Below, piece by piece: positions 1 through 64,000 of a stretch of 64,000 nucleotides of DNA; position 1 is the stretch's first letter; each line of letters starts with the position of its first letter. The stretch comes from Levilinea saccharolytica (GTDB lineage: Bacteria > Chloroflexota > Anaerolineae > Anaerolineales > Anaerolineaceae): NCBI RefSeq assembly GCF_001306035.1, contig NZ_LGCM01000038.1, positions 62,001 to 126,000 of the forward strand, read 5' to 3'. The notes beneath the pieces were generated by a model. It made no database searches, was not told the origin of the DNA, and was given only the letters and a program-made list of their open reading frames with translations. A program made the position numbers and the translations under genes.

Positions 1-1537
1 CAGAGATCGGCATCTTTGAAGGCATGATTGCGCATGTGGGGCCGCCGGGCTGCTTTGCGGGGTCGGCGGCGCGGCGCTACGATGGGCGCGGTCAGTATGC
101 CCTGCCGGGGCTGGTGGATTCGCATGTGCATATTGAAAGCAGCATGATGTCTCCGGCGGCCTTTGCCGAGGCGGTGATCCCGCGGGGGACGACCACCGTG
201 GTGGTGGATCCGCACGAGATCGCCAATGTGGTTGGGCTGCGCGGGGTGCGCTACATGCTGGAGGCCACCGCCGATTTGCCGCTGCGGGTGTATGCACAGG
301 CGCCCTCCTGCGTTCCGGCGGTTCCCGGCCTGGAGACGGCAGGGGCGGCCTTTGGCCCGGCGGAAATCCGCGAGATGCTCACCTGGGAGCGGGTGATCGG
401 CCTGGCCGAGGTGATGAATTATGTGGGCGTGATCCAACAGGACGCGCTGATGAGCGGGGTGGTGGGGGCGGCGCTGGAAAAGGGCGTGCCCATCAGCGGC
501 CACGCTCCAGGGATGCTGAATGAGGCCCTTTCGGCCTATCTGATCGCGGGCATAAGCTCGGATCATGAATCCTATACGGCGGAAGAATTGTGGCAGAAGC
601 TGCGCGCGGGCATGACCGTGGAGGGGCGCGTTTCCAGTTTTTTGGAGAGCATGACGGCGGTGGGCGGCATTGTGCGGCAATTGGGGGCGCTTCCGTCCAA
701 CCTGGTGCTGTGCACGGATGACATTTTCCCCGAAGACCTGGCGCGGCACGGCCATGTGGACCGCGTGGTGCGTTTGGGGATTGCGGGCGGGATGACGCCG
801 GTTCAGGCCGTTTGCGCCGGGTCTTTGCAGGGCGCGCTGCGCCACCGCCTGCATCATTTGGGCGCGCTGGCCCCCGGCAAGGCGGCGGATATCGTCCTCG
901 TGCCGGATTTGACGGCCTTTGTGCCGGACGAGGTGTTCTGCGGCGGCCAGTTGACGGCCCGTCAGGGCAAGATGTTGATGGATCTGCGCCCGGCCCAGCC
1001 GCACCCTTTGGAGAGCGAGAATACCGTGCATCTGCCGCACCCTCCCTGCCGCGAGGATTTCCTGCTGGCGGCCCGCCCCGGGCGGACGGAGGAGCAGGTG
1101 CATGTGCTGGTGGTGTCGCCCAGTTTGCAGCGCAGCCTGGAAACGCGCGCGGCCTGGTGCTGCGGGCGGGGGCGGTGGCCAGCACGGTGGCCCACGACTG
1201 TCACAATCTGGTGGTGATGGGCCGCAGCGCGGAGGATATGGCTGCGGCGGCGGGGGCTGTGGCGGCGGCGGGCGGGGGCATTGCCTATGCCCGCGATGGG
1301 CGCGTGACGGCCGAGCTGCCCTTGCCGATTGGCGGCCTGATGAGCCCCTGGGGGCTGGAGGAGATGGTGGCGCGCATGGGGCTGCTGAACGACGCCATGC
1401 GGGCAGGGGGCATGGAATACCCGCAGCCTCTGGGTCCGATTTTTGCGATGGCGCTGCCGGTGATCCCGGATTACGGCTTCACCGATTTGGGCCTGGTGGA
1501 CGTGACGCGCCAGGAGCGGGTGCCTTTGTGGGCATAA
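1..1537 (+). pseudogene. adenine deaminase-like protein, 5'-partial and frameshifted
   Basis: Amidohydrolase of the adenine deaminase (Ade, COG1001) family, which converts adenine to hypoxanthine with bound metal. The reading frame is open from base 3, so about 37 N-terminal residues lie outside the window (by alignment to the next gene). The HxH metal motif (SHVHIESS), the HEI segment and the CTDDIFPEDL segment are intact. Near 1139-1150 the frame stops matching the family. The C-terminal part (VAHDCHNLVVMG onward, ending at 1537) continues in another frame. Against the neighbouring paralog about 30 residues are also missing just before this point. This is a pseudogene, or a sequencing error in a CG-rich run combined with a natural deletion. 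It shares an operon with the intact copy 15 bp downstream. Confidence 0.8.
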
Positions 1538-1552
1538 GCCGAGGAGGCGGGC

Positions 1553-3322
1553 ATGGCCAACTATGAACGGCTGCTTCAGGCGGCTTTGGGAGAAGCCCCG
1601 GCGGATGTGGTCATCACCGGCGGGCTGCTGGTGAATGTGCTCACCCGCGAGATTTACCCTGCCACGGTGGGCATTTGCGAGGATACCATTGCGTACGTCA
1701 CCGGCGCAGAGGATGCGGCCGTGCAGGGCGCACAGGTGGTGGATGCCCGCGGCTGCTGGCTGACCCCAGGGCTGATTGACGCCCACATGCACATTGAAAG
1801 CACCCACGCCACCCCCCGGCATTTCGCCGATGCGGTGCTGCCGCGCGGCGTCACCTGTGTGGCTCAGGACCCGCATGAGATGGCCAATGTGCTGGGCCTG
1901 GAGGGGGTTCACGCCATGCGCCGGGCGGCGGTGGGGCTGCCGCTGCGCGTTCTCACCCTGGCTTCCACCTGCGTGCCCTCGGTGCCGGGGATGGAGACTT
2001 CGGGGGCCGAGTTCGGCGCGGCCGAGATTGACGCGCTGCTGGACGAGCCGGATGTGATTGGCTTGGCGGAGGTGATGGACTTTTGGGGGGTGATCCGCCA
2101 GAAGCCGCGCGTGACCGAGATTGTGAAGGTGGGACGGGCGCGCGGCGCGCTGATGACCGGCCACATCCGCCAACTGGGCGGGCGCGAGCTGAACACCTAT
2201 CTGGCGGCGGGGATCGATTCGGACCACGAACAGCTGGACGCCGCCGGAATTTTGGCCCGCAGCCGCCTGGGCATGACGGTGGAGATCTGCTGCTGCCAGG
2301 CGCGCGATACCATCCCCGCCGCGGTGGAGGCCTGGCGCATGGGCGGGCCGTTGGACGCGGTGGTGTTTGTGACGGATGACATTCCGCCGCAGGAATTGAT
2401 CAGCGCCGGGCATCTGGATCAGGGCGTGCGGCGTGCGATCCAACTGGGCATGCCCGCGGCTGAGGCGGTGCGCGCAGCCACGCTGCTGCCGGCCCGCCGT
2501 CTGCGTCAATACGATCTGGGGCTGATCGCCCCCGGCCGCAAGGCGGACATCCTCCTGATTGACGATTTGAACGCTTTTCACGTGGCGGCCACGATGGTGG
2601 ACGGCCGCTGGGCGGCGCGCGGCGGGCAGATGCTGGTACCCAGCGTCAGCGCGTATGACATGCCGGAGTTGGCGCTGCACTCGGTGCATGTGCCGCCGCT
2701 TTCGGCGGAGGATTTTGCGGTAGTCGGGCGCGGCAGCCGGGCGCGGGCGCGCGTGTTGGCGCAGCGCGGGCGGGAACTGAATGAACGCCTGCTGCCGGTG
2801 CAGGCTGGGCAGGTGGGGTGGCAGGACCAGGCCGATCTGGCTCTGGTCTCCGTGTGGCACCGCCACGGGCGCACCCAGGATCACGCCAGCGTGCTGCTGG
2901 AGGGCTGCGGCTTGCAGCGAGGGGCTTTGGCCACCACCTACGCCCATGATGCGCATAATCTGGTGGTGGTGGGCCGCGACCCAGCCGACATGGCCGCGGC
3001 GGCCAACGCCCTGCGCGAGGCGGGCGGGGGCTACGCGGCGGTGTGCGGCGGGCAGGTGCTGGCTTTGGCGGCTTTGCCCGTGGCCGGCATTCTGGCCGAC
3101 CGGCCGGTGGCCGAAATCGCGGTAGAATTTGCTCAGTTCTGCGCCGCGGCGGGCGATTTGGGGGTGAGCGATCAGCCCATAAAGCTGCTGACCTCGCTGC
3201 CTTTGCCGGTGGTGCCGGCTTTTCGACCCACCGACCGCGGACTTGTGGATGTGCAGCGGCAGACCTTCATCCCGGCGTTTGAGTTCTTGGATGAAGAAAC
3301 GACAAACCAGGAGGCAAGATGA
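1553..3322 (+). CDS. ade: adenine deaminase (Ade family)
   Basis: Predicted cytosolic adenine deaminase, 589 residues, the usual family length. It deaminates adenine to hypoxanthine plus ammonia. Visible marks are GLIDAHMHIEST (metal-binding HxH), DPHEMANVLG, GLAEVMDFWGV, DDIPPQEL, and the C-terminal AHDAHNLVVVG block typical of COG1001. The start ATG follows GAGGAGG at 1541-1547. The gene overlaps the following kinase gene by 4 bp (ATGA), so translation is probably coupled. It is a diverged tandem paralog of the broken copy upstream. Substrate could be adenine or a related aminopurine; the family call is firm, exact specificity is not. Confidence 0.9.
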   Translation: MANYERLLQAALGEAPADVVITGGLLVNVLTREIYPATVGICEDTIAYVTGAEDAAVQGAQVVDARGCWLTPGLIDAHMHIESTHATPRHFADAVLPRGVTCVAQDPHEMANVLGLEGVHAMRRAAVGLPLRVLTLASTCVPSVPGMETSGAEFGAAEIDALLDEPDVIGLAEVMDFWGVIRQKPRVTEIVKVGRARGALMTGHIRQLGGRELNTYLAAGIDSDHEQLDAAGILARSRLGMTVEICCCQARDTIPAAVEAWRMGGPLDAVVFVTDDIPPQELISAGHLDQGVRRAIQLGMPAAEAVRAATLLPARRLRQYDLGLIAPGRKADILLIDDLNAFHVAATMVDGRWAARGGQMLVPSVSAYDMPELALHSVHVPPLSAEDFAVVGRGSRARARVLAQRGRELNERLLPVQAGQVGWQDQADLALVSVWHRHGRTQDHASVLLEGCGLQRGALATTYAHDAHNLVVVGRDPADMAAAANALREAGGGYAAVCGGQVLALAALPVAGILADRPVAEIAVEFAQFCAAAGDLGVSDQPIKLLTSLPLPVVPAFRPTDRGLVDVQRQTFIPAFEFLDEETTNQEAR

Positions 3323-4245
3323 AACCGAAAATTGCAGTGGTAGGCAGCTTCAATACCGATTTGACCGTCTTCACCCCGCGCATGCCGGCCCCCGGCGAGA
3401 CCATTCTGGGCGGGCCGTATTACACCGGGCCGGGCGGGAAGGGCGCCAACCAGGCGGTGGCGGCGGCGCGCCTGGGCGCGCAGGTCAGCATGGTGGTCAA
3501 GCTGGGACAGGATTACTACGGCGATCAGGCCCTGGAGAACTTGGTCCAGGAGGGCATTGACACCCGCGGGGTGATCCGCACCGCGGACACTCACACCGGC
3601 GTGGCCTTCATTGTGGTGGATCAGCAGGGCGAGAACATGATCGTAGTGGCCAGCGGGGCCAACGCCCAACTGACCCCGGCAGATATTGACGGCGTGCGGG
3701 ATGTGATCACCGGCGCGGATATCGTCCTGCTGCAATTGGAAATTCCCATGGAAACCGTGGCCTACACCGCCGCGCTGGCGCATGCGGCCGGGGTGACGGT
3801 GCTGCTGAACCCGGCGCCTGCCCAGCCGCTTTCGGCAGACCTTCTGGCGCATGTGGATTATTTGACCCCCAATGAGAGCGAGGCACAGCTAATTTCGGGG
3901 CTGCCGGTGGCGGACGTGGTTGGGGCTGAGGCGGCTGCGCGCTGGCTGACGGCCCAGGGTGTGCGCACCCCGGTGATCACCCTGGGGGCGAAGGGCGCAC
4001 TGGCGAGCGGGGCCGGGGGCTTCATGCACGTGCCCGGACGCAAGGTAGAGGTGGTGGATACCACCGGCGCAGGAGACGCCTTTAACGGCGCGCTGGCGGT
4101 GGCTTTGGGTGAGGGCAAAGATCTGGCGGCGGCGGTGGCCTTTGCCAATACGGCGGCGGCGCTGCAAGTGACCCAGCGCGGCACAGCCCCGGCCATGCCG
4201 CGGCGCGAGGCAGTGGAAAGCTTTTTGACGCAAAAAGACGGCTAA
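3319..4245 (+). CDS. rbsK: ribokinase / PfkB-family sugar kinase
   Basis: PfkB-family carbohydrate kinase, 308 residues. It phosphorylates ribose or a nucleoside/sugar using ATP. The N-terminal PfkB signature PGGKGANQAVAAARLGAQ and the C-terminal catalytic signature DTTGAGDAFNGALAVAL (anion hole and catalytic Asp) are both present. A VGSFNTDLT start and a TPNESEA segment resemble ribokinase more than fructokinase. The ATG overlaps the stop of the adenine deaminase gene. Position between adenine deaminases and a nucleoside-type permease suggests use of the ribose half of a nucleoside. A nucleoside kinase of the same fold is the main alternative. Confidence 0.85.
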   Translation: MKPKIAVVGSFNTDLTVFTPRMPAPGETILGGPYYTGPGGKGANQAVAAARLGAQVSMVVKLGQDYYGDQALENLVQEGIDTRGVIRTADTHTGVAFIVVDQQGENMIVVASGANAQLTPADIDGVRDVITGADIVLLQLEIPMETVAYTAALAHAAGVTVLLNPAPAQPLSADLLAHVDYLTPNESEAQLISGLPVADVVGAEAAARWLTAQGVRTPVITLGAKGALASGAGGFMHVPGRKVEVVDTTGAGDAFNGALAVALGEGKDLAAAVAFANTAAALQVTQRGTAPAMPRREAVESFLTQKDG

Positions 4246-4274
4246 GACCCGGGACGCGGATAGGGCGCGCGGAC

Positions 4275-5444
4275 ATGGCAAAAGAGCTGACATTGGAGAA
4301 AGATACCGGTACGAGCTTGAGCATGCGCCTCATGCAGGCACTGCGGCGCAGTTCCGGTTTGCGTTACGGCTTTCAGTTGGCGGCTGCGCTGCTGTTGGGG
4401 CTGGCTTTGGGTTCGGTGTTGATCCTGTGGGTGGGTGAAAACCCCCTGGAGGTGTACGCCAACCTGATCGAGCAGGCCTACTTCACCCCGCTGGGGCTGA
4501 TGATCGCCGTGCAGCGGGCCACGCCGTTAATTTTGGCCGCGGCGGCGGCGGGGCTGGCCTTTCAGGGCGGGGCCATCAACATGGGCCTGGACGGGCAGTT
4601 TGCCGTGGGGCTGAGCGTGGCCGGGCTGGCGGGTGTGCTGATGCCCGAATGGATGCCGGCGCTGGTGCGCATTCCGCTGATCTTCCTGCTGTGCGGCTTG
4701 GGCGGCGGCGCGGCGGCCCTGATCCCGGCCCTGTTCAAGCGTTTTTCGGGCGTGAGCGAGGTCATCACCGGTATGATCGCCAATCTGCTCATTCCACCCC
4801 TGCTCAGCTCGATCATCTTCGCTTTTCCGGCGCTGCGCGCGGCGCAGGGGGCGGCTTCGCGCGGGCTGCCGGTTGAATCCACCCTGGCGCATTTTGCCGA
4901 CCTGCCCCTGGGCGGGATCGGCGAGGGCACCAAGGCCAATGTGGGCATCTTGGCGGCGGTGATGGTGGTGCTGATCCTGGGCTATTGGATGCGCCGCTCG
5001 AAAACGGGCTACGAAATTCGCATGACGCGCTTCAGCTTTTCCCTGTCGGAATTCGCGGGCATTCGCGCCAACCGCATGTTCTTTTTGACCATGATCCTGA
5101 GCGGGGCCATCGCGGGCATGGCCGGGGCCACCGAGGTGTTGGGAACCTGGCACAAGCTCTCGATGGGCACCCTGTCATCGGTGGGCAACCGCGGGATCGT
5201 GTTGGCGTTGGTGGGCGGTAATTCGTTCTTCGGCGGGATGCTGGCCTCTTTGCTCTACGGCGGGCTGGAGGCGGGGGCCATGAACGCGGGTTGGTTCACC
5301 TCTGTCCCGCGCCCTTTGATTGATATTTTGGTGCAGATGCTGTTCCTGTTTGCCGCCGTGCCCAGTATGCGCCGTTTCTTCACCGGCTCTGGCAGTGGGG
5401 ATGCGGAAAATTTGGGCGGGCGCTTTTTAACCGGCCGCCGCTAG
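4275..5444 (+). CDS. ABC transporter permease, nucleoside/simple-sugar type (COG4603-like)
   Basis: Integral inner-membrane permease of the BPD_transp_2 family, 389 residues with about 8-10 hydrophobic segments. The QGGAINMGLDGQFAVGL segment corresponds to the conserved NxGxEGQ loop of nucleoside ABC permeases (NupB/YufP, BmpC-type importers). The N-terminal region before the first membrane span is longer than in the sister permease COG1079. Such importers normally carry a BMP-type lipoprotein, a double ATPase and two permeases. None of these partners is between here and 8734. They may lie upstream of the window or be encoded elsewhere. Confidence 0.82.
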   Translation: MAKELTLEKDTGTSLSMRLMQALRRSSGLRYGFQLAAALLLGLALGSVLILWVGENPLEVYANLIEQAYFTPLGLMIAVQRATPLILAAAAAGLAFQGGAINMGLDGQFAVGLSVAGLAGVLMPEWMPALVRIPLIFLLCGLGGGAAALIPALFKRFSGVSEVITGMIANLLIPPLLSSIIFAFPALRAAQGAASRGLPVESTLAHFADLPLGGIGEGTKANVGILAAVMVVLILGYWMRRSKTGYEIRMTRFSFSLSEFAGIRANRMFFLTMILSGAIAGMAGATEVLGTWHKLSMGTLSSVGNRGIVLALVGGNSFFGGMLASLLYGGLEAGAMNAGWFTSVPRPLIDILVQMLFLFAAVPSMRRFFTGSGSGDAENLGGRFLTGRR

Positions 5445-5477
5445 CGGGCTTTTGCAGACTTTTTAAAGGAGGGCGCA

Positions 5478-6839
5478 TTGAACGAACAGTGGTTGATTGA
5501 AAATGGGGTGATTGTGACCATGAACCCCGGCCGCGAGATTCTGTACGACGCCAGCCTGGCGATTGAAGGCAGCCGCATCGCGGCGCTTGGCCCGCGCGAG
5601 GAACTGCGCCTGCGCTACCCCCAGGCGCAGCGCATCGACGCCGCGGGGAAGGCGGTTTTGCCCGGACTGATCAACGCGCACACGCATGTGGCCATGAGCG
5701 TGCAGAAGGGGCTGACTCTGGCCTTTTCAGATGGGCTGTACCGCATCATGTGGCCGGTGGAATCTTCGTTGACCGCCGAGGAAGCCTATGTGGGCGCGCT
5801 GGCGGGGGCGGGCGAGGCGCTGAAGGGCGGTTCGACCACGGTGGTGGATCATTACTTCTTCGCCGAACAGGTGGCGCGCGCCACCACCGCGGTGGGCGTG
5901 CGCGCGGTCATCGGACACACCATCATGAGCCGCCTGGGGCCGATCACCGGCGAAAAAGAGCTGAACGCCGGGCTGCAATTTGTGCAGGATTGGAAAGGCC
6001 GCCATGCGCTGGTGACGCCCTGGCTGGCCCCGCATGCCAGCGATACGGTCTCGATGGAATGGCTGCTGCTGCTGCGCGAGGCGGCCACGCGCCACCAGGT
6101 GGGGCTGCACCTGCATCTGGCCCAGTCTATGCGCGAGCGCGAATATGTGTTGGAAACGCAGGGCACCACTTGCGTGAAATATCTGGAGCGCATCGGCTTT
6201 TTGGGGCCGGATGTGCTGGCGGCGCACTGTATCTTCATTGACGACGACGAAATTGACATCCTGGCGCGCACGGGAACCCGCCCGCTGTACACGCCCATGG
6301 GCCACGCCCTGAACGGCCGCCCGGCCAGCGCCTGGAAAATGCTCACCCGCGGCGCAAAGGTGCTGTTGGGAACAGACTGCGTGACCACCAATAACGTCAT
6401 GGATCAATGGGGCGAGATGCGCATCGCCGGGGCTTCGCAGAAACAGCTCAGCGGCGACGCTCAGGCCATGCCTTCCCTCAAAATTCTGGAAATGTGCACC
6501 GTGGATGGGGCCGAGGCCATCGGCATGGGCGGCCAACTGGGCGCGCTGATGCCCGGCTATCTGGCGGATGTGATCCTGGTCAATATTCACGGGCTGCACA
6601 CCGCGCCCAACTACCTGCTGCTGGATAATCTGGTGTACTGCTGCACCGGCCGGGATGTGGACACGGTCATCGTCAACGGTGAAATCGTGGTGCAGGGCGG
6701 GCGGCTGCTGCGCCTGGACGAGGATACCCTCATCCGCGAGGTGGAAGATGCCGGCCGCGGCCTGCTGAGCCGCGCCATTCGAAAAGAGACCGATTTGGCC
6801 TGGCTGTGGAAAGACCGCCCCAGCAGCCTGCCGGAATGA
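5478..6839 (+). CDS. amidohydrolase, S-adenosylhomocysteine/methylthioadenosine deaminase-like (ATZ/TRZ family)
   Basis: Metal-dependent cytosolic deaminase of the ATZ/TRZ/MtaD group, 453 residues. It begins with TTG at 5478 behind an AAAGGAGG site. Key marks are NAHTHVAMSVQKGL (HxH metal ligands), LHLHLAQS (metal His), VLAAHCIFID and LLGTDCVTTNN (catalytic Asp). Family members deaminate SAH, methylthioadenosine, adenosine or s-triazines. With the adenine deaminases and kinase it fits catabolism of a purine nucleoside or an S-adenosyl by-product. Guanine deaminase or SsnA-like function is a less likely alternative. Confidence 0.85.
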   Translation: MNEQWLIENGVIVTMNPGREILYDASLAIEGSRIAALGPREELRLRYPQAQRIDAAGKAVLPGLINAHTHVAMSVQKGLTLAFSDGLYRIMWPVESSLTAEEAYVGALAGAGEALKGGSTTVVDHYFFAEQVARATTAVGVRAVIGHTIMSRLGPITGEKELNAGLQFVQDWKGRHALVTPWLAPHASDTVSMEWLLLLREAATRHQVGLHLHLAQSMREREYVLETQGTTCVKYLERIGFLGPDVLAAHCIFIDDDEIDILARTGTRPLYTPMGHALNGRPASAWKMLTRGAKVLLGTDCVTTNNVMDQWGEMRIAGASQKQLSGDAQAMPSLKILEMCTVDGAEAIGMGGQLGALMPGYLADVILVNIHGLHTAPNYLLLDNLVYCCTGRDVDTVIVNGEIVVQGGRLLRLDEDTLIREVEDAGRGLLSRAIRKETDLAWLWKDRPSSLPE

Positions 6840-6856
6840 CCCTGGAGGAAACCCCC

Positions 6857-7960
6857 ATGACTGCTCTATCCCCCGAACTGTGGCAGGATTTGCCCTACGG
6901 CGAGATGAAACCGCGCGAGCGCGTGCTGGCGGCGCTGGCCCACCAGGAAACCGACCGGGTTCCGGCGGATTTGTGGGCGGTGCCGGAGGTGTGGCAGCGT
7001 CTATCGGCGCATTTGGGCCTGACCCGCCGCGAAATTCTGCGCCAGTTCCGGGTGGATGCGCGCTGGGTCTTCCCCCAATACGTGGGGCCGGTGAAGGAGC
7101 TGCCCGGCGGTGTGGTGCAGGACGCCTACGGCCACCTGCGGCGCAGCCATCAGCACGATTACGGCAGCTATTCGGAATATGCGGGGTATCCGCTGGCCTT
7201 TGCGCGCTCGGCTCAGGATGTGTACGATTGGGATTGGCCTCAGCCGACTTATTGGGACCCTTCGAACTTGGCGGCGGAGCTGGCCGATCTGGACCGCGAG
7301 GACGATTACTTCATTTGTTACGACTTGGGCGGCATTTTTGAGCGCTCGTGGGGGCTGCTGGGCTTTGAACGCTTCCTCTCCGACCTGGTGGAAAACCCGG
7401 AAGTGCCCGCGGCCATCATGGAGCGCATGACCGACCTCTACATTGGCAATTTTCAGCGGGTGATGGAAGCCACGGATGGGCGCGTGGATATGGTCTACAC
7501 CTGGGACGACATCGCCCACCAGCAGGGGCTGCTGCTTTCCCCGGCCATGTGGCGGCGCAGCATTCTGCCCCATCACCAGCGCCTGAACCGCGTGCTGCAC
7601 GCCGCGCCGGTGAAGCACATGTACCATTCCTGCGGGGCGGTGTTCACCATCATGGGCGCGCTGATTCAGGAACTGGGCATTGATGTGCTGAACCCGCTGC
7701 AGCCTGCCGCCAAGGGCATGGACATGGGCAGGATCAAGGCGGAACACGGCGCTGCGGTCAGCTTCCACGGCGGGGTGGATATTCAGAACACGCTGCCCAA
7801 AGGTACGCCCCAGGCGGTGGCGGATGAGGTGCGCTCGCGCTGCGAGGTGTTGGGCGCGGGCGGGGGTTACATTTTGGCCCCCTCGCACTACATTCAAAAC
7901 GATACCCCCACCGAAAATATCCTGGCGATGTACCGCACGCCGCGCCATTCGCACGCATAA
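6857..7960 (+). CDS. uroporphyrinogen decarboxylase (URO-D) family protein
   Basis: 367-residue TIM-barrel protein of the URO-D/MtaA/CmuA superfamily. It is not a housekeeping HemE: the N-terminus reads MKPRERVLAALAHQETDRVPADLW, as in the catabolic and methyltransferase-like branch. HSCGAV and a late HGGVDIQNTLP segment match this family; the His/Cys pair could bind zinc as in corrinoid methyltransferases. The ATG at 6857 has GGAGG 8 nt upstream and is preferred over upstream in-frame ATGs at 6806 and 6836. It sits in the purine-type operon, so a demethylation or decarboxylation step is possible, but the substrate is unknown. Confidence 0.8.
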   Translation: MTALSPELWQDLPYGEMKPRERVLAALAHQETDRVPADLWAVPEVWQRLSAHLGLTRREILRQFRVDARWVFPQYVGPVKELPGGVVQDAYGHLRRSHQHDYGSYSEYAGYPLAFARSAQDVYDWDWPQPTYWDPSNLAAELADLDREDDYFICYDLGGIFERSWGLLGFERFLSDLVENPEVPAAIMERMTDLYIGNFQRVMEATDGRVDMVYTWDDIAHQQGLLLSPAMWRRSILPHHQRLNRVLHAAPVKHMYHSCGAVFTIMGALIQELGIDVLNPLQPAAKGMDMGRIKAEHGAAVSFHGGVDIQNTLPKGTPQAVADEVRSRCEVLGAGGGYILAPSHYIQNDTPTENILAMYRTPRHSHA

Positions 7961-7978
7961 CAAATTTTGGAGGAGCGT

Positions 7979-8734
7979 ATGTCCACTGCAAAACTGCGTA
8001 TTTTGTTTGCTGGTGAGTCCTGGATGTCTCACGGGATGCACATGAAGGGCTTTTCCAGCTTTGAGACGGGCTATTACGAAGAAGGCTGGGCGCCCCTGCG
8101 CGAAGCCTTCGCTGCGGCGGGGCACGAGGTGACCTATTTGCCCAATCACCTGGCGGGGGAGCATTTCCCCATGACGGTGAAAGAGCTGAGTACCTACGAT
8201 GTGGTCATGCTCAGCGATATCCCTGCGGATACGCTGCTGCTGCACCCGGATACGTTTCTGCGCGGGCAGCGCACACCCAACCGGCTGCGGCATATTGCGG
8301 AATATGTTCAGGCGGGCGGCGGCTTTTTGATGATCGGCGGATATATGTCCTTCTCCGGCATTCAGGGCAAGGCTAACTATCACTTTTCGCCGCTGGCTGA
8401 GATTTTGCCGGTGAAGATGTTCGGCTTCGACGACCGCATGGAAACGCCGGAAGGCACGACGCCGCGGGCGGTGCAGGCGCACCCCATTCTGGATGGGATT
8501 CCGGCGGAGTGGCCGCACTTTTTGGGATATAACCGCCTGATGCCCGCCGAGGGCGAGGTGATTTTGGAATGTCAGGGGGATCCCTTCCTGGCGGTGCGCA
8601 AGGTGGGGCAGGGGCGCACGGCGGCCTTTGCTTCGGACTGCTCGCCGCATTGGGCGCCGATGGAATTTGTCAATTGGGCCTATTACCGCGCCTTTTGGAA
8701 CCAGTTGGCGCAGTGGCTGGCCGGAAAAATTTAA
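7979..8734 (+). CDS. glutamine amidotransferase-like protein (GATase1_like, PF07090 type)
   Basis: 251-residue class-I glutamine-amidotransferase-like flavodoxin-fold protein. It has KLRILFAGESW at the N-terminus, AEYVQAGGGFLMIGGYMSFSG around the nucleophile elbow, and a VGQGRTAAFASDCSPHW end typical of PF07090. The elbow has Tyr (GGYMS) where true amidotransferases have Cys, so glutaminase activity is unlikely. The ATG at 7979 follows GGAGG at 7969-7973. It is the last gene of the operon, 18 bp after the URO-D gene, with a terminator 28 bp downstream. Homologs often sit beside sugar or nucleoside catabolic genes; function unknown. Confidence 0.75.
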   Translation: MSTAKLRILFAGESWMSHGMHMKGFSSFETGYYEEGWAPLREAFAAAGHEVTYLPNHLAGEHFPMTVKELSTYDVVMLSDIPADTLLLHPDTFLRGQRTPNRLRHIAEYVQAGGGFLMIGGYMSFSGIQGKANYHFSPLAEILPVKMFGFDDRMETPEGTTPRAVQAHPILDGIPAEWPHFLGYNRLMPAEGEVILECQGDPFLAVRKVGQGRTAAFASDCSPHWAPMEFVNWAYYRAFWNQLAQWLAGKI

Positions 8735-8762
8735 CCCTTTGCCAATTCTCTCCTCTCCTCTG

Positions 8763-8799
8763 CTCCCCTCCCGACAGTCCGGGAGGGGAGCCTCTTTTT
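8763..8799 (+). terminator. rho-independent terminator of the purine-type operon
   Basis: An 11-bp perfect stem (CTCCCCTCCCG with CGGGAGGGGAG) with a 6-nt loop is followed by CCTCTTTTT. It lies 28 bp after the last stop codon. Confidence 0.9.
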
Positions 8800-8923
8800 A
8801 TGGAGACGGGCGGCCAGAAGGAAGCGGGGAAAGTTGCTCATATCCGGGTTATAATATGCAGATTGTCTGGCGCGCTGAGCCGTTTTTTGCGGCGCAGCGC
8901 CGATTTTGAGAGGAGTGTTTGTT

Positions 8924-10894
8924 ATGAATTCTGGTCGACTGCGCCCCGCCCTGTGGCTGGCGATGACGGCGGTTTTGGTGCTCAGCGCCTGCCAGCCTGC
9001 GTCTGCCCCGGCGGCGGCTTCTCCTACCCCGGCTGCGCCCCCCGTGCAGCCGACCCCCATCCCTTCGCCTTCCCCCACCCCTCAGCCGCGCTCTCTGGTG
9101 GTTTGCCTGGGTCAGGAACCCACCACCCTTTACCCCTACGGCAGTTCCGCGCGCAGCACCTGGTCGGTGTTGGAAGCGGTGTATGACGGCCCGGTGGACA
9201 CGCGCGCCTTTGAGGCCGTGCCGGTGATTCTGTCTGATTTGCCCACGGCCGAGAACGGCGGCGCGGTGCTGAAAAAGGCCGCGGTGCAGGCCGGGGATGT
9301 GGTGGTGGACGCCAGCGGCGAGGTGACGGTATTGGCGGCGGGCGTGAAGGTGCTGCCGGCGGGCTGCCGCACCCCGGAATGCGCTCAGGTGTGGGACGGC
9401 GCGGCGCCCCTGGAGATGGATCAGCTCACCTTGCAGTTCAAACTGCTGCCCGACCTGCTGTGGTCGGACGGCACGCCTCTGAAGGCGGCGGATTCGGTGT
9501 ATTCGTATCAGCTCTCCGCTGACCCGGCCACGCCGGTTTCCAAGCGGGCGGTCAACCGCACCTTCACCTATACCGCCCTGAATGACTTAACCGTGCAGTG
9601 GGTGGGTATCCCCGGCGAGCTGCCCGCGCGCCTTGAAACGCGTTTCTGGCTGCCGCTGCCCCAGCACGCCTGGGGCCAGTTCGCCGCGGCGGATTTGCCC
9701 ACACAGGAAGCTGCCAGCCGCCAGCCCCTGGGCTGGGGCCCGTATGTTGTGCAGGAATGGGCGGCGGGGGATCACATCACCCTGACGCGCAACCCCAACT
9801 ATTTCCGCGCTGCCGAAGGGCTGCCGCATTTCGACACCCTGGTGTTCCGCTTCCTGGGCCAGCCGCTGGATAATAACCTGGCGGCGCTGCAGGCGGGCGA
9901 ATGCGACCTGGTGGATCAGACCTCCCTGCTGGATGAGCAGCTGGAACAGGTGCTGGAGATGCAGCGCGACGGCAAGCTGAAAGTCTATCTGGGCCAGGGG
10001 CCGGAATGGGAAATGCTCTCGCTGGGCATTCTGCCGGCCGCCTATGATGACGGCTACTCCCCCTGGGGCGGAGACCGTGCGGATTTCTTCGGCGACGGGC
10101 GCGTGCGCCAGGCGCTGACTTACTGCCTGGACCGCCAGGGGATTGTGGATTCTGTTTTCTTGGGTCAAACCAGCGTTCCGGCGGGGTATTTGCCCGCCAG
10201 CCACCCCTGGGCCGCGGCGGACCTGACCGCTCTGCCTTTCGACCCGGCCCGCGGCAGCCAGCTGCTGGAAGAGGCGGGTTGGAAAGACCTGGACGGCGAC
10301 CCGGCCACGCCCCGCGTGGCTTTGGGGTTGGCCAATGTGCCCGAGGGCACGCCGCTGACGCTGAACTATGTGACCACCCAGGCGCCCGTGCGCCAGGCGG
10401 CGGCCCAAAAACTGGTGCAGTCTTTGGCGCAGTGCGGCGTGCAGGTGACCTTGCAGACCTTGGGGACGGATGCGCTCTATGCGCCTGGGCCAGAGGGGAC
10501 GCTGTTTGGGCGGCGCTTCGACCTGGCCCAGTTCTCCTGGGATGTGGGCGCGCAGGCCGCGGTGTGCAGCCTGTTTGAAAGCAGCCAGATCCCTTCCGCG
10601 GCCAATAACTGGCTGGGGGTCAATGTGGGCGGGTTCTCCAGCCCAGCGTATGATGCGGCCTGCGGCGCGGCGCGCGGGGCTGTTGTGGGCCTGGATGCGG
10701 CGGCCAAGGACAAGCTGCAGGCGGCCGAACGCCAGTTCGCCCAGGATTTGCCCGTGATCCCGCTGTATTACCGCCTGAAAATGGCTGTCTCGCGCCCAGA
10801 TTTGTGCCAGTTTGATCTGGATGTGAGTGCGCGCAGCGCCTTGTGGAACCTGGAAGCCTTAGATTTTGGCGAGACCTGCCCGGCGCAGCCCTAG
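8924..10894 (+). CDS. peptide/opine-type ABC transporter substrate-binding lipoprotein (SBP_bac_5)
   Basis: 656-residue extracellular solute-binding protein anchored as a lipoprotein: hydrophobic signal, lipobox LSAC with Cys23, then an Ala/Pro/Thr-rich linker. The body matches family 5 (DppA/OppA-like). Examples are DLLWSDGTPLKAADSVYSYQL, LTRNPNYFR, GDGRVRQALTYCLDRQGIVDSVF and a late NVGGFSSPAYDAAC. It should bind peptides or other oligomeric solutes for import. The ATG at 8924 has AGGAG about 9 nt upstream; an in-frame TTG at 8906 is less likely. No permease genes follow; a terminator closes the gene. Confidence 0.88.
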   Translation: MNSGRLRPALWLAMTAVLVLSACQPASAPAAASPTPAAPPVQPTPIPSPSPTPQPRSLVVCLGQEPTTLYPYGSSARSTWSVLEAVYDGPVDTRAFEAVPVILSDLPTAENGGAVLKKAAVQAGDVVVDASGEVTVLAAGVKVLPAGCRTPECAQVWDGAAPLEMDQLTLQFKLLPDLLWSDGTPLKAADSVYSYQLSADPATPVSKRAVNRTFTYTALNDLTVQWVGIPGELPARLETRFWLPLPQHAWGQFAAADLPTQEAASRQPLGWGPYVVQEWAAGDHITLTRNPNYFRAAEGLPHFDTLVFRFLGQPLDNNLAALQAGECDLVDQTSLLDEQLEQVLEMQRDGKLKVYLGQGPEWEMLSLGILPAAYDDGYSPWGGDRADFFGDGRVRQALTYCLDRQGIVDSVFLGQTSVPAGYLPASHPWAAADLTALPFDPARGSQLLEEAGWKDLDGDPATPRVALGLANVPEGTPLTLNYVTTQAPVRQAAAQKLVQSLAQCGVQVTLQTLGTDALYAPGPEGTLFGRRFDLAQFSWDVGAQAAVCSLFESSQIPSAANNWLGVNVGGFSSPAYDAACGAARGAVVGLDAAAKDKLQAAERQFAQDLPVIPLYYRLKMAVSRPDLCQFDLDVSARSALWNLEALDFGETCPAQP

Positions 10895-10919
10895 CCGCCT
10901 TCTCATGAATCTGAATTCA

Positions 10920-10953
10920 ACCGCCCAGGCAGACTGCTGGGCGGTATTTTTTT
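10920..10953 (+). terminator. rho-independent terminator
   Basis: Stem ACCGCCCAG / CTGGGCGGT followed by A and a T-run (10947-10953), directly after the binding-protein gene. Confidence 0.9.
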
Positions 10954-10978
10954 GGATTGTTTTTTGTTGAAAAATCAA

Positions 10979-11007
10979 TTGACACTCACCCTATCTTGTG
11001 CTATAAA
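10979..11007 (+). promoter_or_regulatory. sigma70-type promoter for the oligopeptide ABC ATPase gene
   Basis: TTGACA (10979-10984), 17-bp spacer, TATAAA (11002-11007). Predicted transcription start is near 11014, giving a leader of about 150 nt before the GTG start at 11164. I recognise no known riboswitch in that leader. Confidence 0.75.
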
Positions 11008-11163
11008 ACTTTAGGCTGTTTGCTTTTGCACAGCCCTTGCCCATTGGAATCAACCCCACGTTTGCGATACCCTGTCAGGCCGGGCAGAACCGCCTTACAG
11101 GCTGATGGTTTTTATTATTGGGCTTGATTCCTCCCCACCCCATTCTCTCTTGTGAGGTTCACC

Positions 11164-12195
11164 GTGGCAGAATCCGCAAAACAACCCCTGCTGGAAGTTC
11201 GTGATCTGAAAACATATTTCTACACCGATGACGGCGTGGTTAAGGCCGTGGATGGTGTGGATTTTGAAGTGTACCCTGGCGAAGTGCTGGGGCTGGTGGG
11301 GGAATCGGGGTGCGGTAAGAGCGTCACCTCTTTTTCAATCTTGCGCCTGGTGGGCCGCCCTGGCAAGATCGTCGGCGGTCAAATTCTGTTTGAGGGCCGC
11401 GACCTGCTGAAAATGCCGGAAGATGAAATGGTGGAAATGCGCGGCAACCGCATCTCCATGATCTTCCAGCAGCCCCAATCCAGCCTGAACCCGGTGTACA
11501 TGACCGGTGACCAGGTGGCGGAGGTGTTCCAGATTCACGAGAAGATGAAGAAGGAAGGTTCCTGGGAACGAGCGGTGGAGCTGTTCCAGATGGTGGGCAT
11601 TCCCGATTCGAAGAAAAAGGTGTTCTCCTTCCCGCACGAAATGTCCGGCGGGCAGGCCCAGCGCGTGATGATCGCCATGGCTCTGGCGCTGCAGCCGCGC
11701 CTGCTGATTGCGGATGAGCCCACCACGGCCCTGGATGTGACCATTCAGGCGCAAATTTTGGATTTGATGCGCGGCCTGCGCGAGAAATTCAACACCGCTG
11801 TGATTCTGATCACCCACGATCTGGGGGTGATCGCCGAAATGGCAGATCGGGTGGCGGTGATGTACGCCGGGCGGGTGGTGGAACAGGCCGTGGTGCAGAC
11901 CATCTTTGACGAGCCGCTGCACCCCTATACCCAGGGCCTGCTGGGTTCCATCCCCGTGCTGGGCAAGGTGACCAACCGCCTGGATGTGATCCCCGGCTCG
12001 GTTCCGAACCTGATTAACCTGCCGGCGGGATGCCGCTTTGCCTCGCGCTGCCGTCTGCGTGAAAAATACGGGTTGAATATTTGCACCGAGGTGGAGCCGG
12101 AGCTGCACGAGATCAAGCCCGGGCATTTGGCCCGCTGCTGGCTGTACACCGATCACGGCGAAGATCACCGCGCGCCGTTGAAGAAAAGCGCCTGA
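11164..12195 (+). CDS. oligopeptide/dipeptide ABC transporter ATP-binding protein (DppD/OppD type)
   Basis: 343-residue ABC ATPase powering peptide uptake at the inner membrane. It has Walker A GESGCGKS, signature MSGGQAQRV, Walker [13 protein letters not shown], switch His in LITHDLG, and the C-terminal oligo_HPY extension. That extension ([10 protein letters not shown], then [11 protein letters not shown]) has Cys residues that can hold an iron-sulfur cluster in some homologs. GTG at 11164 is preferred because GAGG lies 6 nt upstream; an earlier GTG at 11152 has no ribosome site. The usual partner ATPase (DppF) and permeases are not adjacent, so the complex is completed from elsewhere. Confidence 0.88.
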
Positions 12196-12231
12196 GGTTT
12201 TGGCGCACCTACACCGATTTGAGGTTTGCTT

Positions 12232-13344
12232 ATGAAACGCGTCACCATTGTGGATGATTCCCTTGAATTTGGCCGCATGGTTCGCGACACACTGCAAGCC
12301 GTCTATACCGACTTGAAAATCACGCTGGTCCCTTCTGCCGAAGAAGCCTTGCTCGAAGCGGCGCGGACCAGCGTGGATTTGTTAATCAGCGATGTGCGCC
12401 TGCCGGGGATATCGGGCCTGGACCTGATTCCCAAGATTCGCGCGCGCAACCCCGAGATCGGCACCATTTTGGTCACCGGATTGACGGATGAAAAGGTGAA
12501 GCGCCAGGCCGAAAAGCTGGGGGTGACGGCCTTTTTCCGCAAGCCGATGGATATGGGCACTTTCCTTTCTGTGGTGGAGCAGGTATTGGGCGGCGAACAG
12601 CCCACCGCACCAACCGAAAGCCCCGCCGCAGAGGCTGTGCCTGAGCTGGTGGTACTGGAGCCGCCCGCGGAGCCGGGGCTTTCACAGCGGGTGGCCGAGC
12701 TGCGCCAGACCCTGGGGGCCGAGGTGGTGGCCCTGTTGGATGATTTTGGCCGGGTGGCAGCCCACAGCGGCAGCCCGCTTCCGGAGGAGTTTGAAAAAGA
12801 GACCGCGGCCTTGGTGATGTCGGCCCTCAGCGCGGCGGGACGGTTGGGCCGCTGGATGGAAGCTGCCCAACCCGCGCCGGTGCAGGTGCTGCGCGGGGCC
12901 AGCCGCGACCTGGTGGTGGGGGCGATTGGAACCTACGCTTTGCTGCTGGTGCTGCCCGCGGGACGCTCGGCTTTGCGCCTGGCGCTGGCGCTGGAAGAAG
13001 TGTTGGCGGCGCAGAAGGACCTTGCCGAGGCGCTGACGCGCATGGGTATCCATTGGCAGCAGCAGCCCGAAATGAGCCTGCCCGCCGAAGGGGGCGAGGC
13101 CCAGGCGGCAGAGCAGCCCGACTTGAACCTGGAGGCGCTGTCGCTGAACCTGGAAGAGGTGGGCGACCTGCTGGACCTGTTGGAAAAGCCCTCCGCAGCA
13201 GCGGCCCCCGCGGGCGACCTGGACTCGTTTTGGGAATCGGCGGCCCAGGGGGGCGACGCCGCGCCGCTGCCGCCGGACGTGCTTTCGTATGATCAGGCTC
13301 GCCAGTTGGGACTGGCGCCGGATGAACCGCCTGAACAGCCCTGA
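12232..13344 (+). CDS. response regulator with C-terminal roadblock/LC7-like domain
   Basis: 370-residue solo regulator with no DNA-binding output domain. Residues 1-120 form a CheY-like receiver: acidic pair D8/D9, phosphoacceptor D54 in LLISDVRLPG, T83 and K104 in FFRKP. About residues 155-280 (VVALLDDFGRVAAHSG, then VLRGASRDLVVGAIGTYALLLVL) look like a roadblock/LC7 fold, which in bacteria usually works with small GTPases or in dimerisation. The tail from 280 is acidic, Ala/Pro/Leu-rich and probably disordered. It starts 36 bp after the ABC ATPase stop, with GAGG 7 nt before the ATG. The roadblock assignment is by pattern and needs a profile search. Confidence 0.75.
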   Translation: MKRVTIVDDSLEFGRMVRDTLQAVYTDLKITLVPSAEEALLEAARTSVDLLISDVRLPGISGLDLIPKIRARNPEIGTILVTGLTDEKVKRQAEKLGVTAFFRKPMDMGTFLSVVEQVLGGEQPTAPTESPAAEAVPELVVLEPPAEPGLSQRVAELRQTLGAEVVALLDDFGRVAAHSGSPLPEEFEKETAALVMSALSAAGRLGRWMEAAQPAPVQVLRGASRDLVVGAIGTYALLLVLPAGRSALRLALALEEVLAAQKDLAEALTRMGIHWQQQPEMSLPAEGGEAQAAEQPDLNLEALSLNLEEVGDLLDLLEKPSAAAAPAGDLDSFWESAAQGGDAAPLPPDVLSYDQARQLGLAPDEPPEQP

Positions 13345-13389
13345 AACCCAGCCTGCCTCTGCTGATTTTTCGCTTGTTTCCAGCTTTGT

Positions 13390-13419
13390 TTGCCCGATTC
13401 CGCAATTCTGTGTTAAAAT
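13390..13419 (+). promoter_or_regulatory. possible promoter of tRNA-Gln
   Basis: TTGCCC (13390-13395) and TAAAAT (13414-13419) are 18 bp apart. The -10 ends 25 bp before the tRNA. Confidence 0.4.
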
Positions 13420-13443
13420 GGGTGCGCCTGTACAAAGTTACTT

Positions 13444-13514
13444 TGGGGCGTGGTGCAATGGCAGCACACCAGACTTTGGATCTGTGGATCTTGGTTCGAG
13501 TCCAGGCGCCCCAG
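13444..13514 (+). tRNA. tRNA-Gln (UUG anticodon)
   Basis: 71-nt cloverleaf. The acceptor stem TGGGGCG pairs with CGCCCCA, the D stem GTGC with GCAC, and the T stem CTTGG with CCAGG around TTCGAGT. The anticodon loop CTTTGGA (13474-13480) places TTG at 13476-13478, which reads CAA (and CAG by wobble). The discriminator base is G. CCA is not encoded. One mismatch sits at the outer pair of the anticodon stem. Confidence 0.92.
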
Positions 13515-13629
13515 CTATGGTTACACCGGCTGCTAGCCCACCAACGGGCCTTGCGCTGCCTACAGGGCAGCTCAGGGCTCGCTTGTGTTAACCCCCAGAT
13601 CGTTTGATCTTGGATTCAGGAGCGTCTTT

Positions 13630-14988
13630 ATGAAAACAATTTCCATCATCCTGGCGGCAGGGCAAGGAACGCGTATGCGCTCCAATTTGCCCAAGGTGCT
13701 GCACCCTTTGGGCGGCAAGCCGATGGTGCAGTATGCTCTGCGCGCGGTGGAAGGATTGAGTGAGGAAGCCCCCATTGTGGTGATTGGTCACGGCGCTGAG
13801 GAAGTACGCAAGACCGTCGGAGAAGCCGCCCGCTTTGTGCTGCAAGCCGAGCGCCTGGGAACCGGACACGCGGTGCTGACCGCCGAAGGCCTGGCGGCGG
13901 GACAAGGGGACCTGGTGTTGGTGACCAGCGCGGATATGCCCCTGCTGCGGCATGAGACCTTGCGCCGCCTGGTGGAAACTCAACGCCAAAACCCCGGCCC
14001 GATCACCATGCTGACCATGACCGCTGAGGATTCCCACGGCTTTGGCCGCATTGTGCGCGCGCCGGACGGCTCCGTGCGGGCGATTGTGGAAGAGGCTCAA
14101 TGCACACCGGAGCAGTTGGCCATCCGCGAATACAACGTGGGGGCGTATTGCTTTCGCGCCGATTGGCTGTGGCCGGCCTTACACCGCGTGCCGCTTTCGC
14201 CTAAGGGTGAATATTACGTCACCGACACGGTGGGCATCGCGGTAGATGAGGGCCTGCCGGTGCTGGCGCTGACCATCAGCGACAACGAAGAGGCTTTGGG
14301 GATCAACACCCGTGTGCATCTGGCCGAGGCCGAGGCCGTGCTGCGGCGGCGGATTAACACGGATTGGATGCTGGCGGGGGTGACCCTGGTGGACCCGACC
14401 TGCACCTACATTGGCCCGGACGTGCAGATTGGGCAGGATACCGTTGTGCAGCCCAACACGTATCTGCGCGGCAAGACCGTCATCGGCAGCGGCTGCGTAA
14501 TTGGCCCCAATTCCATTCTGGAAGACGCCGTGGTGGGCAACGACTGTAAGGTGTTGGCCTCCGTGTTGGAAAAGGCCGTGTTGGAAGACCATGTGGAGAT
14601 GGGGCCGTTTTGCCGATTGCGCAAGGGTGCACACCTGGCTTCGCACGTGCACATGGGCAATTTTGGCGAGGTGAAAGACTCCTATCTGGGGCCGGGAACC
14701 AAGATGGGGCATTTCTCCTACATTGGCAACGCCACCATCGGCCAAAACGTGAACATTGGGGCGGGCACGATCACCTGCAACTATGACGGCGTGCACAAGC
14801 ACCCCACCGAGATTGGGGATGAGGTCTTCATTGGCTCGGATACCATGCTGGTGGCTCCGGTGAAGATTGGCGACCGCTCACGCAGCGGGGCCGGGGCGGT
14901 GATTACACGGGATGTGCCGGAAGACACCCTGGTGGCGGGGGTTCCGGCGCGCGTTTTGCGGAAATTGAAAGAGAAAGACGGTGAATAG
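13630..14988 (+). CDS. glmU: bifunctional GlcNAc-1-phosphate uridyltransferase / GlcN-1-phosphate acetyltransferase
   Basis: 452-residue cytosolic enzyme making UDP-N-acetylglucosamine for cell envelope precursors. The N-terminal half is a nucleotidyltransferase (LAAGQGTRMRS, then LPKVLHPLGGKPM; SADMPLL). The C-terminal half is a left-handed beta-helix of hexapeptide repeats (VLEDHVEMGPFCRLR, then VNIGAGTITCNYDG), which carries the acetyltransferase. The ATG at 13630 follows AGGAG and matches the family start; an in-frame upstream start at 13585 would add an unlikely extension. It heads a run with corC-like, cdd and recO genes, overlapping the next gene. Confidence 0.93.
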   Translation: MKTISIILAAGQGTRMRSNLPKVLHPLGGKPMVQYALRAVEGLSEEAPIVVIGHGAEEVRKTVGEAARFVLQAERLGTGHAVLTAEGLAAGQGDLVLVTSADMPLLRHETLRRLVETQRQNPGPITMLTMTAEDSHGFGRIVRAPDGSVRAIVEEAQCTPEQLAIREYNVGAYCFRADWLWPALHRVPLSPKGEYYVTDTVGIAVDEGLPVLALTISDNEEALGINTRVHLAEAEAVLRRRINTDWMLAGVTLVDPTCTYIGPDVQIGQDTVVQPNTYLRGKTVIGSGCVIGPNSILEDAVVGNDCKVLASVLEKAVLEDHVEMGPFCRLRKGAHLASHVHMGNFGEVKDSYLGPGTKMGHFSYIGNATIGQNVNIGAGTITCNYDGVHKHPTEIGDEVFIGSDTMLVAPVKIGDRSRSGAGAVITRDVPEDTLVAGVPARVLRKLKEKDGE

Positions 14989-16258
14989 CGATACGCTCTG
15001 GCTTCTGTTTGCCCTGCTTTTGGCGGTGGATTTGTTGTTTGCGGTGCTGCGCGCCAGCTTTATCCATGCGCGCCTGCCGCACCTGCTGAATCTGCGCGAT
15101 TCGAACCCCGCGCAGGGGGACCGTGCGTTGAAGATCTTGGAAAAACCTTACACCACGGCCGTGCTGCGCACTTCGGTGGCCGCGGCACATTTTTTGCTGG
15201 CGGCGGTGGGGGTGCTGCTGCTGGCCAGCCTGGCGGCGGGGGGCATGAACGCCTGGCTGCTGTTGGGGCTGGTGCTTTTGGGCGGCGTGCTGCTGCTGGG
15301 GTTGGAATTTGCCGTGGAGGGCATCATCCTGCGGTCAGCAGAGCGCTGGGCCATGCGCATGAGCGGTTTCGCGGAGGCTATGGATATCCTTCTGCGCCCG
15401 TTCACGGCCGTGTACATGCGCCTGTTGGGCCCGCCCGAAAGCTGGCAGCGGGCGCGCAGCGGCGTGACGGATGACGAACTGCGCAACTGGGTAGAGGTCG
15501 GCCAGGCGGAGGGCAGCCTGGAACAGGGCGAACGCCGCATGATCTATTCCATCTTTCAATTTGGCGACACGCTCACGCGCGAGATTATGGTGCCGCGCAT
15601 TGATGTGTTTGCGCTGGATGTGGATATTTCCCCCACTGAGGCCATCGAGGCGGTGATGCGTTCGGGACATTCGCGCCTGCCGGTGTATGAAGAAGCCATT
15701 GATAATATTATCGGCCTGCTGTACGCCAAAGACCTGCTGCGGCTGCAATTGGACGGCAACCAGAGCACTTCGCTGCGCTCCTTGCTGCGCCCGGCCTATT
15801 TCATCCCCGAAGCCAAAAAGGTGGATGAACTGCTGCGCGAGATGCAGGGCCGCAGCACCCACATGGCCGTGGTGGTGGATGAGTATGGGGGTATGGCCGG
15901 GATTGTGACGATGGAAGACATCGTCGAGGAAATTGTGGGTGAAATCCGCGACGAATACGATCAGAGTGAGGAACTGCTGTTCCAAACCATCAGCCCGGAG
16001 GAGTATCTGTTCACGGCGCGCATTGACCTGGAAGACGTGAACGAGCTGTTGGGCACGCATTTAACGAAAGATGTGGCCGACACCCTGGGCGGGTTTATCT
16101 ACGGTGAGGTGGGCCGTGTGCCGGTGGGCGGCGAGGAAGTGCGGGTGGAAAACTGGCTGCTGACGGTGGAACAGGTCAGCGGACGGCGCATCCGCCTGGT
16201 GCGGGCGCGCTTGAACCCCCCGGAAGAGAAAAAGGAGAATGGGCAGGATGAAGGCTGA
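14981..16258 (+). CDS. HlyC/CorC (CNNM) family transporter-like protein
   Basis: 425-residue membrane protein. It has a DUF21/CNNM N-terminal region with about four hydrophobic segments. Two CBS domains follow (LTREIMVPRIDVFALD; VDEYGGMAGIVTMEDIVEEIVGEI), then a CorC_HlyC C-terminal domain (LLGTHL, GGFIYGEVGRVPVGGE). CBS modules usually bind adenine nucleotides; family members are linked to magnesium or cobalt efflux. The GTG at 14981 overlaps the end of glmU by 8 bp. A second family member is at 60556-61875. Confidence 0.88.
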   Translation: MNSDTLWLLFALLLAVDLLFAVLRASFIHARLPHLLNLRDSNPAQGDRALKILEKPYTTAVLRTSVAAAHFLLAAVGVLLLASLAAGGMNAWLLLGLVLLGGVLLLGLEFAVEGIILRSAERWAMRMSGFAEAMDILLRPFTAVYMRLLGPPESWQRARSGVTDDELRNWVEVGQAEGSLEQGERRMIYSIFQFGDTLTREIMVPRIDVFALDVDISPTEAIEAVMRSGHSRLPVYEEAIDNIIGLLYAKDLLRLQLDGNQSTSLRSLLRPAYFIPEAKKVDELLREMQGRSTHMAVVVDEYGGMAGIVTMEDIVEEIVGEIRDEYDQSEELLFQTISPEEYLFTARIDLEDVNELLGTHLTKDVADTLGGFIYGEVGRVPVGGEEVRVENWLLTVEQVSGRRIRLVRARLNPPEEKKENGQDEG

Positions 16259-16664
16259 AATACAATTAACCCCAGAACAAAAACAAGATCTGGTTGAGCG
16301 AGCCAAACAGGCGCGCCAGTGGGCTTATGTGCCCTATTCTCATTATCCGGTAGGCGCGGCCCTGCTGACCGCCTCGGGCAAGCTGTATGACGGCGTGAAC
16401 ATTGAAAATGCGGCTTACCCCACCACGATCTGCGCAGAGCGCGTGGCGGTCTTTAAGGCGGTCTCGGAAGGGGAACGCGATTTCGTGGCGATTGCCGTGG
16501 TGACTGAGGACGGCGGTTCGCCTTGCGGCTCCTGCCGGCAGGTGATGTCTGAATTTGGCCTGGGCCTGCATGTGATGATGGCCAACGCTCAGGGGGAGAT
16601 CCTTTCGGAATGCAGCCTGGCGGATTTGCTGCCGAGGGCGTTTAATTCCAGCAGTCTGGAATAG
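16248..16664 (+). CDS. cdd: cytidine deaminase
   Basis: 138-residue tetrameric-type cytidine deaminase, turning cytidine and deoxycytidine into uridines in pyrimidine salvage. Zinc ligands and the catalytic Glu are in TICAERVAVFKA and PCGSCRQVMSEF. The ATG at 16248 has GGAG 10 nt upstream; an ATG at 16239 sits only 1 nt after that site and is less likely. The start overlaps the end of the CorC-like gene by 11 bp, so it is in the glmU-recO run. Confidence 0.9.
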   Translation: MKAEIQLTPEQKQDLVERAKQARQWAYVPYSHYPVGAALLTASGKLYDGVNIENAAYPTTICAERVAVFKAVSEGERDFVAIAVVTEDGGSPCGSCRQVMSEFGLGLHVMMANAQGEILSECSLADLLPRAFNSSSLE

Positions 16665-16682
16665 GGACTGCAATGAGGCGGG

Positions 16683-17447
16683 ATGGCTGAGCGCGAACGC
16701 TCGCTGCGGACCGAAGGGGTGGTACTGCGCCATTCGGATTGGGGCGAGGCCGACCGCCTGGTGATCCTCTTCACCCGCGAACAGGGCAAGCTGCGCGCGG
16801 TGGTGAAGGGTGCGCGCAAGCTGCATTCGCGCAAGGCCGGGCACATGGAGCCCTTCACGCGCGTGTCTTTGATGTTGGCGCGCGGGCGCGATTTTTGGAT
16901 TGTGACCCAGGCCGAGACGGTGGATGCCTATCTGCCGCTGCGCGAAGATCTGGTGCGCACGGCCAGCGCCGCCTATGTGGTGGAGCTGTTGGACCGCTTC
17001 ACCTATGAAGAGGGGCAAAACCTGGGGCTGTACCAGCTGCTGGTGGAAAGCCTGCACCGCCTGTCCAGCGTAGATGCGCCGCAGACGGTGCTGCGTTTTT
17101 ATGACCTGCGCTTGTTAGACCTTTTGGGCTTTCGCCCGGAATTATACGAGTGCGTACGCTGCCGCCAGCCTATTCAGGACGAGGATCAGTTCTTTTCACC
17201 CCAACAGGGCGGGGCGCTTTGCCCGCGCTGCGGCCGCCTGGAGCCGGGGCTTTGGCCGCTTTCGCGCCGGGCGCTGAAAATGCTGCGGTTTTATCAGCGC
17301 AGTACGTATGCCCAGGTGCGCAGCGCGGCTTTTTCGGCGGCTTCGCACGCCGAAATGGAGGGGGTGATGCAGGCGTACTTCACCTATTTATTGGAACGCA
17401 CGCTGAACACTCCGGGCTTTTTGCGCACGGTGCGGCGCGGGGCTTAA
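16683..17447 (+). CDS. recO: DNA repair protein RecO
   Basis: 254-residue recombination mediator that works with RecR to load RecA on gapped DNA. The N-terminal OB-fold reads EGVVLRHSDWGEADRLVILFT and GKLRAVVKGARK. The middle carries a zinc finger (CVRCRQPI, then CPRCG). Length and order are normal for RecO. The ATG follows GAGGCGGG and lies 18 bp after cdd. Confidence 0.92.
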   Translation: MAERERSLRTEGVVLRHSDWGEADRLVILFTREQGKLRAVVKGARKLHSRKAGHMEPFTRVSLMLARGRDFWIVTQAETVDAYLPLREDLVRTASAAYVVELLDRFTYEEGQNLGLYQLLVESLHRLSSVDAPQTVLRFYDLRLLDLLGFRPELYECVRCRQPIQDEDQFFSPQQGGALCPRCGRLEPGLWPLSRRALKMLRFYQRSTYAQVRSAAFSAASHAEMEGVMQAYFTYLLERTLNTPGFLRTVRRGA

Positions 17448-17456
17448 ACACAACCA

Positions 17457-17490
17457 GCGCGCAGGCCGGAAACAGCTCCAACCTGCGCGC
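17457..17490. terminator. hairpin between convergent recO and isochorismatase-family genes
   Basis: 9-bp perfect stem GCGCGCAGG / CCTGCGCGC with a 16-nt loop. Neither side has a good T-run, so termination is only suggested by its place between convergent genes. Confidence 0.35.
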
Positions 17491-17517
17491 CAGCGCGGTT
17501 TATCTTAGGGGGCAGCG

Positions 17518-18228
17518 CTAGCGAATGGCGCGCACCACTTCCATGCCGTTCAGAGCCATGTGATACAAGAACACTGCGTGCAGCAGATCGGCAGGGTGCG
17601 CCCAGCCGCCCTGGGCGCGCGCGTCTTCCAGGGGTCGGTCGTAGGTGTCTACACATTCGGCAGGGATGATCACTCGCCAGGGACGCTGGTAGGCGTTGGC
17701 GCTCAGGCGGATGTGCATGGCCAACTGGTAGGTGCACAAATCGGTGCAGTCGCCCACCACAATGAAGGTATCCAGTTCCGGCCGCTCGGCCAGCCAGGCA
17801 TCCAGGCCGGTATTGAGGGCGGGATGGATGGAATTTTTGGGCAGGACGGTCATGTGCGGGTAGAAGGGCAGGCGGCGCAGGGCTTCCACCGTTTCGGATT
17901 CGTGCGAACCGCGCACGCAGTGGGCCGGCCAGGCGCCAAATTCCACCGCGTTCTCTTCGTGCGTATCCTGCAGCAGGGCGATGTGGCGCAGTCCGGCATC
18001 CCAGACGGCGCTCATCAACTGGGCGATGGGGGGCACAATGCGGCCCACGCGCGGGCTGGCCAGGCTGCCGCTTTCGCAGAAGCCGCTGATCACATCCACC
18101 GAAAGGACGGCAGCGCGTTGGGGGTGGGGCAGGGCCTCGTTCACCGGTAGGTTGGGGAGGGATTCGAGCCAGGTTTGCAGGTCATCCAGAAAGGGCTGGG
18201 CGCCGGCGGCAAGGGACGAGTTGGTCAT
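17518..18228 (-). CDS. isochorismatase/nicotinamidase-family cysteine hydrolase
   Basis: 236-residue cysteine hydrolase. The catalytic triad is visible: D45 in VLSVDVISGF, K131 in LPKNS, and C165 in GDCTDLCTYQLA. The family hydrolyses amides such as nicotinamide, or related C-N bonds. An N-terminal extension of about 38 residues precedes the core. The ATG is preceded by AGGAG. A consensus promoter and two matching inverted repeats lie directly upstream, so the gene is probably tightly repressed. Nicotinamidase is one candidate; substrate unproven. Confidence 0.82.
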   Translation of the reverse strand: MTNSSLAAGAQPFLDDLQTWLESLPNLPVNEALPHPQRAAVLSVDVISGFCESGSLASPRVGRIVPPIAQLMSAVWDAGLRHIALLQDTHEENAVEFGAWPAHCVRGSHESETVEALRRLPFYPHMTVLPKNSIHPALNTGLDAWLAERPELDTFIVVGDCTDLCTYQLAMHIRLSANAYQRPWRVIIPAECVDTYDRPLEDARAQGGWAHPADLLHAVFLYHMALNGMEVVRAIR

Positions 18229-18240
18229 GGGGGTCTCCTA

Positions 18241-18257
18241 TGTGTAAAAAATACACA
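18241..18257. promoter_or_regulatory. operator-like inverted repeat O1
   Basis: Perfect TGTGTA-N5-TACACA repeat with an A-rich centre, 12 bp upstream of the isochorismatase-family start codon and just before its ribosome site. It has the same GTGTA-N5-TACAC architecture as O2. Confidence 0.6.
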
Positions 18258-18273
18258 AATTGATGGGTGAAAG

Positions 18274-18293
18274 AAAAGCGGTTGCCCGCTTTT
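18274..18293 (-). terminator. terminator-like hairpin in the leader of the isochorismatase-family gene
   Basis: AAAAGCGG / CCGCTTTT is an 8-bp perfect stem with a 4-nt loop; on the - strand it ends in CTTTTCTTTC. It could end transcripts of the upstream methyltransferase gene. It also lies inside the predicted leader of the isochorismatase-family gene, so attenuation is possible. Confidence 0.5.
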
Positions 18294-18308
18294 GTGTAAA
18301 TCTTACAC
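18294..18308. promoter_or_regulatory. operator-like inverted repeat O2
   Basis: GTGTAA-ATC-TTACAC, which contains GTGTA-N5-TACAC exactly as in O1. It covers the predicted transcription start of the promoter at 18310-18338. Its centre is 52 bp from that of O1, about five helical turns. Confidence 0.6.
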
Positions 18309-18309
18309 T

Positions 18310-18338
18310 ATTATATCTATTCCGCATCGGCCTGTCAA
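18310..18338 (-). promoter_or_regulatory. consensus sigma70 promoter for the isochorismatase-family gene
   Basis: On the - strand: TTGACA (complement of 18333-18338), 17-bp spacer, TATAAT (complement of 18310-18315). It is a full consensus match, with the -35 overlapping the last bases of the methyltransferase gene. Confidence 0.85.
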
Positions 18339-19183
18339 GGGGTTGGGGAAAATCCAATCCATTCGATATCTGGCACATGCGCAAAACGCCGCGCCATCGT
18401 TTCCAGGGCCTGGGGGTTGTTATCCACCAGCCAGAACTGCCGGCCCAACTGCAAACAGCTTTCGCCCAGGGTGCCGCTGCCCGCGAAGAAATCCATGACC
18501 ACGTCGCCGGGGTTGGATGAGGCGCGCACAATGCGGTTGAGGACGCCCAGGGGCTTCTGGGTGGGGTAGCCGTTGCGCTCTTTGCTGTTGGTTCCCACGA
18601 TGGTGTACCACCAGGTATCCGTGGGGAGCTTGCCGCGCGCGGCTTTTTCTGGCCCCACCAAGCCGGGGGCCATATAGGGTTCGCGGTCAATATCTGCAAC
18701 GTTGAAGGTATAATGCTGCGGGTCTTTGACGTAGAAGAGGATGTTGTCGTGCTTGGCGGGCCAGCGGTTTTTCGGCTTGCCGCCGTAATCGTAGGCCCAG
18801 ATGATCTCGTTCAGAAAACAGTCGCGCCCAAAGAGCGCATCCAGCCAGATTTTGCAGTAATGCACTTCGCGGTAGTCAATGTGAAAATACAGGCTGCCGT
18901 GGGGGGCCAGCAGGCGGTACGCCTCTTCCAGGCGCGGGCGGATGAAACTTTCGTAATCCTCAAACCAATCGGCGTATTGGCGGGTGGCCAGGGTTTCGGT
19001 GCGGTAGGTGCTGCCCTGAAAGCCGGTACGGTCGCCCTGGGGGTCGCGCACGGTGCGAATTTGGGTGCGGGCCTGCTGTTTGCCGGAATTAAAGGGAGGG
19101 TCTATGTAGATCAGGTCCACGCAGCCCGCCGGAAGGGAGCGCAGGATGGGTAAATTATCGCCGAAGTAGATGCGGTTGGGCAT
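18335..19183 (-). CDS. site-specific DNA methyltransferase (beta class, N6-adenine or N4-cytosine)
   Basis: 282-residue N6_N4_Mtase-family enzyme. The catalytic motif IV (DPPF, residues 28-31, in YIDPPFNSGK) precedes the SAM-binding motif I (DFFAGSGTLGES, from residue 231), which is the beta-class order. DPPF favours adenine-N6 methylation but does not prove it. No restriction endonuclease or specificity gene is nearby, so this looks like an orphan methyltransferase. It is divergent from the dimethylargininase gene. Confidence 0.87.
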   Translation of the reverse strand: MPNRIYFGDNLPILRSLPAGCVDLIYIDPPFNSGKQQARTQIRTVRDPQGDRTGFQGSTYRTETLATRQYADWFEDYESFIRPRLEEAYRLLAPHGSLYFHIDYREVHYCKIWLDALFGRDCFLNEIIWAYDYGGKPKNRWPAKHDNILFYVKDPQHYTFNVADIDREPYMAPGLVGPEKAARGKLPTDTWWYTIVGTNSKERNGYPTQKPLGVLNRIVRASSNPGDVVMDFFAGSGTLGESCLQLGRQFWLVDNNPQALETMARRFAHVPDIEWIGFSPTP

Positions 19184-19214
19184 GCCCTGATTTTAACATG
19201 CTTTTGGCAGGCCG

Positions 19215-19242
19215 TTGACTCTGTTGGGGTTTTCGCTATACT
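19215..19242 (+). promoter_or_regulatory. promoter for the dimethylargininase gene
   Basis: TTGACT (19215-19220), 16-bp spacer, TATACT (19237-19242); predicted start near 19249, about 33 nt before the ATG. Confidence 0.65.
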
Positions 19243-19281
19243 CATGGGTAGACACGGTTATTTTCCATCTGGGAGGTTTTC

Positions 19282-20040
19282 ATGTTTACACAGGTGATAG
19301 CCCGCCTGCCGGGAGCAGATTTTGCCAAGGGGTTAACGACAGCCGCTTTGGGCGCGCCGGATTACAACTTGATCATGCAGCAGCATGCGGATTATCTGCA
19401 CACCTTTGAGCGGCTGGGCATCGCCGTTACCCTGCTGCCGGCCCTGCCGGGGTATCCGGATGCCTATTTTGTGGAAGATACCGCTGTGGTCACGCCCGAA
19501 CTGGCGGTGATCGCGCGTCCAGGGGCGGCGGCCCGGCAGGGGGAAGAAGACAGCATAGAGCCGGTGTTGGCTCGCTTTCGTCCCACGGTGCGCATTGAGT
19601 CGCCGGGAACGTTGGACGGCGGAGATGTGTTGATGGTGGAGCGCCATTTCTTTATCGGCGTGTCGGAGCGCACCAACGCTGAGGGCGCGGCTCAGTTGGG
19701 TGCTTTTTTGGAGCCGCACGGCTACACCTGGCAGGCGGTTCCGGTGGCGGCGGGCTTACACCTGAAATCATCGGTGACGTATGTGGGCCAGAACACGCTG
19801 CTGATCACGCCCACCTTTGCAGACCGCCCTGAATTCGCAAATTATGCCCGGCTGGTGGTGCCCGCGGAGGAAGAATATGCGGCCAATACCTTGCTGGTCA
19901 ATGAACACCTCATCACCCCGGCGGGGTTCCCGCGCACGCGCCACCTGCTGGAAACGCTGGGGTATCCCGTGATTGAACAGGCGGTGAGCGAGCCGCGCAA
20001 GATGGACGGCGGGCTGAGCTGTATGACGCTGCGGTTTTAA
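19282..20040 (+). CDS. dimethylargininase / amidinotransferase-superfamily hydrolase
   Basis: 252-residue protein of the DDAH branch of the amidinotransferase superfamily. It hydrolyses methylated arginine (or a related guanidino compound) to citrulline plus an amine. The N-terminal half carries FVEDTAVV; the catalytic H160 is in GLHLKSSVTYVG and the nucleophile C247 in DGGLSCMTLRF at the extreme C-terminus. Length is standard for bacterial DDAH. The ATG follows GGGAGG. It is a single-gene unit with its own promoter. Confidence 0.87.
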   Translation: MFTQVIARLPGADFAKGLTTAALGAPDYNLIMQQHADYLHTFERLGIAVTLLPALPGYPDAYFVEDTAVVTPELAVIARPGAAARQGEEDSIEPVLARFRPTVRIESPGTLDGGDVLMVERHFFIGVSERTNAEGAAQLGAFLEPHGYTWQAVPVAAGLHLKSSVTYVGQNTLLITPTFADRPEFANYARLVVPAEEEYAANTLLVNEHLITPAGFPRTRHLLETLGYPVIEQAVSEPRKMDGGLSCMTLRF

Positions 20041-20071
20041 GGCGCGCCAAAATTTGCTTACATGATTTGGC

Positions 20072-20100
20072 TTGCGGCGCGGCATTACTCTCCTTATAAT
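20072..20100 (+). promoter_or_regulatory. promoter for the subtilase gene, with a long leader
   Basis: TTGCGG (20072-20077), 17-bp spacer, TATAAT (20095-20100). The predicted start near 20107 leaves about 174 nt before the ATG. The leader contains a short hairpin (CGAGC / GCTCG around 20190-20213) and complementary G and C runs. I recognise no known riboswitch. Confidence 0.6.
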
Positions 20101-20280
20101 TATTTAATGTGACTGCTGTGAATGGGCAGACTCCTCTATGCGAATTAGCGTTGGTACGGGGTGTGCGGTTACGGCGGGGATTACGTCAGGCGAGCTCCGG
20201 TACTTATTCGCTCGAAAAACCCCCTGGCGATCAAAGAAAGGTCACTCCTTAATTTCGACTTGTGCAAAGGAAGGAATTCT

Positions 20281-22647
20281 ATGAAAAAGACTCGCGTTGT
20301 TCATCTGCTCATCGCGCTGCTTCTGGCGCTCAGCCTGCTGCCCGCGGCTGCCCCAGCGCAGGCGCAGGCAGCACCTGCTGTCCCGGAGGGCGAATTTGTG
20401 CCGGGTGAGCTGGTGATTGGTTTTGATGCATCGGTAAAGGTTGTCATGGGCCAGGCAACGGCCCTGGCAGGTTCGGTGGACGCGCAGGTGGTCAAGGTGT
20501 TTGACCAGACGGCTGTGATCAGCTTTGACCCTGCGGCGGATGTGACGGCGGTGGCGGCCCGTTTGGCGGGTCAGCCGGGCGTGCGCTTTGTGGAGCCGAA
20601 CTACGTGCGCCGTTTGCCGGAACAACTGCTGACCTCTGCGGAACCCTTCCAACTCAAAGAGGTGGACCGCAAACTGCCCAACAAACAGAAGCTGACGGTG
20701 GAAGAGCTGCTGTCCATGCGCACAGTCAAGCGCACCGGCGGCAAAGTGCAGGTCATCCCCACCTACCCCAACGATGAATTTGAGAACTGGGGCAACTCCT
20801 GGATCGGTCACGACATCATCTGGCCGGAGAAGAAAATGTCCCCTGTGGTGTGCGTGATTGACACCGGCGTGGACATTAACCACCCCGACCTCAAGGGCCG
20901 CGCGATCAACGGCTATGATTTCGTCAACGATGACAAGATCGCGGATGATCATTACGGTCACGGCACGCATGTGGCCGGAACGATTGCCGCTAAGGCCAAT
21001 AACGGCATGGGCCCGGCGGGCATTTCCAACGGCAAGGTTCTGGCGGTGAAAGTGCTTTCCGACCAGGGCTGGGGCACCAGCGCCGATATCGCCGCTGGCA
21101 TTCGCTACTGCGCCAACAACAAGGCCGTGAAGGTTCTGAACCTCAGCCTGGGCGGAAGTGAAGGCTCGGCGGTGGAATACGACGCCTTGCATCTGGCCGT
21201 CAACCAGGGTAAGTTCGTGGCCATGGCCGCGGGCAACGCCAGCACCAGTGAAATGCACTACCCGGCGGCGTTTGCCTCCCCCTTGTCGGTTCCGCCGGTG
21301 GGTTCGGTGGATGACGGCGGCGCCAATACCATTCACGAAGGCATGGTCTCTGTGGGTGCGATTGCCTCCGAAGAGACCTGGGTGGATATGGACGGCAACG
21401 GAATTGATGATGACGGCGAATATTTTGAAGGCTGCGCTGCCTACTTCTCCAATTACGGCGCCTGGGTTGAGATCGTTGCGCCGGGTGAAGATATTTTCTC
21501 CACGATCCCGGTCAGCTATCCTTCGGTACTGGGCCAATATATGATGGGCAGTGATGCTGCGTATCTCAACGGCACCTCGATGGCCACCCCGCATGTGGCG
21601 GCGGCGGCAGCGCGAGTCTGGTCGCTGGATAAAAAATTGACGAACGCGGATGTGGAGGGCATTCTGATGGATTCGGGCCGCCCGGTGATCTTGGCGGTGG
21701 ATCCAAATGTGGTTGATCCCACGGTGGGCTCCAGCGACAGCGGTTATCTGGGCGAAATGCCATTCTGCTGGCCGTTCGCTGATGTCCCCTTCACCGCAGC
21801 CGAGGATATGGAAAACGCGGTGGAATTGGACCTGGCTGCTGCTATGGGCCGCGGCGCTTTGACCGTGTTCCCCTATGATGCGGTGACCGGCCTGCCGCTG
21901 GCTGGCGCGCAGGTTGCGGCTGTGGATGCTGTCACCAACAAGGTGATGGATATCGCGGCTGTGGAGCCCCCGTTCTATACCTTCCCGGCGGTGGATCTGA
22001 TCAACCTGCCCGTGGGGCCGTACAATGCCCGTGTTAAAGCCAAAGGCTACACCGCGGGCTGGCAGCCGGCGGCGATGGATCTGTTCGCCACCCCGGGCGT
22101 CTTTGAAAGCAACTCCGCTGAACACTTCCTGGTGATCCCGCCCGCGGGCGACTTCCAGGTGGTTTCGCAGTGGGATTGGTGGAATTTCTTTGACGAATTG
22201 GATTCCTACCTGTGGCTGCCGGATGCTACGCCGTTCATCGTTGGCCCGGAGAAATATGACGGCATTATGTATCCCAACAACCCCTATTCCGAAGTCGGCG
22301 CCATGTGGGAGTTCCCCTTTGCTCGCTACCAGCGCTTTGACGAAGAGGACCTGCAGACCTGGGAAGTGCTGAGCATCAAACGCGCTGGCGCCAAGGTGAA
22401 ACTGCCGGGCGACTATCAGGTTCTGTTCACCGACAACGGCGACGGCACCCTGCTTAACCAGTGGATCAAAGTGACCGCCTGGTTCAATGGCAAGGTGATC
22501 GGCGGCGTGGTGCGCGATTTCACGGCGGATGCTTGCGATCCCTTGCTGACCGAAGCCTGGTGGCACGCTGGCACGGTGAACGGCAAGACCTTCACCGCTG
22601 TGGACGCCTGCGGTACGGACGCAATCTGGCCGTATATCATCCCGTAG
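20281..22647 (+). CDS. secreted subtilisin-like serine protease (peptidase S8)
   Basis: 788-residue exported protease. Residues 1-29 form a Sec signal (KKTR, hydrophobic core, then APAQAQA). Residues about 37-112 resemble a subtilase prodomain (PGELVIGFDA, ending VRFVEPNYV). The catalytic triad is D194 (VIDTGVDINHPD), H227 (YGHGTHVAGT) and S433 (NGTSMATPHVAAA), with oxyanion N319. The C-terminal region from about residue 540 holds a carboxypeptidase-regulatory-like beta domain (LTVFPYDAVTGLPLAGAQV) and an unassigned end. The ATG at 20281 has AAGGAAGGA before it; earlier in-frame starts would bury the signal peptide. Likely role is extracellular protein breakdown. Confidence 0.92.
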   Translation: MKKTRVVHLLIALLLALSLLPAAAPAQAQAAPAVPEGEFVPGELVIGFDASVKVVMGQATALAGSVDAQVVKVFDQTAVISFDPAADVTAVAARLAGQPGVRFVEPNYVRRLPEQLLTSAEPFQLKEVDRKLPNKQKLTVEELLSMRTVKRTGGKVQVIPTYPNDEFENWGNSWIGHDIIWPEKKMSPVVCVIDTGVDINHPDLKGRAINGYDFVNDDKIADDHYGHGTHVAGTIAAKANNGMGPAGISNGKVLAVKVLSDQGWGTSADIAAGIRYCANNKAVKVLNLSLGGSEGSAVEYDALHLAVNQGKFVAMAAGNASTSEMHYPAAFASPLSVPPVGSVDDGGANTIHEGMVSVGAIASEETWVDMDGNGIDDDGEYFEGCAAYFSNYGAWVEIVAPGEDIFSTIPVSYPSVLGQYMMGSDAAYLNGTSMATPHVAAAAARVWSLDKKLTNADVEGILMDSGRPVILAVDPNVVDPTVGSSDSGYLGEMPFCWPFADVPFTAAEDMENAVELDLAAAMGRGALTVFPYDAVTGLPLAGAQVAAVDAVTNKVMDIAAVEPPFYTFPAVDLINLPVGPYNARVKAKGYTAGWQPAAMDLFATPGVFESNSAEHFLVIPPAGDFQVVSQWDWWNFFDELDSYLWLPDATPFIVGPEKYDGIMYPNNPYSEVGAMWEFPFARYQRFDEEDLQTWEVLSIKRAGAKVKLPGDYQVLFTDNGDGTLLNQWIKVTAWFNGKVIGGVVRDFTADACDPLLTEAWWHAGTVNGKTFTAVDACGTDAIWPYIIP

Positions 22648-22681
22648 CCGCTGAACGCTGCGAACCATCCAAACCATACTG

Positions 22682-22712
22682 CTCCGCCGGTGAAAACCGG
22701 CGGAGTTCTTTT
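22682..22712 (+). terminator. rho-independent terminator of the subtilase gene
   Basis: 10-bp perfect stem CTCCGCCGGT / ACCGGCGGAG closed by a GAAA tetraloop and followed by TTCTTTT. Confidence 0.93.
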
Positions 22713-22783
22713 AATCGACGTCCGGCAGGCCCTGGGCATGGTAAAATCAAACGATCTTCATTTTTCACGAACAGGAACCAATT

Positions 22784-24235
22784 TTGGACCCGCATGAACT
22801 CTCTCTTGACCCCGCGTATGAACGTTATCAATCTGAACGTCGCACCCATTGGGAACAGGTGGCCGAACGGCTGAAGACCTGGAAAGGCTGGGGCGGCGCG
22901 TATCAACGCCGTTTAGCCAAAATTTACCGCTACTTGATCCCTGAAGGCCAGCGTGTGTTGGAAATTGGCTGCGGCGCGGGCCATCTGCTGGCCGCGCTGA
23001 AACCCGCGTACGGCGTGGGGGTAGATTTTTCAGCGGGGATGCTGGAACGCGCCCGCAGTGCACACCCGCAGCTGCACTTTGTTCAGGCCGACGCCCACGA
23101 GCTGGATGTGCAGGGGCCGTTTGATGTGATCGTGCTGTCGGACCTGGTGAACGATTTATGGGATGTGCAGACGGCTTTTGACCGCCTGAAGCCGCTGTGT
23201 ACGCCCGCGACCCGCATTTTGGTCAATTATTACAGCCGGTTGTGGGAACTGCCCCTGCGCGCGGCGCGGGCTTTGGGCCTGGCAGCCCCCAATCTGTATC
23301 AGAACTGGCTGACTCCATCGGATGTGGAAAATTTGCTGGCGTTGGCTAATTTTGAGCCGATTCGCACCTGGGAAGAGGTGATTCTGCCGCTGGATATCCC
23401 CTTGCTGGCGCCGTTTTTCAACCGTTTTCTGGTGCGCCTCTGGCCGTTCAACCATCTGGCCCTCACCCACTTCACCCTGGCCCGCCCGGCCCCGGTGCGG
23501 CGGGATGTGCCGGAAAAGCCGGTGGTGTCGGTGCTGGTTCCGGCGCGCAACGAAGCGGGCAACGTCCCGGCCATTTTTGCGCGGGTTCCCGAAATGGGTG
23601 CAGGCACGGAGCTGATCTTTGTGGAAGGCAATTCCACCGACAACACCTACGAGGCCATTCAGCAGGCCATCGCCGCCAACCCTCAGCGCCGCTCGGTGCT
23701 GCTGCGCCAGCCGGGGGTAGGCAAAGGGGATGCCGTGCGCGCGGGCTTTGATGTGGCCCAAGGGGACATTCTGATGATTTTGGACGCCGACCTGACGGTT
23801 CCGCCGGAAGATCTGCCGCGCTTTTATGAGGCGCTGGTAGCGGGCAAGGGCGATTTCATCAACGGGGTGCGCCTGGTGTACCCGATGGAAAAAGACGCCA
23901 TGCGCTTTTTCAACTTCCTGGGCAACAAGTTCTTTTCGATGGTATTTTCGTGGCTGCTGGGTCAGCCGGTGAAAGACACCCTGTGCGGCACGAAGGTGCT
24001 GTGGAAGCAGGATTACCGCACCATCGCCGCCAACCGCTCCTATTTTGGCGATTTCGACCCCTTTGGCGACTTTGATCTGCTGTTTGGGGCGGCCCGCCTG
24101 AATTTTAAGATCATGGATCTGCCCATCCGCTACCGCGAACGCACCTACGGCACCACCAACATTCAGCGCTGGAAACACGGCTGGCTGCTGCTGCGCATGG
24201 TGTCGTTTGCCTCGCGGCGCATGAAATTTATCTAA
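22784..24235 (+). CDS. fused SAM-dependent methyltransferase and family 2 glycosyltransferase
   Basis: 483 residues with two enzymes in one chain. Residues 1-205 form a class-I methyltransferase (VLEIGCGAGHLLAAL near 58-72; VLSDLVNDLWD). From about residue 245 is a GT2 domain of the dolichyl-phosphate-mannose-synthase kind (VSVLVPARNEAGNVP, EGNSTDNTYE, DADLTVPPEDLPRFY with its DxD motif, and a late NIQRWKHGWLLLRM). There is no C-terminal membrane region, unlike many GtrB-type enzymes. It starts with TTG behind a CAGGAA site. Probably acts on a lipid-linked or surface glycan. Confidence 0.85.
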   Translation: MDPHELSLDPAYERYQSERRTHWEQVAERLKTWKGWGGAYQRRLAKIYRYLIPEGQRVLEIGCGAGHLLAALKPAYGVGVDFSAGMLERARSAHPQLHFVQADAHELDVQGPFDVIVLSDLVNDLWDVQTAFDRLKPLCTPATRILVNYYSRLWELPLRAARALGLAAPNLYQNWLTPSDVENLLALANFEPIRTWEEVILPLDIPLLAPFFNRFLVRLWPFNHLALTHFTLARPAPVRRDVPEKPVVSVLVPARNEAGNVPAIFARVPEMGAGTELIFVEGNSTDNTYEAIQQAIAANPQRRSVLLRQPGVGKGDAVRAGFDVAQGDILMILDADLTVPPEDLPRFYEALVAGKGDFINGVRLVYPMEKDAMRFFNFLGNKFFSMVFSWLLGQPVKDTLCGTKVLWKQDYRTIAANRSYFGDFDPFGDFDLLFGAARLNFKIMDLPIRYRERTYGTTNIQRWKHGWLLLRMVSFASRRMKFI

Positions 24236-24253
24236 CGCGAACCGAGGAAGGCT

Positions 24254-25507
24254 ATGCGACAGCCCGCTTTGTTTGGACCCGCCGCCTGGAGCGTTGCTGA
24301 GCTGACGCGCTACATCCGCCAACGCCTGGAAGGCGATGAGCTTTTGCAAGATGTGTGGGTGAGCGGTGAGATCAGCAATTTTAAGCGGGCCACCAGCGGC
24401 CACCTGTATTTCACGCTGAAAGACTCGGCGGCGGCGCTGCAGTGCGTTATCTGGCGCAGCACCGCCCAGCGCATCCGCCTGGAGCTGCAAAATGGGCTGG
24501 CGGTGGACGCCCATGGGGCGATCACCCTGTATGAGCGCGACGGCTCATACCAGCTGATCGTCTCCAGCTTGCGCCTGGCGGGTGAGGGGCAGCTGTATCT
24601 GGAATTTATGCGTCTGAAGGCGGAATTGGAAGCCGAAGGGCTGTTTGACCCATCCCGCAAGCGCCCCATCCCAGAGCGACCGCGGCGCATTGGCATCGTC
24701 ACCTCGGCCACGGGGGCGGCCTTACAGGACATGCTCAATACCCTGGCCAACCGCTACCGCCTGGCAGAGGTGGTGGTGGCTCCTGCGGCGGTGCAAGGGG
24801 TAGAGGCCCCGCCGCAGATTACAGCGGCCCTGGGCGCGCTGCAGCGGCTCTCTCCGCTGCCGGATGTGATTCTGGTGGCGCGCGGGGGAGGGTCGTTGGA
24901 AGATTTGTGGGCGTTCAACGATGAACGCGTGGTGCGAGCTGTGGCCAATTGCGCCGTGCCGGTGATCAGCGGGGTGGGGCATGAGACGGATTTCACCCTG
25001 ACGGATTTTGCCGCGGATCTGCGCGCCCCCACGCCCACCGGGGCGGCGGTGGCGGCGGTTCCCCCGCAAAGCGACATGCAATATGAACTGGCCGGGCTGT
25101 GGCAACGGGCCGAGATAGCGCTGTTGACGCGCATGCAGGGGGAGCGCGCGGCGCTGGATGAAGCAGCTCAGCGCATGAGCTGGGCTTCGCCCCTGCGGCG
25201 GGTGCAGATGGAGCGGCAGGCATTGGACCGGCTGGTGGAGCGGCGCGAGCGCGCCGCCCAACAAACCCTGGCTTTACGCCGGGTGCATGTGCAGGGCCTG
25301 GAAAAACGCCTGGCGGGGGTGAACCCGCTGGCGGTTTTGCAGCGCGGCTACGCCTGGGTATCGGACGCACATGGACACTTGGTGCGCAGTGTGGGGCAGG
25401 TACAGGCGGGTGAGCGGGTGGAGGTGCGCGTAGCCGACGGCACCTTCGGCGCGCAGGTCAGCACCCCGCCGCGCCCCGCGCAAGGCAGCCCAAAGGAGAC
25501 GGAATGA
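24254..25507 (+). CDS. xseA: exodeoxyribonuclease VII large subunit
   Basis: 417-residue catalytic subunit of exonuclease VII, which degrades single-stranded DNA from both ends. It has an N-terminal OB-fold (LLQDVWVSGEISNFKRATSGHLYFTLKD), then the core (RRIGIVTSATGAALQDML; DVILVARGGGSLEDLWAFNDE; VISGVGHETDFTLTDFAADLRAPTPTGAA), and a long coiled coil. Length is normal. The start ATG follows GAGGAAGG. It overlaps xseB by 4 bp, so the two subunits are co-translated. Confidence 0.95.
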   Translation: MRQPALFGPAAWSVAELTRYIRQRLEGDELLQDVWVSGEISNFKRATSGHLYFTLKDSAAALQCVIWRSTAQRIRLELQNGLAVDAHGAITLYERDGSYQLIVSSLRLAGEGQLYLEFMRLKAELEAEGLFDPSRKRPIPERPRRIGIVTSATGAALQDMLNTLANRYRLAEVVVAPAAVQGVEAPPQITAALGALQRLSPLPDVILVARGGGSLEDLWAFNDERVVRAVANCAVPVISGVGHETDFTLTDFAADLRAPTPTGAAVAAVPPQSDMQYELAGLWQRAEIALLTRMQGERAALDEAAQRMSWASPLRRVQMERQALDRLVERRERAAQQTLALRRVHVQGLEKRLAGVNPLAVLQRGYAWVSDAHGHLVRSVGQVQAGERVEVRVADGTFGAQVSTPPRPAQGSPKETE

Positions 25508-25740
25508 AAAAGAACCCTGTGGACATTGAAAGCATGACCTACGAACAGGCCTACGCGGAGCTGGAACAGGTGGTGGCCGCTCTGGAAGGGGACCAAAGCG
25601 CGTTGGAAGAGTCCCTGGCCTTGTTTGAACGCGGTCAGGCCCTGGCGCGGCGCTGCGCCCTGCTGTTGGATCAGGCGGAACTGCGCGTGCGGCAGCTTCG
25701 CGTGGAGTTGGGCACGCTGGAGACGGGCGAGGAGGACTGA
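25504..25740 (+). CDS. xseB: exodeoxyribonuclease VII small subunit
   Basis: 78-residue helical subunit that packs along the XseA coiled coil. The conserved pattern MTYEQAYAELEQVVAALEGDQSALEESLALFERGQALARRC is clear when read in pieces: YEQAYAELEQ, LEESLALFERG. It overlaps xseA (ATGA) and touches the next gene by one base. Confidence 0.94.
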   Translation: MKKNPVDIESMTYEQAYAELEQVVAALEGDQSALEESLALFERGQALARRCALLLDQAELRVRQLRVELGTLETGEED

Positions 25741-26192
25741 TGTTCTGGGAAACCCTGGCGCCTTATCGAATATTGATCTCCGGCTTGTCGGCCTGGTGGC
25801 TGGCGCAGGTGCTAAAGCCGCTGTTTTATTACTGGACATCGCGGCGGTGGAATTGGGGGATGTGGATCAGCGCGGGGGGCATGCCCAGTTCGCACTCCTC
25901 CCTGGTGGTCTCAACGGCGGTAGCCATTGGCTTGTTTTCCGGCTTTGAAACACCCGCCTTTGCGGTCAGCCTGGCGGTGGCCATGATTGTGGTCTATGAC
26001 GCGGCCGGGGTGCGGCGGCAGGCCGGCATTCACGCTCAAAAGCTAAATCTGATGATTAATGAACTCTTCAGCGGACATCCGATTTCGCAGGAATCGCTGA
26101 AGGAGGTGCTGGGGCATACGCCGCGGCAGGTGATTGCGGGTATTTTCCTGGGCATCCTTGTTCCGGTGCTGATTTACTTCCTTTGGCCGTGA
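25740..26192 (+). CDS. divergent PAP2 family membrane protein (DUF212/YuiD-like)
   Basis: 150-residue integral membrane protein with about four hydrophobic segments. The GGMPSSHSSLVVSTAVAIG motif and YDAAGVRRQAGIHAQ are hallmarks of DUF212, an acid-phosphatase-related family; its substrate is unknown, with undecaprenyl-type lipid phosphates a guess. The ATG overlaps the xseB stop (TGATG), so it is in the xse operon, and a bidirectional terminator follows. Confidence 0.88.
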   Translation: MFWETLAPYRILISGLSAWWLAQVLKPLFYYWTSRRWNWGMWISAGGMPSSHSSLVVSTAVAIGLFSGFETPAFAVSLAVAMIVVYDAAGVRRQAGIHAQKLNLMINELFSGHPISQESLKEVLGHTPRQVIAGIFLGILVPVLIYFLWP

Positions 26193-26211
26193 GGTATAGA
26201 GAAGATAAAAC

Positions 26212-26246
26212 AGCCCCCCGTCTGTGCTTTCACAGCGGGGGGCTTT
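26212..26246. terminator. bidirectional terminator between convergent genes
   Basis: AGCCCCCCG / CGGGGGGCT with an inner CTGTG / CACAG stem and a single bulged T. T-runs occur on both outer sides (CTTT on +, CTGTTTT on -). It serves the DUF212 gene and the LRR gene. Confidence 0.9.
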
Positions 26247-26268
26247 GCATTGAAGGGGAGTCGGCCGG

Positions 26269-29200
26269 TTACGGCGCCAGCACGGTGAAATTGCCGGAGG
26301 CGCTCCAGGGGCCGGTGTAACCCAGCCAGTTGACGGCGCGCACGCGCCAGTAGTGTTTGCCGTTGACCAGATTGGGCGTTACCCAACTCAGCTCGCCCGC
26401 GCTCAGGGTGACATCAACCAGCGGGCTGGAGAAGTTGCTGGTGTCATCCACCTGCACCTGATACACCGGCGGCAGGTAACCTCCCCAGGAGGCTTCCTGC
26501 CAGACCAGTTCCACGGTGCGGGTCGGCTGGATACTATTGTTGGCCGGGCTGGTCAGTTTGGGCCGTCCCAGACCGGGGGTGACGGCGAAGCTCTCGGTCG
26601 GCATCCAGGGTGTGGTCACCCCGTCCACCACGGCGGCCATGCGCCAGTAGTACCAGCCGTGCGAAAGCGGCCCCAGAACCCAGCGCGTTTCGTTACCGGG
26701 CACGGTTAAGAACAGCACCTGGTTGCCGGGGGTGAAGTAGGGGCTGCGGCTGACTTCCAGATAGTAATGCGAGGCGGTTTTCAGCCGTGTCCAGCGCAGG
26801 GTGGGGTTGGTCTGGGTGGTGTAGGTGCCGTCCTGGGGGCTGCGCAGCAAGCTGACATCAAAGGTGAAGAAGCCGCTCCAGGGCGAAAGGTTGCCGGCGG
26901 CGTCCACGGCCTGCACCTGCCAGTAGTAGCGCCCGTAAGGCAGCGCATCGGCGGTGGGCAGCACATAGCTGGTTTTGAGGGTGGTCGTATCCACCAGGAT
27001 GCGCGAGAAGCTGGGTTCGTTCGAGAGGCGCAAGCGGTAGCTCTGTGCGCCGGGGGAACGCATCCAGGCCAACAATGGGGTGGTATCGGTGGTGTTGGTG
27101 TTTTGCTTGGGCGTGCGCAGCAGCGGGGCAGCCGGGGCGCTGGTATCCACGATGAAATTCCACACCTGGCTCCACTTGCCGGGCAGGTCGAAGGGGTTGA
27201 CGGCATACACACGCCAGAAGTAGCGTCCCTCCGCCAGCGCATCCTCTGCGGGCAGGGTGAAGGTGGAACCCGCAACAGCATAGGTTCCCACCAGGCTCTG
27301 GAAGGCCGAGTCGTGGGCGATTTGCAGGATATAAGATTTATCGGTGGGGCCGGGCATCCACTCAAAGGCGGGGGTGGTGTCGTTGAGGAAAGTACGCGAA
27401 AGAGGCGCCACCAGCTTGGGGGCCGAGGGGATATTGCTGAGGGTGAAATCCAGGGTGTACGCTCCGCCGGGGATGCCGTCGCCGTCGCCGTCGAAGAGGT
27501 TGCGCTGGCTGTCATCCAACCAGCCGTCCAAAATTTCGAGGGTGTAGCTCCCTGATTCCAGGGCCTTGCCGCCGTTGAGCAGCAGCTTGGCCGCGCGGTT
27601 GGCGGCGTCGTAGACCACCAGGTTGACCGTCACCGGCTGGCCGGAGACGGTCAGTCGGTAGGCGTTGGGGTTGGTCACATCCCGCGGGTAGAGCAGGTCG
27701 CCGCTGGGGTTGTACATGGGCTCGCTGAAATGCACCCACAGCTGGGTGATGGGCAGATTGGTGATGACCTCGCCGGGGGTGATCTGCTGGTCCGCGGTGG
27801 GGCGGAAGGAATTGACCTTCAGGACGGTGGGGGGCACCGCTTCCTGGAAGTTGGCCGTCACCAGGGTGTCGGGGTTCACCTGCACCTGGAATTGCGGGTC
27901 GGAGGTGGTATAGCCCGCAACGCTCCAATGGTCAAATTTGAAGCCCGGGTTAGCGGCGGCTTCCAACTGCACGATGGTGCCTTGCAGATAACCGTTGGGG
28001 CAGTTGGGGGCGGGGGTCGCGTTCACCGTGCCAGCAGAGGCCGGGGAGACGGCGGTTTGCAGCGGAATGCAGGGGATTTGCTGGGCGTAGGTCACGTCCC
28101 CGTCGGCGTCGTAGACGCGGGCGCTGACGCGGGTGTCGGGCAGGAGCAGCAGGCTTTCGGTGGGCTCAGCCCATTCGCCAAACCAGTCGTGCAGCCAGTC
28201 GTCGTTTTGGGTATCCCAACTGCCGCCGCCGTCGGCCACGACCTGCACGCGGTCATATTGGCTTAAATTATCCGCTAGTACCTGCACCAAAGCGCCGGGC
28301 TGGGCCGTGCCCGTCACCTGCTGAGCGGGCAGGTTGACTTGATTCACAGCGACCGTTTCCAGGGTGAGCTGTTTGACGGTGACGCCGTCGCTGACCTCCA
28401 CGGTCATGCCGGGGGCCAGGGCAACCTGATGATCGCCGCTGCTTAAGAAGGCATAACCCATGCTGTTGGTCTGTGTGGTGGTCTGATAGAGCAGGGCGTT
28501 GCCGCTGTCTCGGATAGAGACGCTCAGGTCGGTGTTGACGGGGAAATTCCACACGGAGATGCCCAGGTCGTTCAGGCTGACCTGGAGCATGGGCACGCGC
28601 TGGCTGCTGACCCAACTGGGGTTCTTCCAGGCCAGGAACAGGCGCAGATACCAGTCCGGTGCAATCAGGCGGTTGCCGTCCAGCCGCAGCTGGCGCAGGT
28701 ACGGGAACATGCTGAACAGCCAGGGGATCTCGCCGCTGAGCTGGTTGTTGGCCAGTTCCAGGACTTCCAAACTCTGTGTGTTTTCGCTGAAGAGTTCGGG
28801 CGGGATGGGCCCGCTGAGGCGGTTGTTGGAAAGCTGAAGCACCTGGAGGGGCAGATTGCCCAGGACGGCCGGCAGCGGCCCGCTGAGCAGGTTGCTTTGC
28901 AGATCCAGGTAAGCCAGATGACCCATTGTGCCGATTTCTTGTGGGATGGGGCCGCTGAGCTGGTTGTGATGGGCTTCCAAGCGTTCCAGCCAGAACATCT
29001 GATTAAGATCGGTGGGGATGGGGCCGGTGAGGCGGTTGTAGGAGAGGTCCAGGCTGTTGAGATACCAGAAATGATCCCGCAGGGCGCTGGGAATGCCGCC
29101 GCTGAACTGGTTTCCGGCCAGGTTGAGGCTGCGCAGGGCGGGCCAGTTGGCGCCGTCCAGCGGCAGGGGGCCGCCGAGCTGGTTGTAGCTCAGGTCCAGG

Positions 29201-30372
29201 GTGCGCAGGTTGGGCAGGGTCTTCATGCCGGCGGGCAGTGTGCCGCTGAACTGATTATGATCCAGGCGCAGGGTCTTGAGCTGGGGCATTTTGGAGAAGC
29301 TGTCGGAAAGCGAAGGGCCTAACTGGTTCTCGCCCAGATCGATGTGAGGGAAGCCGCTCAGCGTATAGAATTTGGCGGGCAGGCTGCCTTTGAGCTTGTT
29401 GCCGCGCAGATACAGACTGTAGTCTTTGCCGCAGTACACGCCATACCAGCCGCAAACATAAGGATCGTACAGCCAGCCCTCACTGTTTTTCCAGTTTTTG
29501 CCGTCCACGGCGTTGAACAGGCTCACCAGGGCTTCGCAATCGCTGACGCTGACGCCCTCAGCATTGGCGCAGGAGAAGGGCGGGCCGCTTAAGGTCATCA
29601 GCGCTCGGATGCGCTGAGTGCGGTCCATACGCACGGTTGCCGGATTGGCACTTCCGCTCAGGTCGCCGTTCCAGCGCACGAATTTATAATCTGTCCCCTG
29701 GTAATCTTTTCCTGCGACGGCCTGCAGGCGCACCTGGGTGCCGGCCTGGTACACGCGCGGGCCTTTGCCGCAGTTGCCAGCGGGCTCCGTGAGGATGGCA
29801 TTTCCGTCCTCGCTGTATTGGGCTTCGGTGAACAAACCCTTGCACAACGTGGATAGGTGCAAGGTGTACTCGATCGGGAACTCGCTCATCCAGGAATAAA
29901 CATGGATGTAGTAGCGCCCGCTTTGCTGGGGTGTGAAGGCGTAACTCATGTATTCACGCCCATTTTCGCTGAACAGATAAATCCCATTGGACCACAGCCA
30001 CCAGGAATCCACGGCCGTGTCTCCGTTTGCGTCCAAGATTTCAAACATGGGCCAGGGGTAGGGCGTATCGTATTCGAGGGTAACCACCAGTTCCTGCCCG
30101 GCGGTCAGATCCACGGCGTAATAGTCGTTTTCACTGCCTGGGCACAACTGGGCGTGGATGCTGTCGTTGGCGTCCACCCGCGGGGCCTGTTCCAGGGTGT
30201 CGTTGGGCTCCAACACGTCTGGGAATGGATGGCAGCCGCCCCCGCCCTGGGGCGCGGCAGGCGGGTCTTCGGCCTGGGCCTGCGCCGGGCTGGCCCCCAC
30301 CCACGAGACAAGAAGAATGAAAACCGCGATCGCATTGAAAATGCTTTTCCACAATTGGCCCCGCTGATTCAT
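26269..30372 (-). CDS. large secreted protein: PPC domain, plant-type leucine-rich repeats, Ig-like and Fn3-like repeats
   Basis: 1367 residues with a Sec signal (1-34). Order: PPC-like domain (52-172, DVLEPNDTLEQA); an InlB-B-type repeat (about 200-262); a cap (272-315, SDCEALVSLFNAVDG and CGWYGVYC). Then come about ten LRRs (316-570) of the plant-specific form LxGxIPxxL, for example LDLSYNRLTGPIP. After that follow an unassigned region, a second FDHW-type repeat (about 800-860), an SbsA-type Ig-like domain, and four Fn3-like repeats (from about 990) to the end. No LPxTG or sorting signal is evident. The ATG at 30372 has GAGG upstream; longer in-frame starts run into the herA gene. Likely a surface adhesion or glycan-binding protein. 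Confidence 0.85.
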   Translation of the reverse strand: MNQRGQLWKSIFNAIAVFILLVSWVGASPAQAQAEDPPAAPQGGGGCHPFPDVLEPNDTLEQAPRVDANDSIHAQLCPGSENDYYAVDLTAGQELVVTLEYDTPYPWPMFEILDANGDTAVDSWWLWSNGIYLFSENGREYMSYAFTPQQSGRYYIHVYSWMSEFPIEYTLHLSTLCKGLFTEAQYSEDGNAILTEPAGNCGKGPRVYQAGTQVRLQAVAGKDYQGTDYKFVRWNGDLSGSANPATVRMDRTQRIRALMTLSGPPFSCANAEGVSVSDCEALVSLFNAVDGKNWKNSEGWLYDPYVCGWYGVYCGKDYSLYLRGNKLKGSLPAKFYTLSGFPHIDLGENQLGPSLSDSFSKMPQLKTLRLDHNQFSGTLPAGMKTLPNLRTLDLSYNQLGGPLPLDGANWPALRSLNLAGNQFSGGIPSALRDHFWYLNSLDLSYNRLTGPIPTDLNQMFWLERLEAHHNQLSGPIPQEIGTMGHLAYLDLQSNLLSGPLPAVLGNLPLQVLQLSNNRLSGPIPPELFSENTQSLEVLELANNQLSGEIPWLFSMFPYLRQLRLDGNRLIAPDWYLRLFLAWKNPSWVSSQRVPMLQVSLNDLGISVWNFPVNTDLSVSIRDSGNALLYQTTTQTNSMGYAFLSSGDHQVALAPGMTVEVSDGVTVKQLTLETVAVNQVNLPAQQVTGTAQPGALVQVLADNLSQYDRVQVVADGGGSWDTQNDDWLHDWFGEWAEPTESLLLLPDTRVSARVYDADGDVTYAQQIPCIPLQTAVSPASAGTVNATPAPNCPNGYLQGTIVQLEAAANPGFKFDHWSVAGYTTSDPQFQVQVNPDTLVTANFQEAVPPTVLKVNSFRPTADQQITPGEVITNLPITQLWVHFSEPMYNPSGDLLYPRDVTNPNAYRLTVSGQPVTVNLVVYDAANRAAKLLLNGGKALESGSYTLEILDGWLDDSQRNLFDGDGDGIPGGAYTLDFTLSNIPSAPKLVAPLSRTFLNDTTPAFEWMPGPTDKSYILQIAHDSAFQSLVGTYAVAGSTFTLPAEDALAEGRYFWRVYAVNPFDLPGKWSQVWNFIVDTSAPAAPLLRTPKQNTNTTDTTPLLAWMRSPGAQSYRLRLSNEPSFSRILVDTTTLKTSYVLPTADALPYGRYYWQVQAVDAAGNLSPWSGFFTFDVSLLRSPQDGTYTTQTNPTLRWTRLKTASHYYLEVSRSPYFTPGNQVLFLTVPGNETRWVLGPLSHGWYYWRMAAVVDGVTTPWMPTESFAVTPGLGRPKLTSPANNSIQPTRTVELVWQEASWGGYLPPVYQVQVDDTSNFSSPLVDVTLSAGELSWVTPNLVNGKHYWRVRAVNWLGYTGPWSASGNFTVLAP

Positions 30373-30528
30373 GGTTGACCTCACTGGTTCATTTGGAATG
30401 TAGATGAAATTAAAGCTGTGGGTGAACAAAAAAAGCCCGCCTGAGATGATTATACAAGCGGATGCGGACGGAAAAACCGGCCCGGATGGGATGTAAAGTG
30501 ATTGTAAACCGGCCAGACCGGGGAGTCG

Positions 30529-30565
30529 AAAAAAAGCCCCCTGCTGTTCGTCCACAGCAAGGGGG
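30529..30565 (-). terminator. rho-independent terminator of the nurA-herA operon
   Basis: On the - strand a stem of CCCCC plus TGCTGT pairs with ACAGCA plus GGGGG, with one bulged base. It is followed by a seven-base T-run (A-run 30529-30535). It lies about 45 bp after the herA stop. Confidence 0.85.
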
Positions 30566-30610
30566 ATGATTCTTGGAAGAGAATTTCGCGGGTTTTCCGC
30601 AGGGATTGGC

Positions 30611-32326
30611 TTAAGAGATCCCCAGTTCTTTGAGCAGGTCGCTTTGCGAACGGGCGCTGCCAGCTTTGCCGCCCAACAGTTCCTGCCAGAAACGGTCATC
30701 GTAACGGCGCGAGCGCACCAGCATGGGCATGGGCATGCCCCAGCCCAGCAGCAGGACTTCTTCTTTGGGCTGCAGGCGCGCCAACATGCCGCGCAGGGCG
30801 TCGCGCCCGGCCAGCCCGGAAAGCACAGCCTGAATATCGCTTTCGTCGCCCAGCCAGCCGGTGACGCGCGTGCCGAGCTGCGACATGACCTCGTCATAAA
30901 TCTGCGACGGGCGCTGGTCAATGATCAGCAGGGTGACGTAGTATTTGCGCATTTCGCGGGCGATGGTGCTGAAGGCGGTTTGGGCGGCCATTTCGCGGTT
31001 GAGCAGCTTGTGGGCCTCTTCCACCACAATCACCAGGGGACGGGGTTCTTTTTCACCGTGGGCGCGGAAGGCGTTGGTGCGCCGTTCCCAGGCGGTGCGG
31101 ATGTGACGGGTGAGGATGTTGGCTACCAGCAGATAGTCCAGGTCTCGTTCATATTCACCGAAGGACAGCACCACATGTTTGCCCTCCTCCAGCGAGTGAA
31201 TCACCTCCTGCAGGCTGTCGGAGGTGGGTTTTTCCACGATGTAGGGTAGGTTGTACACCCGCTCCAATTTGCTGCGCAGGCCTTCGGCGGCAGCCACGTT
31301 GACCCCCGCTTCCAGCGCCCAGGCGGCCACGCTGTCGGGCGCGGGGATTTTCTTTCCGTTGTCATCCTCGATGACGGCCCCCACCTTGAGCCCGCGGAAG
31401 CGCGAGAACCAGTGGCTGCCAAAGGAATGGTAGAGGGCGTCCAGGGTGGTGGGGGTGGTCTCTTTCAGGTTCAGCTCGCGGGTGAGCATCTCGATATCCG
31501 CGGCGGTGATGTCGCTTTCGGCCAGCTCCAGATGAAAATCGGGGGCTTGCCCGCGGATCATGGTGCCGCGGCCCACGCCGACCACACGCACGCGGCTGCG
31601 GCCAAATTTGCTCTGTAGGCCGGTGACGCGCTGCCCGGTGTCGCTGGCGGTGTCATCCAGGCCGTATTCGTTGTGCATATCGAGCACGAGGATGGAGGCC
31701 TTGTTGTGGTGCATCAGCCCGGCCAGCAGGATGCGGGTGAGGAAGGATTTGCCGGTTCCGGTAGCGCCGAAGATGCCAGAGGAGCGCTGCACGAACTTAT
31801 CCAGATTGAGGCTGATGGGGTGGCCCTGTTCGCGGGTGCTGCCGATTTCGAAATTGCCGCCCTCGCCGGGCACGCCGAAGATCTCGGCCACGTCGCCCGC
31901 GTCGGCCATGCGCACGGGGGCGTGGTGCGAGGGGATGGTTTTCACCGGCAGCAGGCGCAGTTCGCGGTCGTCGGGGTGTTCGGCGCGCCAGGCCGGGTAA
32001 CGCGGGTCGCCCAGGTCGGGGCCGATTTCGCGCATCAACTGCGGCAGGACCTCCAGATTGGTGTACAGGGTTTGCCCGTGCAGCAGCCCGGCCAGGGCAG
32101 GGGGTAGGCGCTGTTCGGACTGCTCATCGGCAAAGCGCGGGTCGGTGGCGCCCAGCTCCAGGTCGGTGACCAGGCCGTAGAACTGCCAATCGCCGCTGTT
32201 GACCACCACAAAGGCCCCTTCCTGCACGCTTTGGGGTGAGACGTTGAGGCGCACGCGCAGGCTGTTCTTCAGCCCGCCGCCGACGACGTAGCCGATGACC
32301 GGGTTGGAAAGCGGTTTTTCAGGCAT
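30611..32326 (-). CDS. herA: HerA-family DNA translocase/helicase ATPase
   Basis: 571-residue hexameric P-loop ATPase of the HerA/FtsK class, which pumps DNA and works with the nuclease NurA in DNA-end processing. The N-terminal HAS-barrel region (8-60, GYVVGGGLKNSLRVRL) is followed by Walker A GATGTGKS (187-194), LVLDMHNEYG, Walker B-like VIVVEEAHKLLN (about 440), and the C-terminal STIAREMRKYYVTLLIIDQRPSQI region. It overlaps the preceding barrel gene by 8 bp. The set nurA-barrel-herA is archaeal in style. No Sir2, DUF4297 or other defence effector is adjacent, so a repair role is favoured over defence. Confidence 0.9.
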   Translation of the reverse strand: MPEKPLSNPVIGYVVGGGLKNSLRVRLNVSPQSVQEGAFVVVNSGDWQFYGLVTDLELGATDPRFADEQSEQRLPPALAGLLHGQTLYTNLEVLPQLMREIGPDLGDPRYPAWRAEHPDDRELRLLPVKTIPSHHAPVRMADAGDVAEIFGVPGEGGNFEIGSTREQGHPISLNLDKFVQRSSGIFGATGTGKSFLTRILLAGLMHHNKASILVLDMHNEYGLDDTASDTGQRVTGLQSKFGRSRVRVVGVGRGTMIRGQAPDFHLELAESDITAADIEMLTRELNLKETTPTTLDALYHSFGSHWFSRFRGLKVGAVIEDDNGKKIPAPDSVAAWALEAGVNVAAAEGLRSKLERVYNLPYIVEKPTSDSLQEVIHSLEEGKHVVLSFGEYERDLDYLLVANILTRHIRTAWERRTNAFRAHGEKEPRPLVIVVEEAHKLLNREMAAQTAFSTIAREMRKYYVTLLIIDQRPSQIYDEVMSQLGTRVTGWLGDESDIQAVLSGLAGRDALRGMLARLQPKEEVLLLGWGMPMPMLVRSRRYDDRFWQELLGGKAGSARSQSDLLKELGIS

Positions 32327-32951
32327 TTTGCCCTCCGATGGAACCCATTTGGGCGTCGGCCAGCGCGCCTAAGACGCCCATCAGGGTGGGGTAATCATCG
32401 CGCAGCAGGGTGATCAGCTCGGCAGCGGCCTGCTGTGCCCACTCGCGGCTGCCCGCCGCACTTTGGGCCGCGGCGGCCTGCTGCACATGGGCGGCCAGCA
32501 GCTCTTCCACGGGCAGGTCGCGGGCGCGCAGGACATGGCGGAAATAACCAAAGCGCCCGGCGGCAGTGAAGCGCGCCAGCTCGGCCGGGCTGCACAGGTA
32601 AATCACATCCAGGGTCAGGGGCGGGCGCGGCGGCAGCAGATGGCAGATCTGGCCGTTTTGTTCGTAGCCGGTAAACAGCACCGAAATTTCAACAGGCACG
32701 TTGCGGTTCAGGCGGTTATCCAGGATGACGCTGGGGTGCACCTGATCGGCGGTGATCAGCTGGCGCACCAGGCCGTCGTCATCCACGTGGATATCGTAAA
32801 TCAGCCCGTACACCTGGGTGTGGGCGGGGTCTTCCAGGGGGATGCGCACCATGCCCCCCAGGGCGGGCACATCAATATCCGACAGCCGGCAGCCGATGAC
32901 ACAGCCGGTGGTGCTGGAGCGCAGCAGGCGTCCAATTTCAATCGTGCTCAT
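32319..32951 (-). CDS. putative barrel-domain accessory protein of the NurA-HerA operon
   Basis: 210 residues, no clear family. The first about 70 residues (EIGRLLRSSTTGCVIGCRL, then VRIPLEDPAHTQVYGLIYDIHVD) mimic the beta-barrel (HAS-barrel-like) head found on HerA itself. A middle alpha/beta part and an Ala/Gln-rich helical tail follow. It overlaps nurA by 4 bp and herA by 8 bp, so the three are translated together and probably form one complex. Possible role: adaptor between HerA and NurA. The barrel likeness is my reading, not a database hit. Confidence 0.65.
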   Translation of the reverse strand: MSTIEIGRLLRSSTTGCVIGCRLSDIDVPALGGMVRIPLEDPAHTQVYGLIYDIHVDDDGLVRQLITADQVHPSVILDNRLNRNVPVEISVLFTGYEQNGQICHLLPPRPPLTLDVIYLCSPAELARFTAAGRFGYFRHVLRARDLPVEELLAAHVQQAAAAQSAAGSREWAQQAAAELITLLRDDYPTLMGVLGALADAQMGSIGGQNA

Positions 32952-34111
32952 CGTCCATACCTCGTTCGTTTGTGGCTCATCTGTTTATGATACAGCTTGT
33001 TCGACAGGCTGCCGGGGTCTAACCCGCGAGAAAGCAGCTCACGCTGGAGCATGAGCAGCACCTGTTCAGCTTCTTCAAAACGCACCACGGCCACCTCATG
33101 CGCGCGCTGGAGGATGTAGGGGTAGGGGCGGCTGCCCAACAGAGAACATTGGGCCAGCAGGGCGGCGTGCAGCAGGTCCACGCTGGCGGGTTCCTGGGCC
33201 ACCCAGGCGGGAATTTCCACCCGGGCCAGGTAGGGCTGGTGGGGGCGGCCGACATTCAGATAGAAAAAGTGCAGGGCCAATTCATCTTTGTAACTTTGGG
33301 CGCGGTTGGATTGCAGGGCGAAGACCGCCGAGCGCTCGCCCACATCCAGCAGGCCGCGAAAGAGGTCGCCGTCATCCACGCCAAAGAGGGGGCGAAGCTG
33401 CGCGGCGCGGCTCAGCTCGTCTTCCGCCAGAATCAGCAGCTCCAGGGCGCGCACCACTAGCTGGGCTTTGAGGATTTCCACATAACCGGCGGTGATGACG
33501 CTCAGGCGCGCCAGGGAGCGCAGTTCGTCCAGATACTGGCGCAGTTCCGGCTGCCCGGTTTCGCGGAAAAGCTCCAGCGGCCCGTCGGTGAGGGCCACCA
33601 CCGGCCCCGGAAGCTGGGCGGCGCGCCGTGCCAGCACCTGCCGTTCCAGGATGTCGCGCCGGTTTTCCACGGCCTCTTCGGTCAGAGGGGCGCCGGTTGG
33701 ATGATCCTCGTCATCGGCCAGCAGCAGCGTGGTGATGTGCTCCTGGGGGGCGGCGGCCTCCTGGGGGTGCATTTCGATCAGGCCGACGTTGAGCAGGGCA
33801 AATTCCACCGCAGCGTGGCGGTCGGGGGGGATCTGGGAGCCGTCCGCGGCCAGCAGGGTGCGCGGCTGGTCTGAATGGGGGGGCGGGCGGTGCAGGGTCA
33901 GGCCTTCGGCGGCGGGGGCCGCACAGCGCAGGCGCGGATCCTGAAGCGCGGCCAGTTCGATACGTTCGCGCAGGCGCTGCGGTTGGGCGGCGGCCTGCTG
34001 CAAGAGCCGCAGGACCTGTTCGCGGCGCTCGCGCAGGCTGTGTTCGCGCTGTACGGCGTGCTCACCGAGGGTGTGGATTTGGGGCTGCAGTTCCTGATAA
34101 TTAATGGGCAT
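32948..34111 (-). CDS. nurA: NurA-family 5'-3' nuclease
   Basis: 387 residues. The RNase-H-like NurA core shows acidic metal ligands in TLLAADGSQIPPDRHA (D90) and VVALTDGPLELF (D176), then a late ARVEIPAWVA segment and HEVAVVRFEEAEQ near the end. A helical N-terminus (1-80) is rich in Gln/Arg. NurA degrades DNA ends together with HerA. It is the first gene of the three-gene operon, with AGGGG before the ATG and its own promoter 40 bp upstream. Confidence 0.85.
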   Translation of the reverse strand: MPINYQELQPQIHTLGEHAVQREHSLRERREQVLRLLQQAAAQPQRLRERIELAALQDPRLRCAAPAAEGLTLHRPPPHSDQPRTLLAADGSQIPPDRHAAVEFALLNVGLIEMHPQEAAAPQEHITTLLLADDEDHPTGAPLTEEAVENRRDILERQVLARRAAQLPGPVVALTDGPLELFRETGQPELRQYLDELRSLARLSVITAGYVEILKAQLVVRALELLILAEDELSRAAQLRPLFGVDDGDLFRGLLDVGERSAVFALQSNRAQSYKDELALHFFYLNVGRPHQPYLARVEIPAWVAQEPASVDLLHAALLAQCSLLGSRPYPYILQRAHEVAVVRFEEAEQVLLMLQRELLSRGLDPGSLSNKLYHKQMSHKRTRYGR

Positions 34112-34150
34112 GTTGTCCCCTGACAGGTTCCTAGAACAATTGTTAATGAA

Positions 34151-34178
34151 ATTATACCCGCTTCAAAGCGCTTTGCAA
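34151..34178 (-). promoter_or_regulatory. promoter of the nurA-herA operon
   Basis: On the - strand: TTGCAA (complement of 34173-34178), 16-bp spacer, TATAAT (complement of 34151-34156); predicted start about 34144. The -35 lies inside the tandem repeat at 34166-34187. Confidence 0.6.
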
Positions 34179-34187
34179 GCGCTTTGC
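34166..34187. repeat. two adjacent 11-bp direct repeats, operator-like
   Basis: AAGCGCTTTGC occurs twice head to tail (34166-34176 and 34177-34187), one helical turn apart. The first copy extends to the perfect palindrome CAAAGCGCTTTG (34164-34175), which resembles LacI-family operators. It overlaps the nurA -35 element. Confidence 0.6.
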
Positions 34188-34191
34188 GCTT

Positions 34192-34236
34192 AAAAAATGG
34201 GCAGGGTTCGGCCCTTTGGCGAGAACCGAACCCTGC
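34192..34236 (-). terminator. rho-independent terminator of the lipoprotein protease gene
   Basis: On the - strand an 11-bp stem GCAGGGTTCGG / CCGAACCCTGC is followed by CCATTTTTT (A-run 34192-34197). Confidence 0.88.
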
Positions 34237-34263
34237 GCCGGGTTGGAAAAGCTAACGCATCTT

Positions 34264-36006
34264 CTAGGGCTGAACGGTCTGCACGCGTTCCACTTCCATG
34301 ATCACGCTGCCGTCGCTGAAGGACATGCCGCCCACGCCGGTGGTGCCGCTGGTGAGGACGTTGTCAATGATGGCCTTCTTGTTGGGGGTGAACTGTTCCA
34401 TGCCGTTGATGAACAGGCGAATTTCATTGCCCACACAGGACATACCCAGAGTGTTGGTGTTGAAGCCGGTCTTGATGGCGTTGGTGTACACGCGGTCAAT
34501 GCCAGGAACCAACTGCACGTAGGGGTTCTGCCCGCGGGACTTCAGGTTGTAATCGTAGCGGTACAGTTCAAAGGAGCCGGTGTACTGGCCGCGGGTGCTG
34601 ATGCGAGCTTCGATCCAGCCTTGATCGGAGGCGCGGCAGATGACAGCAAAACCGTTGCGCCCGCCGCTGATGGTTTTATACTCGGCTTCAACATACACAT
34701 CCGAATATACAAAATCGGTGTTGTGGACATAGGCGTAGGTTTCGGAAGAAGGCAGCTCAAAGCGCAGCACGCCCGCTCCGGCGGTGGCAAATTTCTTGTT
34801 GGCGTCGCCCGCCGCCACCCAGGTCTTCCAGGGGGTCACATCGCCGTTGAATTCTTCGGTGTAGTAATCGCCGCTGGCCTGGCTGGTGGACCCGCCGCTG
34901 GAGCCTGGGTCGGGGGCGCTGCCCGCCGCGGTGACTTCCAGTTTGCGGCCGTTGATCTGGCCTTCCAGAATTTCACCGGTTTTGTAGCGCAGGATCTTGA
35001 CGCCCATCACAGCGGTTTCTGCTTTACCGCGCAGAATGCCGCAGTATTCGGACATGGTGCCTTGCTTGGCCAGGGAGATGCCTTCCATCTCCAGGAGGAT
35101 ATCACCCGCTTTGATGCCGGTGATGTCGGCGGGGGAGCCGGAAGCCACTGAGTAGATCCAGATGCCGGAGAAGCCGTCATCGGTGAGGAAGGCCTCGCCG
35201 TTGATGCCGATGGAGAGGAAATCCTGATCGGCTTTGAGTTTGTCCAAAATGGGCAGGGCTTCTTTGTAGGTGATGGCGTAGTATTGATTGGCCGAGCCGA
35301 TGGAGGCGTAGTTAATGCCCACCACCTGCCCATCGCTGGTGACCAGCGGGCCGCCGGAGCTGCCGGGGTTGATGAGCGCATCGTGCTCCACCACATTGGA
35401 AACATCCGCCCAATTGGTGGGGGTGTTGGCGTTTTTCTTAGAGATGTTGCCCTGGTGCTGGGAATATTCGGGGTCGCCCAGCGGGTAGCCCAGGGAATAG
35501 ACCTCCAGGCCCAGGTCAATGTCATTGGTGAACCAGTCAAAGTAGGGGAAGCCGTCGCCGTCAATATCAATGATGGCCAGGTCGGAACATTCCGAATGGC
35601 CCAACAGGCGCGCCTGGCGCGGTTTGGGATCGCCGGAGAAGTAGACTTCCACCAGGGCGGCGCCGGTGACCACGTGGTTGTTGGTGACGGCGATGCCGCT
35701 GGGGTCAATGATGAAGCCCGTGCCGGTGAAGGACTGTTCATAAGAACCGTAGCCGGCAAACTCATAGGCGCCCTGGGTGACGATGCGCACCACGGCTTTT
35801 TCAGCGTCCCGCAGGTTGGAGACTGCGCCGCCGCCGCTGACCGGCTCTGCGGTGGGTTCTTCTTCCACCGGCGCAGCGGTCGGTTCCGTCATAGGGGTTG
35901 GCATTTCTGGCTCTGGGGTGGGGGTTTCCTTATCTTTTCCAAACGGTAAGGAACAGGCGACAGAGACAAACACGATAAGAACCATCAGGTAGAGGATACG
36001 CTTCAT
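34264..36006 (-). CDS. lipoprotein trypsin-like serine protease with PDZ-like and C-terminal ConA-like domain
   Basis: 580-residue envelope protein. The lipobox SVACS (Cys18) is followed by a Pro/Thr/Glu-rich linker (24-60). The protease domain (about 65-250) has the triad H111 (TNNHVV), D142 (CSDLAIID) and S217 (NPGSSGGPL), as in HtrA/DegP. A PDZ-like region follows (about 265-365, SVASGSPADITGIKAGDILLEM). Residues 385-580 form a beta-sandwich domain that also occurs in the next gene upstream (36217-37005). It may cleave misfolded or surface proteins while the C-terminal domain binds glycan or wall. Single promoter not found; strong terminator after it. Confidence 0.88.
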   Translation of the reverse strand: MKRILYLMVLIVFVSVACSLPFGKDKETPTPEPEMPTPMTEPTAAPVEEEPTAEPVSGGGAVSNLRDAEKAVVRIVTQGAYEFAGYGSYEQSFTGTGFIIDPSGIAVTNNHVVTGAALVEVYFSGDPKPRQARLLGHSECSDLAIIDIDGDGFPYFDWFTNDIDLGLEVYSLGYPLGDPEYSQHQGNISKKNANTPTNWADVSNVVEHDALINPGSSGGPLVTSDGQVVGINYASIGSANQYYAITYKEALPILDKLKADQDFLSIGINGEAFLTDDGFSGIWIYSVASGSPADITGIKAGDILLEMEGISLAKQGTMSEYCGILRGKAETAVMGVKILRYKTGEILEGQINGRKLEVTAAGSAPDPGSSGGSTSQASGDYYTEEFNGDVTPWKTWVAAGDANKKFATAGAGVLRFELPSSETYAYVHNTDFVYSDVYVEAEYKTISGGRNGFAVICRASDQGWIEARISTRGQYTGSFELYRYDYNLKSRGQNPYVQLVPGIDRVYTNAIKTGFNTNTLGMSCVGNEIRLFINGMEQFTPNKKAIIDNVLTSGTTGVGGMSFSDGSVIMEVERVQTVQP

Positions 36007-36150
36007 CTTCCAACTCCTTCCTTATTGTCAAAAGCCGGGTCAATGGACAGCGCTGGGCGGAAATCGCTTCTTGACCTATTTTACACGTTTTTTGTCAGTA
36101 TTGTGAATGGATTTTGTCAAGGACAAAAAATGCCGCTGAGACCCTTCTCG

Positions 36151-36187
36151 AAAACCATCCAGCCCCGCGGAGGGGAACGCGGGGCTG
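36151..36187 (-). terminator. rho-independent terminator
   Basis: On the - strand a 10-bp perfect stem CAGCCCCGCG / CGCGGGGCTG is followed by GATGGTTTTC, downstream of the lipoprotein gene ending at 36217. Confidence 0.8.
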
Positions 36188-36216
36188 GGCAGCGGCACGA
36201 GGCAGGCTGAGAGGAT

Positions 36217-37005
36217 TTAGGGTTGAGTCACGTGGAAATAGTCAAACCAGACGGTGACGGGGGTTAAACTGCCCGACATAGCCCCCACCCCAGCCATACC
36301 GCCTTCAGAGAGGGTGGTATCCTGCACGTTGGCAATCTGCACCTGGTTGGCTTCCAGGATCAGGCTGGTTCCGTCGCAGACCGCCCGCAGTTCATTCTCT
36401 TTGGTGGGGGCCAGGGTCTCCACCGCCACCACACCCTGCTTGAGGCTGACGTAGGGGTTCTTACCCGAATCCCGCAGGCTCTGATCAAAGAGGTAGATGG
36501 CATACTTGCTCTCGCTGGAAACGCGGAACTCGTACCATTGGGTCATGTCGCTGTTGGCGCGGCACACCAGGGCGATGCCGTTGAACAGGTAGCCGCCTGC
36601 CTGGTACTTGGCGTCAATGATCACGTCCGCGGGGAAGGGGTTTTTGTAGAATTTGTACTGGTAGGTTTCTTTGTCCTTCAGGGCGAAGGTCAGTTTGCCG
36701 TCTTCCAACTTGACCGTAGAGAACATCTTACCGTTCAGCGCCTGGGTGGTGACAGTGAAGACGTCCGACCAGTCGGTATTGATCACGTCAAATTCATCTT
36801 CAAACCCTTCCACCTCGTCGCGCGGGGCTTCGGTGGGGGTGGCTTCGGGCTGGGTGGGCTGATATTTGGGCGCCTGGGTGGCGGCAGGTGGGTTTCCCTC
36901 CTGCTGAGACGCGGCGGGCTGGTCTCCGCCGGTTAAACCGCCCAAACTGCAGGCCACGCTGGCCAAAATTAAGACAATCAAGGGAATTAATACAGTGCGT
37001 TTCAT
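36217..37005 (-). CDS. lipoprotein with ConA-like beta-sandwich domain
   Basis: 262 residues. Signal and lipobox SVACS with Cys19, a Gln/Pro/Thr-rich linker (24-70), then one domain (80-262). That domain has the same layout as the C-terminal domain of the neighbouring protease: FEDEFDVINTDWSDVF, GIALVCRANSDMTQWYEFRVSSESKYAIYLF, SGKNPYV, then NELRAVCDGTSLILEANQVQIANV. The match looks like a laminin-G/ConA-type sandwich. The ATG at 37005 follows AGGAG; an earlier in-frame start at 37077 would spoil the signal. Function unknown; glycan binding is a guess. Confidence 0.75.
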   Translation of the reverse strand: MKRTVLIPLIVLILASVACSLGGLTGGDQPAASQQEGNPPAATQAPKYQPTQPEATPTEAPRDEVEGFEDEFDVINTDWSDVFTVTTQALNGKMFSTVKLEDGKLTFALKDKETYQYKFYKNPFPADVIIDAKYQAGGYLFNGIALVCRANSDMTQWYEFRVSSESKYAIYLFDQSLRDSGKNPYVSLKQGVVAVETLAPTKENELRAVCDGTSLILEANQVQIANVQDTTLSEGGMAGVGAMSGSLTPVTVWFDYFHVTQP

Positions 37006-37053
37006 GATTCTCCTTTCTGTACTGCGCAGGTTTTTGTGCCTGTCCTCCCCCTG

Positions 37054-37082
37054 AGGATAGGGTATCCGAACCGGCAAGTCAA
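37054..37082 (-). promoter_or_regulatory. promoter for the ConA-like lipoprotein gene
   Basis: On the - strand: TTGACT (complement of 37077-37082), 17-bp spacer, TATCCT (complement of 37054-37059). Confidence 0.55.
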
Positions 37083-37129
37083 GAATGCTCCCGTTGACAG
37101 CCTTGAAAGGCGGATCGTAGGGTTTAAGA

Positions 37130-37164
37130 GCGCACCGCCTCTGCTAAAAGCAGAGGCGGTGCGC
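37130..37164 (-). terminator. 16-bp perfect hairpin after the small Cys/His protein gene
   Basis: GCGCACCGCCTCTGCT pairs perfectly with its complement around an AAA loop. On the - strand the following bases are TCTTAAAC, a weak T-tract. It lies between the small protein gene and the next promoter, so a terminator is the best reading. Confidence 0.65.
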
Positions 37165-37199
37165 CAGTCTTTGATTAAAGGGTCAGTGAAGAGGCGGCT

Positions 37200-37430
37200 T
37201 CAGTCGCTTTCGATGAAGGGGTCATACCCGGGGTTGCCGCCCGACCAGACGCAGGCGCCTTTATTGGTGATCAGGCAGCGCATCCCGTGCGAACAGCGGT
37301 GGGCGACGACGCGCGCGGGTTGATCCGGCATAAACTCGGCAGGATAGATTTTTTGCACTTCTAAACGAACTTTGCCGCCTGCGTGTTTGCAGTGGCGCAC
37401 TTTTAAGGTTTCCCAATTGATTTCAGCCAT
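37200..37430 (-). CDS. small Cys/His-rich protein of unknown function
   Basis: 76 residues, no signal or membrane segment. Four Cys (14, 46, 52, 60) and four His (13, 16, 44, 48) occur as HCKH and HRCSHGMRC, a likely metal or iron-sulfur site. The excellent ribosome site AGGAGG, 5 nt before the ATG, argues that it is a real gene. It stands alone, with a hairpin after the stop. I do not recognise the family. Confidence 0.65.
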   Translation of the reverse strand: MAEINWETLKVRHCKHAGGKVRLEVQKIYPAEFMPDQPARVVAHRCSHGMRCLITNKGACVWSGGNPGYDPFIESD

Positions 37431-37543
37431 GCGAACCTCCTAAAAAATCCACTTATGCTGTCTGAATTGTACTATAAACGCACGCGGCCGGTTTTCATAG
37501 TGCGTTCCGTCATCAATTATCGTTGACAAAGCGCGTAACTATT

Positions 37544-38836
37544 TTACCGCACCCGCTCCAGCCGCAGCACCCGCCCAGTGCGGTGATCCAGCAGATACAA
37601 TTCACCCTGGGTGTCCAGGCCAAAAGCGCTGATATTGGCGTCGGTGTCAAACATCTGCTGCACCTGCCAGCCGCCCTCCGCCTGGCGCAGGCCCCAAATC
37701 AGGCCGGAGCAGTAATCGCCAAAGATGTACACCCCCTGCCATTCCGTCAGGGCCTGGCCGCGGTAAACGTACCCGCCGGTGACCGAGCAGCCCCGGCTGT
37801 GATTGTACTCCCAGACGGGGTCGGTGAGCTGGAGGCCGGCGGGCACGGAGCCTTCAAAGGGGTGGCTGGCTTCGCGCAGATCCCAGCCGAAGTTGGCGTT
37901 GGGCGGGCTGCCGGCAGGCCAGTAGTTGATCTCTTCATATTTGTTTTGGCCGACGTCGGCGATGTACACATCGCCCGTCAGGCGGTCAAAGGAGAAACGC
38001 CAGGGGTTGCGCAGTCCCCAGGCCCAAATTTCGGCGCGCCCGCCGCCCGCGGCAAAGGGGTTGTCGGCGGGGATGGTGTAGCCCTGCCCGGTGTTGACAT
38101 CCACCCGCAAAATCTTGCCCAGCAGGGTGTCCGTGGACTGCCCTGCGCCGAGGGGATCGTTGGCCGAGCCGCCGTCGCCGAAGCTCAGGTATAAGAACCC
38201 GTCCGGGCCAAAGACCACCCCGCCGCCGTTGTGATTGCCGTAGGGCTGTTCTACCCGCAGCAGGACGGCTTCAGATTGGGGGTCGGCCTGGGCGGCTGCG
38301 GCGCTGCGTGTGAAGCGCGCCACGAGGGAATTCCCCTGTCGGTCGGTGTAATTGACATACAGCCAGCCGTTTTGGGCGTATTGGGGATGAAAGGCCAGCC
38401 CCAACAGGCCCTGTTCGCTGCCCTGCGAACCGACGCGGCTGCGCAGATCCAGGAAAGGTTCAGCCAGCAAGGCCCCATTTTCGATGATGCGAATGACCCC
38501 GGCCTGTTCCACCACATAGACGCGCTGCTCTTCGCCAGGGGCGTAGGTCAAATCCACGGGCTTATTCAGGCCGCTGACCACCTCGCGCCAGGTGAGGGCG
38601 GCGGGGTCGGCGGGCGGTGCAGGTTGGGTGGGCTCAGGCTGTGTGGGTTCGGGGGCAGCCTGGGTGGGGTCGAGTGGGGGTGGGGTGGGCTGCGCGGGCG
38701 CGGTGGTGGGCACAGGGGTGTTGACCGCCGGGGTCACCGCCGCAGGCAGGGCGGTGGGGGCGGGCTGACAGGCGCTGAGGGCCAAAATAAACATCAGACC
38801 CAGGAGGAGCGGGCGTACCGGTAAATGGGCGCTCAT
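37544..38836 (-). CDS. PQQ-dependent sugar dehydrogenase-like lipoprotein (glucose/sorbosone dehydrogenase fold)
   Basis: 430 residues. Lipobox ALSAC (Cys23), then a Pro/Thr/Gln-rich linker to about 80. The rest is the six-bladed GSDH propeller: GLNKPVDLTYAPGEEQRVYVVEQAG, RVGSQGSEQGLLGLAFHPQY, NHNGGGVVFGPDGFLYLSFGDGGSANDP, and WAWGLRNPWRFSFD. Homologs of this soluble Asd/YliI kind oxidise aldoses with PQQ; not all bind PQQ. It starts 21 bp after the DUF1232 gene and forms a two-gene operon with it. Confidence 0.85.
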   Translation of the reverse strand: MSAHLPVRPLLLGLMFILALSACQPAPTALPAAVTPAVNTPVPTTAPAQPTPPPLDPTQAAPEPTQPEPTQPAPPADPAALTWREVVSGLNKPVDLTYAPGEEQRVYVVEQAGVIRIIENGALLAEPFLDLRSRVGSQGSEQGLLGLAFHPQYAQNGWLYVNYTDRQGNSLVARFTRSAAAAQADPQSEAVLLRVEQPYGNHNGGGVVFGPDGFLYLSFGDGGSANDPLGAGQSTDTLLGKILRVDVNTGQGYTIPADNPFAAGGGRAEIWAWGLRNPWRFSFDRLTGDVYIADVGQNKYEEINYWPAGSPPNANFGWDLREASHPFEGSVPAGLQLTDPVWEYNHSRGCSVTGGYVYRGQALTEWQGVYIFGDYCSGLIWGLRQAEGGWQVQQMFDTDANISAFGLDTQGELYLLDHRTGRVLRLERVR

Positions 38837-38857
38837 GGGAATTTCCTCTTCGAATGG

Positions 38858-39220
38858 TTATTGATCTTTGGGCAGTTCGCTGTACTCCCCGTCAATGATG
38901 TCTTCTTCCGCGTTGGGCGCCGGGTCGGCAGCGGATGGGGGCGGGTTTTCGCCGCGCAGGCTGCGCATGTGCTCGTTGACCACTTCCGGCGGACACAGCT
39001 CTGTGAACAGCATGGCCGCCCCGGCCAGCACGGTGGCGTCGTCAAAGGGGCCGATCAGCAAATCGGGGACCAGGCAGTAGGCCACACCAGCGACGGGGAT
39101 GGCTTTGAGCAGCAGGTTCACGCGCCGGTCGCCGAGCAGGCGAAAGACCAGCCGGGCGCGCAGGCCCACTTCGCCCAGGAAGCCCAGCGGCTGAATTTCT
39201 TTGGAAGGCTCAGGGGACAT
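38858..39220 (-). CDS. DUF1232-like membrane protein
   Basis: 120 residues. The segment AIPVAGVAYCLVPDLLIGPFDDATVLAGAAML matches the DUF1232/YkvA signature (P-D-x-I-G-x-DD). One or two hydrophobic stretches are followed by an acidic, Pro-rich tail. AGGAGG lies 7 nt before the ATG. First gene of the unit with the sugar dehydrogenase-like gene. Function unknown. Confidence 0.75.
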   Translation of the reverse strand: MSPEPSKEIQPLGFLGEVGLRARLVFRLLGDRRVNLLLKAIPVAGVAYCLVPDLLIGPFDDATVLAGAAMLFTELCPPEVVNEHMRSLRGENPPPSAADPAPNAEEDIIDGEYSELPKDQ

Positions 39221-39240
39221 AAGAACTACCTCCTGATTTG

Positions 39241-39269
39241 ATTATACCCGCCCGCCGGGCAGAACCCAA
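39241..39269 (-). promoter_or_regulatory. promoter for the DUF1232-dehydrogenase unit
   Basis: On the - strand: TTGGGT (complement of 39264-39269), 17-bp spacer, TATAAT (complement of 39241-39246). Predicted start is about 14 nt before the ATG. Confidence 0.6.
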
Positions 39270-39291
39270 GTCCGTTGTACACCTGCCCCGC

Positions 39292-41706
39292 TTATTCGTA
39301 AGCCAGCACTTCGCGGATGGTCATGCGCGAGGCGTTGCGCGCGGGGATGAGGCTGGCGCCCACCGACAGGAGGATGACCACACCCAGCCAGATGACGAAG
39401 CCCTGCAGGGTGAAGGCGGTTTGGGCCGGGGCGCTGAAGATGGCCATGCTGATCACATCTGCCAGCACGTGGGTGATGGGGAAGGACAGAAGTGCCCCCA
39501 GCACGAAGCTGATCAAACCGATGAGCAGGCCCTCCACCAGCACCAGGCGCAGAATCATGGTGTCGTAGGCGCCGATGGCGCGCAGCACACCGATTTCACG
39601 GGTGCGCTCCATGACGTTCATGCTCAGGGTGCCGGCCATGCCGATGCTGCCCACCGAGGCGGTCAGCAGGGCCATGACCACCAGGAAGGCCGTCAGCACG
39701 CCGATGTATTCGGTGACCGAGTTGGTGATCGTGGCACCCGCTTCGACTGAGTTGATGTCGTAGCCGCGGGCGCGAAAACGGGCGTCAATTTGTTGAGCCA
39801 GGCGCGTTTGCCCCTCCAGGCTGTGATCCAGAGTGGTGATGCGGTAGGCGGCGGCGCTGGCGGTGTAGTTGAGGGTGCGCGCCAGATGGTCGTAGTGGCT
39901 GTAGGCGATCAAGTCATTGATGCCGGTGAATTGAAAAATGCCCACCACGGTCCAATCCGCTTTGCGCGTGCCCACTTTCAGGCGGATGGTGTCGCCCACT
40001 TTCAGACCGGGAACCTTGCGCATGAAGGCCTCGTTGACGGTCAAGGCGTTTTTATCGTCCGCCTGAATCCAGCGTCCTTCGGTGATGATGGGCGTGACCA
40101 GGGGGCTGTTGGCGGGCGGTCCCAGCAGGGTGAGGGAATCGACCACCTCATCTTTCTCGTTGAGCACGTTGGCCTGCCCAATGGCCCAGGGTTCCACGCT
40201 GACGACCTCATCCACGCCGCGCACCAGGGCGGTGACTTGATGAATGGGGTAGGGGCGGTTGAAATCCAGGTTGACATCCGCCGAGAAATATTTGGTGATC
40301 TGCTCGATCTTGTGGTTCAGCGAGACCTGCACGTTGAAAACCGAGATGAAGATAGCCCCACCGAGGGTGAGGGTCAGCAGGGTGAGCACCAGGCGGCCTT
40401 TGCGCCGGAAGGTGTTGCGCACCGAGATGAGCAAGGGGCGCGAAAGCGAGCGCAGCCGCCCCAGCCCCTGATCCACCAGCGACTTTTGGGCGGGAGCTTC
40501 CTGCATGTGGCTGCCGCCGCTGATGGCTGAGTCCACCGTCACCCCGGCTCCGCGCACCACCGGCCAAATGCCCGCCAGCAGGGGCACAAACAAACCGATG
40601 GCAATTTGAATCAAGATGGCCTGCGGGACGATGCGGAAGCCTCTGAGAGGGAAGTTGATCAGCCCCGCGGCGAAATCGGAAAGGGCGTAAGCGGCCCAGC
40701 TCCCCAAAGGGATGGCGATGACCAGCGAGAGCAGGCCGAAGGACAAGATGAGGGCCAGGTACAGGCGGATGATCTGGCGGCGCTGCGCTCCCACCAACTT
40801 CATCACCCCAATTTGGGGCAGGTGCTGGTTCAGCAGGGCGGTGAGGGTGTTGGAGATGAGTGACCCGCTCAGGAAGACGATGAGCACCCCCAGATAGAGC
40901 AGCACCTGGATGATGGCCTGTAAGATCGATTCCATCGGGTGCACATTGGTAGGGTTCTTCTGAATCTGGTAAATCTCGTAGCCGTCTTTGGCCAGAGTGT
41001 CCTTCACGTTGTCGGCCACAGCTTGAATGGCAGCGGGGTCATTATCCCCTTCGGCCACGCGCACCAGCAGGCGCGAGAAGTAATACGGCTCGTGCAGCCA
41101 CTCGATGCTCTCGTCGGAGATGTAGCCCTTGGTGTTGTTAAACATGCCGCCGATGCCGGAGGTCAGGTCCTGGGCGGTTCCGGCGATTTTCATGCGCCGG
41201 ATGGAGTCATCCTCCAGCTTCAGCTCCAAAACATCCCCTGGGCCGAGGCTGTACTTTTCGGCGGTGCGCTTTTCCAGGATCAGCTCGTTTTTTCCGGGTT
41301 CCACCGCCCCGCTGAGGGGCTTCACCAGGTCAATGCGTTCGGCAAAGGGCTGGGTGCGGGCGATGAGACTCAGGCTGACCCAATCGCCGTCGGGGGTCTT
41401 CATGCGCACCGAGACGGTGCGCTCGCCGTCGGCGCTGGACACGCCGCGGGTGCGCTCCACCGCGCGGATGAGGTTCTCATCAAAGGGGCGGGTTTGAATT
41501 TGAATGTTGGCGGGGTTGGCGCTGCTGTAGCTGTCATTCATGTCGCTGGGGATGATGTAATACGACCCGGCGATCATGCCTACGGCAAACACGCCCACGG
41601 CGATGGAGGCCACCACCAAGAGGGTGCGCGTGCGGTTGCCGATCAGATCAGAAAGAACCTTACGCCAGCTGGGTCTTAAATAGGACTGCCAGGGTTTCAC
41701 AGCCAA
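39292..41706 (-). CDS. ABC transporter permease, MacB/FtsX type, duplicated FtsX core
   Basis: 804-residue inner-membrane protein with two FtsX-like halves, each ending in four-segment membrane blocks. One N-terminal anchor (LLVVASIAVGVFAVGMIAG) is followed by a periplasmic MacB_PCD-like domain; the next membrane block is near residues 265-390. A second anchor, an extracytoplasmic domain (440-660) and a last block with IPARNASRMTIREVLAYE follow. Such permeases move lipoproteins, peptides or drugs, or transmit mechanical force. It overlaps the ATPase-cNMP gene by 10 bp and so belongs with it. Confidence 0.87.
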   Translation of the reverse strand: MAVKPWQSYLRPSWRKVLSDLIGNRTRTLLVVASIAVGVFAVGMIAGSYYIIPSDMNDSYSSANPANIQIQTRPFDENLIRAVERTRGVSSADGERTVSVRMKTPDGDWVSLSLIARTQPFAERIDLVKPLSGAVEPGKNELILEKRTAEKYSLGPGDVLELKLEDDSIRRMKIAGTAQDLTSGIGGMFNNTKGYISDESIEWLHEPYYFSRLLVRVAEGDNDPAAIQAVADNVKDTLAKDGYEIYQIQKNPTNVHPMESILQAIIQVLLYLGVLIVFLSGSLISNTLTALLNQHLPQIGVMKLVGAQRRQIIRLYLALILSFGLLSLVIAIPLGSWAAYALSDFAAGLINFPLRGFRIVPQAILIQIAIGLFVPLLAGIWPVVRGAGVTVDSAISGGSHMQEAPAQKSLVDQGLGRLRSLSRPLLISVRNTFRRKGRLVLTLLTLTLGGAIFISVFNVQVSLNHKIEQITKYFSADVNLDFNRPYPIHQVTALVRGVDEVVSVEPWAIGQANVLNEKDEVVDSLTLLGPPANSPLVTPIITEGRWIQADDKNALTVNEAFMRKVPGLKVGDTIRLKVGTRKADWTVVGIFQFTGINDLIAYSHYDHLARTLNYTASAAAYRITTLDHSLEGQTRLAQQIDARFRARGYDINSVEAGATITNSVTEYIGVLTAFLVVMALLTASVGSIGMAGTLSMNVMERTREIGVLRAIGAYDTMILRLVLVEGLLIGLISFVLGALLSFPITHVLADVISMAIFSAPAQTAFTLQGFVIWLGVVILLSVGASLIPARNASRMTIREVLAYE

Positions 41707-42773
41707 TCCTCGCCCGTTTTGGCCAGCTCGGCGCGCAGGCTGCTGTGGGCGGCCAGGTCTTGATAGACGGCACCGTCCAGCAGGAGCACTTCGCTGGGTT
41801 CCACCGCCGCGACTTCGGCGCGGGCGGGGCGGCCCATCAGGAAGGCGTTGTGCCCGAGGATGCGGTTGGCTCCCAGGCGCAGGGGCTCGCCGCTGTCGGC
41901 ATGGGTCTGTTCCAGGGTTCCGCTGACGATCACAAACACGCCTTCCAGGGTTTCACCGGTTTTTGCCAGGCTCTGGCCCGCGTCCAAATGAATGGGGCGG
42001 CTGTGGTGGGTGGCGCGCAGCATCTGCGGATGGCTCAGCCAGGGCAGGGCAGCGGCCACGGCAGGGTGAATGACCTCGCCGTCGCACAGCAGCAGGGTGC
42101 GGCTGGTGCGTTGGGCCAACTGGGGGTCGTGGGTGACCACCAGGATGGTTTTGCCCTGGGCAGCCAGCCCTTCGAAGATGCCAAAGATGGATTCCGCCGT
42201 GCGCGAATCCAGGTTGCCGGTGGGTTCGTCGGCGATGATGAAAGGCGGGTCGTTGGCCAGGGCGCGGGCGATGGCGGCAGCTTGCTGCTGACCGCCGGAA
42301 ACGGCGGCGGGGAGCTTGTGCACATCGTGCTCCAGCCCCACCTGACGCAGCAGGTCCAGAGCGCGGCTTTCGCGCTCGGTGGGGGGAATCTTCCCGGCGA
42401 TATCCATGGGCAGCATGGTGTTTTCCAACAGGGACAGCACCGGCAGAAGCTGGTAAAACTGGAAGACGATCCCCAAATTTAAACCGCGCCAGCGGGAACG
42501 ATCGCTTTCGCTGAGCTTGTGCACCAGGGTGTCGCCAATCTGCACTTCACCCGAAGTGGGTTTATCAATGCCGGTGAGCATGTTGACCAGGGTGGATTTT
42601 CCAGAGCCGGATTTCCCCACTACGCCCACAAATTCGCCGGGGTGAAATTCCGCATCCACCCCTTTGAGGACGGTCACATCCCCGGCCACGGTTTTAAACT
42701 TCTTTACGATCTTGCGCATCCGGATGGATTCCCCCATGTGGGGAACCTGCGGAAGCGCGCTGGTGACTGCCAT
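41697..42773 (-). CDS. ABC ATPase (LolD/MacB type) fused to a cyclic-nucleotide-binding-like domain
   Basis: 358 residues. The ABC domain (15-240) has Walker A GKSGSGKS (53-60), signature VSGGQQQ, Walker [13 protein letters not shown] and VVTHD. The base after SGGQQQ is Ala165 where most have Arg. The C-terminal about 100 residues (HLDAGQSLAKTGETLEGVFVIVSGTLEQ, then NRILGHNAFLMGRPARAEVAAVEPSEVLLLDG) resemble a CRP/cNMP-binding fold. Such a sensor on a LolD-type ATPase is unusual and could gate transport. It overlaps its permease gene and is preceded by a second ATPase gene. Confidence 0.82.
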   Translation of the reverse strand: MAVTSALPQVPHMGESIRMRKIVKKFKTVAGDVTVLKGVDAEFHPGEFVGVVGKSGSGKSTLVNMLTGIDKPTSGEVQIGDTLVHKLSESDRSRWRGLNLGIVFQFYQLLPVLSLLENTMLPMDIAGKIPPTERESRALDLLRQVGLEHDVHKLPAAVSGGQQQAAAIARALANDPPFIIADEPTGNLDSRTAESIFGIFEGLAAQGKTILVVTHDPQLAQRTSRTLLLCDGEVIHPAVAAALPWLSHPQMLRATHHSRPIHLDAGQSLAKTGETLEGVFVIVSGTLEQTHADSGEPLRLGANRILGHNAFLMGRPARAEVAAVEPSEVLLLDGAVYQDLAAHSSLRAELAKTGEDWL

Positions 42774-42792
42774 ACGAGGGACTCCTTACAAC

Positions 42793-43560
42793 TCAGCGCA
42801 GGCTGCGCATTTCCGATAATTCACCATCGGTGATGGTCAGCAGGCGCGAAACGCGATCTTCCAGGCTGCGGTCGTGACTGACGATCAAAATGGTTGTGCC
42901 CCGCTCGGCCAGAGTCTCAAACAAACTGAAAATCGTTTCAGCGGTGGCTGTATCCAGATTGCCGGTGGGCTCGTCAGCCACGATGAGGGGCGGGTCGTTG
43001 GCCAGGGCGCGGGCAATGGCGGCGCGCTGCTGCTGGCCGCCGGAGATGGCCGAGGGCTTTTTGAAGGCGTGGTCTTCCAATTCCACCGCGCGCAGCAGTT
43101 CCAGGGCGCGCTCTTCGCTTTTGCCGCGCTGATAGGTGCCGCAAAATTCCATCGGCAGCAAAATGTTATCCAAAAGGGACAGACTGGGCATGAGCTGAAA
43201 GGTCTGATAGACCACACCCACATGCCGCCCGCGCCACAAGGCTTTTTGATCCTCACTGAGGGTGTGCACGGGGGTGTCTTCAAACCACACTTCGCCGGAG
43301 GTGACCTGATCCACGCCGCTGATCATGTGGGTGAGGGTGGATTTCCCCGCGCCCGATTTGCCGACAATGCCGACAAATTCACCGCGGTAAAATTCGGCGT
43401 CAATGCCTTTCAGGGCGGTGATATCGCCGGAGCGGGTGGGGTACACCTTGACCACCTGGCGCAGACTCAGCAGGGGTTTGGGGTTGTGCAGCGCGGTGAG
43501 AGCGGCGACAGGGGTCGAAGCATCTACCGGTAGGGGTAATTTCGTGGGTTCAAACATCAT
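42793..43560 (-). CDS. ABC transporter ATP-binding protein (LolD/MacB type)
   Basis: 255 residues. Walker A GKSGAGKS, signature [15 protein letters not shown], Walker [13 protein letters not shown] and IVSHD. It pairs with the FtsX-type permease downstream. Unlike its neighbour it has no extra sensor domain. An ATGATG start at 43560 is preferred over longer in-frame starts (TTG at 43635, ATG at 43587). A TATAAT on the - strand at 43694-43699 may be part of its promoter, but no good -35 is present. Confidence 0.85.
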
Positions 43561-43809
43561 ACCGTCATTTTCCAAAGGTTTACACATATTTTTACCAAGG
43601 TTCAATCGAGGCAATTGTAAACCGGATTTGTCCAAAAATTCCTTAGAATCAGATTACAGTTTTGACAGATAAACATACCGACTGGTTGGTTTTATTATAG
43701 GGGAGTGCAGAAACCCTGCCCTGGGTGCGCAGGCACATTCCAGTCACACTTTCAGGCACATTGTGCCCGGAGCGGCGAGTTTTGCGGCTGGTGTTGGCGT
43801 GAGGACGGG

Positions 43810-44415
43810 TTAATCGGCAGGGATCATGCCCAGTTCTTCGGGGCGCACCCCCAGCCCGCCCACTTCGGCAAAGCTGAGGTGCTGCAGCGGCAGCCCACGG
43901 GCCTTCTTGAGCCGGTCGAACAGCTCCAGGTAACCGGCGGCTCCGCGCGCTTCCCAGTTCAGCCCCAGGCGGTGGGCGGCTTCCTGAACGGCCTCCACAG
44001 AGGGGCCTTCCAGTTCGGTGAACAGGCCGAAGGGCATTTCATCCACGGTGATGAGGACTTCCCCCAGGAAGTAATCTTCGCGGTATTTCTCGTACATCAC
44101 CACCACCTGATACCCCAGGGCTTCCAACAGGCCGCGGGCGGCGTCGAAATCGCTGACCTCAAACTGAATTTCGGTGCGCACGGCTACCCCTTGCTGAGGA
44201 CGGGTGGGGCCTTTGAAAGTGAGCAGGGCAGCGCGGTCTTGGCGCAGGCGCAGCACATTTTTCTGCGCCATCAGGCTGCCGTCCGGCAGGTCGAAGCGCA
44301 GGTTTTGTTCCAACATGCGGGGGTGTTCCAACACCGCCCCCGCGGCTTGCAAACGCGCGATATAGGCCGGGCGGTCGCGCAGGTAAAACTTGGCTTCGAT
44401 TTCATCTTTATTCAT
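43810..44415 (-). CDS. CYTH-domain protein (class IV adenylate cyclase / thiamine-triphosphatase family)
   Basis: 201 residues. The defining ExExK motif is at the N-terminus (E5-I-E7-A-K9 in EIEAKFYL). Then come NVLRLRQDRAALLTFKGP and RTEIQFEVSDFDAARGLLEALGYQ, and Lys/Arg-lined strands of the tunnel fold. A reaction on a nucleotide or triphosphate is expected. The ATG at 44415 overlaps the small membrane protein gene by 8 bp. It is the last gene of a four-gene operon of membrane enzymes. Confidence 0.88.
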   Translation of the reverse strand: MNKDEIEAKFYLRDRPAYIARLQAAGAVLEHPRMLEQNLRFDLPDGSLMAQKNVLRLRQDRAALLTFKGPTRPQQGVAVRTEIQFEVSDFDAARGLLEALGYQVVVMYEKYREDYFLGEVLITVDEMPFGLFTELEGPSVEAVQEAAHRLGLNWEARGAAGYLELFDRLKKARGLPLQHLSFAEVGGLGVRPEELGMIPAD

Positions 44416-44821
44416 CGGATTTTCCTTCTCGGGGTGGCTTTGATTGCACGGCAGCGATGACGAATACGAGCAGGCACAGGCTGAAAAAGGCAGCAAAGGG
44501 CGTGTTGGCGCGCGCCGCGCTGGACTGCGAAAAGAGCAGCCGGTCGGCCCAATAGGTGACGGCCATGCCCCCTGCCGTCCAATAGGCGATGCGCCGGGCG
44601 TGCCAGCCTGACCATACGCTGAAACTGGCCAGCAGCCCCGCCAGGCCCCACAGCAGGCCGGTGACGACCCCATACGGCGGGGCGGGCTGGGCGCGGTAGG
44701 CGGCCAGCAGGTCGCTGTAGAGCAGGCTTTGGTAGGCGCGCGAAAAACCGAAGAAGGCCGCCAGCGCAAACAGGGCGGCAGCCAGCCAGACCTGCCAGGT
44801 GCGCGCCCGGCGCGGCTTCAT
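44408..44821 (-). CDS. small four-helix membrane protein
   Basis: 137 residues, three to four predicted membrane segments (LAAALFALAAFFGF, VVTGLLWGLAGLLASFSVW, TAGGMAVTYWADRLLF, and FFSLCLLVFVIAAV). The ATG at 44821 overlaps the stop of the GT-C-like gene (ATGA), so it is translationally coupled. I do not recognise the family; it may be a partner of the GT-C-like enzyme. Confidence 0.7.
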   Translation of the reverse strand: MKPRRARTWQVWLAAALFALAAFFGFSRAYQSLLYSDLLAAYRAQPAPPYGVVTGLLWGLAGLLASFSVWSGWHARRIAYWTAGGMAVTYWADRLLFSQSSAARANTPFAAFFSLCLLVFVIAAVQSKPPREGKSDE

Positions 44822-47088
44822 TCCTGCCACCGCACTTCCCATAGGTGCACATGGGCGGGTTCGCCGTCGTGCAGGCTGCGCACATCCAGCCACAGGGCGG
44901 CGGGGGTGTAGGCCTGGTTAAAGCGCAGGCTGACCCAGCGCGGGTTGGGGTCGTCGGCGGCGGAGATCTGCTGCTGGGCCAATACCTGCCCGGCGGCGTC
45001 CACCAGGGTGGCGGTCACTTCGGTGGCGGTTCCGCCGATGCGCGCTTCAACGCCGGAGAGGCGGATTTGCTCATTCATGGTAATTTGCAGGCGCAGGGGG
45101 TTGGCTTCCAGGGTGCGCACCAGGGTGTTCTCGTCGCCGTCGAAAAGCTGGCCGATTTCGCCCATATCCAGATAGGAATAGCGCACAGGCAGGGTCAGGC
45201 CGCCCAGGCGGATTTCACCTTCGCGCAGGGCCTGGCGCGCCTGGCGTTCCGATTCCAAAATCTCTTGGATATTGTCGGCGTAGCGCAGGCGCACAAAGTA
45301 GAAGCCAGTCAACCCGTCGGGGGTGGGTACGGTTTTCTCCACGCGCACATCGGTGAACTTGGGGTTGGCGTTCACCATTTTAAACTCCTGCGGGATCATC
45401 ACAAACACAGTCTGCTCGTCCAGCGGCTGAATTTCATATAAATAGCCCTCAATGCTGCCCATCTGGTAGGGCAGATCCTCTGGGTAGAAGAAGCGCAGAA
45501 TGGTGTCGGTACCGTTGGCCCAGGAGGGTGAAACGATCAGGCGCGCGCCGGGGTTTTGGTTCTGATATTCGTCAATGGCGGCTACCAATTGCTTGGCTCC
45601 ATACTGCATACCGCCCAGGCCGTAATCACGGAACCACAGCGGGCCGTTGACCAATGCGTCGCGCAGCATGTACACGTTAACCCCCGCCAGGAGGGCAAAA
45701 GTCAGGACGGCCAGAGCGGTGCGCGGCACGCGCCAGCGCTTCTCGATCCATTGGAGCAGCAGGCACAGGCCCAGGCCGCTGAGCAAGGCGGCCGGAATGA
45801 CCATCACCAGGGCGCGGGTAATGCCCAGCGCCACCAGGGCGGCCCCGCTGGGCGCGGCCAGCAGCACCAGCAGCAGCGCGCGGTGGGGGGCTGAGCGGAT
45901 CTTCCACAGGGCGGCGCCCAGACCCACCAGCAGGAAGGGCAGGGTAAAGCGCAGCAGGTGGCCGTAGCCTTTCATGGTGTGCCGCTCCAAATCAACTGTG
46001 TTGGGCAGATACCAGTACATGGGGTTCAGGCCGCGGGCGTATTCGCTGAAGAACTGCCCCAGCTTGGCGCTGAGCGAGATGGGCTGGATCCAGTAGGAAT
46101 TGAGCACGCGCAGATGGTTGAGATTCTCGGTGGGGTGAGCCAGCTGAAAACGCAGCAGCGGCAGGGCCAGCAGCAGGGTGAGCAGAAAAGCCCAGCCCAC
46201 CCATTTGCGCTGCTGCCAATGATAGGCGGCGTCGCTGAGCAGCAGGAACACGGCGGCCAGCCCAATGGCCAGGCGGGTGGGGGCGTAGCTGTAAAAGGTC
46301 AGCGCGCCCATCAGCGCCGCCAGCAGCAGGGCGCGGGGATGGCCGGTGCGGTAGCGCAGATAGTAATAGACGAAGCCCGCCAGGAAGGTGACCGCCAGGC
46401 TGGTTTCGAAGGCGGTGCGGGAATGCAGGAACCAGGCGGGGGTGATGGACAGCAGCAGCGCGCCCGCCCAGGCGTGCGGCAGGTGGAACACCCGCCGCAG
46501 CGTCAGCGCCACCCACAGGCAGGCCAGCACCGAAAGCAGGGCGGGAACGCCGCGGGTGATCCAGATGGCTTTGCCCAGCAGGAGATAGGGCAGCACCTGC
46601 ACGTACACCGACAGGCTGAGGTTGTACTGGTAGCTGTTGAGGAAATAGGTGGGCAGCAGGATCTTATCGGAGCCGCGCAGGCCGTCGCGCAGGAAATCCT
46701 GCGCCAGCACGGTTTGCACGGCCTCATCGGTGAAGAAATAGATGGGGTATTGCTCCAGGCCGATGAAGCGGGTCAGCAGATAAACCGCCAGGGTCAGGCC
46801 GAGCAGACCGAATTCCAGGTGTTTTTCGGCCCCGGCGCGCTGCACCCAGGCAGACACGCGCTGCACCCCGGCCGCCAGGGCCTCCCAGGCGGCGCTGAAC
46901 ACATGCGGCCTGTCGGGCTCGGCCTGGGCCTGCACGGCCAGCCCATCGGGGGTGTCTTCGGCCTCCAGGGTCACGCGCACCCGCGTGCCGGGGGGGGCTT
47001 GAATGAGCAGGCGCACGCGCGCACGCCCCGCGGCCAGCTCCACAGCTTCGGGTTCGGTTGAGTCTTGGGAAGGCGGCTTGGGGTTCAT
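44818..47088 (-). CDS. GT-C-type glycosyltransferase-like membrane protein (GT39/ArnT-like)
   Basis: 756 residues with a hydrophilic N-terminus (1-105), about 10-12 membrane segments (105-475) and a C-terminal extramembrane domain (about 480-756). The first loop has FFTDEAVQTVLAQDFLRDG, the DE-type motif of GT39/PMT enzymes that use lipid-linked sugars. ATG at 47088 has GGGGTGA just upstream; an in-frame GTG at 47097 is possible. A TATAAT on the - strand at 47104-47109 has no -35. It may mannosylate or glycosylate surface material. Confidence 0.8.
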   Translation of the reverse strand: MNPKPPSQDSTEPEAVELAAGRARVRLLIQAPPGTRVRVTLEAEDTPDGLAVQAQAEPDRPHVFSAAWEALAAGVQRVSAWVQRAGAEKHLEFGLLGLTLAVYLLTRFIGLEQYPIYFFTDEAVQTVLAQDFLRDGLRGSDKILLPTYFLNSYQYNLSLSVYVQVLPYLLLGKAIWITRGVPALLSVLACLWVALTLRRVFHLPHAWAGALLLSITPAWFLHSRTAFETSLAVTFLAGFVYYYLRYRTGHPRALLLAALMGALTFYSYAPTRLAIGLAAVFLLLSDAAYHWQQRKWVGWAFLLTLLLALPLLRFQLAHPTENLNHLRVLNSYWIQPISLSAKLGQFFSEYARGLNPMYWYLPNTVDLERHTMKGYGHLLRFTLPFLLVGLGAALWKIRSAPHRALLLVLLAAPSGAALVALGITRALVMVIPAALLSGLGLCLLLQWIEKRWRVPRTALAVLTFALLAGVNVYMLRDALVNGPLWFRDYGLGGMQYGAKQLVAAIDEYQNQNPGARLIVSPSWANGTDTILRFFYPEDLPYQMGSIEGYLYEIQPLDEQTVFVMIPQEFKMVNANPKFTDVRVEKTVPTPDGLTGFYFVRLRYADNIQEILESERQARQALREGEIRLGGLTLPVRYSYLDMGEIGQLFDGDENTLVRTLEANPLRLQITMNEQIRLSGVEARIGGTATEVTATLVDAAGQVLAQQQISAADDPNPRWVSLRFNQAYTPAALWLDVRSLHDGEPAHVHLWEVRWQE

Positions 47089-47133
47089 GGGCGTCACCCC
47101 ATGATTATAGCATGAGCAGGCAGACGCGGCCTT

Positions 47134-48282
47134 TTAGGGCAGGGGGTCGGGATATTCGTAACCGATTTTGGCCTGGCGGGCGGCAAAATCTTTCACCAGG
47201 TGGCCGGGCTCCACCCACAGCCCATATTCCGCGCCGGTGGCCTGATTGGGCACATTGGGACGCGCCACATTGACGGTGACAAAATTGCTGATGAGCACCA
47301 GGGCGGCCAGCCCCAGCAGCCAGCGGCGCTTGTGGGGCAGGGTGACGCCCAGCAGCAGCATCCAAAAGGGCAGGGTCGGTAGCAGGTAAGAGATTTCAGT
47401 GGGGATTTGGTAGAAAAAGGCCTCGTAAGCCAAAACGCCCGCCAGCCCCAGCCAGCCCAGGGCGGCGTTTGGCAGGCTTTTGCCGCGGCGCACCAGCCGG
47501 AGAAGGGCGGCAGCGCCCACAAAGACCAGGGCCAGGAAGCCGGGCAGGCTCCAGAAGATGACATTTTTGTAGCCAAAGCGCCCCAGGCGCAGCGGCAGCG
47601 ACCAGAAGGTCTCGTCGCCGACGGTGGGTTTGAGGAAACGCCAGCTCCATTCTACAAAATCGGCGGTGGGCAGGTAGCACAGCACCGCCACCAGCGCGGC
47701 GGCAGCCCCTGCGCCCACGGCCTGTTTGCGTTGGCTGCGTTGGGTAATGAACACGAACAGCAGCACCGCGGCGATGACCAGACCGGTGGAAATGCGCGAC
47801 CCCACCGCCAGCCCCAGGGCAATGCCCGCGAAGAGTGGGCGCTGATCCAAGAGCAGGTAGAAGCCCAGGAAGGCGAAACCCAGCGCCCAGAAGTAGTCAA
47901 TGGTGCTGGCGGCGCTGACCCAGGTGTAAGGATGGACGGCCATGATCAGGGTGAGCAGCTCGGCCTGTTCCAACTGGAAGCGGCGGGCGACGGCCAAAAA
48001 GCTGCCCAGGAACACCAGAGCCATGCACAGACTGCCCAAATTGGTCAGCAGGCTGCCGCCCAGGGTGTTGAGGATCAGCGTCATGGTTTCATGCACCAGG
48101 AAGCCGGGGCTGCGAGAGGGGACGTAATCGAGAGTTTTGACGAAATGCTTACCGGCCCATACCACACCGTGGGCGTCGTAATCGCTGCCGTAGCCAAAAA
48201 AGATGAGGGGGAAGTACAGCACCGCGGCCAAAACCAACACGCGGTAGCGTTTGAGCCAGATCATCCAGGGGCTTGCCGTCAT
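47134..48282 (-). CDS. GT-C-like integral membrane protein
   Basis: 382 residues, about ten membrane segments. After the first segment is YGSDYDAHGVVWAGKHFV, an acidic loop like that of GT-C glycosyltransferases, then YVPSRSPGFLVHE, a motif shared by dolichyl-phosphate-mannose-mannosyltransferase-like proteins. The ATG at 48282 follows GAAGGAAAG; a longer in-frame start to 48507 runs into the terminator region. It is the first gene of the unit that continues with the GT39-like, small membrane and CYTH genes. Confidence 0.75.
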   Translation of the reverse strand: MTASPWMIWLKRYRVLVLAAVLYFPLIFFGYGSDYDAHGVVWAGKHFVKTLDYVPSRSPGFLVHETMTLILNTLGGSLLTNLGSLCMALVFLGSFLAVARRFQLEQAELLTLIMAVHPYTWVSAASTIDYFWALGFAFLGFYLLLDQRPLFAGIALGLAVGSRISTGLVIAAVLLFVFITQRSQRKQAVGAGAAAALVAVLCYLPTADFVEWSWRFLKPTVGDETFWSLPLRLGRFGYKNVIFWSLPGFLALVFVGAAALLRLVRRGKSLPNAALGWLGLAGVLAYEAFFYQIPTEISYLLPTLPFWMLLLGVTLPHKRRWLLGLAALVLISNFVTVNVARPNVPNQATGAEYGLWVEPGHLVKDFAARQAKIGYEYPDPLP

Positions 48283-48357
48283 GACTTTCCTTCGAGTACC
48301 CAAAGCGGCAGGGCTGCTTGGGGGCATGGTTTGATGGGGGTGATTATAGCACAGCCC

Positions 48358-48390
48358 AAAAGCAGACGCCCCGCGGGAGGGGACGTCTGT
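48358..48390 (-). terminator. rho-independent terminator of the thrC unit
   Basis: On the - strand CAGACG / CGTCTG plus a CCCC / GGGG inner stem (one bulge) is followed by TTTT, directly after thrC. Confidence 0.75.
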
Positions 48391-48413
48391 GCTGGGGTCG
48401 TGTGGATGAAGGG

Positions 48414-49619
48414 CTAGTGGGCGAATTCTTCGGGGAAGCTGGATTCGAGATATTTCAGCCCCGTGCCGGTGTTGAGCAGCAGCACGCGCTCGTCGGGGCG
48501 CACCCATTGGCGGCGCTGGAGGATTTGCAGGGCGGCCAGGGTGGCGGCGCCTTCGGGGGCCACAAACAGCCCTTCGGCGGTAGCTAAATGGCGCTGGGCG
48601 GCGAGGATGTCGCTGTCGGAGACGGCCACGGCCGTTCCGCCGCTTTCGCGCAGGGTTTCCAGAATCAGCCGGTCAGCGAAGCTCTTGGGCACGCGCAGGC
48701 CGGAAGCCAGAGTCTGCGCACCCTGCCACATTTGGCAGGTGTCGGCGTTTTCTTCAAAGGCTTTCACCACTGGCGCGCAGCCGTCAGCCTGCACGGCCAC
48801 CATGCGCGGGAAGGATTTGGTTTCCAGCCAGCCCAGGGCTTCCAGCTCCTTGAGGGCTTTCCAAATGCCCACCAGGCCCGTGCCGCCGCCGGTGGGGTAA
48901 AGGATCACGTCCGGAAGCTGCCAGCCCAGGCTTTCGGCAATTTCCAGGCCCATGACCTTTTTGCCTTCCAGGCGGTACGGCTCTTTAAAGGTAGAAACGT
49001 CGAACCAGCCTTCGTCGCGGGCGCGCGCCCCGGCCAAAGCGGCGGCGTCGCTGATCAGGCCGTCCACCAGGTGCACTTCGGCGCCGGTGATGCGCGTTTC
49101 CAGCATGTTGGCCTGGGGGGTATCTTTGGGCATATACACGGCGGCCTGCATGCCCGCCCGGCTGGCATAGGCAGCCATGGCCCCGCCGGCGTTTCCGGCG
49201 GTGGGGATAATCACGCGCTCCACGCCCAGCTCATGCGCTTTCGAGATGGCCCCGGCCAAACCGCGCGCCTTGAAGCTGCCGGTGGGGTTGAGACTTTCAT
49301 CTTTTAAGAGCAGGTGCGGCATGCCAATGTGGGCTCCCAGGCGGGGCAGACACAGCAGGGGGGAATCGCCTTCGCCCAGGCTGACAATTTTGGCGGGGTC
49401 AAACACCGGCAGCAGCTCGGCCCAGCGCCACATGCCCCGCGGGCGGGCAGCCAGGGCGTCGCGGTCGGTGTGACGGCGCACACTTTCCAGGTCGTAATAC
49501 GAGACCAGAGGGCCGCGGCAGTCGGGACAGAAGGTTTGCAGTTGGTGGGGGTCGAAGACCCGCTTACACTGGGGACATTCCAGACGCAGAAGGTAGGAGC
49601 GGTGGGTGGGATGGGCCAT
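48414..49619 (-). CDS. thrC: threonine synthase
   Basis: 401-residue PLP enzyme making threonine from phosphohomoserine. An N-terminal zinc-ribbon-like segment (CPQCKRVFD, then CPDCRGPL) is followed by the PLP-lysine region ESLNPTGSFKARGLAGA. The phosphate-binding loop is PTAGNAGGAMAAYAS, then YPTGGGTGLVGIWKAL. This is the short type found with zinc ribbons. It lies 9 bp after a CheY-like gene, so the two are co-transcribed. Confidence 0.9.
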   Translation of the reverse strand: MAHPTHRSYLLRLECPQCKRVFDPHQLQTFCPDCRGPLVSYYDLESVRRHTDRDALAARPRGMWRWAELLPVFDPAKIVSLGEGDSPLLCLPRLGAHIGMPHLLLKDESLNPTGSFKARGLAGAISKAHELGVERVIIPTAGNAGGAMAAYASRAGMQAAVYMPKDTPQANMLETRITGAEVHLVDGLISDAAALAGARARDEGWFDVSTFKEPYRLEGKKVMGLEIAESLGWQLPDVILYPTGGGTGLVGIWKALKELEALGWLETKSFPRMVAVQADGCAPVVKAFEENADTCQMWQGAQTLASGLRVPKSFADRLILETLRESGGTAVAVSDSDILAAQRHLATAEGLFVAPEGAATLAALQILQRRQWVRPDERVLLLNTGTGLKYLESSFPEEFAH

Positions 49620-49628
49620 CTTTTTTCC

Positions 49629-50009
49629 TTATTTAAAGTCGGATAAAAAGCTTTGGACACGCGTCCACAACTCGCGAATGTGAATGGGTTTGCTCATATA
49701 AACATCACAACCAGCCTGCAGGGCCTTTTCCACCGCGCCGCGCAGGGTGTCGGCGCTGATGGCAATGACGGGCACATCCCGCAGTTTGGGGTTGGAACTG
49801 GCTCGCAGCTGGCGGACGACCTCATAGCCTAACACATCGGGGAGATGAATATCCAGCAAGATCAGGTTGGGGAGGGTCTCTTGGGCGGCGGCAATGCCTT
49901 CCATGCCGGTTTCCGCGCCCACGAAATTATAGCCAATGGCTTCCAGGGCCTGCTGCACCAGTAGGCGGTGTTCGGCTTCATCTTCAATGTAGAGGACGGT
50001 TGGGTTCAA
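49629..50009 (-). CDS. CheY-like single-domain response regulator
   Basis: 126 residues, receiver domain only. Acidic E9/D10/E11, phosphoacceptor D53 (LLDIHLPD), S85 in AISAD and K107 in MSKPI are present, and the pattern is DivK-like. No output domain. It starts with TTG at 50009 with GGAAA upstream. It precedes thrC; no histidine kinase is near. Confidence 0.87.
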   Translation of the reverse strand: MNPTVLYIEDEAEHRLLVQQALEAIGYNFVGAETGMEGIAAAQETLPNLILLDIHLPDVLGYEVVRQLRASSNPKLRDVPVIAISADTLRGAVEKALQAGCDVYMSKPIHIRELWTRVQSFLSDFK

Positions 50010-50053
50010 ATCGGCTTTCCTTTTGCGTCTGACATGGGCCCCTACCCAATTTG

Positions 50054-50082
50054 ATCATATCAAGGTTATCAAAATCTGACAA
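50054..50082 (-). promoter_or_regulatory. promoter for the CheY-like/thrC unit
   Basis: On the - strand: TTGTCA (complement of 50077-50082), 17-bp spacer, TATGAT (complement of 50054-50059). Confidence 0.65.
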
Positions 50083-50108
50083 CCTCAAAAGCGCCCGCGC
50101 GCCTTTGC

Positions 50109-50136
50109 TTGACACTACGCGAAAGTCGGATATACT
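50109..50136 (+). promoter_or_regulatory. promoter for the Thr/Pro-rich anchored protein gene
   Basis: TTGACA (50109-50114), 16-bp spacer, TATACT (50131-50136). Divergent from the promoter at 50054-50082. Predicted start about 50143; the leader is about 119 nt. Confidence 0.7.
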
Positions 50137-50261
50137 GGCAGAAGACAGATTGTATGTCCATTTTTGGGTGCAGCAGATCTGGCGTAGATCTTGCACAGGT
50201 TCTGATCATTGTAGACGAATGCGGCGGCGCGACCGGTGCAAATTAGCCAGGAGGGAAAGCC

Positions 50262-50735
50262 ATGAAGATAACCATCTGGGACATTCTCACCATTCTGACC
50301 TTGTTTGTGCTGGTTGGGGTGGTGGTTGTTGTGCTTCAGATCATGGTCAATCCATACACAGCCATCAACCCGTTTAAGCCGCCCACGCTGCCGCCCACGA
50401 TTGCCATCCCCACTTCCACGGCCACGCTGCGCGCGCTGCCGCCCACCTGGACCCCCGAAGGCTTCACCGGCGAGCAGCCGGCGGTGGCTGGCCCGGGCGT
50501 CACCCTGGCGCCCAGCTCCACCCTTCCGGCCACGGCGACTGGCTTCACCCTGCCCACCTTCACCCCCACGTTCACGGTGACCAACACGCCCACCAACACG
50601 CCTACCATCACCCAGACTCCGACGGTCACCAATACCCCCACGCGCACGCGCACGCCGCGCCCCACCAAAACTCGGACGCCCAAGCCGCCCACCAATACAC
50701 CGGTAACCCCCACGGATGCGCCGCCCGGCCCCTAA
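50262..50735 (+). CDS. membrane-anchored Thr/Pro-rich protein
   Basis: 157 residues. One N-terminal membrane span (about 9-30) is followed by an extracytoplasmic Thr/Pro-rich stalk with TNTP, TPT and Arg/Lys-Pro-Thr repeats, likely O-glycosylated or wall-spanning. No catalytic domain. AGGAGGG is 6 nt before the ATG. Unknown function. Confidence 0.7.
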   Translation: MKITIWDILTILTLFVLVGVVVVVLQIMVNPYTAINPFKPPTLPPTIAIPTSTATLRALPPTWTPEGFTGEQPAVAGPGVTLAPSSTLPATATGFTLPTFTPTFTVTNTPTNTPTITQTPTVTNTPTRTRTPRPTKTRTPKPPTNTPVTPTDAPPGP

Positions 50736-50850
50736 GGCTGGAGCGCGTCCGCTGGCTGTGCTGGCTGTCCTCTTGCATCCCTGATATCCCGTATCCATCC
50801 TCCCCTGGGACGCCTGTCCTGGGGGAACCATTCAAAATTGAGACCTGCGT

Positions 50851-51171
50851 ATGCCTGAACAGATCACCCAAGAGATTTTTGAACACCTGGTGGCCCTGGC
50901 CGCCCTGGAACTGAACCCCGACGAGGCCGAATATCTGCGGGGAGAGCTGAACCACCAGCTGGCCGCCATTCAGGAACTGAGCGCCATCCCGCTGGACGCT
51001 GACATCCCTGCCAGCTTACATGGGGTGCCCTTCCCGGTGGAGGTGCGCCAGGGCCTGCGCCAGGACGAATGGCAGCCCTACCCCGAACCTCAGACCATTT
51101 TAAAACAGGCGCCTGAGACCAGCGACGGCTACATCGTTGTGCCCGACATCCCCCACACCACTCTGGAATAA
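50851..51171 (+). CDS. gatC: aspartyl/glutamyl-tRNA amidotransferase subunit C
   Basis: 106 residues. A small helper subunit of GatCAB, which converts Glu-tRNA(Gln) to Gln-tRNA(Gln). The pattern HLVALAALELNPDEAEYLRGELN and a late VVPDIPHTTLE are typical. It opens the gat cluster and ends 6 bp before gatA. Confidence 0.88.
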   Translation: MPEQITQEIFEHLVALAALELNPDEAEYLRGELNHQLAAIQELSAIPLDADIPASLHGVPFPVEVRQGLRQDEWQPYPEPQTILKQAPETSDGYIVVPDIPHTTLE

Positions 51172-51177
51172 TCCCTT

Positions 51178-52767
51178 ATGGAACTTTGTGATTTATCAGC
51201 CTATGAAATTGCGCAGCATGTGCGCAGCCAAAAAGCCACGGCGGTTCAGGTTCTAGAATCCTGCCTGGAGCGCATCCAGAAAGTGGACGGCCGCCCCGGC
51301 GCCCTGGATGCGGGGGAACTGACCGCGGAAGATCGGCTCCGCGTGCACGCCTTCATCACCCTGACAGAGGAGCGCGCCCGCGCCCAGGCCGAAGAAGTGG
51401 ACCGCAAGGTGGCGGCGGGTGAAGATCCCGGCCTTTTGGCGGGCGTGCCGGTGAGCATTAAGGACATTTTCTGCGTGCAGGGCACGCCCTCCACGGCGGC
51501 CTCACGCATTTTGGCCAACTTCGTGTCCCCCTACACGGCCACTTCGGTGGCGCGCATGGAGGAACAAGGCGCTTTGGTTTTGGGTAAGGTCAATCTGGAT
51601 GAGTTCACTTACGGCTCGTCCAACGAATCCAGCGCGTTTCAGCCCTGCCCGCGCAACCCTTGGAACCTGAATCACGTGGTGGGCGGCTCCTCGGGCGGCA
51701 GCGCGGCTTCGGTGGCGGCTGGCGAGGTGGCCCTGTCTTTGGGCACGGATACGGCCGGCTCCATCCGCCAACCGGCGGCCTTTTGCGGGGTGGTGGGCCT
51801 CAAACCCACCTACGGGCGCGTTTCGCGTTACGGCCTGATCGCTTTTGGCTCCTCGCTGGATTGCCCCGGCCCCATGGCGCGGGACGTGACCGACGCGGCC
51901 ATGATGCTGCAAACCATCGCCGGGCCAGACCCCAAAGACGCCACATCTGCCACCGTGCCGGTTCCGGATTACATAGAAGCGTTAGAAGAGGGCGTGCAGG
52001 GGCTGCGCATTGGCCTTTCGCCGGATTACTTCCGCATTGCCATTCCCGACGCGCGCACGGGCAAATATCACACCGAGCCGGTTCCGGCGGAGTTTGAACA
52101 GGCTGTGCTGCGGGCGGCACAGGTGTTGGCGGAGATGGGCGCGGAGATCATCGAAGATGTGCCCATGCCCAACGCGCGCTACGGCATTCCGGCTTACTTC
52201 GTCATCAGCCGCGTGGAAGCGGCTTCAAACCTGCACCGCTTTGACGGGGTCAAATACGGCTACCGCACCCAGCGCACCCCTGCCGATCTGCGCGACCTGT
52301 ACCGCAAGACCCGCGCCGAGGGCTTCGGCTTGCAGCCCAAGCTGCGCATTCTGATGGGTATGTACGTTTCAGCGGCGCAGTATTCCGAGCAGTATTACCA
52401 GCGCGCGCTGCGTGTGCGCACCCTCATCCGCCGCGACTTTGATCAGGCCTTTGACCCTGACGGCGCGGTCTACGTGGACGCGCTGCTGACCCCCACCACG
52501 CCCACCCCGGCTTTCCCGTTGGAAGCGGTGTACGGCGATTCGGTGATGATGCAGTACGCCGACCAACTGACCGTGCCCGCCAACCACGCCGGCATTCCGG
52601 GCGTTTCGCTGCCCGGCGGGCTGACCGCCGAGGGTCTGCCGATTGGTATTCAGCTTTTGGGGCCGGATTTCCGCGAGGATACCCTGCTGCGCATTGGCCG
52701 TGCGTATGAAGTGGCCACGCAGGACGACCCCTGGCGGCAGGAAGAGCCGCAGAGCGCGCACCTGTAG
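51178..52767 (+). CDS. gatA: aspartyl/glutamyl-tRNA amidotransferase subunit A
   Basis: 529-residue amidase subunit that releases ammonia from glutamine. The amidase signature GGSSGGSAASVAAGEVALSLGTDTAGSIRQPAAFCG carries the Ser-cisSer-Lys triad when read with the earlier PVSIKDIF Lys. A small insert (about residues 275-300) is present. Normal GatA length is about 480-490, so this one is somewhat long. Confidence 0.93.
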   Translation: MELCDLSAYEIAQHVRSQKATAVQVLESCLERIQKVDGRPGALDAGELTAEDRLRVHAFITLTEERARAQAEEVDRKVAAGEDPGLLAGVPVSIKDIFCVQGTPSTAASRILANFVSPYTATSVARMEEQGALVLGKVNLDEFTYGSSNESSAFQPCPRNPWNLNHVVGGSSGGSAASVAAGEVALSLGTDTAGSIRQPAAFCGVVGLKPTYGRVSRYGLIAFGSSLDCPGPMARDVTDAAMMLQTIAGPDPKDATSATVPVPDYIEALEEGVQGLRIGLSPDYFRIAIPDARTGKYHTEPVPAEFEQAVLRAAQVLAEMGAEIIEDVPMPNARYGIPAYFVISRVEAASNLHRFDGVKYGYRTQRTPADLRDLYRKTRAEGFGLQPKLRILMGMYVSAAQYSEQYYQRALRVRTLIRRDFDQAFDPDGAVYVDALLTPTTPTPAFPLEAVYGDSVMMQYADQLTVPANHAGIPGVSLPGGLTAEGLPIGIQLLGPDFREDTLLRIGRAYEVATQDDPWRQEEPQSAHL

Positions 52768-52775
52768 GCCGGGCT

Positions 52776-53687
52776 TTGGACGCGACCCCGCAGGTTCCAA
52801 CCTCCCAGGAACGGGCTGCCGCAGCCGTTTCGCACCTGGCTGTCCTTTTCACGGGGCCAGGCCTGCTGGCGCCGCTGTTGGTGTGGAACGGCATGCGGGG
52901 AAAGTCGCGTTTTGCCAGTTTTCAGGCGCTGCAAGCTCTGGGCTTTCAGACCCTTCAGGGGCTGGTGACGGCCCTGGTGCTGCTGGTTTTTGTAGCGGTC
53001 GGCGGGGTATGGTTCGCCGTGATCACCCTGACCGCGCCGGAGCAAATTTCCACCACCGGCCTGTACGCCCTGGGGATCCCGTTGGGGCTGGCGGGCGTGC
53101 TGATGTTGGCCTACACGCTGCTGGGGGTGGCGGCCGGGGCGGCCTGCGCCCTGGGCAAGGAATTTCGTTACCCCTGGCTGGGGGCGCGCCTGACGGCGTT
53201 TTTGCGCCCGGCCGAGGGCTGGGATGAGGATCATGAAGACCGCTGGGTGGCGGCCAACGCTCACCTGAGCGTGATGGTTCCCTTTTACGGCCTGCTGGTG
53301 CCGCTGCTGGCCTGGGCCTTTCAGAAAGAGCGGCGCTGGCTGCGCTTTCACGCCCTGCAGGCCCTGATCTATCAACTGGCGGGTCTGGTGATTTCGGCGG
53401 CGCTGCTGGCGGCGCAGATCGCGGCGGTGGCGTTTCCACTGCTGCTGATTTTGCCCGAAAGCGGTGTGCTCAGCGACCTGTCCGCGGCAACCTACCGAAT
53501 GGCGCTGATCCCCTTTTTCATCGTGGTGGGATTGGTAGCCCTGGCCATTCTGGTGTATCCCATTTACGGCACGCTGCCGCTGGTGGCAGCCTACCGGCTG
53601 GTGCGGGGGGGTGATTATCATTACCCCTGGATTGGCAAACGCATTCATGCACGCATTCTTTCGTCTGACCCAAATTCGGATGAGTGA
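52776..53687 (+). CDS. membrane protein with two DUF4870-like (Tic20-type) units
   Basis: 303 residues, about eight membrane segments in two similar halves. The first half reads AVSHLAVLFTGPGLLAPLLVWNGMRGKSRFASFQALQALGFQ; the second reads NAHLSVMVPFYGLLVPLLAWAFQKERRWLRFHALQALIYQ. Both match the FHAxQAL-type DUF4870 signature. It starts with TTG at 52776, 8 bp after gatA, and lies 9 bp before gatB, so it is inside the gat operon. Function unknown; no obvious tie to translation. Confidence 0.75.
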   Translation: MDATPQVPTSQERAAAAVSHLAVLFTGPGLLAPLLVWNGMRGKSRFASFQALQALGFQTLQGLVTALVLLVFVAVGGVWFAVITLTAPEQISTTGLYALGIPLGLAGVLMLAYTLLGVAAGAACALGKEFRYPWLGARLTAFLRPAEGWDEDHEDRWVAANAHLSVMVPFYGLLVPLLAWAFQKERRWLRFHALQALIYQLAGLVISAALLAAQIAAVAFPLLLILPESGVLSDLSAATYRMALIPFFIVVGLVALAILVYPIYGTLPLVAAYRLVRGGDYHYPWIGKRIHARILSSDPNSDE

Positions 53688-53696
53688 GGACTTTCT

Positions 53697-55136
53697 ATGA
53701 CCGATTATGAAATCGTCATTGGGCTGGAGACCCACATCCAGCTGAACACCACCACCAAGATCTTCTGCTCGTGCAAGGCGGATTCGTGGTTTGACCCGCC
53801 CAACACCAATATCTGCCCGGTGTGCACCGGCCTGCCGGGGGTGCTGCCGGTTTTGAACCAGGCGGTGGTGGAAAAAGGCATGCTTTTGGCGGCGGCCATG
53901 CACGCTGAGATTCAGCCGGTGTCGTATTTTGACCGCAAGAATTATTTCTACCCCGATCTGCCCAAAGGCTTCCAAATTTCGCAGTACGACCGTTCCTTGG
54001 CGCGCGGGGGTTATTTAGACCTGCCCATGCCGTCGGGTTATGTCCGCCGCGTCAGCATCCACAAGCTGCACATGGAAGAGGACGCGGGCAAGACCAAAAA
54101 CGCCGGACGCGAACGGCTGATTGACTTTAACCGCTGCGGCGTGCCGCTGGTGGAAATGGTCACCGGCCCGGATTTGCGCTCGGCGGATGAGGCCGCCCAA
54201 TACCTGATCCGCCTGCGCCAACTGCTGCGCTGGATCGGCGTTTCGGAAGCGGACATGGAAAAAGGCCACCTGCGCTGCGACGCCAACGTCTCCATTCGTC
54301 CCCGGGGTGCGGACTACCTGAACCCAAAAACCGAGATCAAGAACGTCAACTCGATTGAGGCCGTGCGCGACGCTATTGAGCACGAAGCTGCCCGCCAGAT
54401 TCGTGAGGTGGAGGCGGGCAACCGCATTGAAGCCTGGACGCTGGAATGGGATGAGGATGCGGGTGTGCTGCGCAAGATGCGCTCCAAAGAGACCGAGGCG
54501 GATTACCGCTATTTCCGCGAACCGGATTTGCTTTCACTGCCGATCACAGACGAATGGAAAGAGCGCGTGCTGGCTGGCCTGCCGGAACTGCCGCTGGAAC
54601 GGCGCGCCCGCTTTATGCAGGCCTACGGTCTGCCGGAGTACGACGCGGATATTTTAACCGGTGAGCGCAACCTGTCGGATTACTTTGAGGCGGCGGTTCA
54701 GGCCTACGGCGGCGACCCCAAGCGCGTTTCCAACTGGCTGATGAACGACCTGCTGCGCATGCTCAACGACACCGGCCGCACCGCCGATCAGCTGAAGGTC
54801 ACGCCGCAGTACCTGGCGGAAATCCTCAAGTTGGTGGACGCCAACACGGTCAACACCTCCACCGGCAAAGCCCTGCTGGCGAAGGTGGACCAAAGCGGCA
54901 AAGCCCCGCGTGCGATTGTGGAAGAAGAGGGCCTGGCCCAGGTCAGCGATGACAGCGCCATCCGCGCGGTGGTGCAGGAAGTGCTGAATGAAAGCCCCAA
55001 AGAGGTAGAAAGTTACCGCGCCGGCAAAGTGACCCTGATGGGTTGGTTTGTGGGGCAGGTGATGAAGAAGATGCGCGGCAAGGCCGATCCCAGCCTGGCG
55101 CGCGGCATTTTGGAAGAACTGCTGGGCGGCGGATAG
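53697..55136 (+). CDS. gatB: aspartyl/glutamyl-tRNA amidotransferase subunit B
   Basis: 479-residue kinase-like subunit that activates tRNA-bound Glu/Asp. It has the N-terminal GLETHIQLNTTTKIFCSC with CPVCTGLPGVLPVLN (zinc-binding Cys), the DRKNYFYPDLPKGFQISQYD motif, and a C-terminal YqeY-like domain. Length is standard. Presence of GatCAB implies that Gln-tRNA is made from Glu-tRNA in this organism. Confidence 0.95.
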   Translation: MTDYEIVIGLETHIQLNTTTKIFCSCKADSWFDPPNTNICPVCTGLPGVLPVLNQAVVEKGMLLAAAMHAEIQPVSYFDRKNYFYPDLPKGFQISQYDRSLARGGYLDLPMPSGYVRRVSIHKLHMEEDAGKTKNAGRERLIDFNRCGVPLVEMVTGPDLRSADEAAQYLIRLRQLLRWIGVSEADMEKGHLRCDANVSIRPRGADYLNPKTEIKNVNSIEAVRDAIEHEAARQIREVEAGNRIEAWTLEWDEDAGVLRKMRSKETEADYRYFREPDLLSLPITDEWKERVLAGLPELPLERRARFMQAYGLPEYDADILTGERNLSDYFEAAVQAYGGDPKRVSNWLMNDLLRMLNDTGRTADQLKVTPQYLAEILKLVDANTVNTSTGKALLAKVDQSGKAPRAIVEEEGLAQVSDDSAIRAVVQEVLNESPKEVESYRAGKVTLMGWFVGQVMKKMRGKADPSLARGILEELLGGG

Positions 55137-55146
55137 CTCCCCCTGT

Positions 55147-55731
55147 ATGGCCTTGTTTGACCCTTTCCCTCCGCTGGGTTCCGCCGCTGAACGGCAGATT
55201 TCGGCGGAGGGTTTTGTTTTGCCCCCGGGCTACCATCTGCGACCGGCCCAGGCTGCGGATGCAGGCGCCATTCGCCGCCTGGTGTGGCGGTCGCGGATTA
55301 ACCCGCTGGGGCTGGATTGGCGCCGCTTTTGGCTGGTGACTTATGAAGAGCGTCTGGCCGCGATGGGACAGGTGAAGCCTCACGCCGGCGGCCTGCGCGA
55401 GCTAGCTTCCATCGCCACCGAGCCGGCTCACCGCGGCAAGGGGCTGGCCAGGGGGTTGATTTTGACCCTGATGGCGCAGCACGCACCGCCGCTGTATTTG
55501 ACCTGCCGGGCGGAACTGCGCGCCTTTTACCGGCCGTTTGGGTTTGCGGAGCTGGACCCGGAGGAAATGCCGCCCTATTACCGCCGCCTGTGGGGGCTGG
55601 CGCGGCTGCTGCGTCCCGCGGGGCGCGCGGGGGGCATGGCGGTGATGTGCTGGTTGGGCGTGCCCGCAAATAAAACGCCCGCTGCTGCGGGCGAGGACGG
55701 GCCAGAACCGGGGGGATTTAGACGGCGGTGA
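55147..55731 (+). CDS. GNAT-family N-acetyltransferase
   Basis: 194 residues. The acetyl-CoA motif A is IATEPAHRGKGLARGLI; the start LRPAQAADAGAIRRLVW is typical. Substrate unknown. It is 10 bp after gatB. Its last about 20 codons overlap a terminator of the opposite-strand map gene, and its end overlaps map by 14 bp, so the C-terminal tail may be variable. Confidence 0.8.
   Translation: MALFDPFPPLGSAAERQISAEGFVLPPGYHLRPAQAADAGAIRRLVWRSRINPLGLDWRRFWLVTYEERLAAMGQVKPHAGGLRELASIATEPAHRGKGLARGLILTLMAQHAPPLYLTCRAELRAFYRPFGFAELDPEEMPPYYRRLWGLARLLRPAGRAGGMAVMCWLGVPANKTPAAAGEDGPEPGGFRRR
55668..55693 (-). terminator. rho-independent terminator of map, inside the GNAT gene
   Basis: On the - strand a 7-bp stem CGCCCGC / GCGGGCG with a 4-nt loop is followed by TTTTATTT, 25 bp past the map stop codon. 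Confidence 0.7.
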
Positions 55732-56464
55732 TCACCAGCGCCGGGCCGGATTGGATCACCAGGGTGTGTTCATATTGAGCAGGCAGCCGCCGGTCGGCGG
55801 TGCGCAAAGTCCATCCGTCGGGCTCTTCCACAATTTTTCCCGTTCCCAGAGTCATAAAGGGTTCAATCGCTACCACCTGGCCTTCGTGTAAAACACGCTT
55901 GTCATGGGGGTTGTAAAAGTTGTGGATGGCTTCCGGCTCTTCGTGCAGGCTGCGCCCCACGCCGTGGCCGGTGAGCACGCGGATGGGCCGCAGGCCGCTG
56001 CGGCGGGCCTCTTCTTCCACAATGCGCCCCACCGTGTTCAGCGGCATGCCCGCGCGCAGGGTGTCGATCACCCGCCACAGGGCGGTGTACACAGCGTCGC
56101 ACAGCTTTTGGGTGGGTTCGGCCACCGGCGGCACGGCCACGCTGGCGCCGGTATCGGCAAAATACCCGTCCAACTCGGCGGATACGTCAATATTGACGAT
56201 ATCCCCTGCATGGATAACGCGCGGCCCAGGGATGCCGTGGGCGGCCTCTTCGTTGACGCTGATGCAGGTGGCACCGGGGAACTGGTACACCAGGCGCGGG
56301 GCGGAGCGCGCCCCGTGGGCTTGCAGGGTTCGCAGCCCCAGCGCGTCCAGCTCGGCGGTGGTGATGCCGGGGCGCACCGCCCGCGACATGGTTTTGAGGG
56401 TCAGACCGACAATCTGGCCGATGCGCTGGAGTTTTTCCAATTCTTCGGGGCCGTCAACGGTCAT
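55718..56464 (-). CDS. map: methionine aminopeptidase, type I
   Basis: 248 residues, removes N-terminal Met from new proteins. Metal ligands are in NIDVSAELDGYFADTGASV (two Asp), LTGHGVGRSLHEEP (His), VVAIEPFMTLG (Glu) and LPAQYEHTLVI (Glu). Substrate His is in AAHGIPG. It overlaps the HIT gene by 11 bp, so it is the second gene of that unit. Confidence 0.93.
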   Translation of the reverse strand: MTVDGPEELEKLQRIGQIVGLTLKTMSRAVRPGITTAELDALGLRTLQAHGARSAPRLVYQFPGATCISVNEEAAHGIPGPRVIHAGDIVNIDVSAELDGYFADTGASVAVPPVAEPTQKLCDAVYTALWRVIDTLRAGMPLNTVGRIVEEEARRSGLRPIRVLTGHGVGRSLHEEPEAIHNFYNPHDKRVLHEGQVVAIEPFMTLGTGKIVEEPDGWTLRTADRRLPAQYEHTLVIQSGPALVITAV

Positions 56465-56987
56465 GAGGGGCCTTCAGGGGAGGTTGAGGAAGGGGTTCCA
56501 GGGGTGAACGCCAGGCGGCGCGCAGCCTTTGGTAGGTGTCTTCCAGGCTTTCCGGCAGCACGCGCGCATCCCCGACGGCGGTCATGAAATTGGTGTCGCC
56601 TTCCCAGCGCGGCACGACATGGAAATGGATGTGCCCCACCACGCCCGCGCCCGCAGCAGCCCCCAGGTTCAGGCCCAGGTTCAGCCCGTCGGGGTGGTAG
56701 ACCTGACGTAAGACGTGTTCTGCCCACTGCAGCAGGGCCATCAGCTCGGCGCTGGTGGCGGCGTCTATGCGGGTGAGAGAGGCTTCGTGCGCGTTGGGAA
56801 CCACCATCAGGTGGCCGCTGGTGTAGGGGTAGCGGTTGAGGATCACAAAGGCTTTTTTACCGCGAAAAACAACCAGGTTCAAGGCGTCGTTGGAGGGATC
56901 TTCCAGCGCGTGACAAAAGATGCACTCGGGAGAGCGCTCATGCGATAAGATGTATTTCATTCGCCAGGGCGACCAAATCTGCTTCAT
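56454..56987 (-). CDS. HIT-family nucleotide hydrolase/phosphorylase
   Basis: 177 residues. The histidine triad is GHIHFHVVPRW, with CIFCHALEDP near the N-terminus and RYPYTSGHLMVVPNAHEASL before. It resembles Ap4A phosphorylase/FHIT-like enzymes with the CxxC. The ATG at 56987 (KQIWSPWRMKYI) fits the family start; ATG at 56996 is also possible. Co-transcribed with map. Confidence 0.87.
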   Translation of the reverse strand: MKQIWSPWRMKYILSHERSPECIFCHALEDPSNDALNLVVFRGKKAFVILNRYPYTSGHLMVVPNAHEASLTRIDAATSAELMALLQWAEHVLRQVYHPDGLNLGLNLGAAAGAGVVGHIHFHVVPRWEGDTNFMTAVGDARVLPESLEDTYQRLRAAWRSPLEPLPQPPLKAPHDR

Positions 56988-57156
56988 AGGCACCATCCTG
57001 TGGATTCCCCCTGCAAACACAAGCGGCTTGTCAGGGTTGGAGGTCTGAAGACTGGCGGAGTTGTCAGCCGCGCTGCGTCAGCGAGCTTTAAAGGCACAGC
57101 GTTGCTGTATTGTAACGCAAAAGCAGCCCTGCGGTTCTAAATCACGAGGGGGTTTT

Positions 57157-57185
57157 TTGCCCCTGAACCGCCGATGGTCTATAAT
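57157..57185 (+). promoter_or_regulatory. promoter placing the transcription start at the start codon
   Basis: TTGCCC (57157-57162), 17-bp spacer, TATAAT (57180-57185). The ATG at 57192 lies 6 nt further on. An inverted repeat (GCGGTTC 57131-57137 / GAACCGC 57165-57171) encloses the -35. Confidence 0.6.
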
Positions 57186-57191
57186 GAAATC

Positions 57192-57911
57192 ATGACCCGC
57201 GACTGGTATTCGCATTTGATGGTGCTGGAAAATGATGTGCGCGTAGACCAGGCGGCTGCCCCTGGCGAAGCTGAAATCGGCTACCAGCCGGGCAGGCTGC
57301 CTGTGCTGCTTTCGGCGCCGCACGCCGCACGCCACATCCGCGCAGGGCAGCTCAAACACGGCGAGCCAATGACGGCGGGGCTGGCGCGTTGGGTGGCCGA
57401 AGAAACCGGCGCGCATGTGCTCTATTTGCGCCGGCGTACCAACGGGGATCCCAACTCGGATTTTTACTCCCCCTACAAGCAGGCGCTGCGCGCGGCGCAT
57501 ACCCAGACACCGTTTTGCTTCATGGTGGATGTGCACGGCGCATCCGACCGCCACAACTTTGGGCTGGCGCTGGGCTCGATGGGCGGACAAAGCTGCGCAA
57601 GGCTGCTGCCGGAGATCCTGGCGGCGCTGGCAGAGCAGGGGTTTTCACCGCGGGGCCGCGGGCTGCTGCGGGTGGATTTGGACGAGAAATTCAAAGGGCT
57701 GGGTTCCCCTGTGCGCGAAACGCTGACCCGTTTTGCCTGGCATGAACTGCATTTGCCGTGCTTGCAGGTGGAAATTCACGCCCAACTGCGGGACGTTCAG
57801 GCGCAAAGCGAATTAAAAAGAACCGCCGCCGCGCTGCGTGCCCTGGTCTTAGCGGCGGCTGCGGCGGCGGCAGATTGCTGCTCAAAATCTCACGGAACGA
57901 CTTTGAAGTGA
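57192..57911 (+). CDS. N-formylglutamate amidohydrolase-like protein
   Basis: 239 residues. PVLLSAPHAARHIRAG, FMVDVHGASDRHNFGLALG and a late LQVEIHAQLR match the FGase-like family of zinc hydrolases. Acts on a formyl or acyl amino acid or related amide. No ribosome site precedes the ATG at 57192, which fits a leaderless message. An earlier in-frame start at 57174 is unlikely, as it lies in the promoter. The C-terminus has an Ala run and overlaps the convergent lipoprotein gene by 22 bp. Confidence 0.78.
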   Translation: MTRDWYSHLMVLENDVRVDQAAAPGEAEIGYQPGRLPVLLSAPHAARHIRAGQLKHGEPMTAGLARWVAEETGAHVLYLRRRTNGDPNSDFYSPYKQALRAAHTQTPFCFMVDVHGASDRHNFGLALGSMGGQSCARLLPEILAALAEQGFSPRGRGLLRVDLDEKFKGLGSPVRETLTRFAWHELHLPCLQVEIHAQLRDVQAQSELKRTAAALRALVLAAAAAAADCCSKSHGTTLK

Positions 57912-58948
57912 TTGGTGAGGGCGTAGGTCATGTAATTTTCCCACAGCGGCACTACCTGTGACTGGCGGTAGTCGTGCGTGGAGAAAGTTTGGAAGACCAC
58001 GCGCCCGCCCAGGCAGGTGGCGATGACGCCGTGGGTGGATTTTTCTTTGGGGTGCAGCCCGGCCAGCAGTTTTGCGTCGCCGCCCGGCCCAATTTTCATC
58101 AAATCTCCGGCGTCGCCCATCCAATAGATATTGGGGGTGTAAAGGGGGGCGACCACGTTGGGCGATGAGAAGAGCTCATGCTGCGGGTCCAGCCAATAGA
58201 GCGAGTAATCCAGATCATTGTATTTGTTGGGGTCGCGCGCCCAATCGCGGAACAAATCCACCCCGCATTTGCCCAGCAGGGAGGAGATGCGCCCGTTGGC
58301 GATTTGGTCCAGATACCAGACTTCAGCCACCAGGGCCACATCGTTATTGACCTGATCGGTGAGCACATCCCAAAATTCACCGCGCACGCCCTGGCGAGCT
58401 TCGGCGGAGACCACAATCAGATCCCACTTGACGGGTGAGTTGAGGGCCTGCATGAAGTTGCCGACCGCATCGCCCACGTTCATGACCTTGCCGCCGGAAA
58501 AGCCCATGTTATCCACCGCACGGCTGACGTAAGGCAGCAAGGCGGGGTAGCCTTTGATGTCCTCAAAAACGAGCACATTGGCGGCTTTGATTTTGGCCTT
58601 CATATCCACTGCGGTGGGCGCGGGCGGCTCGGTGGGCTGCTCGGGCGGGGCGGTGTAGGTGGGGTAGGGGGTGTAGGTGGCCTGTTCTGCAGGGGCGCTG
58701 GTGGGCGCAGCCGCGGGCGGGGCCGGGGGTGGTTCGGTGGGCTGGTTGGCCGCCTGGGTGATCTGCACCGATAGAGCCGTCTGTTCAAATTCCAGGGCCA
58801 TTTTGGTGCTTTCCAATTGCAATGCGCCGCGGGTGGCTTCCAGGTCAGTACCGCCGCCGGTGCTGCTGCCAGGCATGTTGCAGGCCAGCATCACCGCGAG
58901 GATGATCAGCAAAGCCGCCCATCGTTTGACTGCCATTTGCTTTTGCAT
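57890..58948 (-). CDS. lipoprotein of unknown function
   Basis: 352 residues. Lipobox VMLAC (Cys23), then a short helical stretch and a Pro/Thr/Ala-rich linker (65-112). The C-terminal domain (115-352) reads as an alpha/beta fold (VLVFEDIKGY, WDLIVVSAEARQGVRGEFWDVL, VALVAEVWYLD and GRVVFQTFSTHDY), perhaps of glutamine-amidotransferase-like shape. GGGAGGG lies 4 nt before the ATG. A TATAAT (complement of 59071-59076) may be its -10. Confidence 0.7.
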   Translation of the reverse strand: MQKQMAVKRWAALLIILAVMLACNMPGSSTGGGTDLEATRGALQLESTKMALEFEQTALSVQITQAANQPTEPPPAPPAAAPTSAPAEQATYTPYPTYTAPPEQPTEPPAPTAVDMKAKIKAANVLVFEDIKGYPALLPYVSRAVDNMGFSGGKVMNVGDAVGNFMQALNSPVKWDLIVVSAEARQGVRGEFWDVLTDQVNNDVALVAEVWYLDQIANGRISSLLGKCGVDLFRDWARDPNKYNDLDYSLYWLDPQHELFSSPNVVAPLYTPNIYWMGDAGDLMKIGPGGDAKLLAGLHPKEKSTHGVIATCLGGRVVFQTFSTHDYRQSQVVPLWENYMTYALTNHFKVVP

Positions 58949-59148
58949 ATTACCCTCCCTGCTTTGAAAAAAGGTATAGATGAGTCGAATAACTTGCCGT
59001 TCTCCGGCGAAATACCCCCATTATTTTTGACTCAAGCGGTAACTGCTGAAGAAAATGAGAATCTATTAATATTATACATCGCCCCTCTCAATTTCAATGG
59101 TGTGGTTTTGCAATGCTTCTGAATGTATCAGCTTTGTCGAAGGTTCTC

Positions 59149-59177
59149 TTGGGTTTAGGCTGCCAGGCCGGTATAAT
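59149..59177 (+). promoter_or_regulatory. promoter of the PPOX gene
   Basis: TTGGGT (59149-59154), 17-bp spacer, TATAAT (59172-59177), the same form as the promoter at 39241-39269. Confidence 0.6.
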
Positions 59178-59204
59178 AAAAACAAAACTCACGGAGGCAG
59201 TATT

Positions 59205-59576
59205 ATGACGGATCTCAGCTCGTTTCGCGGACAGCCTTATCTCAATTTAGAAACCTACAAGCGCAGCGGGCAGGCCATGCCCACGCCGGTGTGGTTTGTG
59301 GAGGATGAAAACCGCCTGTATGTGCGCACAGCAGCCTATTCGGGCAAGGTCAAGCGCGTGCGCAACAACCCGCAGGTGCGGGTGGCGCCTTGCGATGCGC
59401 GCGGCGAGCTGCTGGGCGAATGGAGCGCAGGGCAGGCGCATGTGGTTTCGCCAGAGAAAAGCGCAGCGGTGAACCAACTCCTGCTGAGGAAATACGGCTT
59501 GCGCAAGCGCTTCTTTGACCTGATGAACACCCTGCGCCGCACACCCTGGGCGGTGATTGAAATTGAACTAAACTGA
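59205..59576 (+). CDS. PPOX-class FMN/F420-binding protein
   Basis: 123-residue split-barrel protein: QAMPTPVWFVEDENRLYVRTAAYSGKVKRVRNNPQVRVAPC is the cofactor-binding half. Family members use FMN or F420 for redox of bilins or other substrates; the pattern resembles the Rv2061/Rv2074-like F420 group. The ATG at 59205 has GGAGG 7 nt before it; an upstream in-frame start at 59097 lies before the promoter. Confidence 0.82.
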   Translation: MTDLSSFRGQPYLNLETYKRSGQAMPTPVWFVEDENRLYVRTAAYSGKVKRVRNNPQVRVAPCDARGELLGEWSAGQAHVVSPEKSAAVNQLLLRKYGLRKRFFDLMNTLRRTPWAVIEIELN

Positions 59577-59713
59577 CCGGTCTGAAGGATAAGGGGCAGG
59601 CTCCGGGCGGCGGTTCCTTGCAAAAAATTGGTGTGAATATGTTAAAATGAATCCAGGGTGTCCAGAATTTTGTGACGCCCATTCGCGCCTTTGGGTTTGA
59701 GACAGGTTCCCCG

Positions 59714-60559
59714 ATGAAATCCCTTCCCCCGATTCGCCCTTCGCCAATTGCCGGCACCTGGTACAGTGCAGACCCGCGCCGCCTTCAGGCGCAGGTGGAT
59801 GAGTATCTTGCCCAAGCCGACTTACCCAAACTGGATGGGAAGGTGGTGGGCGTGATTGCACCCCACGCTGGACACCGCTATTCGGGTGCTACGGCGGGAT
59901 ATGCTTTTCGGGCAGTGCAGGGACTTTCGCCGCAGGTGGTGGTGATCCTCTCCCCCTACCACCGCTACCACCCAGGCGCAGTGCTCAGCACTGCGCACCA
60001 TGCTTACCAGACCCCTTTGGGGGATGTGTGGGTGCAGGAGGGTCTCTTGCAGACTCTTCAGCAGGAACTGGCCGCGGACGGTCTGGAGATCACGCGCATT
60101 GCGCACGACGGCGAACACGCGCTGGAAATTGAGCTGCCTTTTTTGCAGCGCGCCCTGGCCGGGCCGTTTGAACTGCTGCCGCTGATGGTGCGCTGCCAGG
60201 ACCGGGCGGCGGCGCAGATTCTAGGAGCAGCCCTGGGCAAGGTGTTGGCTGGAAAACAGGCTTTGCTGGTGGCCAGCACCGATTTGTCCCACTTTTACCC
60301 GTTGGAGATCGCCAACGCTTTGGATCAAGAGATGCTGCGGCGCATGGCTGCCTTTTCGCCTGAGGCGGTGCTGGAGGCCGAAGAAACCGGCACAGGCTTT
60401 GCCTGCGGGGCCTATGCGGCGGCGGCGGCCATGTGGGCGGCGCGGGCGTTGGGCGCCCAGCGGGTGCAGGTGCTGCATCACAGCACCTCCGCCGAACAAA
60501 CCGGCGACGCCAGCTCTGTGGTGGGGTACGGCGCGGCGGTAATCCTGCAACCTTCATGA
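59714..60559 (+). CDS. MEMO1-family protein (AmmeMemoRadiSam protein B)
   Basis: 281 residues. Typical Memo features: SPIAGTWYSADPRRLQAQVDEYL, VVGVIAPHAGHRYSGATAGYAF, VVILSPYHRYH, LLVASTDLSHFYP, and ETGTGFACGAY. A non-haem metal site is expected. In many bacteria it sits with AmmeMemoRadiSam proteins A and S; neither is in this window. The ATG at 59714 is preferred; it is overlapped by the next gene at its stop. Confidence 0.87.
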   Translation: MKSLPPIRPSPIAGTWYSADPRRLQAQVDEYLAQADLPKLDGKVVGVIAPHAGHRYSGATAGYAFRAVQGLSPQVVVILSPYHRYHPGAVLSTAHHAYQTPLGDVWVQEGLLQTLQQELAADGLEITRIAHDGEHALEIELPFLQRALAGPFELLPLMVRCQDRAAAQILGAALGKVLAGKQALLVASTDLSHFYPLEIANALDQEMLRRMAAFSPEAVLEAEETGTGFACGAYAAAAAMWAARALGAQRVQVLHHSTSAEQTGDASSVVGYGAAVILQPS

Positions 60560-61875
60560 CCCTCGTCAATTTTCTGCTCATTCTGATCCTGATCGCCCTC
60601 AACGGTTTCTTCGTCTCCGTTGAATTTGCGGCTGTTGCCAGCCGCCGCGCGCGTCTGGATCTGCTGCCCCAATCTAACAGCCGCGCCGCACAGATGGTGC
60701 GGGCCTGGCTGGATGAGCGCACCGCTCGCGACCGTTTGATCGCCGCGGCGCAGTTGGGCATCACGGTGGTCAGCCTGGCGTTGGGCGCGGTGGGCGAAAA
60801 TACCTTTGCCAGTCTGCTGGAACCCCTTTTCGCTGATGCGCACATGCCCCCCTGGCTGAGCTTTTTGGAATTCATCCTGCCAGCTCTGCCTTTGACCCTT
60901 TCGCTGATCGTGGTCACGGCCCTGCACGTGGTTTTGGGCGAACAGGTTCCCAAAGTGGCGGTGCTGCGCAGCCCAGAGCGTTTTGCGGTGGCCGCGGCGC
61001 CGGTGATGTACGGATTCAGCCGGGTGTTCAAAGGCTTTATCAGTTTGTTGGATGGGGCCACCCGCCTGGTATTGGAGCTGGTGGGTCTGCCGCGGGGGGA
61101 TACGCATTCCTCTGTATATTCTCTGGAAGAATTCAAGCAAATTGTGTCCGGCCCCGACCTGCCCACCATGATTGAGCAGCCGGAGCGGGAGATGCTTTCC
61201 GCGGTGATTGATTTCGGCGCGCTGGTGGTGCGGCAGGTGAGCATTTCGCGCACAGAAATTGTGGCCGTGGAGGGGGAGGCACCCCTGGATGAGGTCATTC
61301 AAGCGGCATTGGAACACGGCCTGACCAAAATCCCGGTGTACGAAAACGATATAGACCATATCACTGGCATTGTGCATCTGCGCGATCTGGTGTTGGCCTG
61401 GCGGCGCGGTGAACCTCATAAAACCGCTCGCGATTTGGCGCGCGAAGCTTTGTTTGTTCCGGAGACCAGCTCGGTCAATGACCTGTTGGTGCAGTTCCGC
61501 GCACGGCACACGCACATCGCCATAGTGCTGGATGAGTTTGGGGGCACTTTTGGGCTGGTGACGCTGGAGGATCTGCTGGAAGAGATCATCGGCGAGATTC
61601 AAGACCCCTTCGACGCCACCCCGCCGCCCATTCAGCCCCTGGCGGACGGCACAGCCTTGATTGATGGGCGCACCTTTATCGAGGAGATCAACGAGCATTT
61701 TGCCTTGAATCTGGTGGAGGCGTTTTACGATACGATTGCGGGCTATATGCTCTCCAATTTGGGACGCATTCCGCAGGTGGGGGATGTTGTGGAAGACGCC
61801 GACAACCGCATCCGCCTGCGGGTGGAAGCGATGGACCGCCTGCGCGTGGCGCAGGTGCGGCTGGAACGGATGTGA
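60556..61875 (+). CDS. HlyC/CorC (CNNM) family protein
   Basis: 439 residues. DUF21/CNNM membrane domain (FLLILILIALNGFFVSVEFAAVASRRARLD, then about three more spans), two CBS domains (IVAVEGEAPLDEVIQAALEHG; VLDEFGGTFGLVTLEDLLEEIIGEIQD), and a CorC_HlyC tail (YMLSNLGRIPQVGDVVE). It overlaps the Memo gene by 4 bp (ATGA). Second family member in the window, and diverged from the first. Confidence 0.87.
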   Translation: MTLVNFLLILILIALNGFFVSVEFAAVASRRARLDLLPQSNSRAAQMVRAWLDERTARDRLIAAAQLGITVVSLALGAVGENTFASLLEPLFADAHMPPWLSFLEFILPALPLTLSLIVVTALHVVLGEQVPKVAVLRSPERFAVAAAPVMYGFSRVFKGFISLLDGATRLVLELVGLPRGDTHSSVYSLEEFKQIVSGPDLPTMIEQPEREMLSAVIDFGALVVRQVSISRTEIVAVEGEAPLDEVIQAALEHGLTKIPVYENDIDHITGIVHLRDLVLAWRRGEPHKTARDLAREALFVPETSSVNDLLVQFRARHTHIAIVLDEFGGTFGLVTLEDLLEEIIGEIQDPFDATPPPIQPLADGTALIDGRTFIEEINEHFALNLVEAFYDTIAGYMLSNLGRIPQVGDVVEDADNRIRLRVEAMDRLRVAQVRLERM

Positions 61876-61880
61876 ACCCC

Positions 61881-64000
61881 ATGTACGTGCGCGTGTGCGT
61901 TCTACTTCCCCAAATGAGCGGCGAGTATGATTATCACCTGTCTGCCGAGTTGGAAGGGCTGGTGCGCGTCGGCTGCCTGGTGGTGGTGCCTTTTGGCCGC
62001 CGCATGGTGCAGGCGGTGGTCTTATCCCTGTTGGAGAAGCCCTCGGTGGCCGAAACCAAACCGGTTTCTCATTTGGTGGATCCCTTACCGGCGGTCACGG
62101 CGGCGCAGATGGCGCTGGCGCAGCGCATGGCGTATCAATATCTGACCCCGCTGTCGGTGTGCATTCAATGGATTCTGCCGGCGGGGCTATCTCAAAACGC
62201 GGATACCGCTTACCGCCTGAATCCGCACCCGCCGGTGGACGACCACCCGCTTTCACCGCTGCAAGAGCGGCTGGTTCGCCATCTGGTGCTGCATGAGGGC
62301 GAACAGCGCGGGCGGCAGCTGGAATCTTCCTTCTCACGTACGGGATGGCGCACGGCGATAGCGGCCTTGGTGAAGCGCGGGCGGGTTTTGGCCCAGCCGG
62401 TGCTGCCGCCGCCGCAGGCCCGACCCAAGCAGGCGCGCTTTGCCGAGTTGGCGGTGGAGGATGAGGCCTTGCCCGCGGATGGAAGCGCCTTGGGGCGCGG
62501 CGCGGTGGGGGAACGGCGCCTGGCGATCTTAAATTTTCTCAAAAACGAGGGCCAGCCGGTTCAGGCTGCCTGGCTGTACGCTGTTTCGGGCGGCAACCTG
62601 GCTGATTTGCAGCGCCTGGAGGCACAGGGTTGGATCCATCTGGTGGAAAAAGAGGTGATGCGCGACCCTTTGGAGGCCGCCCAGGCGGGCATTTCACAGC
62701 CAAAGGCGCTGACCGCCCAGCAGCAGGCCGTCTGGCAGCCGCTGCAGGCGGCGCTGCGCGCGGCGGCGCAAGAGGGGCGCACCCCGCCGCCGTTTGTGCT
62801 GCACGGGGTGACCGGCTCCGGCAAGACGGAGGTGTATCTGTACGCGGTGGCGGAATGTCTGCGGCTGGGGAGGCAGGCGATTGTGATGGTTCCCGAAATT
62901 GCCCTCACGCCGCAGACTGTGCAGCGCTTCCTATCGCGTTTTCCGCAGCAGGTGGGCATTTTGCATTCGCGCCTATCGGTGGGCGAGCGCTACGATACCT
63001 GGCGGCGGGCGCGGGCGGGGCAGCTTTCGGTCATTGTCGGCCCGCGCAGCGCCTTGTTTGCGCCCCTGCCGGATGTGGGCTTGATTGTGGTGGATGAATG
63101 CCATGAGGACAGCTATTACCAGGCCGAAAGCCCGCCCTATTATCACACTGTGGAGGCGGCGCAGTTTTACGCTCAGGCCGCCCGCGCGGTGGTGGTATTG
63201 GGCAGCGCTACGCCGGATGTGGCTATGTTGTATCAGGCCCAAAAATCGGGCTGGCCGGTGCTGGCGCTGACAGAGCGCATCCACGACCAGGAAGACGCGG
63301 CAGCCCCGCTGTCTTTGCCGCCGGTGGACATTGTGGACATGCGCTCGGAGCTTAAACACGGCAACCGTTCCATTTTCTCACAGGCCTTGCAGCAGGCGCT
63401 GGCGCACACCCTGGAGGCCGGGGAGCAGGCGATTTTGTACCTCAATCGGCGCGGGGCAGCCACTTACGTATTCTGCCGGGACTGCGGCCATGTGCTGCGC
63501 TGTCCGCGCTGCGACCTGCCCCTGACTTACCATTTGGGCAGCGGCGGTTTGCACTGCCACACCTGCAATTACCGCCGCCGTCTGCCGTCCCAATGCCCGC
63601 AGTGCGGCAGCCCCAATATTCGCCATTACGGCTCCGGCACCGAGCGGGTGGAGGCGGAGGTGAACGCGCTCTTTCCGCAGGCGCGCACTTTGCGCTGGGA
63701 CGCAGAAACGGCCCGGGGTAAGCAGGGCCACCAGACTCTGATGGAAAAATTTTCCGCGCACCAGGCGGATATTCTGATCGGTACGCAAATGCTGGCCAAG
63801 GGGCTGGACCTACCGTTGGTGACGCTGGTGGGGGTAGTTTTGGCGGATGTGGGCCTGAGTTTCCCGGATTACCGCGCGGGGGAACGGGCCTTTCAATTGC
63901 TGACGCAGGTGGCTGGCCGTGCGGGCCGCAGCCATTTGGGCGGCAGGGTGATTTTTCAGACCTTTATGCCGGAGCACTATGTCATTCAGGCCGCGGCCGG
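61881..64000 (+). CDS. priA: primosomal replication restart helicase PriA, 3'-partial
   Basis: At least 706 residues, open at the window end. The N-terminal part (VRVCVLLPQMSGEYDYHLSAEL) is the DNA-binding region. The helicase core follows with Walker A HGVTGSGKTEVY, DECHEDSYYQ (where most have DEEHD), and GSATPDV. Zinc ligands are CRDCGHVLRCPRCD and CHTCNY then CPQCGS. The end has TQMLAKGLDLPLVTLV and QVAGRAGRSHLGG. It restarts stalled replication forks. ATG at 61881 has no clear ribosome site; an ATG at 61914 is possible but would remove the first strand. Confidence 0.9.
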   Translation, partial: MYVRVCVLLPQMSGEYDYHLSAELEGLVRVGCLVVVPFGRRMVQAVVLSLLEKPSVAETKPVSHLVDPLPAVTAAQMALAQRMAYQYLTPLSVCIQWILPAGLSQNADTAYRLNPHPPVDDHPLSPLQERLVRHLVLHEGEQRGRQLESSFSRTGWRTAIAALVKRGRVLAQPVLPPPQARPKQARFAELAVEDEALPADGSALGRGAVGERRLAILNFLKNEGQPVQAAWLYAVSGGNLADLQRLEAQGWIHLVEKEVMRDPLEAAQAGISQPKALTAQQQAVWQPLQAALRAAAQEGRTPPPFVLHGVTGSGKTEVYLYAVAECLRLGRQAIVMVPEIALTPQTVQRFLSRFPQQVGILHSRLSVGERYDTWRRARAGQLSVIVGPRSALFAPLPDVGLIVVDECHEDSYYQAESPPYYHTVEAAQFYAQAARAVVVLGSATPDVAMLYQAQKSGWPVLALTERIHDQEDAAAPLSLPPVDIVDMRSELKHGNRSIFSQALQQALAHTLEAGEQAILYLNRRGAATYVFCRDCGHVLRCPRCDLPLTYHLGSGGLHCHTCNYRRRLPSQCPQCGSPNIRHYGSGTERVEAEVNALFPQARTLRWDAETARGKQGHQTLMEKFSAHQADILIGTQMLAKGLDLPLVTLVGVVLADVGLSFPDYRAGERAFQLLTQVAGRAGRSHLGGRVIFQTFMPEHYVIQAAA

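Follow-up and report, generated by a model that had tools for sequence, protein, structure and literature searches.

Several described systems come close to the locus analysed here, and NrtR regulons, repressor roadblocks and attenuators are all already known. In the NrtR regulons of M. smegmatis, S. sobrinus and S. oneidensis, a regulator of the NrtR type likewise uses palindromic operators at NAD promoters, and in the NrtRs studied so far ADP-ribose releases the repressor (excerpts of PMC6800001 and PMC12735969). The mycobacterial and streptococcal motifs in the excerpt of PMC6800001 are unlike the GTGTA-N5-TACAC palindrome found here, and these excerpts describe no hairpin and T-tract followed by a second operator, such as are present here. 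BtAraR of Bacteroides, a member of the NrtR family and the best structural match to our candidate regulator, has operators in tandem, separated by 3 or 42 nt; it is an arabinose regulator, and the excerpted text mentions neither a hairpin nor a T-tract (PMC4666351). With LacI, CcpA, CodY, and C.Kpn2I, a protein bound downstream of the promoter blocks elongation; the portions available (PMC4132739, PMC6237814) attribute release to Mfd or Rho and say nothing of a terminator upstream of the operator. Attenuators that use an intrinsic terminator, such as the trp leader, likewise place a hairpin and U-tract in the leader, ahead of the gene. However, we see no competing antiterminator here, and the switch that we propose is a downstream DNA-bound protein.

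A further parallel lies outside bacteria, in eukaryotic RNA polymerase I (Pol I). According to the excerpt of PMC12366685, this polymerase halts in T-rich non-template sequence, 15 bp short of Reb1, and the roadblock acts jointly with that stretch and a hairpin. Terminators of this type (Reb1/Nsi1/TTF1) thus resemble the leader described here in combining a DNA-bound roadblock, a T-rich element, and an upstream RNA hairpin. In the same excerpt, however, the distance from the hairpin to the 3′ end is 20 nt and the polymerase has to backtrack, whereas here roughly the length of a U-tract separates the stem base from the predicted stall; the polymerase and the protein also differ, and metabolite control in our case is a conditional proposal. 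Among the matches listed in our literature search, the texts as excerpted contained no operator behind a leader terminator and no NrtR sites in Chloroflexota. RegPrecise 3.0 includes a Chloroflexi collection that, judging from its excerpted description, may list NrtR (PMC3840689), and the operator assignment in this phylum may already be catalogued there.

The pncA-like gene, its promoter and its leader

The window, a 64,000-nt stretch of the Levilinea saccharolytica genome, carries on its minus strand a gene for a 236-aa protein of the isochorismatase fold (17518..18228; PF00857, 9.3e-15). Scored with the named nicotinamidase model, this product reaches 22.7 bits, where the cut-off is 174. 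We infer a nicotinamidase-type salvage enzyme (pncA-like) because the operator is common to a pncB-like gene and because of the arrangement in genome G009, where a pncA homologue lies directly 3′ of a gene whose end, by eye, resembles the pncB-like protein. All leader features given below are on the same strand. The −35 hexamer TTGACA (18333..18338) and the −10 hexamer TATAAT (18310..18315), read from the sequence and found by a promoter scan, are separated by 17 nt and carry 12 of 12 consensus bases, so that the earlier note was right to call the promoter perfect. Scanning 17400-19400 gave 2 promoter-like sites, against 0.6 expected. The upstream methyltransferase ORF (18335-19183) ends with a TGA stop codon that sits within the TTGACA hexamer.

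Two exact copies of GTGTA-N5-TACAC follow. Operator 1, GTGTAAGATTTACAC (18294..18308), starts one base past the −10 hexamer and, in line with the earlier note, would cover the transcription start, which from the spacing is expected at about 18302-18303; relatives carry the operator at the same position. Operator 2, GTGTATTTTTTACAC (18242..18256), is the proposed roadblock site and lies directly 5′ of the ribosome-binding site AGGAG (18235..18239), beside which its sequence also folds as a small RNA hairpin. The centres, 18301 and 18249, are 52 bp apart, again in agreement with the note. When up to two mismatches are allowed, the window holds 15 matches to the palindrome, against 6.65 expected, and none of 100 shuffles reached 15.

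Between the operators lies the hairpin that the note had recorded (18274..18293), with eight pairs, AAAAGCGG/CCGCTTTT, and a 4-nt GCAA loop. The 33-nt fold has an energy of −10.9 kcal/mol (z −4.6), and none of 200 shuffles was as stable. The GC portion of the stem ends 21 nt 5′ of operator 2. The T-tract TTTTCTTT (18270..18277) overlaps the A-T part of the stem and ends 13 nt before operator 2 (spacer 18257..18269, read from the sequence); as it comes after the hairpin, the hairpin is terminator-like. The U-tract is interrupted, with only 4 T within 8 nt past the full 8-pair stem, and a plain terminator scan did not include this hairpin among its terminators. We rejected a role in terminating upstream transcription, as the hairpin lies downstream of the promoter and, in the leaders compared, the sense strand carries the T-run. 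At 17453-17498, between the convergent ORF 16683-17447 and the pncA-like gene, both strands also show terminator-like hairpins.

The 4.23-Mb genome holds three exact copies of the palindrome, namely the pair in the window and one at C45:161057-161071 (L046), 25 nt before the start codon of the pncB-like gene. This gene encodes a 447-aa nicotinate phosphoribosyltransferase-like protein, for which the matched models score below their cut-offs, and TTGACA and TATAAT stand immediately upstream of its operator. By number there is no excess, since the reversed control pattern occurs exactly five times. With at most one mismatch, 25 real sites (3 exact and 22 with one mismatch) compare with 143 for the reversed control, so the one-mismatch sites are mostly noise. 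What is unusual about the exact palindromes is their locations, not their number. The combination of promoter and operator at the start occurs at exactly two places in the genome, the pncA-like and pncB-like genes, and the reversed control gave none. Among ten regions taken from the 25 sites, promoter, operator, and NAD gene came together only at the exact pncB-like site, and the nine others, judged by eye, lacked the combination. The claim of a strong promoter, apparently under repressor control, at a salvage gene is supported, and the repeats are conserved in relatives.

Geometry of the double-operator leaders

A search of 400 genomes of the order for operator pairs, blind to the content between them, gave 19 matches in 16 genomes; the reversed control gave 12 matches in 5 of the 400 genomes, 8 of them in one genome. 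Sixteen of the 19 (including G165:C239) have the layout promoter, operator 1, leader, operator 2, gene, which is absent from G077:C37, G077:C94, and G165:C180. Of these 16 leaders, 13 contain a clear hairpin 0-6 nt past operator 1; it is weak in G032 and missing in G004 and G374, which belong to the same family. The same search across the class matched 33 of 396 genomes, with 15 reversed-control matches in 13 genomes. These control matches mean that a single pair match is no proof, and we therefore relied on promoter, gene, and geometry. An RNA-model search of the class gave matches in 48 of the 396 genomes.

From these searches we assembled 33 distinct Anaerolineae double-operator leaders. 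They correspond to the 42 rows that passed the promoter and ORF filters, minus 10, plus L138. The rows left out were seven from a scan of the genome_contigs collection that were not taken as Chloroflexota (L246, L248, L258, L259 twice, L264, and L265), a simple repeat (L298), one with a different layout (L312), and one on the plus strand in the wrong orientation (L278); L253, from that same scan, was retained because it is the same element as L272 (G751). L026, L270, L274-L276, L279, L310, and L311 are not among the 33, having failed the filters on account of their gap, contig end, promoter, or operator. Pairs spaced by 37-39, with operator 1 inside the −35/−10 region, were also excluded; this second layout, in which operator 1 apparently lies between the two hexamers, is seen in G727, G629, G741, G647, G765, and G568. 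The RNA model R1 favours hairpins; all 33 leaders match the content-blind operator-pair pattern.

A sense-strand T-tract lies 12-20 nt before operator 2 in 29 of the 33 leaders. By the threshold of at least 6 T in 9, which 29 leaders pass, 300 rounds of shuffled gaps gave a mean of 2.9 and a maximum of 8, and for a GC hairpin with its base 19-22 nt before operator 2, found in 20 of the 33, they gave a mean of 0.3 and a maximum of 3. When the leaders are aligned on operator 2, T occupies position −11 in 1 of 33, −12 in 24, and −14 and −15 in 31 each; the T columns run from −12 to −21, and upstream of −21 C dominates. For L147, L148, and L305, the automatic windows chose another T-rich stretch, and by eye the T-tract ends 11, 13, and 11 nt before operator 2. 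A hairpin of −5 kcal/mol or better is present in 21 leaders; in 20 of these, 19-22 nt lie between its outer G-C pair and operator 2. The remaining 12 of the 33 lack a hairpin of that stability. A further leader, L278, has its best hairpin at another position. The distance from the T-tract and the hairpin base to operator 2 is thus nearly fixed, while the gap between the operators varies from 29 to 48 nt (sd 4.2; up to 56 in other leaders).

The sequences of the stems vary while their pairing is retained. Among 22 hairpins, the second pair inward from the outer G-C is C-G in 12 and G-C in 10, a comparison that is not a homology alignment. In a MAFFT alignment of 16 sequences (A1), 74% of the cells are paired, a value reached by 11 of 500 shuffles and compared with 63.5% for the best slid register, and 5 of the 6 pairs show changes on both sides. 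The covariation score was reached by 9 of 500 shuffles, and the five observed values by 9 to 28 of 500. Because related genomes are non-independent, the shuffle figures, here and for the leader geometry above, overstate the significance. The true register exceeds every slid register on all five measures, the structure having been chosen from the same sequences. We regard the covariation as moderate.

This geometry bears on the looping at a fixed five turns that had been suggested for the window. Two-site repression by NrtR through looping or cooperative binding would treat the T-tract as a bent A-tract and the hairpin as incidental or a spacer. The two equal palindromes of the window leader are indeed about five turns apart, and A-tracts bend DNA, which could help such a loop. 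A scan of the genome_contigs collection for exact operator pairs gave 107 stretches, and the 80 listed among them (L160-L239) include many from Bacteroidota, with paired sites ~46-57 bp apart. However, the variable gap in the 33 leaders means that there is no fixed helical phase, and spacing in whole helical turns is not kept among them. The T-tract, moreover, is confined to the sense strand before operator 2, the mirrored A count at operator 1 being at most 4 of 9, and the GC hairpin, where present, stands further from operator 2 than the end of that tract by one U-tract length. We rejected five-turn looping as the main reading because of the variable spacing, and we consider two-site repression in this wider sense unlikely. 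A roadblock combined with a terminator appears, from the anatomy, to fit better than looping over a fixed length.

A proposed roadblock terminator

From the observed anatomy, conservation, geometry, recurrence, and co-occurrence with NrtR (see below), a sequence of binding, stalling, termination, and effector relief can be proposed. We think it somewhat probable that NrtR blocks transcription twice, at operator 1 by preventing initiation and at operator 2 as a roadblock that switches a weak terminator on, and that ADP-ribose relieves both. NrtR bound at operator 1 would block initiation, and a polymerase that escaped would meet NrtR at operator 2 and stall ~12-16 nt upstream, a distance expected from the 25 bp covered by the AraR dimer (excerpt of PMC4666351). 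The RNA-DNA hybrid of the stalled polymerase would then lie on the U-tract with the hairpin just behind it, and the weak intrinsic terminator, aided by the stall, would release the transcript. When ADP-ribose rises, NrtR would leave, polymerase would read through, and the gene would be expressed. In leaders with a T-tract and no hairpin, the roadblock and the weak hybrid would act alone.

The expected stall falls inside the T-tract, with the stem base ~5-9 nt behind, an arrangement that would be near to the one usual in intrinsic terminators; as excerpted from PMC12366685, ~8 nt separate the hairpin from the 3′ end in bacterial termination. It is this near-match that led us to propose that NrtR at operator 2 turns a weak terminator on. 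Comparable distances are given for EcoRI E111Q, which stopped the polymerase when 12-13 nt still separated the active site from the first G of the EcoRI site, and the B. subtilis polymerase blocked by EcoRI remains bound and can restart (both from the excerpt of PMC3913778). As a blocked polymerase stays restartable, a roadblock alone need not free the RNA, and an adjacent terminator makes sense. Not every roadblock works, since in the Pol I study, as excerpted, release at a Lac repressor block proceeded only slowly, and LexA failed to bring about efficient termination where backtracking was needed (PMC12366685).

A plain roadblock at operator 2, with Mfd or Rho clearing the polymerase and with the hairpin and T-tract of minor importance or serving as an mRNA 5′ stabiliser, would be in line with the LacI and C.Kpn2I roadblocks and their clearance in the portions of PMC4132739 and PMC6237814 available, and leaders lacking a GC hairpin do exist. 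This reading nevertheless leaves unexplained the near-fixed position of the T-tract and the hairpin base at 19-22 nt, as well as the absence of both elements from 16 of the 18 single-operator leaders (10 pncA-like and 8 pncB-like). The two exceptions are L014, with a hairpin of −5.6 and no T-tract, and L028, with a T-rich 8-mer (at least 6 T). In the comparison of leader types, the L011 and L129 leaders were shortened by a spurious start codon. The hairpin and the T-tract thus go with operator 2, and we judge the plain roadblock improbable. As for the 5′ stabiliser, we rejected it because it would explain neither the U-tract nor its distance to operator 2.

We give still less credit to an RNA control independent of NrtR, either a riboswitch or a constitutive attenuator, in which the palindrome of operator 2 would act as the small RNA hairpin that it can form near the ribosome-binding site. 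The only match to Rfam 15 at gathering scores in the window was one distant tRNA (13444-13514). Moreover, the palindrome of operator 2 is the same as that of operator 1 and of the pncB operator, whose first halves would be untranscribed if transcription starts 7 nt past the −10 hexamer. With no Rfam match to the leader in the window, and no antiterminator pairing seen by eye, we rejected the riboswitch and regard this kind of control as a whole as very improbable.

If NrtR does switch the terminator as proposed, the NrtR of Chloroflexota would be a DNA-bound termination factor controlled by a metabolite, with a portable unit, composed of a hairpin, a U-tract, and an operator at near-fixed distances, used singly or, before nadA-like genes, in series, and with a counterpart in Pol I termination, a generalisation for which we see about even chances. 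The T-rich element at a near-fixed distance before a protein site, characteristic of the Pol I type, is present in the 33 leaders. Reb1 and TTF1 are Myb-like proteins, whereas Pfam finds only NrtR_WHD and AraR_C in the proposed roadblock. The unit would work like a Pol I roadblock terminator and is not a member of that group. If true, a single repressor would govern both initiation and termination, making the leader a compact switch with two stages built from a movable and repeatable unit, and bacterial repressors could be true termination factors rather than mere obstacles. The design rules would be simple, with the stem base ~20-21 nt and the last U ~11-13 nt before the operator.

The regulator and the genes behind the leader

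The earlier note left the regulator of GTGTA-N5-TACAC unnamed and advised scanning the genome for operators and matching them to repressor genes. From sequence comparisons, it can now be named as most likely NrtR, the Nudix-related repressor of NAD genes. The genome of the window (G000) has a single match to PF21906, the NrtR winged-helix domain, in a gene for a 215-aa protein at L113:5002-5646 on contig C14 (PF21906, 6.1e-27; AraR_C, 2.5e-14). Against solved structures, both of its domains match AraR (5bs6, 8.6e-29, the best) and 3gz5 (3.3e-24), which we take to be the S. oneidensis NrtR. Residues 13-204 align to AraR across both domains, and no Pfam Nudix domain is found at 1e-3. Within 8.1 kb around this gene there is no operator within one mismatch.

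Across genomes, the operator and NrtR go together. The winged-helix domain is present in 28 of 61 genomes, that of the window included. In the 30 genomes with a pncA homologue fetched, whose classes were assigned by eye, 16 have both operator and NrtR, 1 has the operator only (G022), 1 has NrtR only (G059), and 12 have neither (Fisher p 1.9e-6). In G059 the NrtR gene directly precedes the pncA homologue, and in G022 (L007, L136) the operators and hairpin are kept, yet NrtR was not found in the 92%-complete genome. NrtR was also found in 10 of 11 further genomes of the order set with operator matches (missed in G374), and in 29 of 33 genomes chosen from model matches, which comprise 22 of the 48 class genomes and 11 of the 13 phylum-set genomes, the latter outside the class (missed in G699, G412, G527, and G491).

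Since the NrtR operators of different lineages vary greatly (excerpt of PMC4666351), the identity of the regulator does not follow from the motif, and the palindromes might belong to another repressor that merely co-occurs with NrtR. Against this stand the co-occurrence just given, the position of the NrtR gene ~500 nt or less from the element in G083, G046, G441, G675, and G751, and the operator targets, of which most of the recognisable ones are NAD genes. In the relatives compared, the palindrome is conserved at the promoters of NAD genes. Among the Bacteroidota matches listed, several have, by eye, NrtR-like Nudix, nicotinamidase-like, NAD-type, or other genes downstream, and NrtR-type proteins of this second phylum thus seem to use the motif as well; the pair leaders among them have no comparable GC hairpin with T-tract. 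A different repressor therefore seems to us highly unlikely. The assignment to NrtR would supply a regulator and an operator for the NAD genes of Chloroflexota, many of which are known from metagenomes only.

The double-operator layout recurs in front of genes that are not homologous to one another, and many of these are NAD genes. Behind the 33 leaders are 15 pncA-like genes, 5 isochorismatase-like genes of another group, 5 radical SAM, 4 Band_7, 3 nadC, and 1 nadE, classes assigned by the start of the protein, with one or two of each checked. On the proteins tested, Pfam supports the nadC, nadE, radical SAM, and Band_7 assignments, and gives the second isochorismatase group 20.5 bits, below the cut-off. 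Double-operator leaders of the NrtR type are seen before Band_7 genes at L275, L178, L280, L305, and L269, and before radical SAM (HemN-like) genes at L276, L281, L282, L289, L144, and L145; Pfam covered L275, L269, and L276 among these loci. The Band_7 and radical SAM genes have no obvious role in NAD metabolism and are candidates for an NAD-linked function.

The unit also extends beyond the class. A search of the phylum gave model matches in 13 of 400 genomes, 11 of them outside the class, where the gene after the element is, by eye, nadA (L320, L321, L324, and L327), nadB (L328), nadC (L329), or a gene for a small membrane protein (L319, L322, and L323). The four nadA-like leaders each carry two units of hairpin, T-tract, and operator in tandem, with the operators 51-57 nt apart. 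An additional operator-like site lies at the transcription start in L320 and L324, and overlaps the −35 hexamer in L321 and L327. Their middle units lay outside what the model had matched as its second operator. Three of the four have the stem base 21-22 nt upstream of the operator, and all four have T at 7 of 9 positions. Taken over the 15 units outside the class, the stem base lies at 19-23 nt in 11 (by an automatic rule, two of the stems being weaker than −3 kcal/mol), and 10 have at least 6 T in 9.
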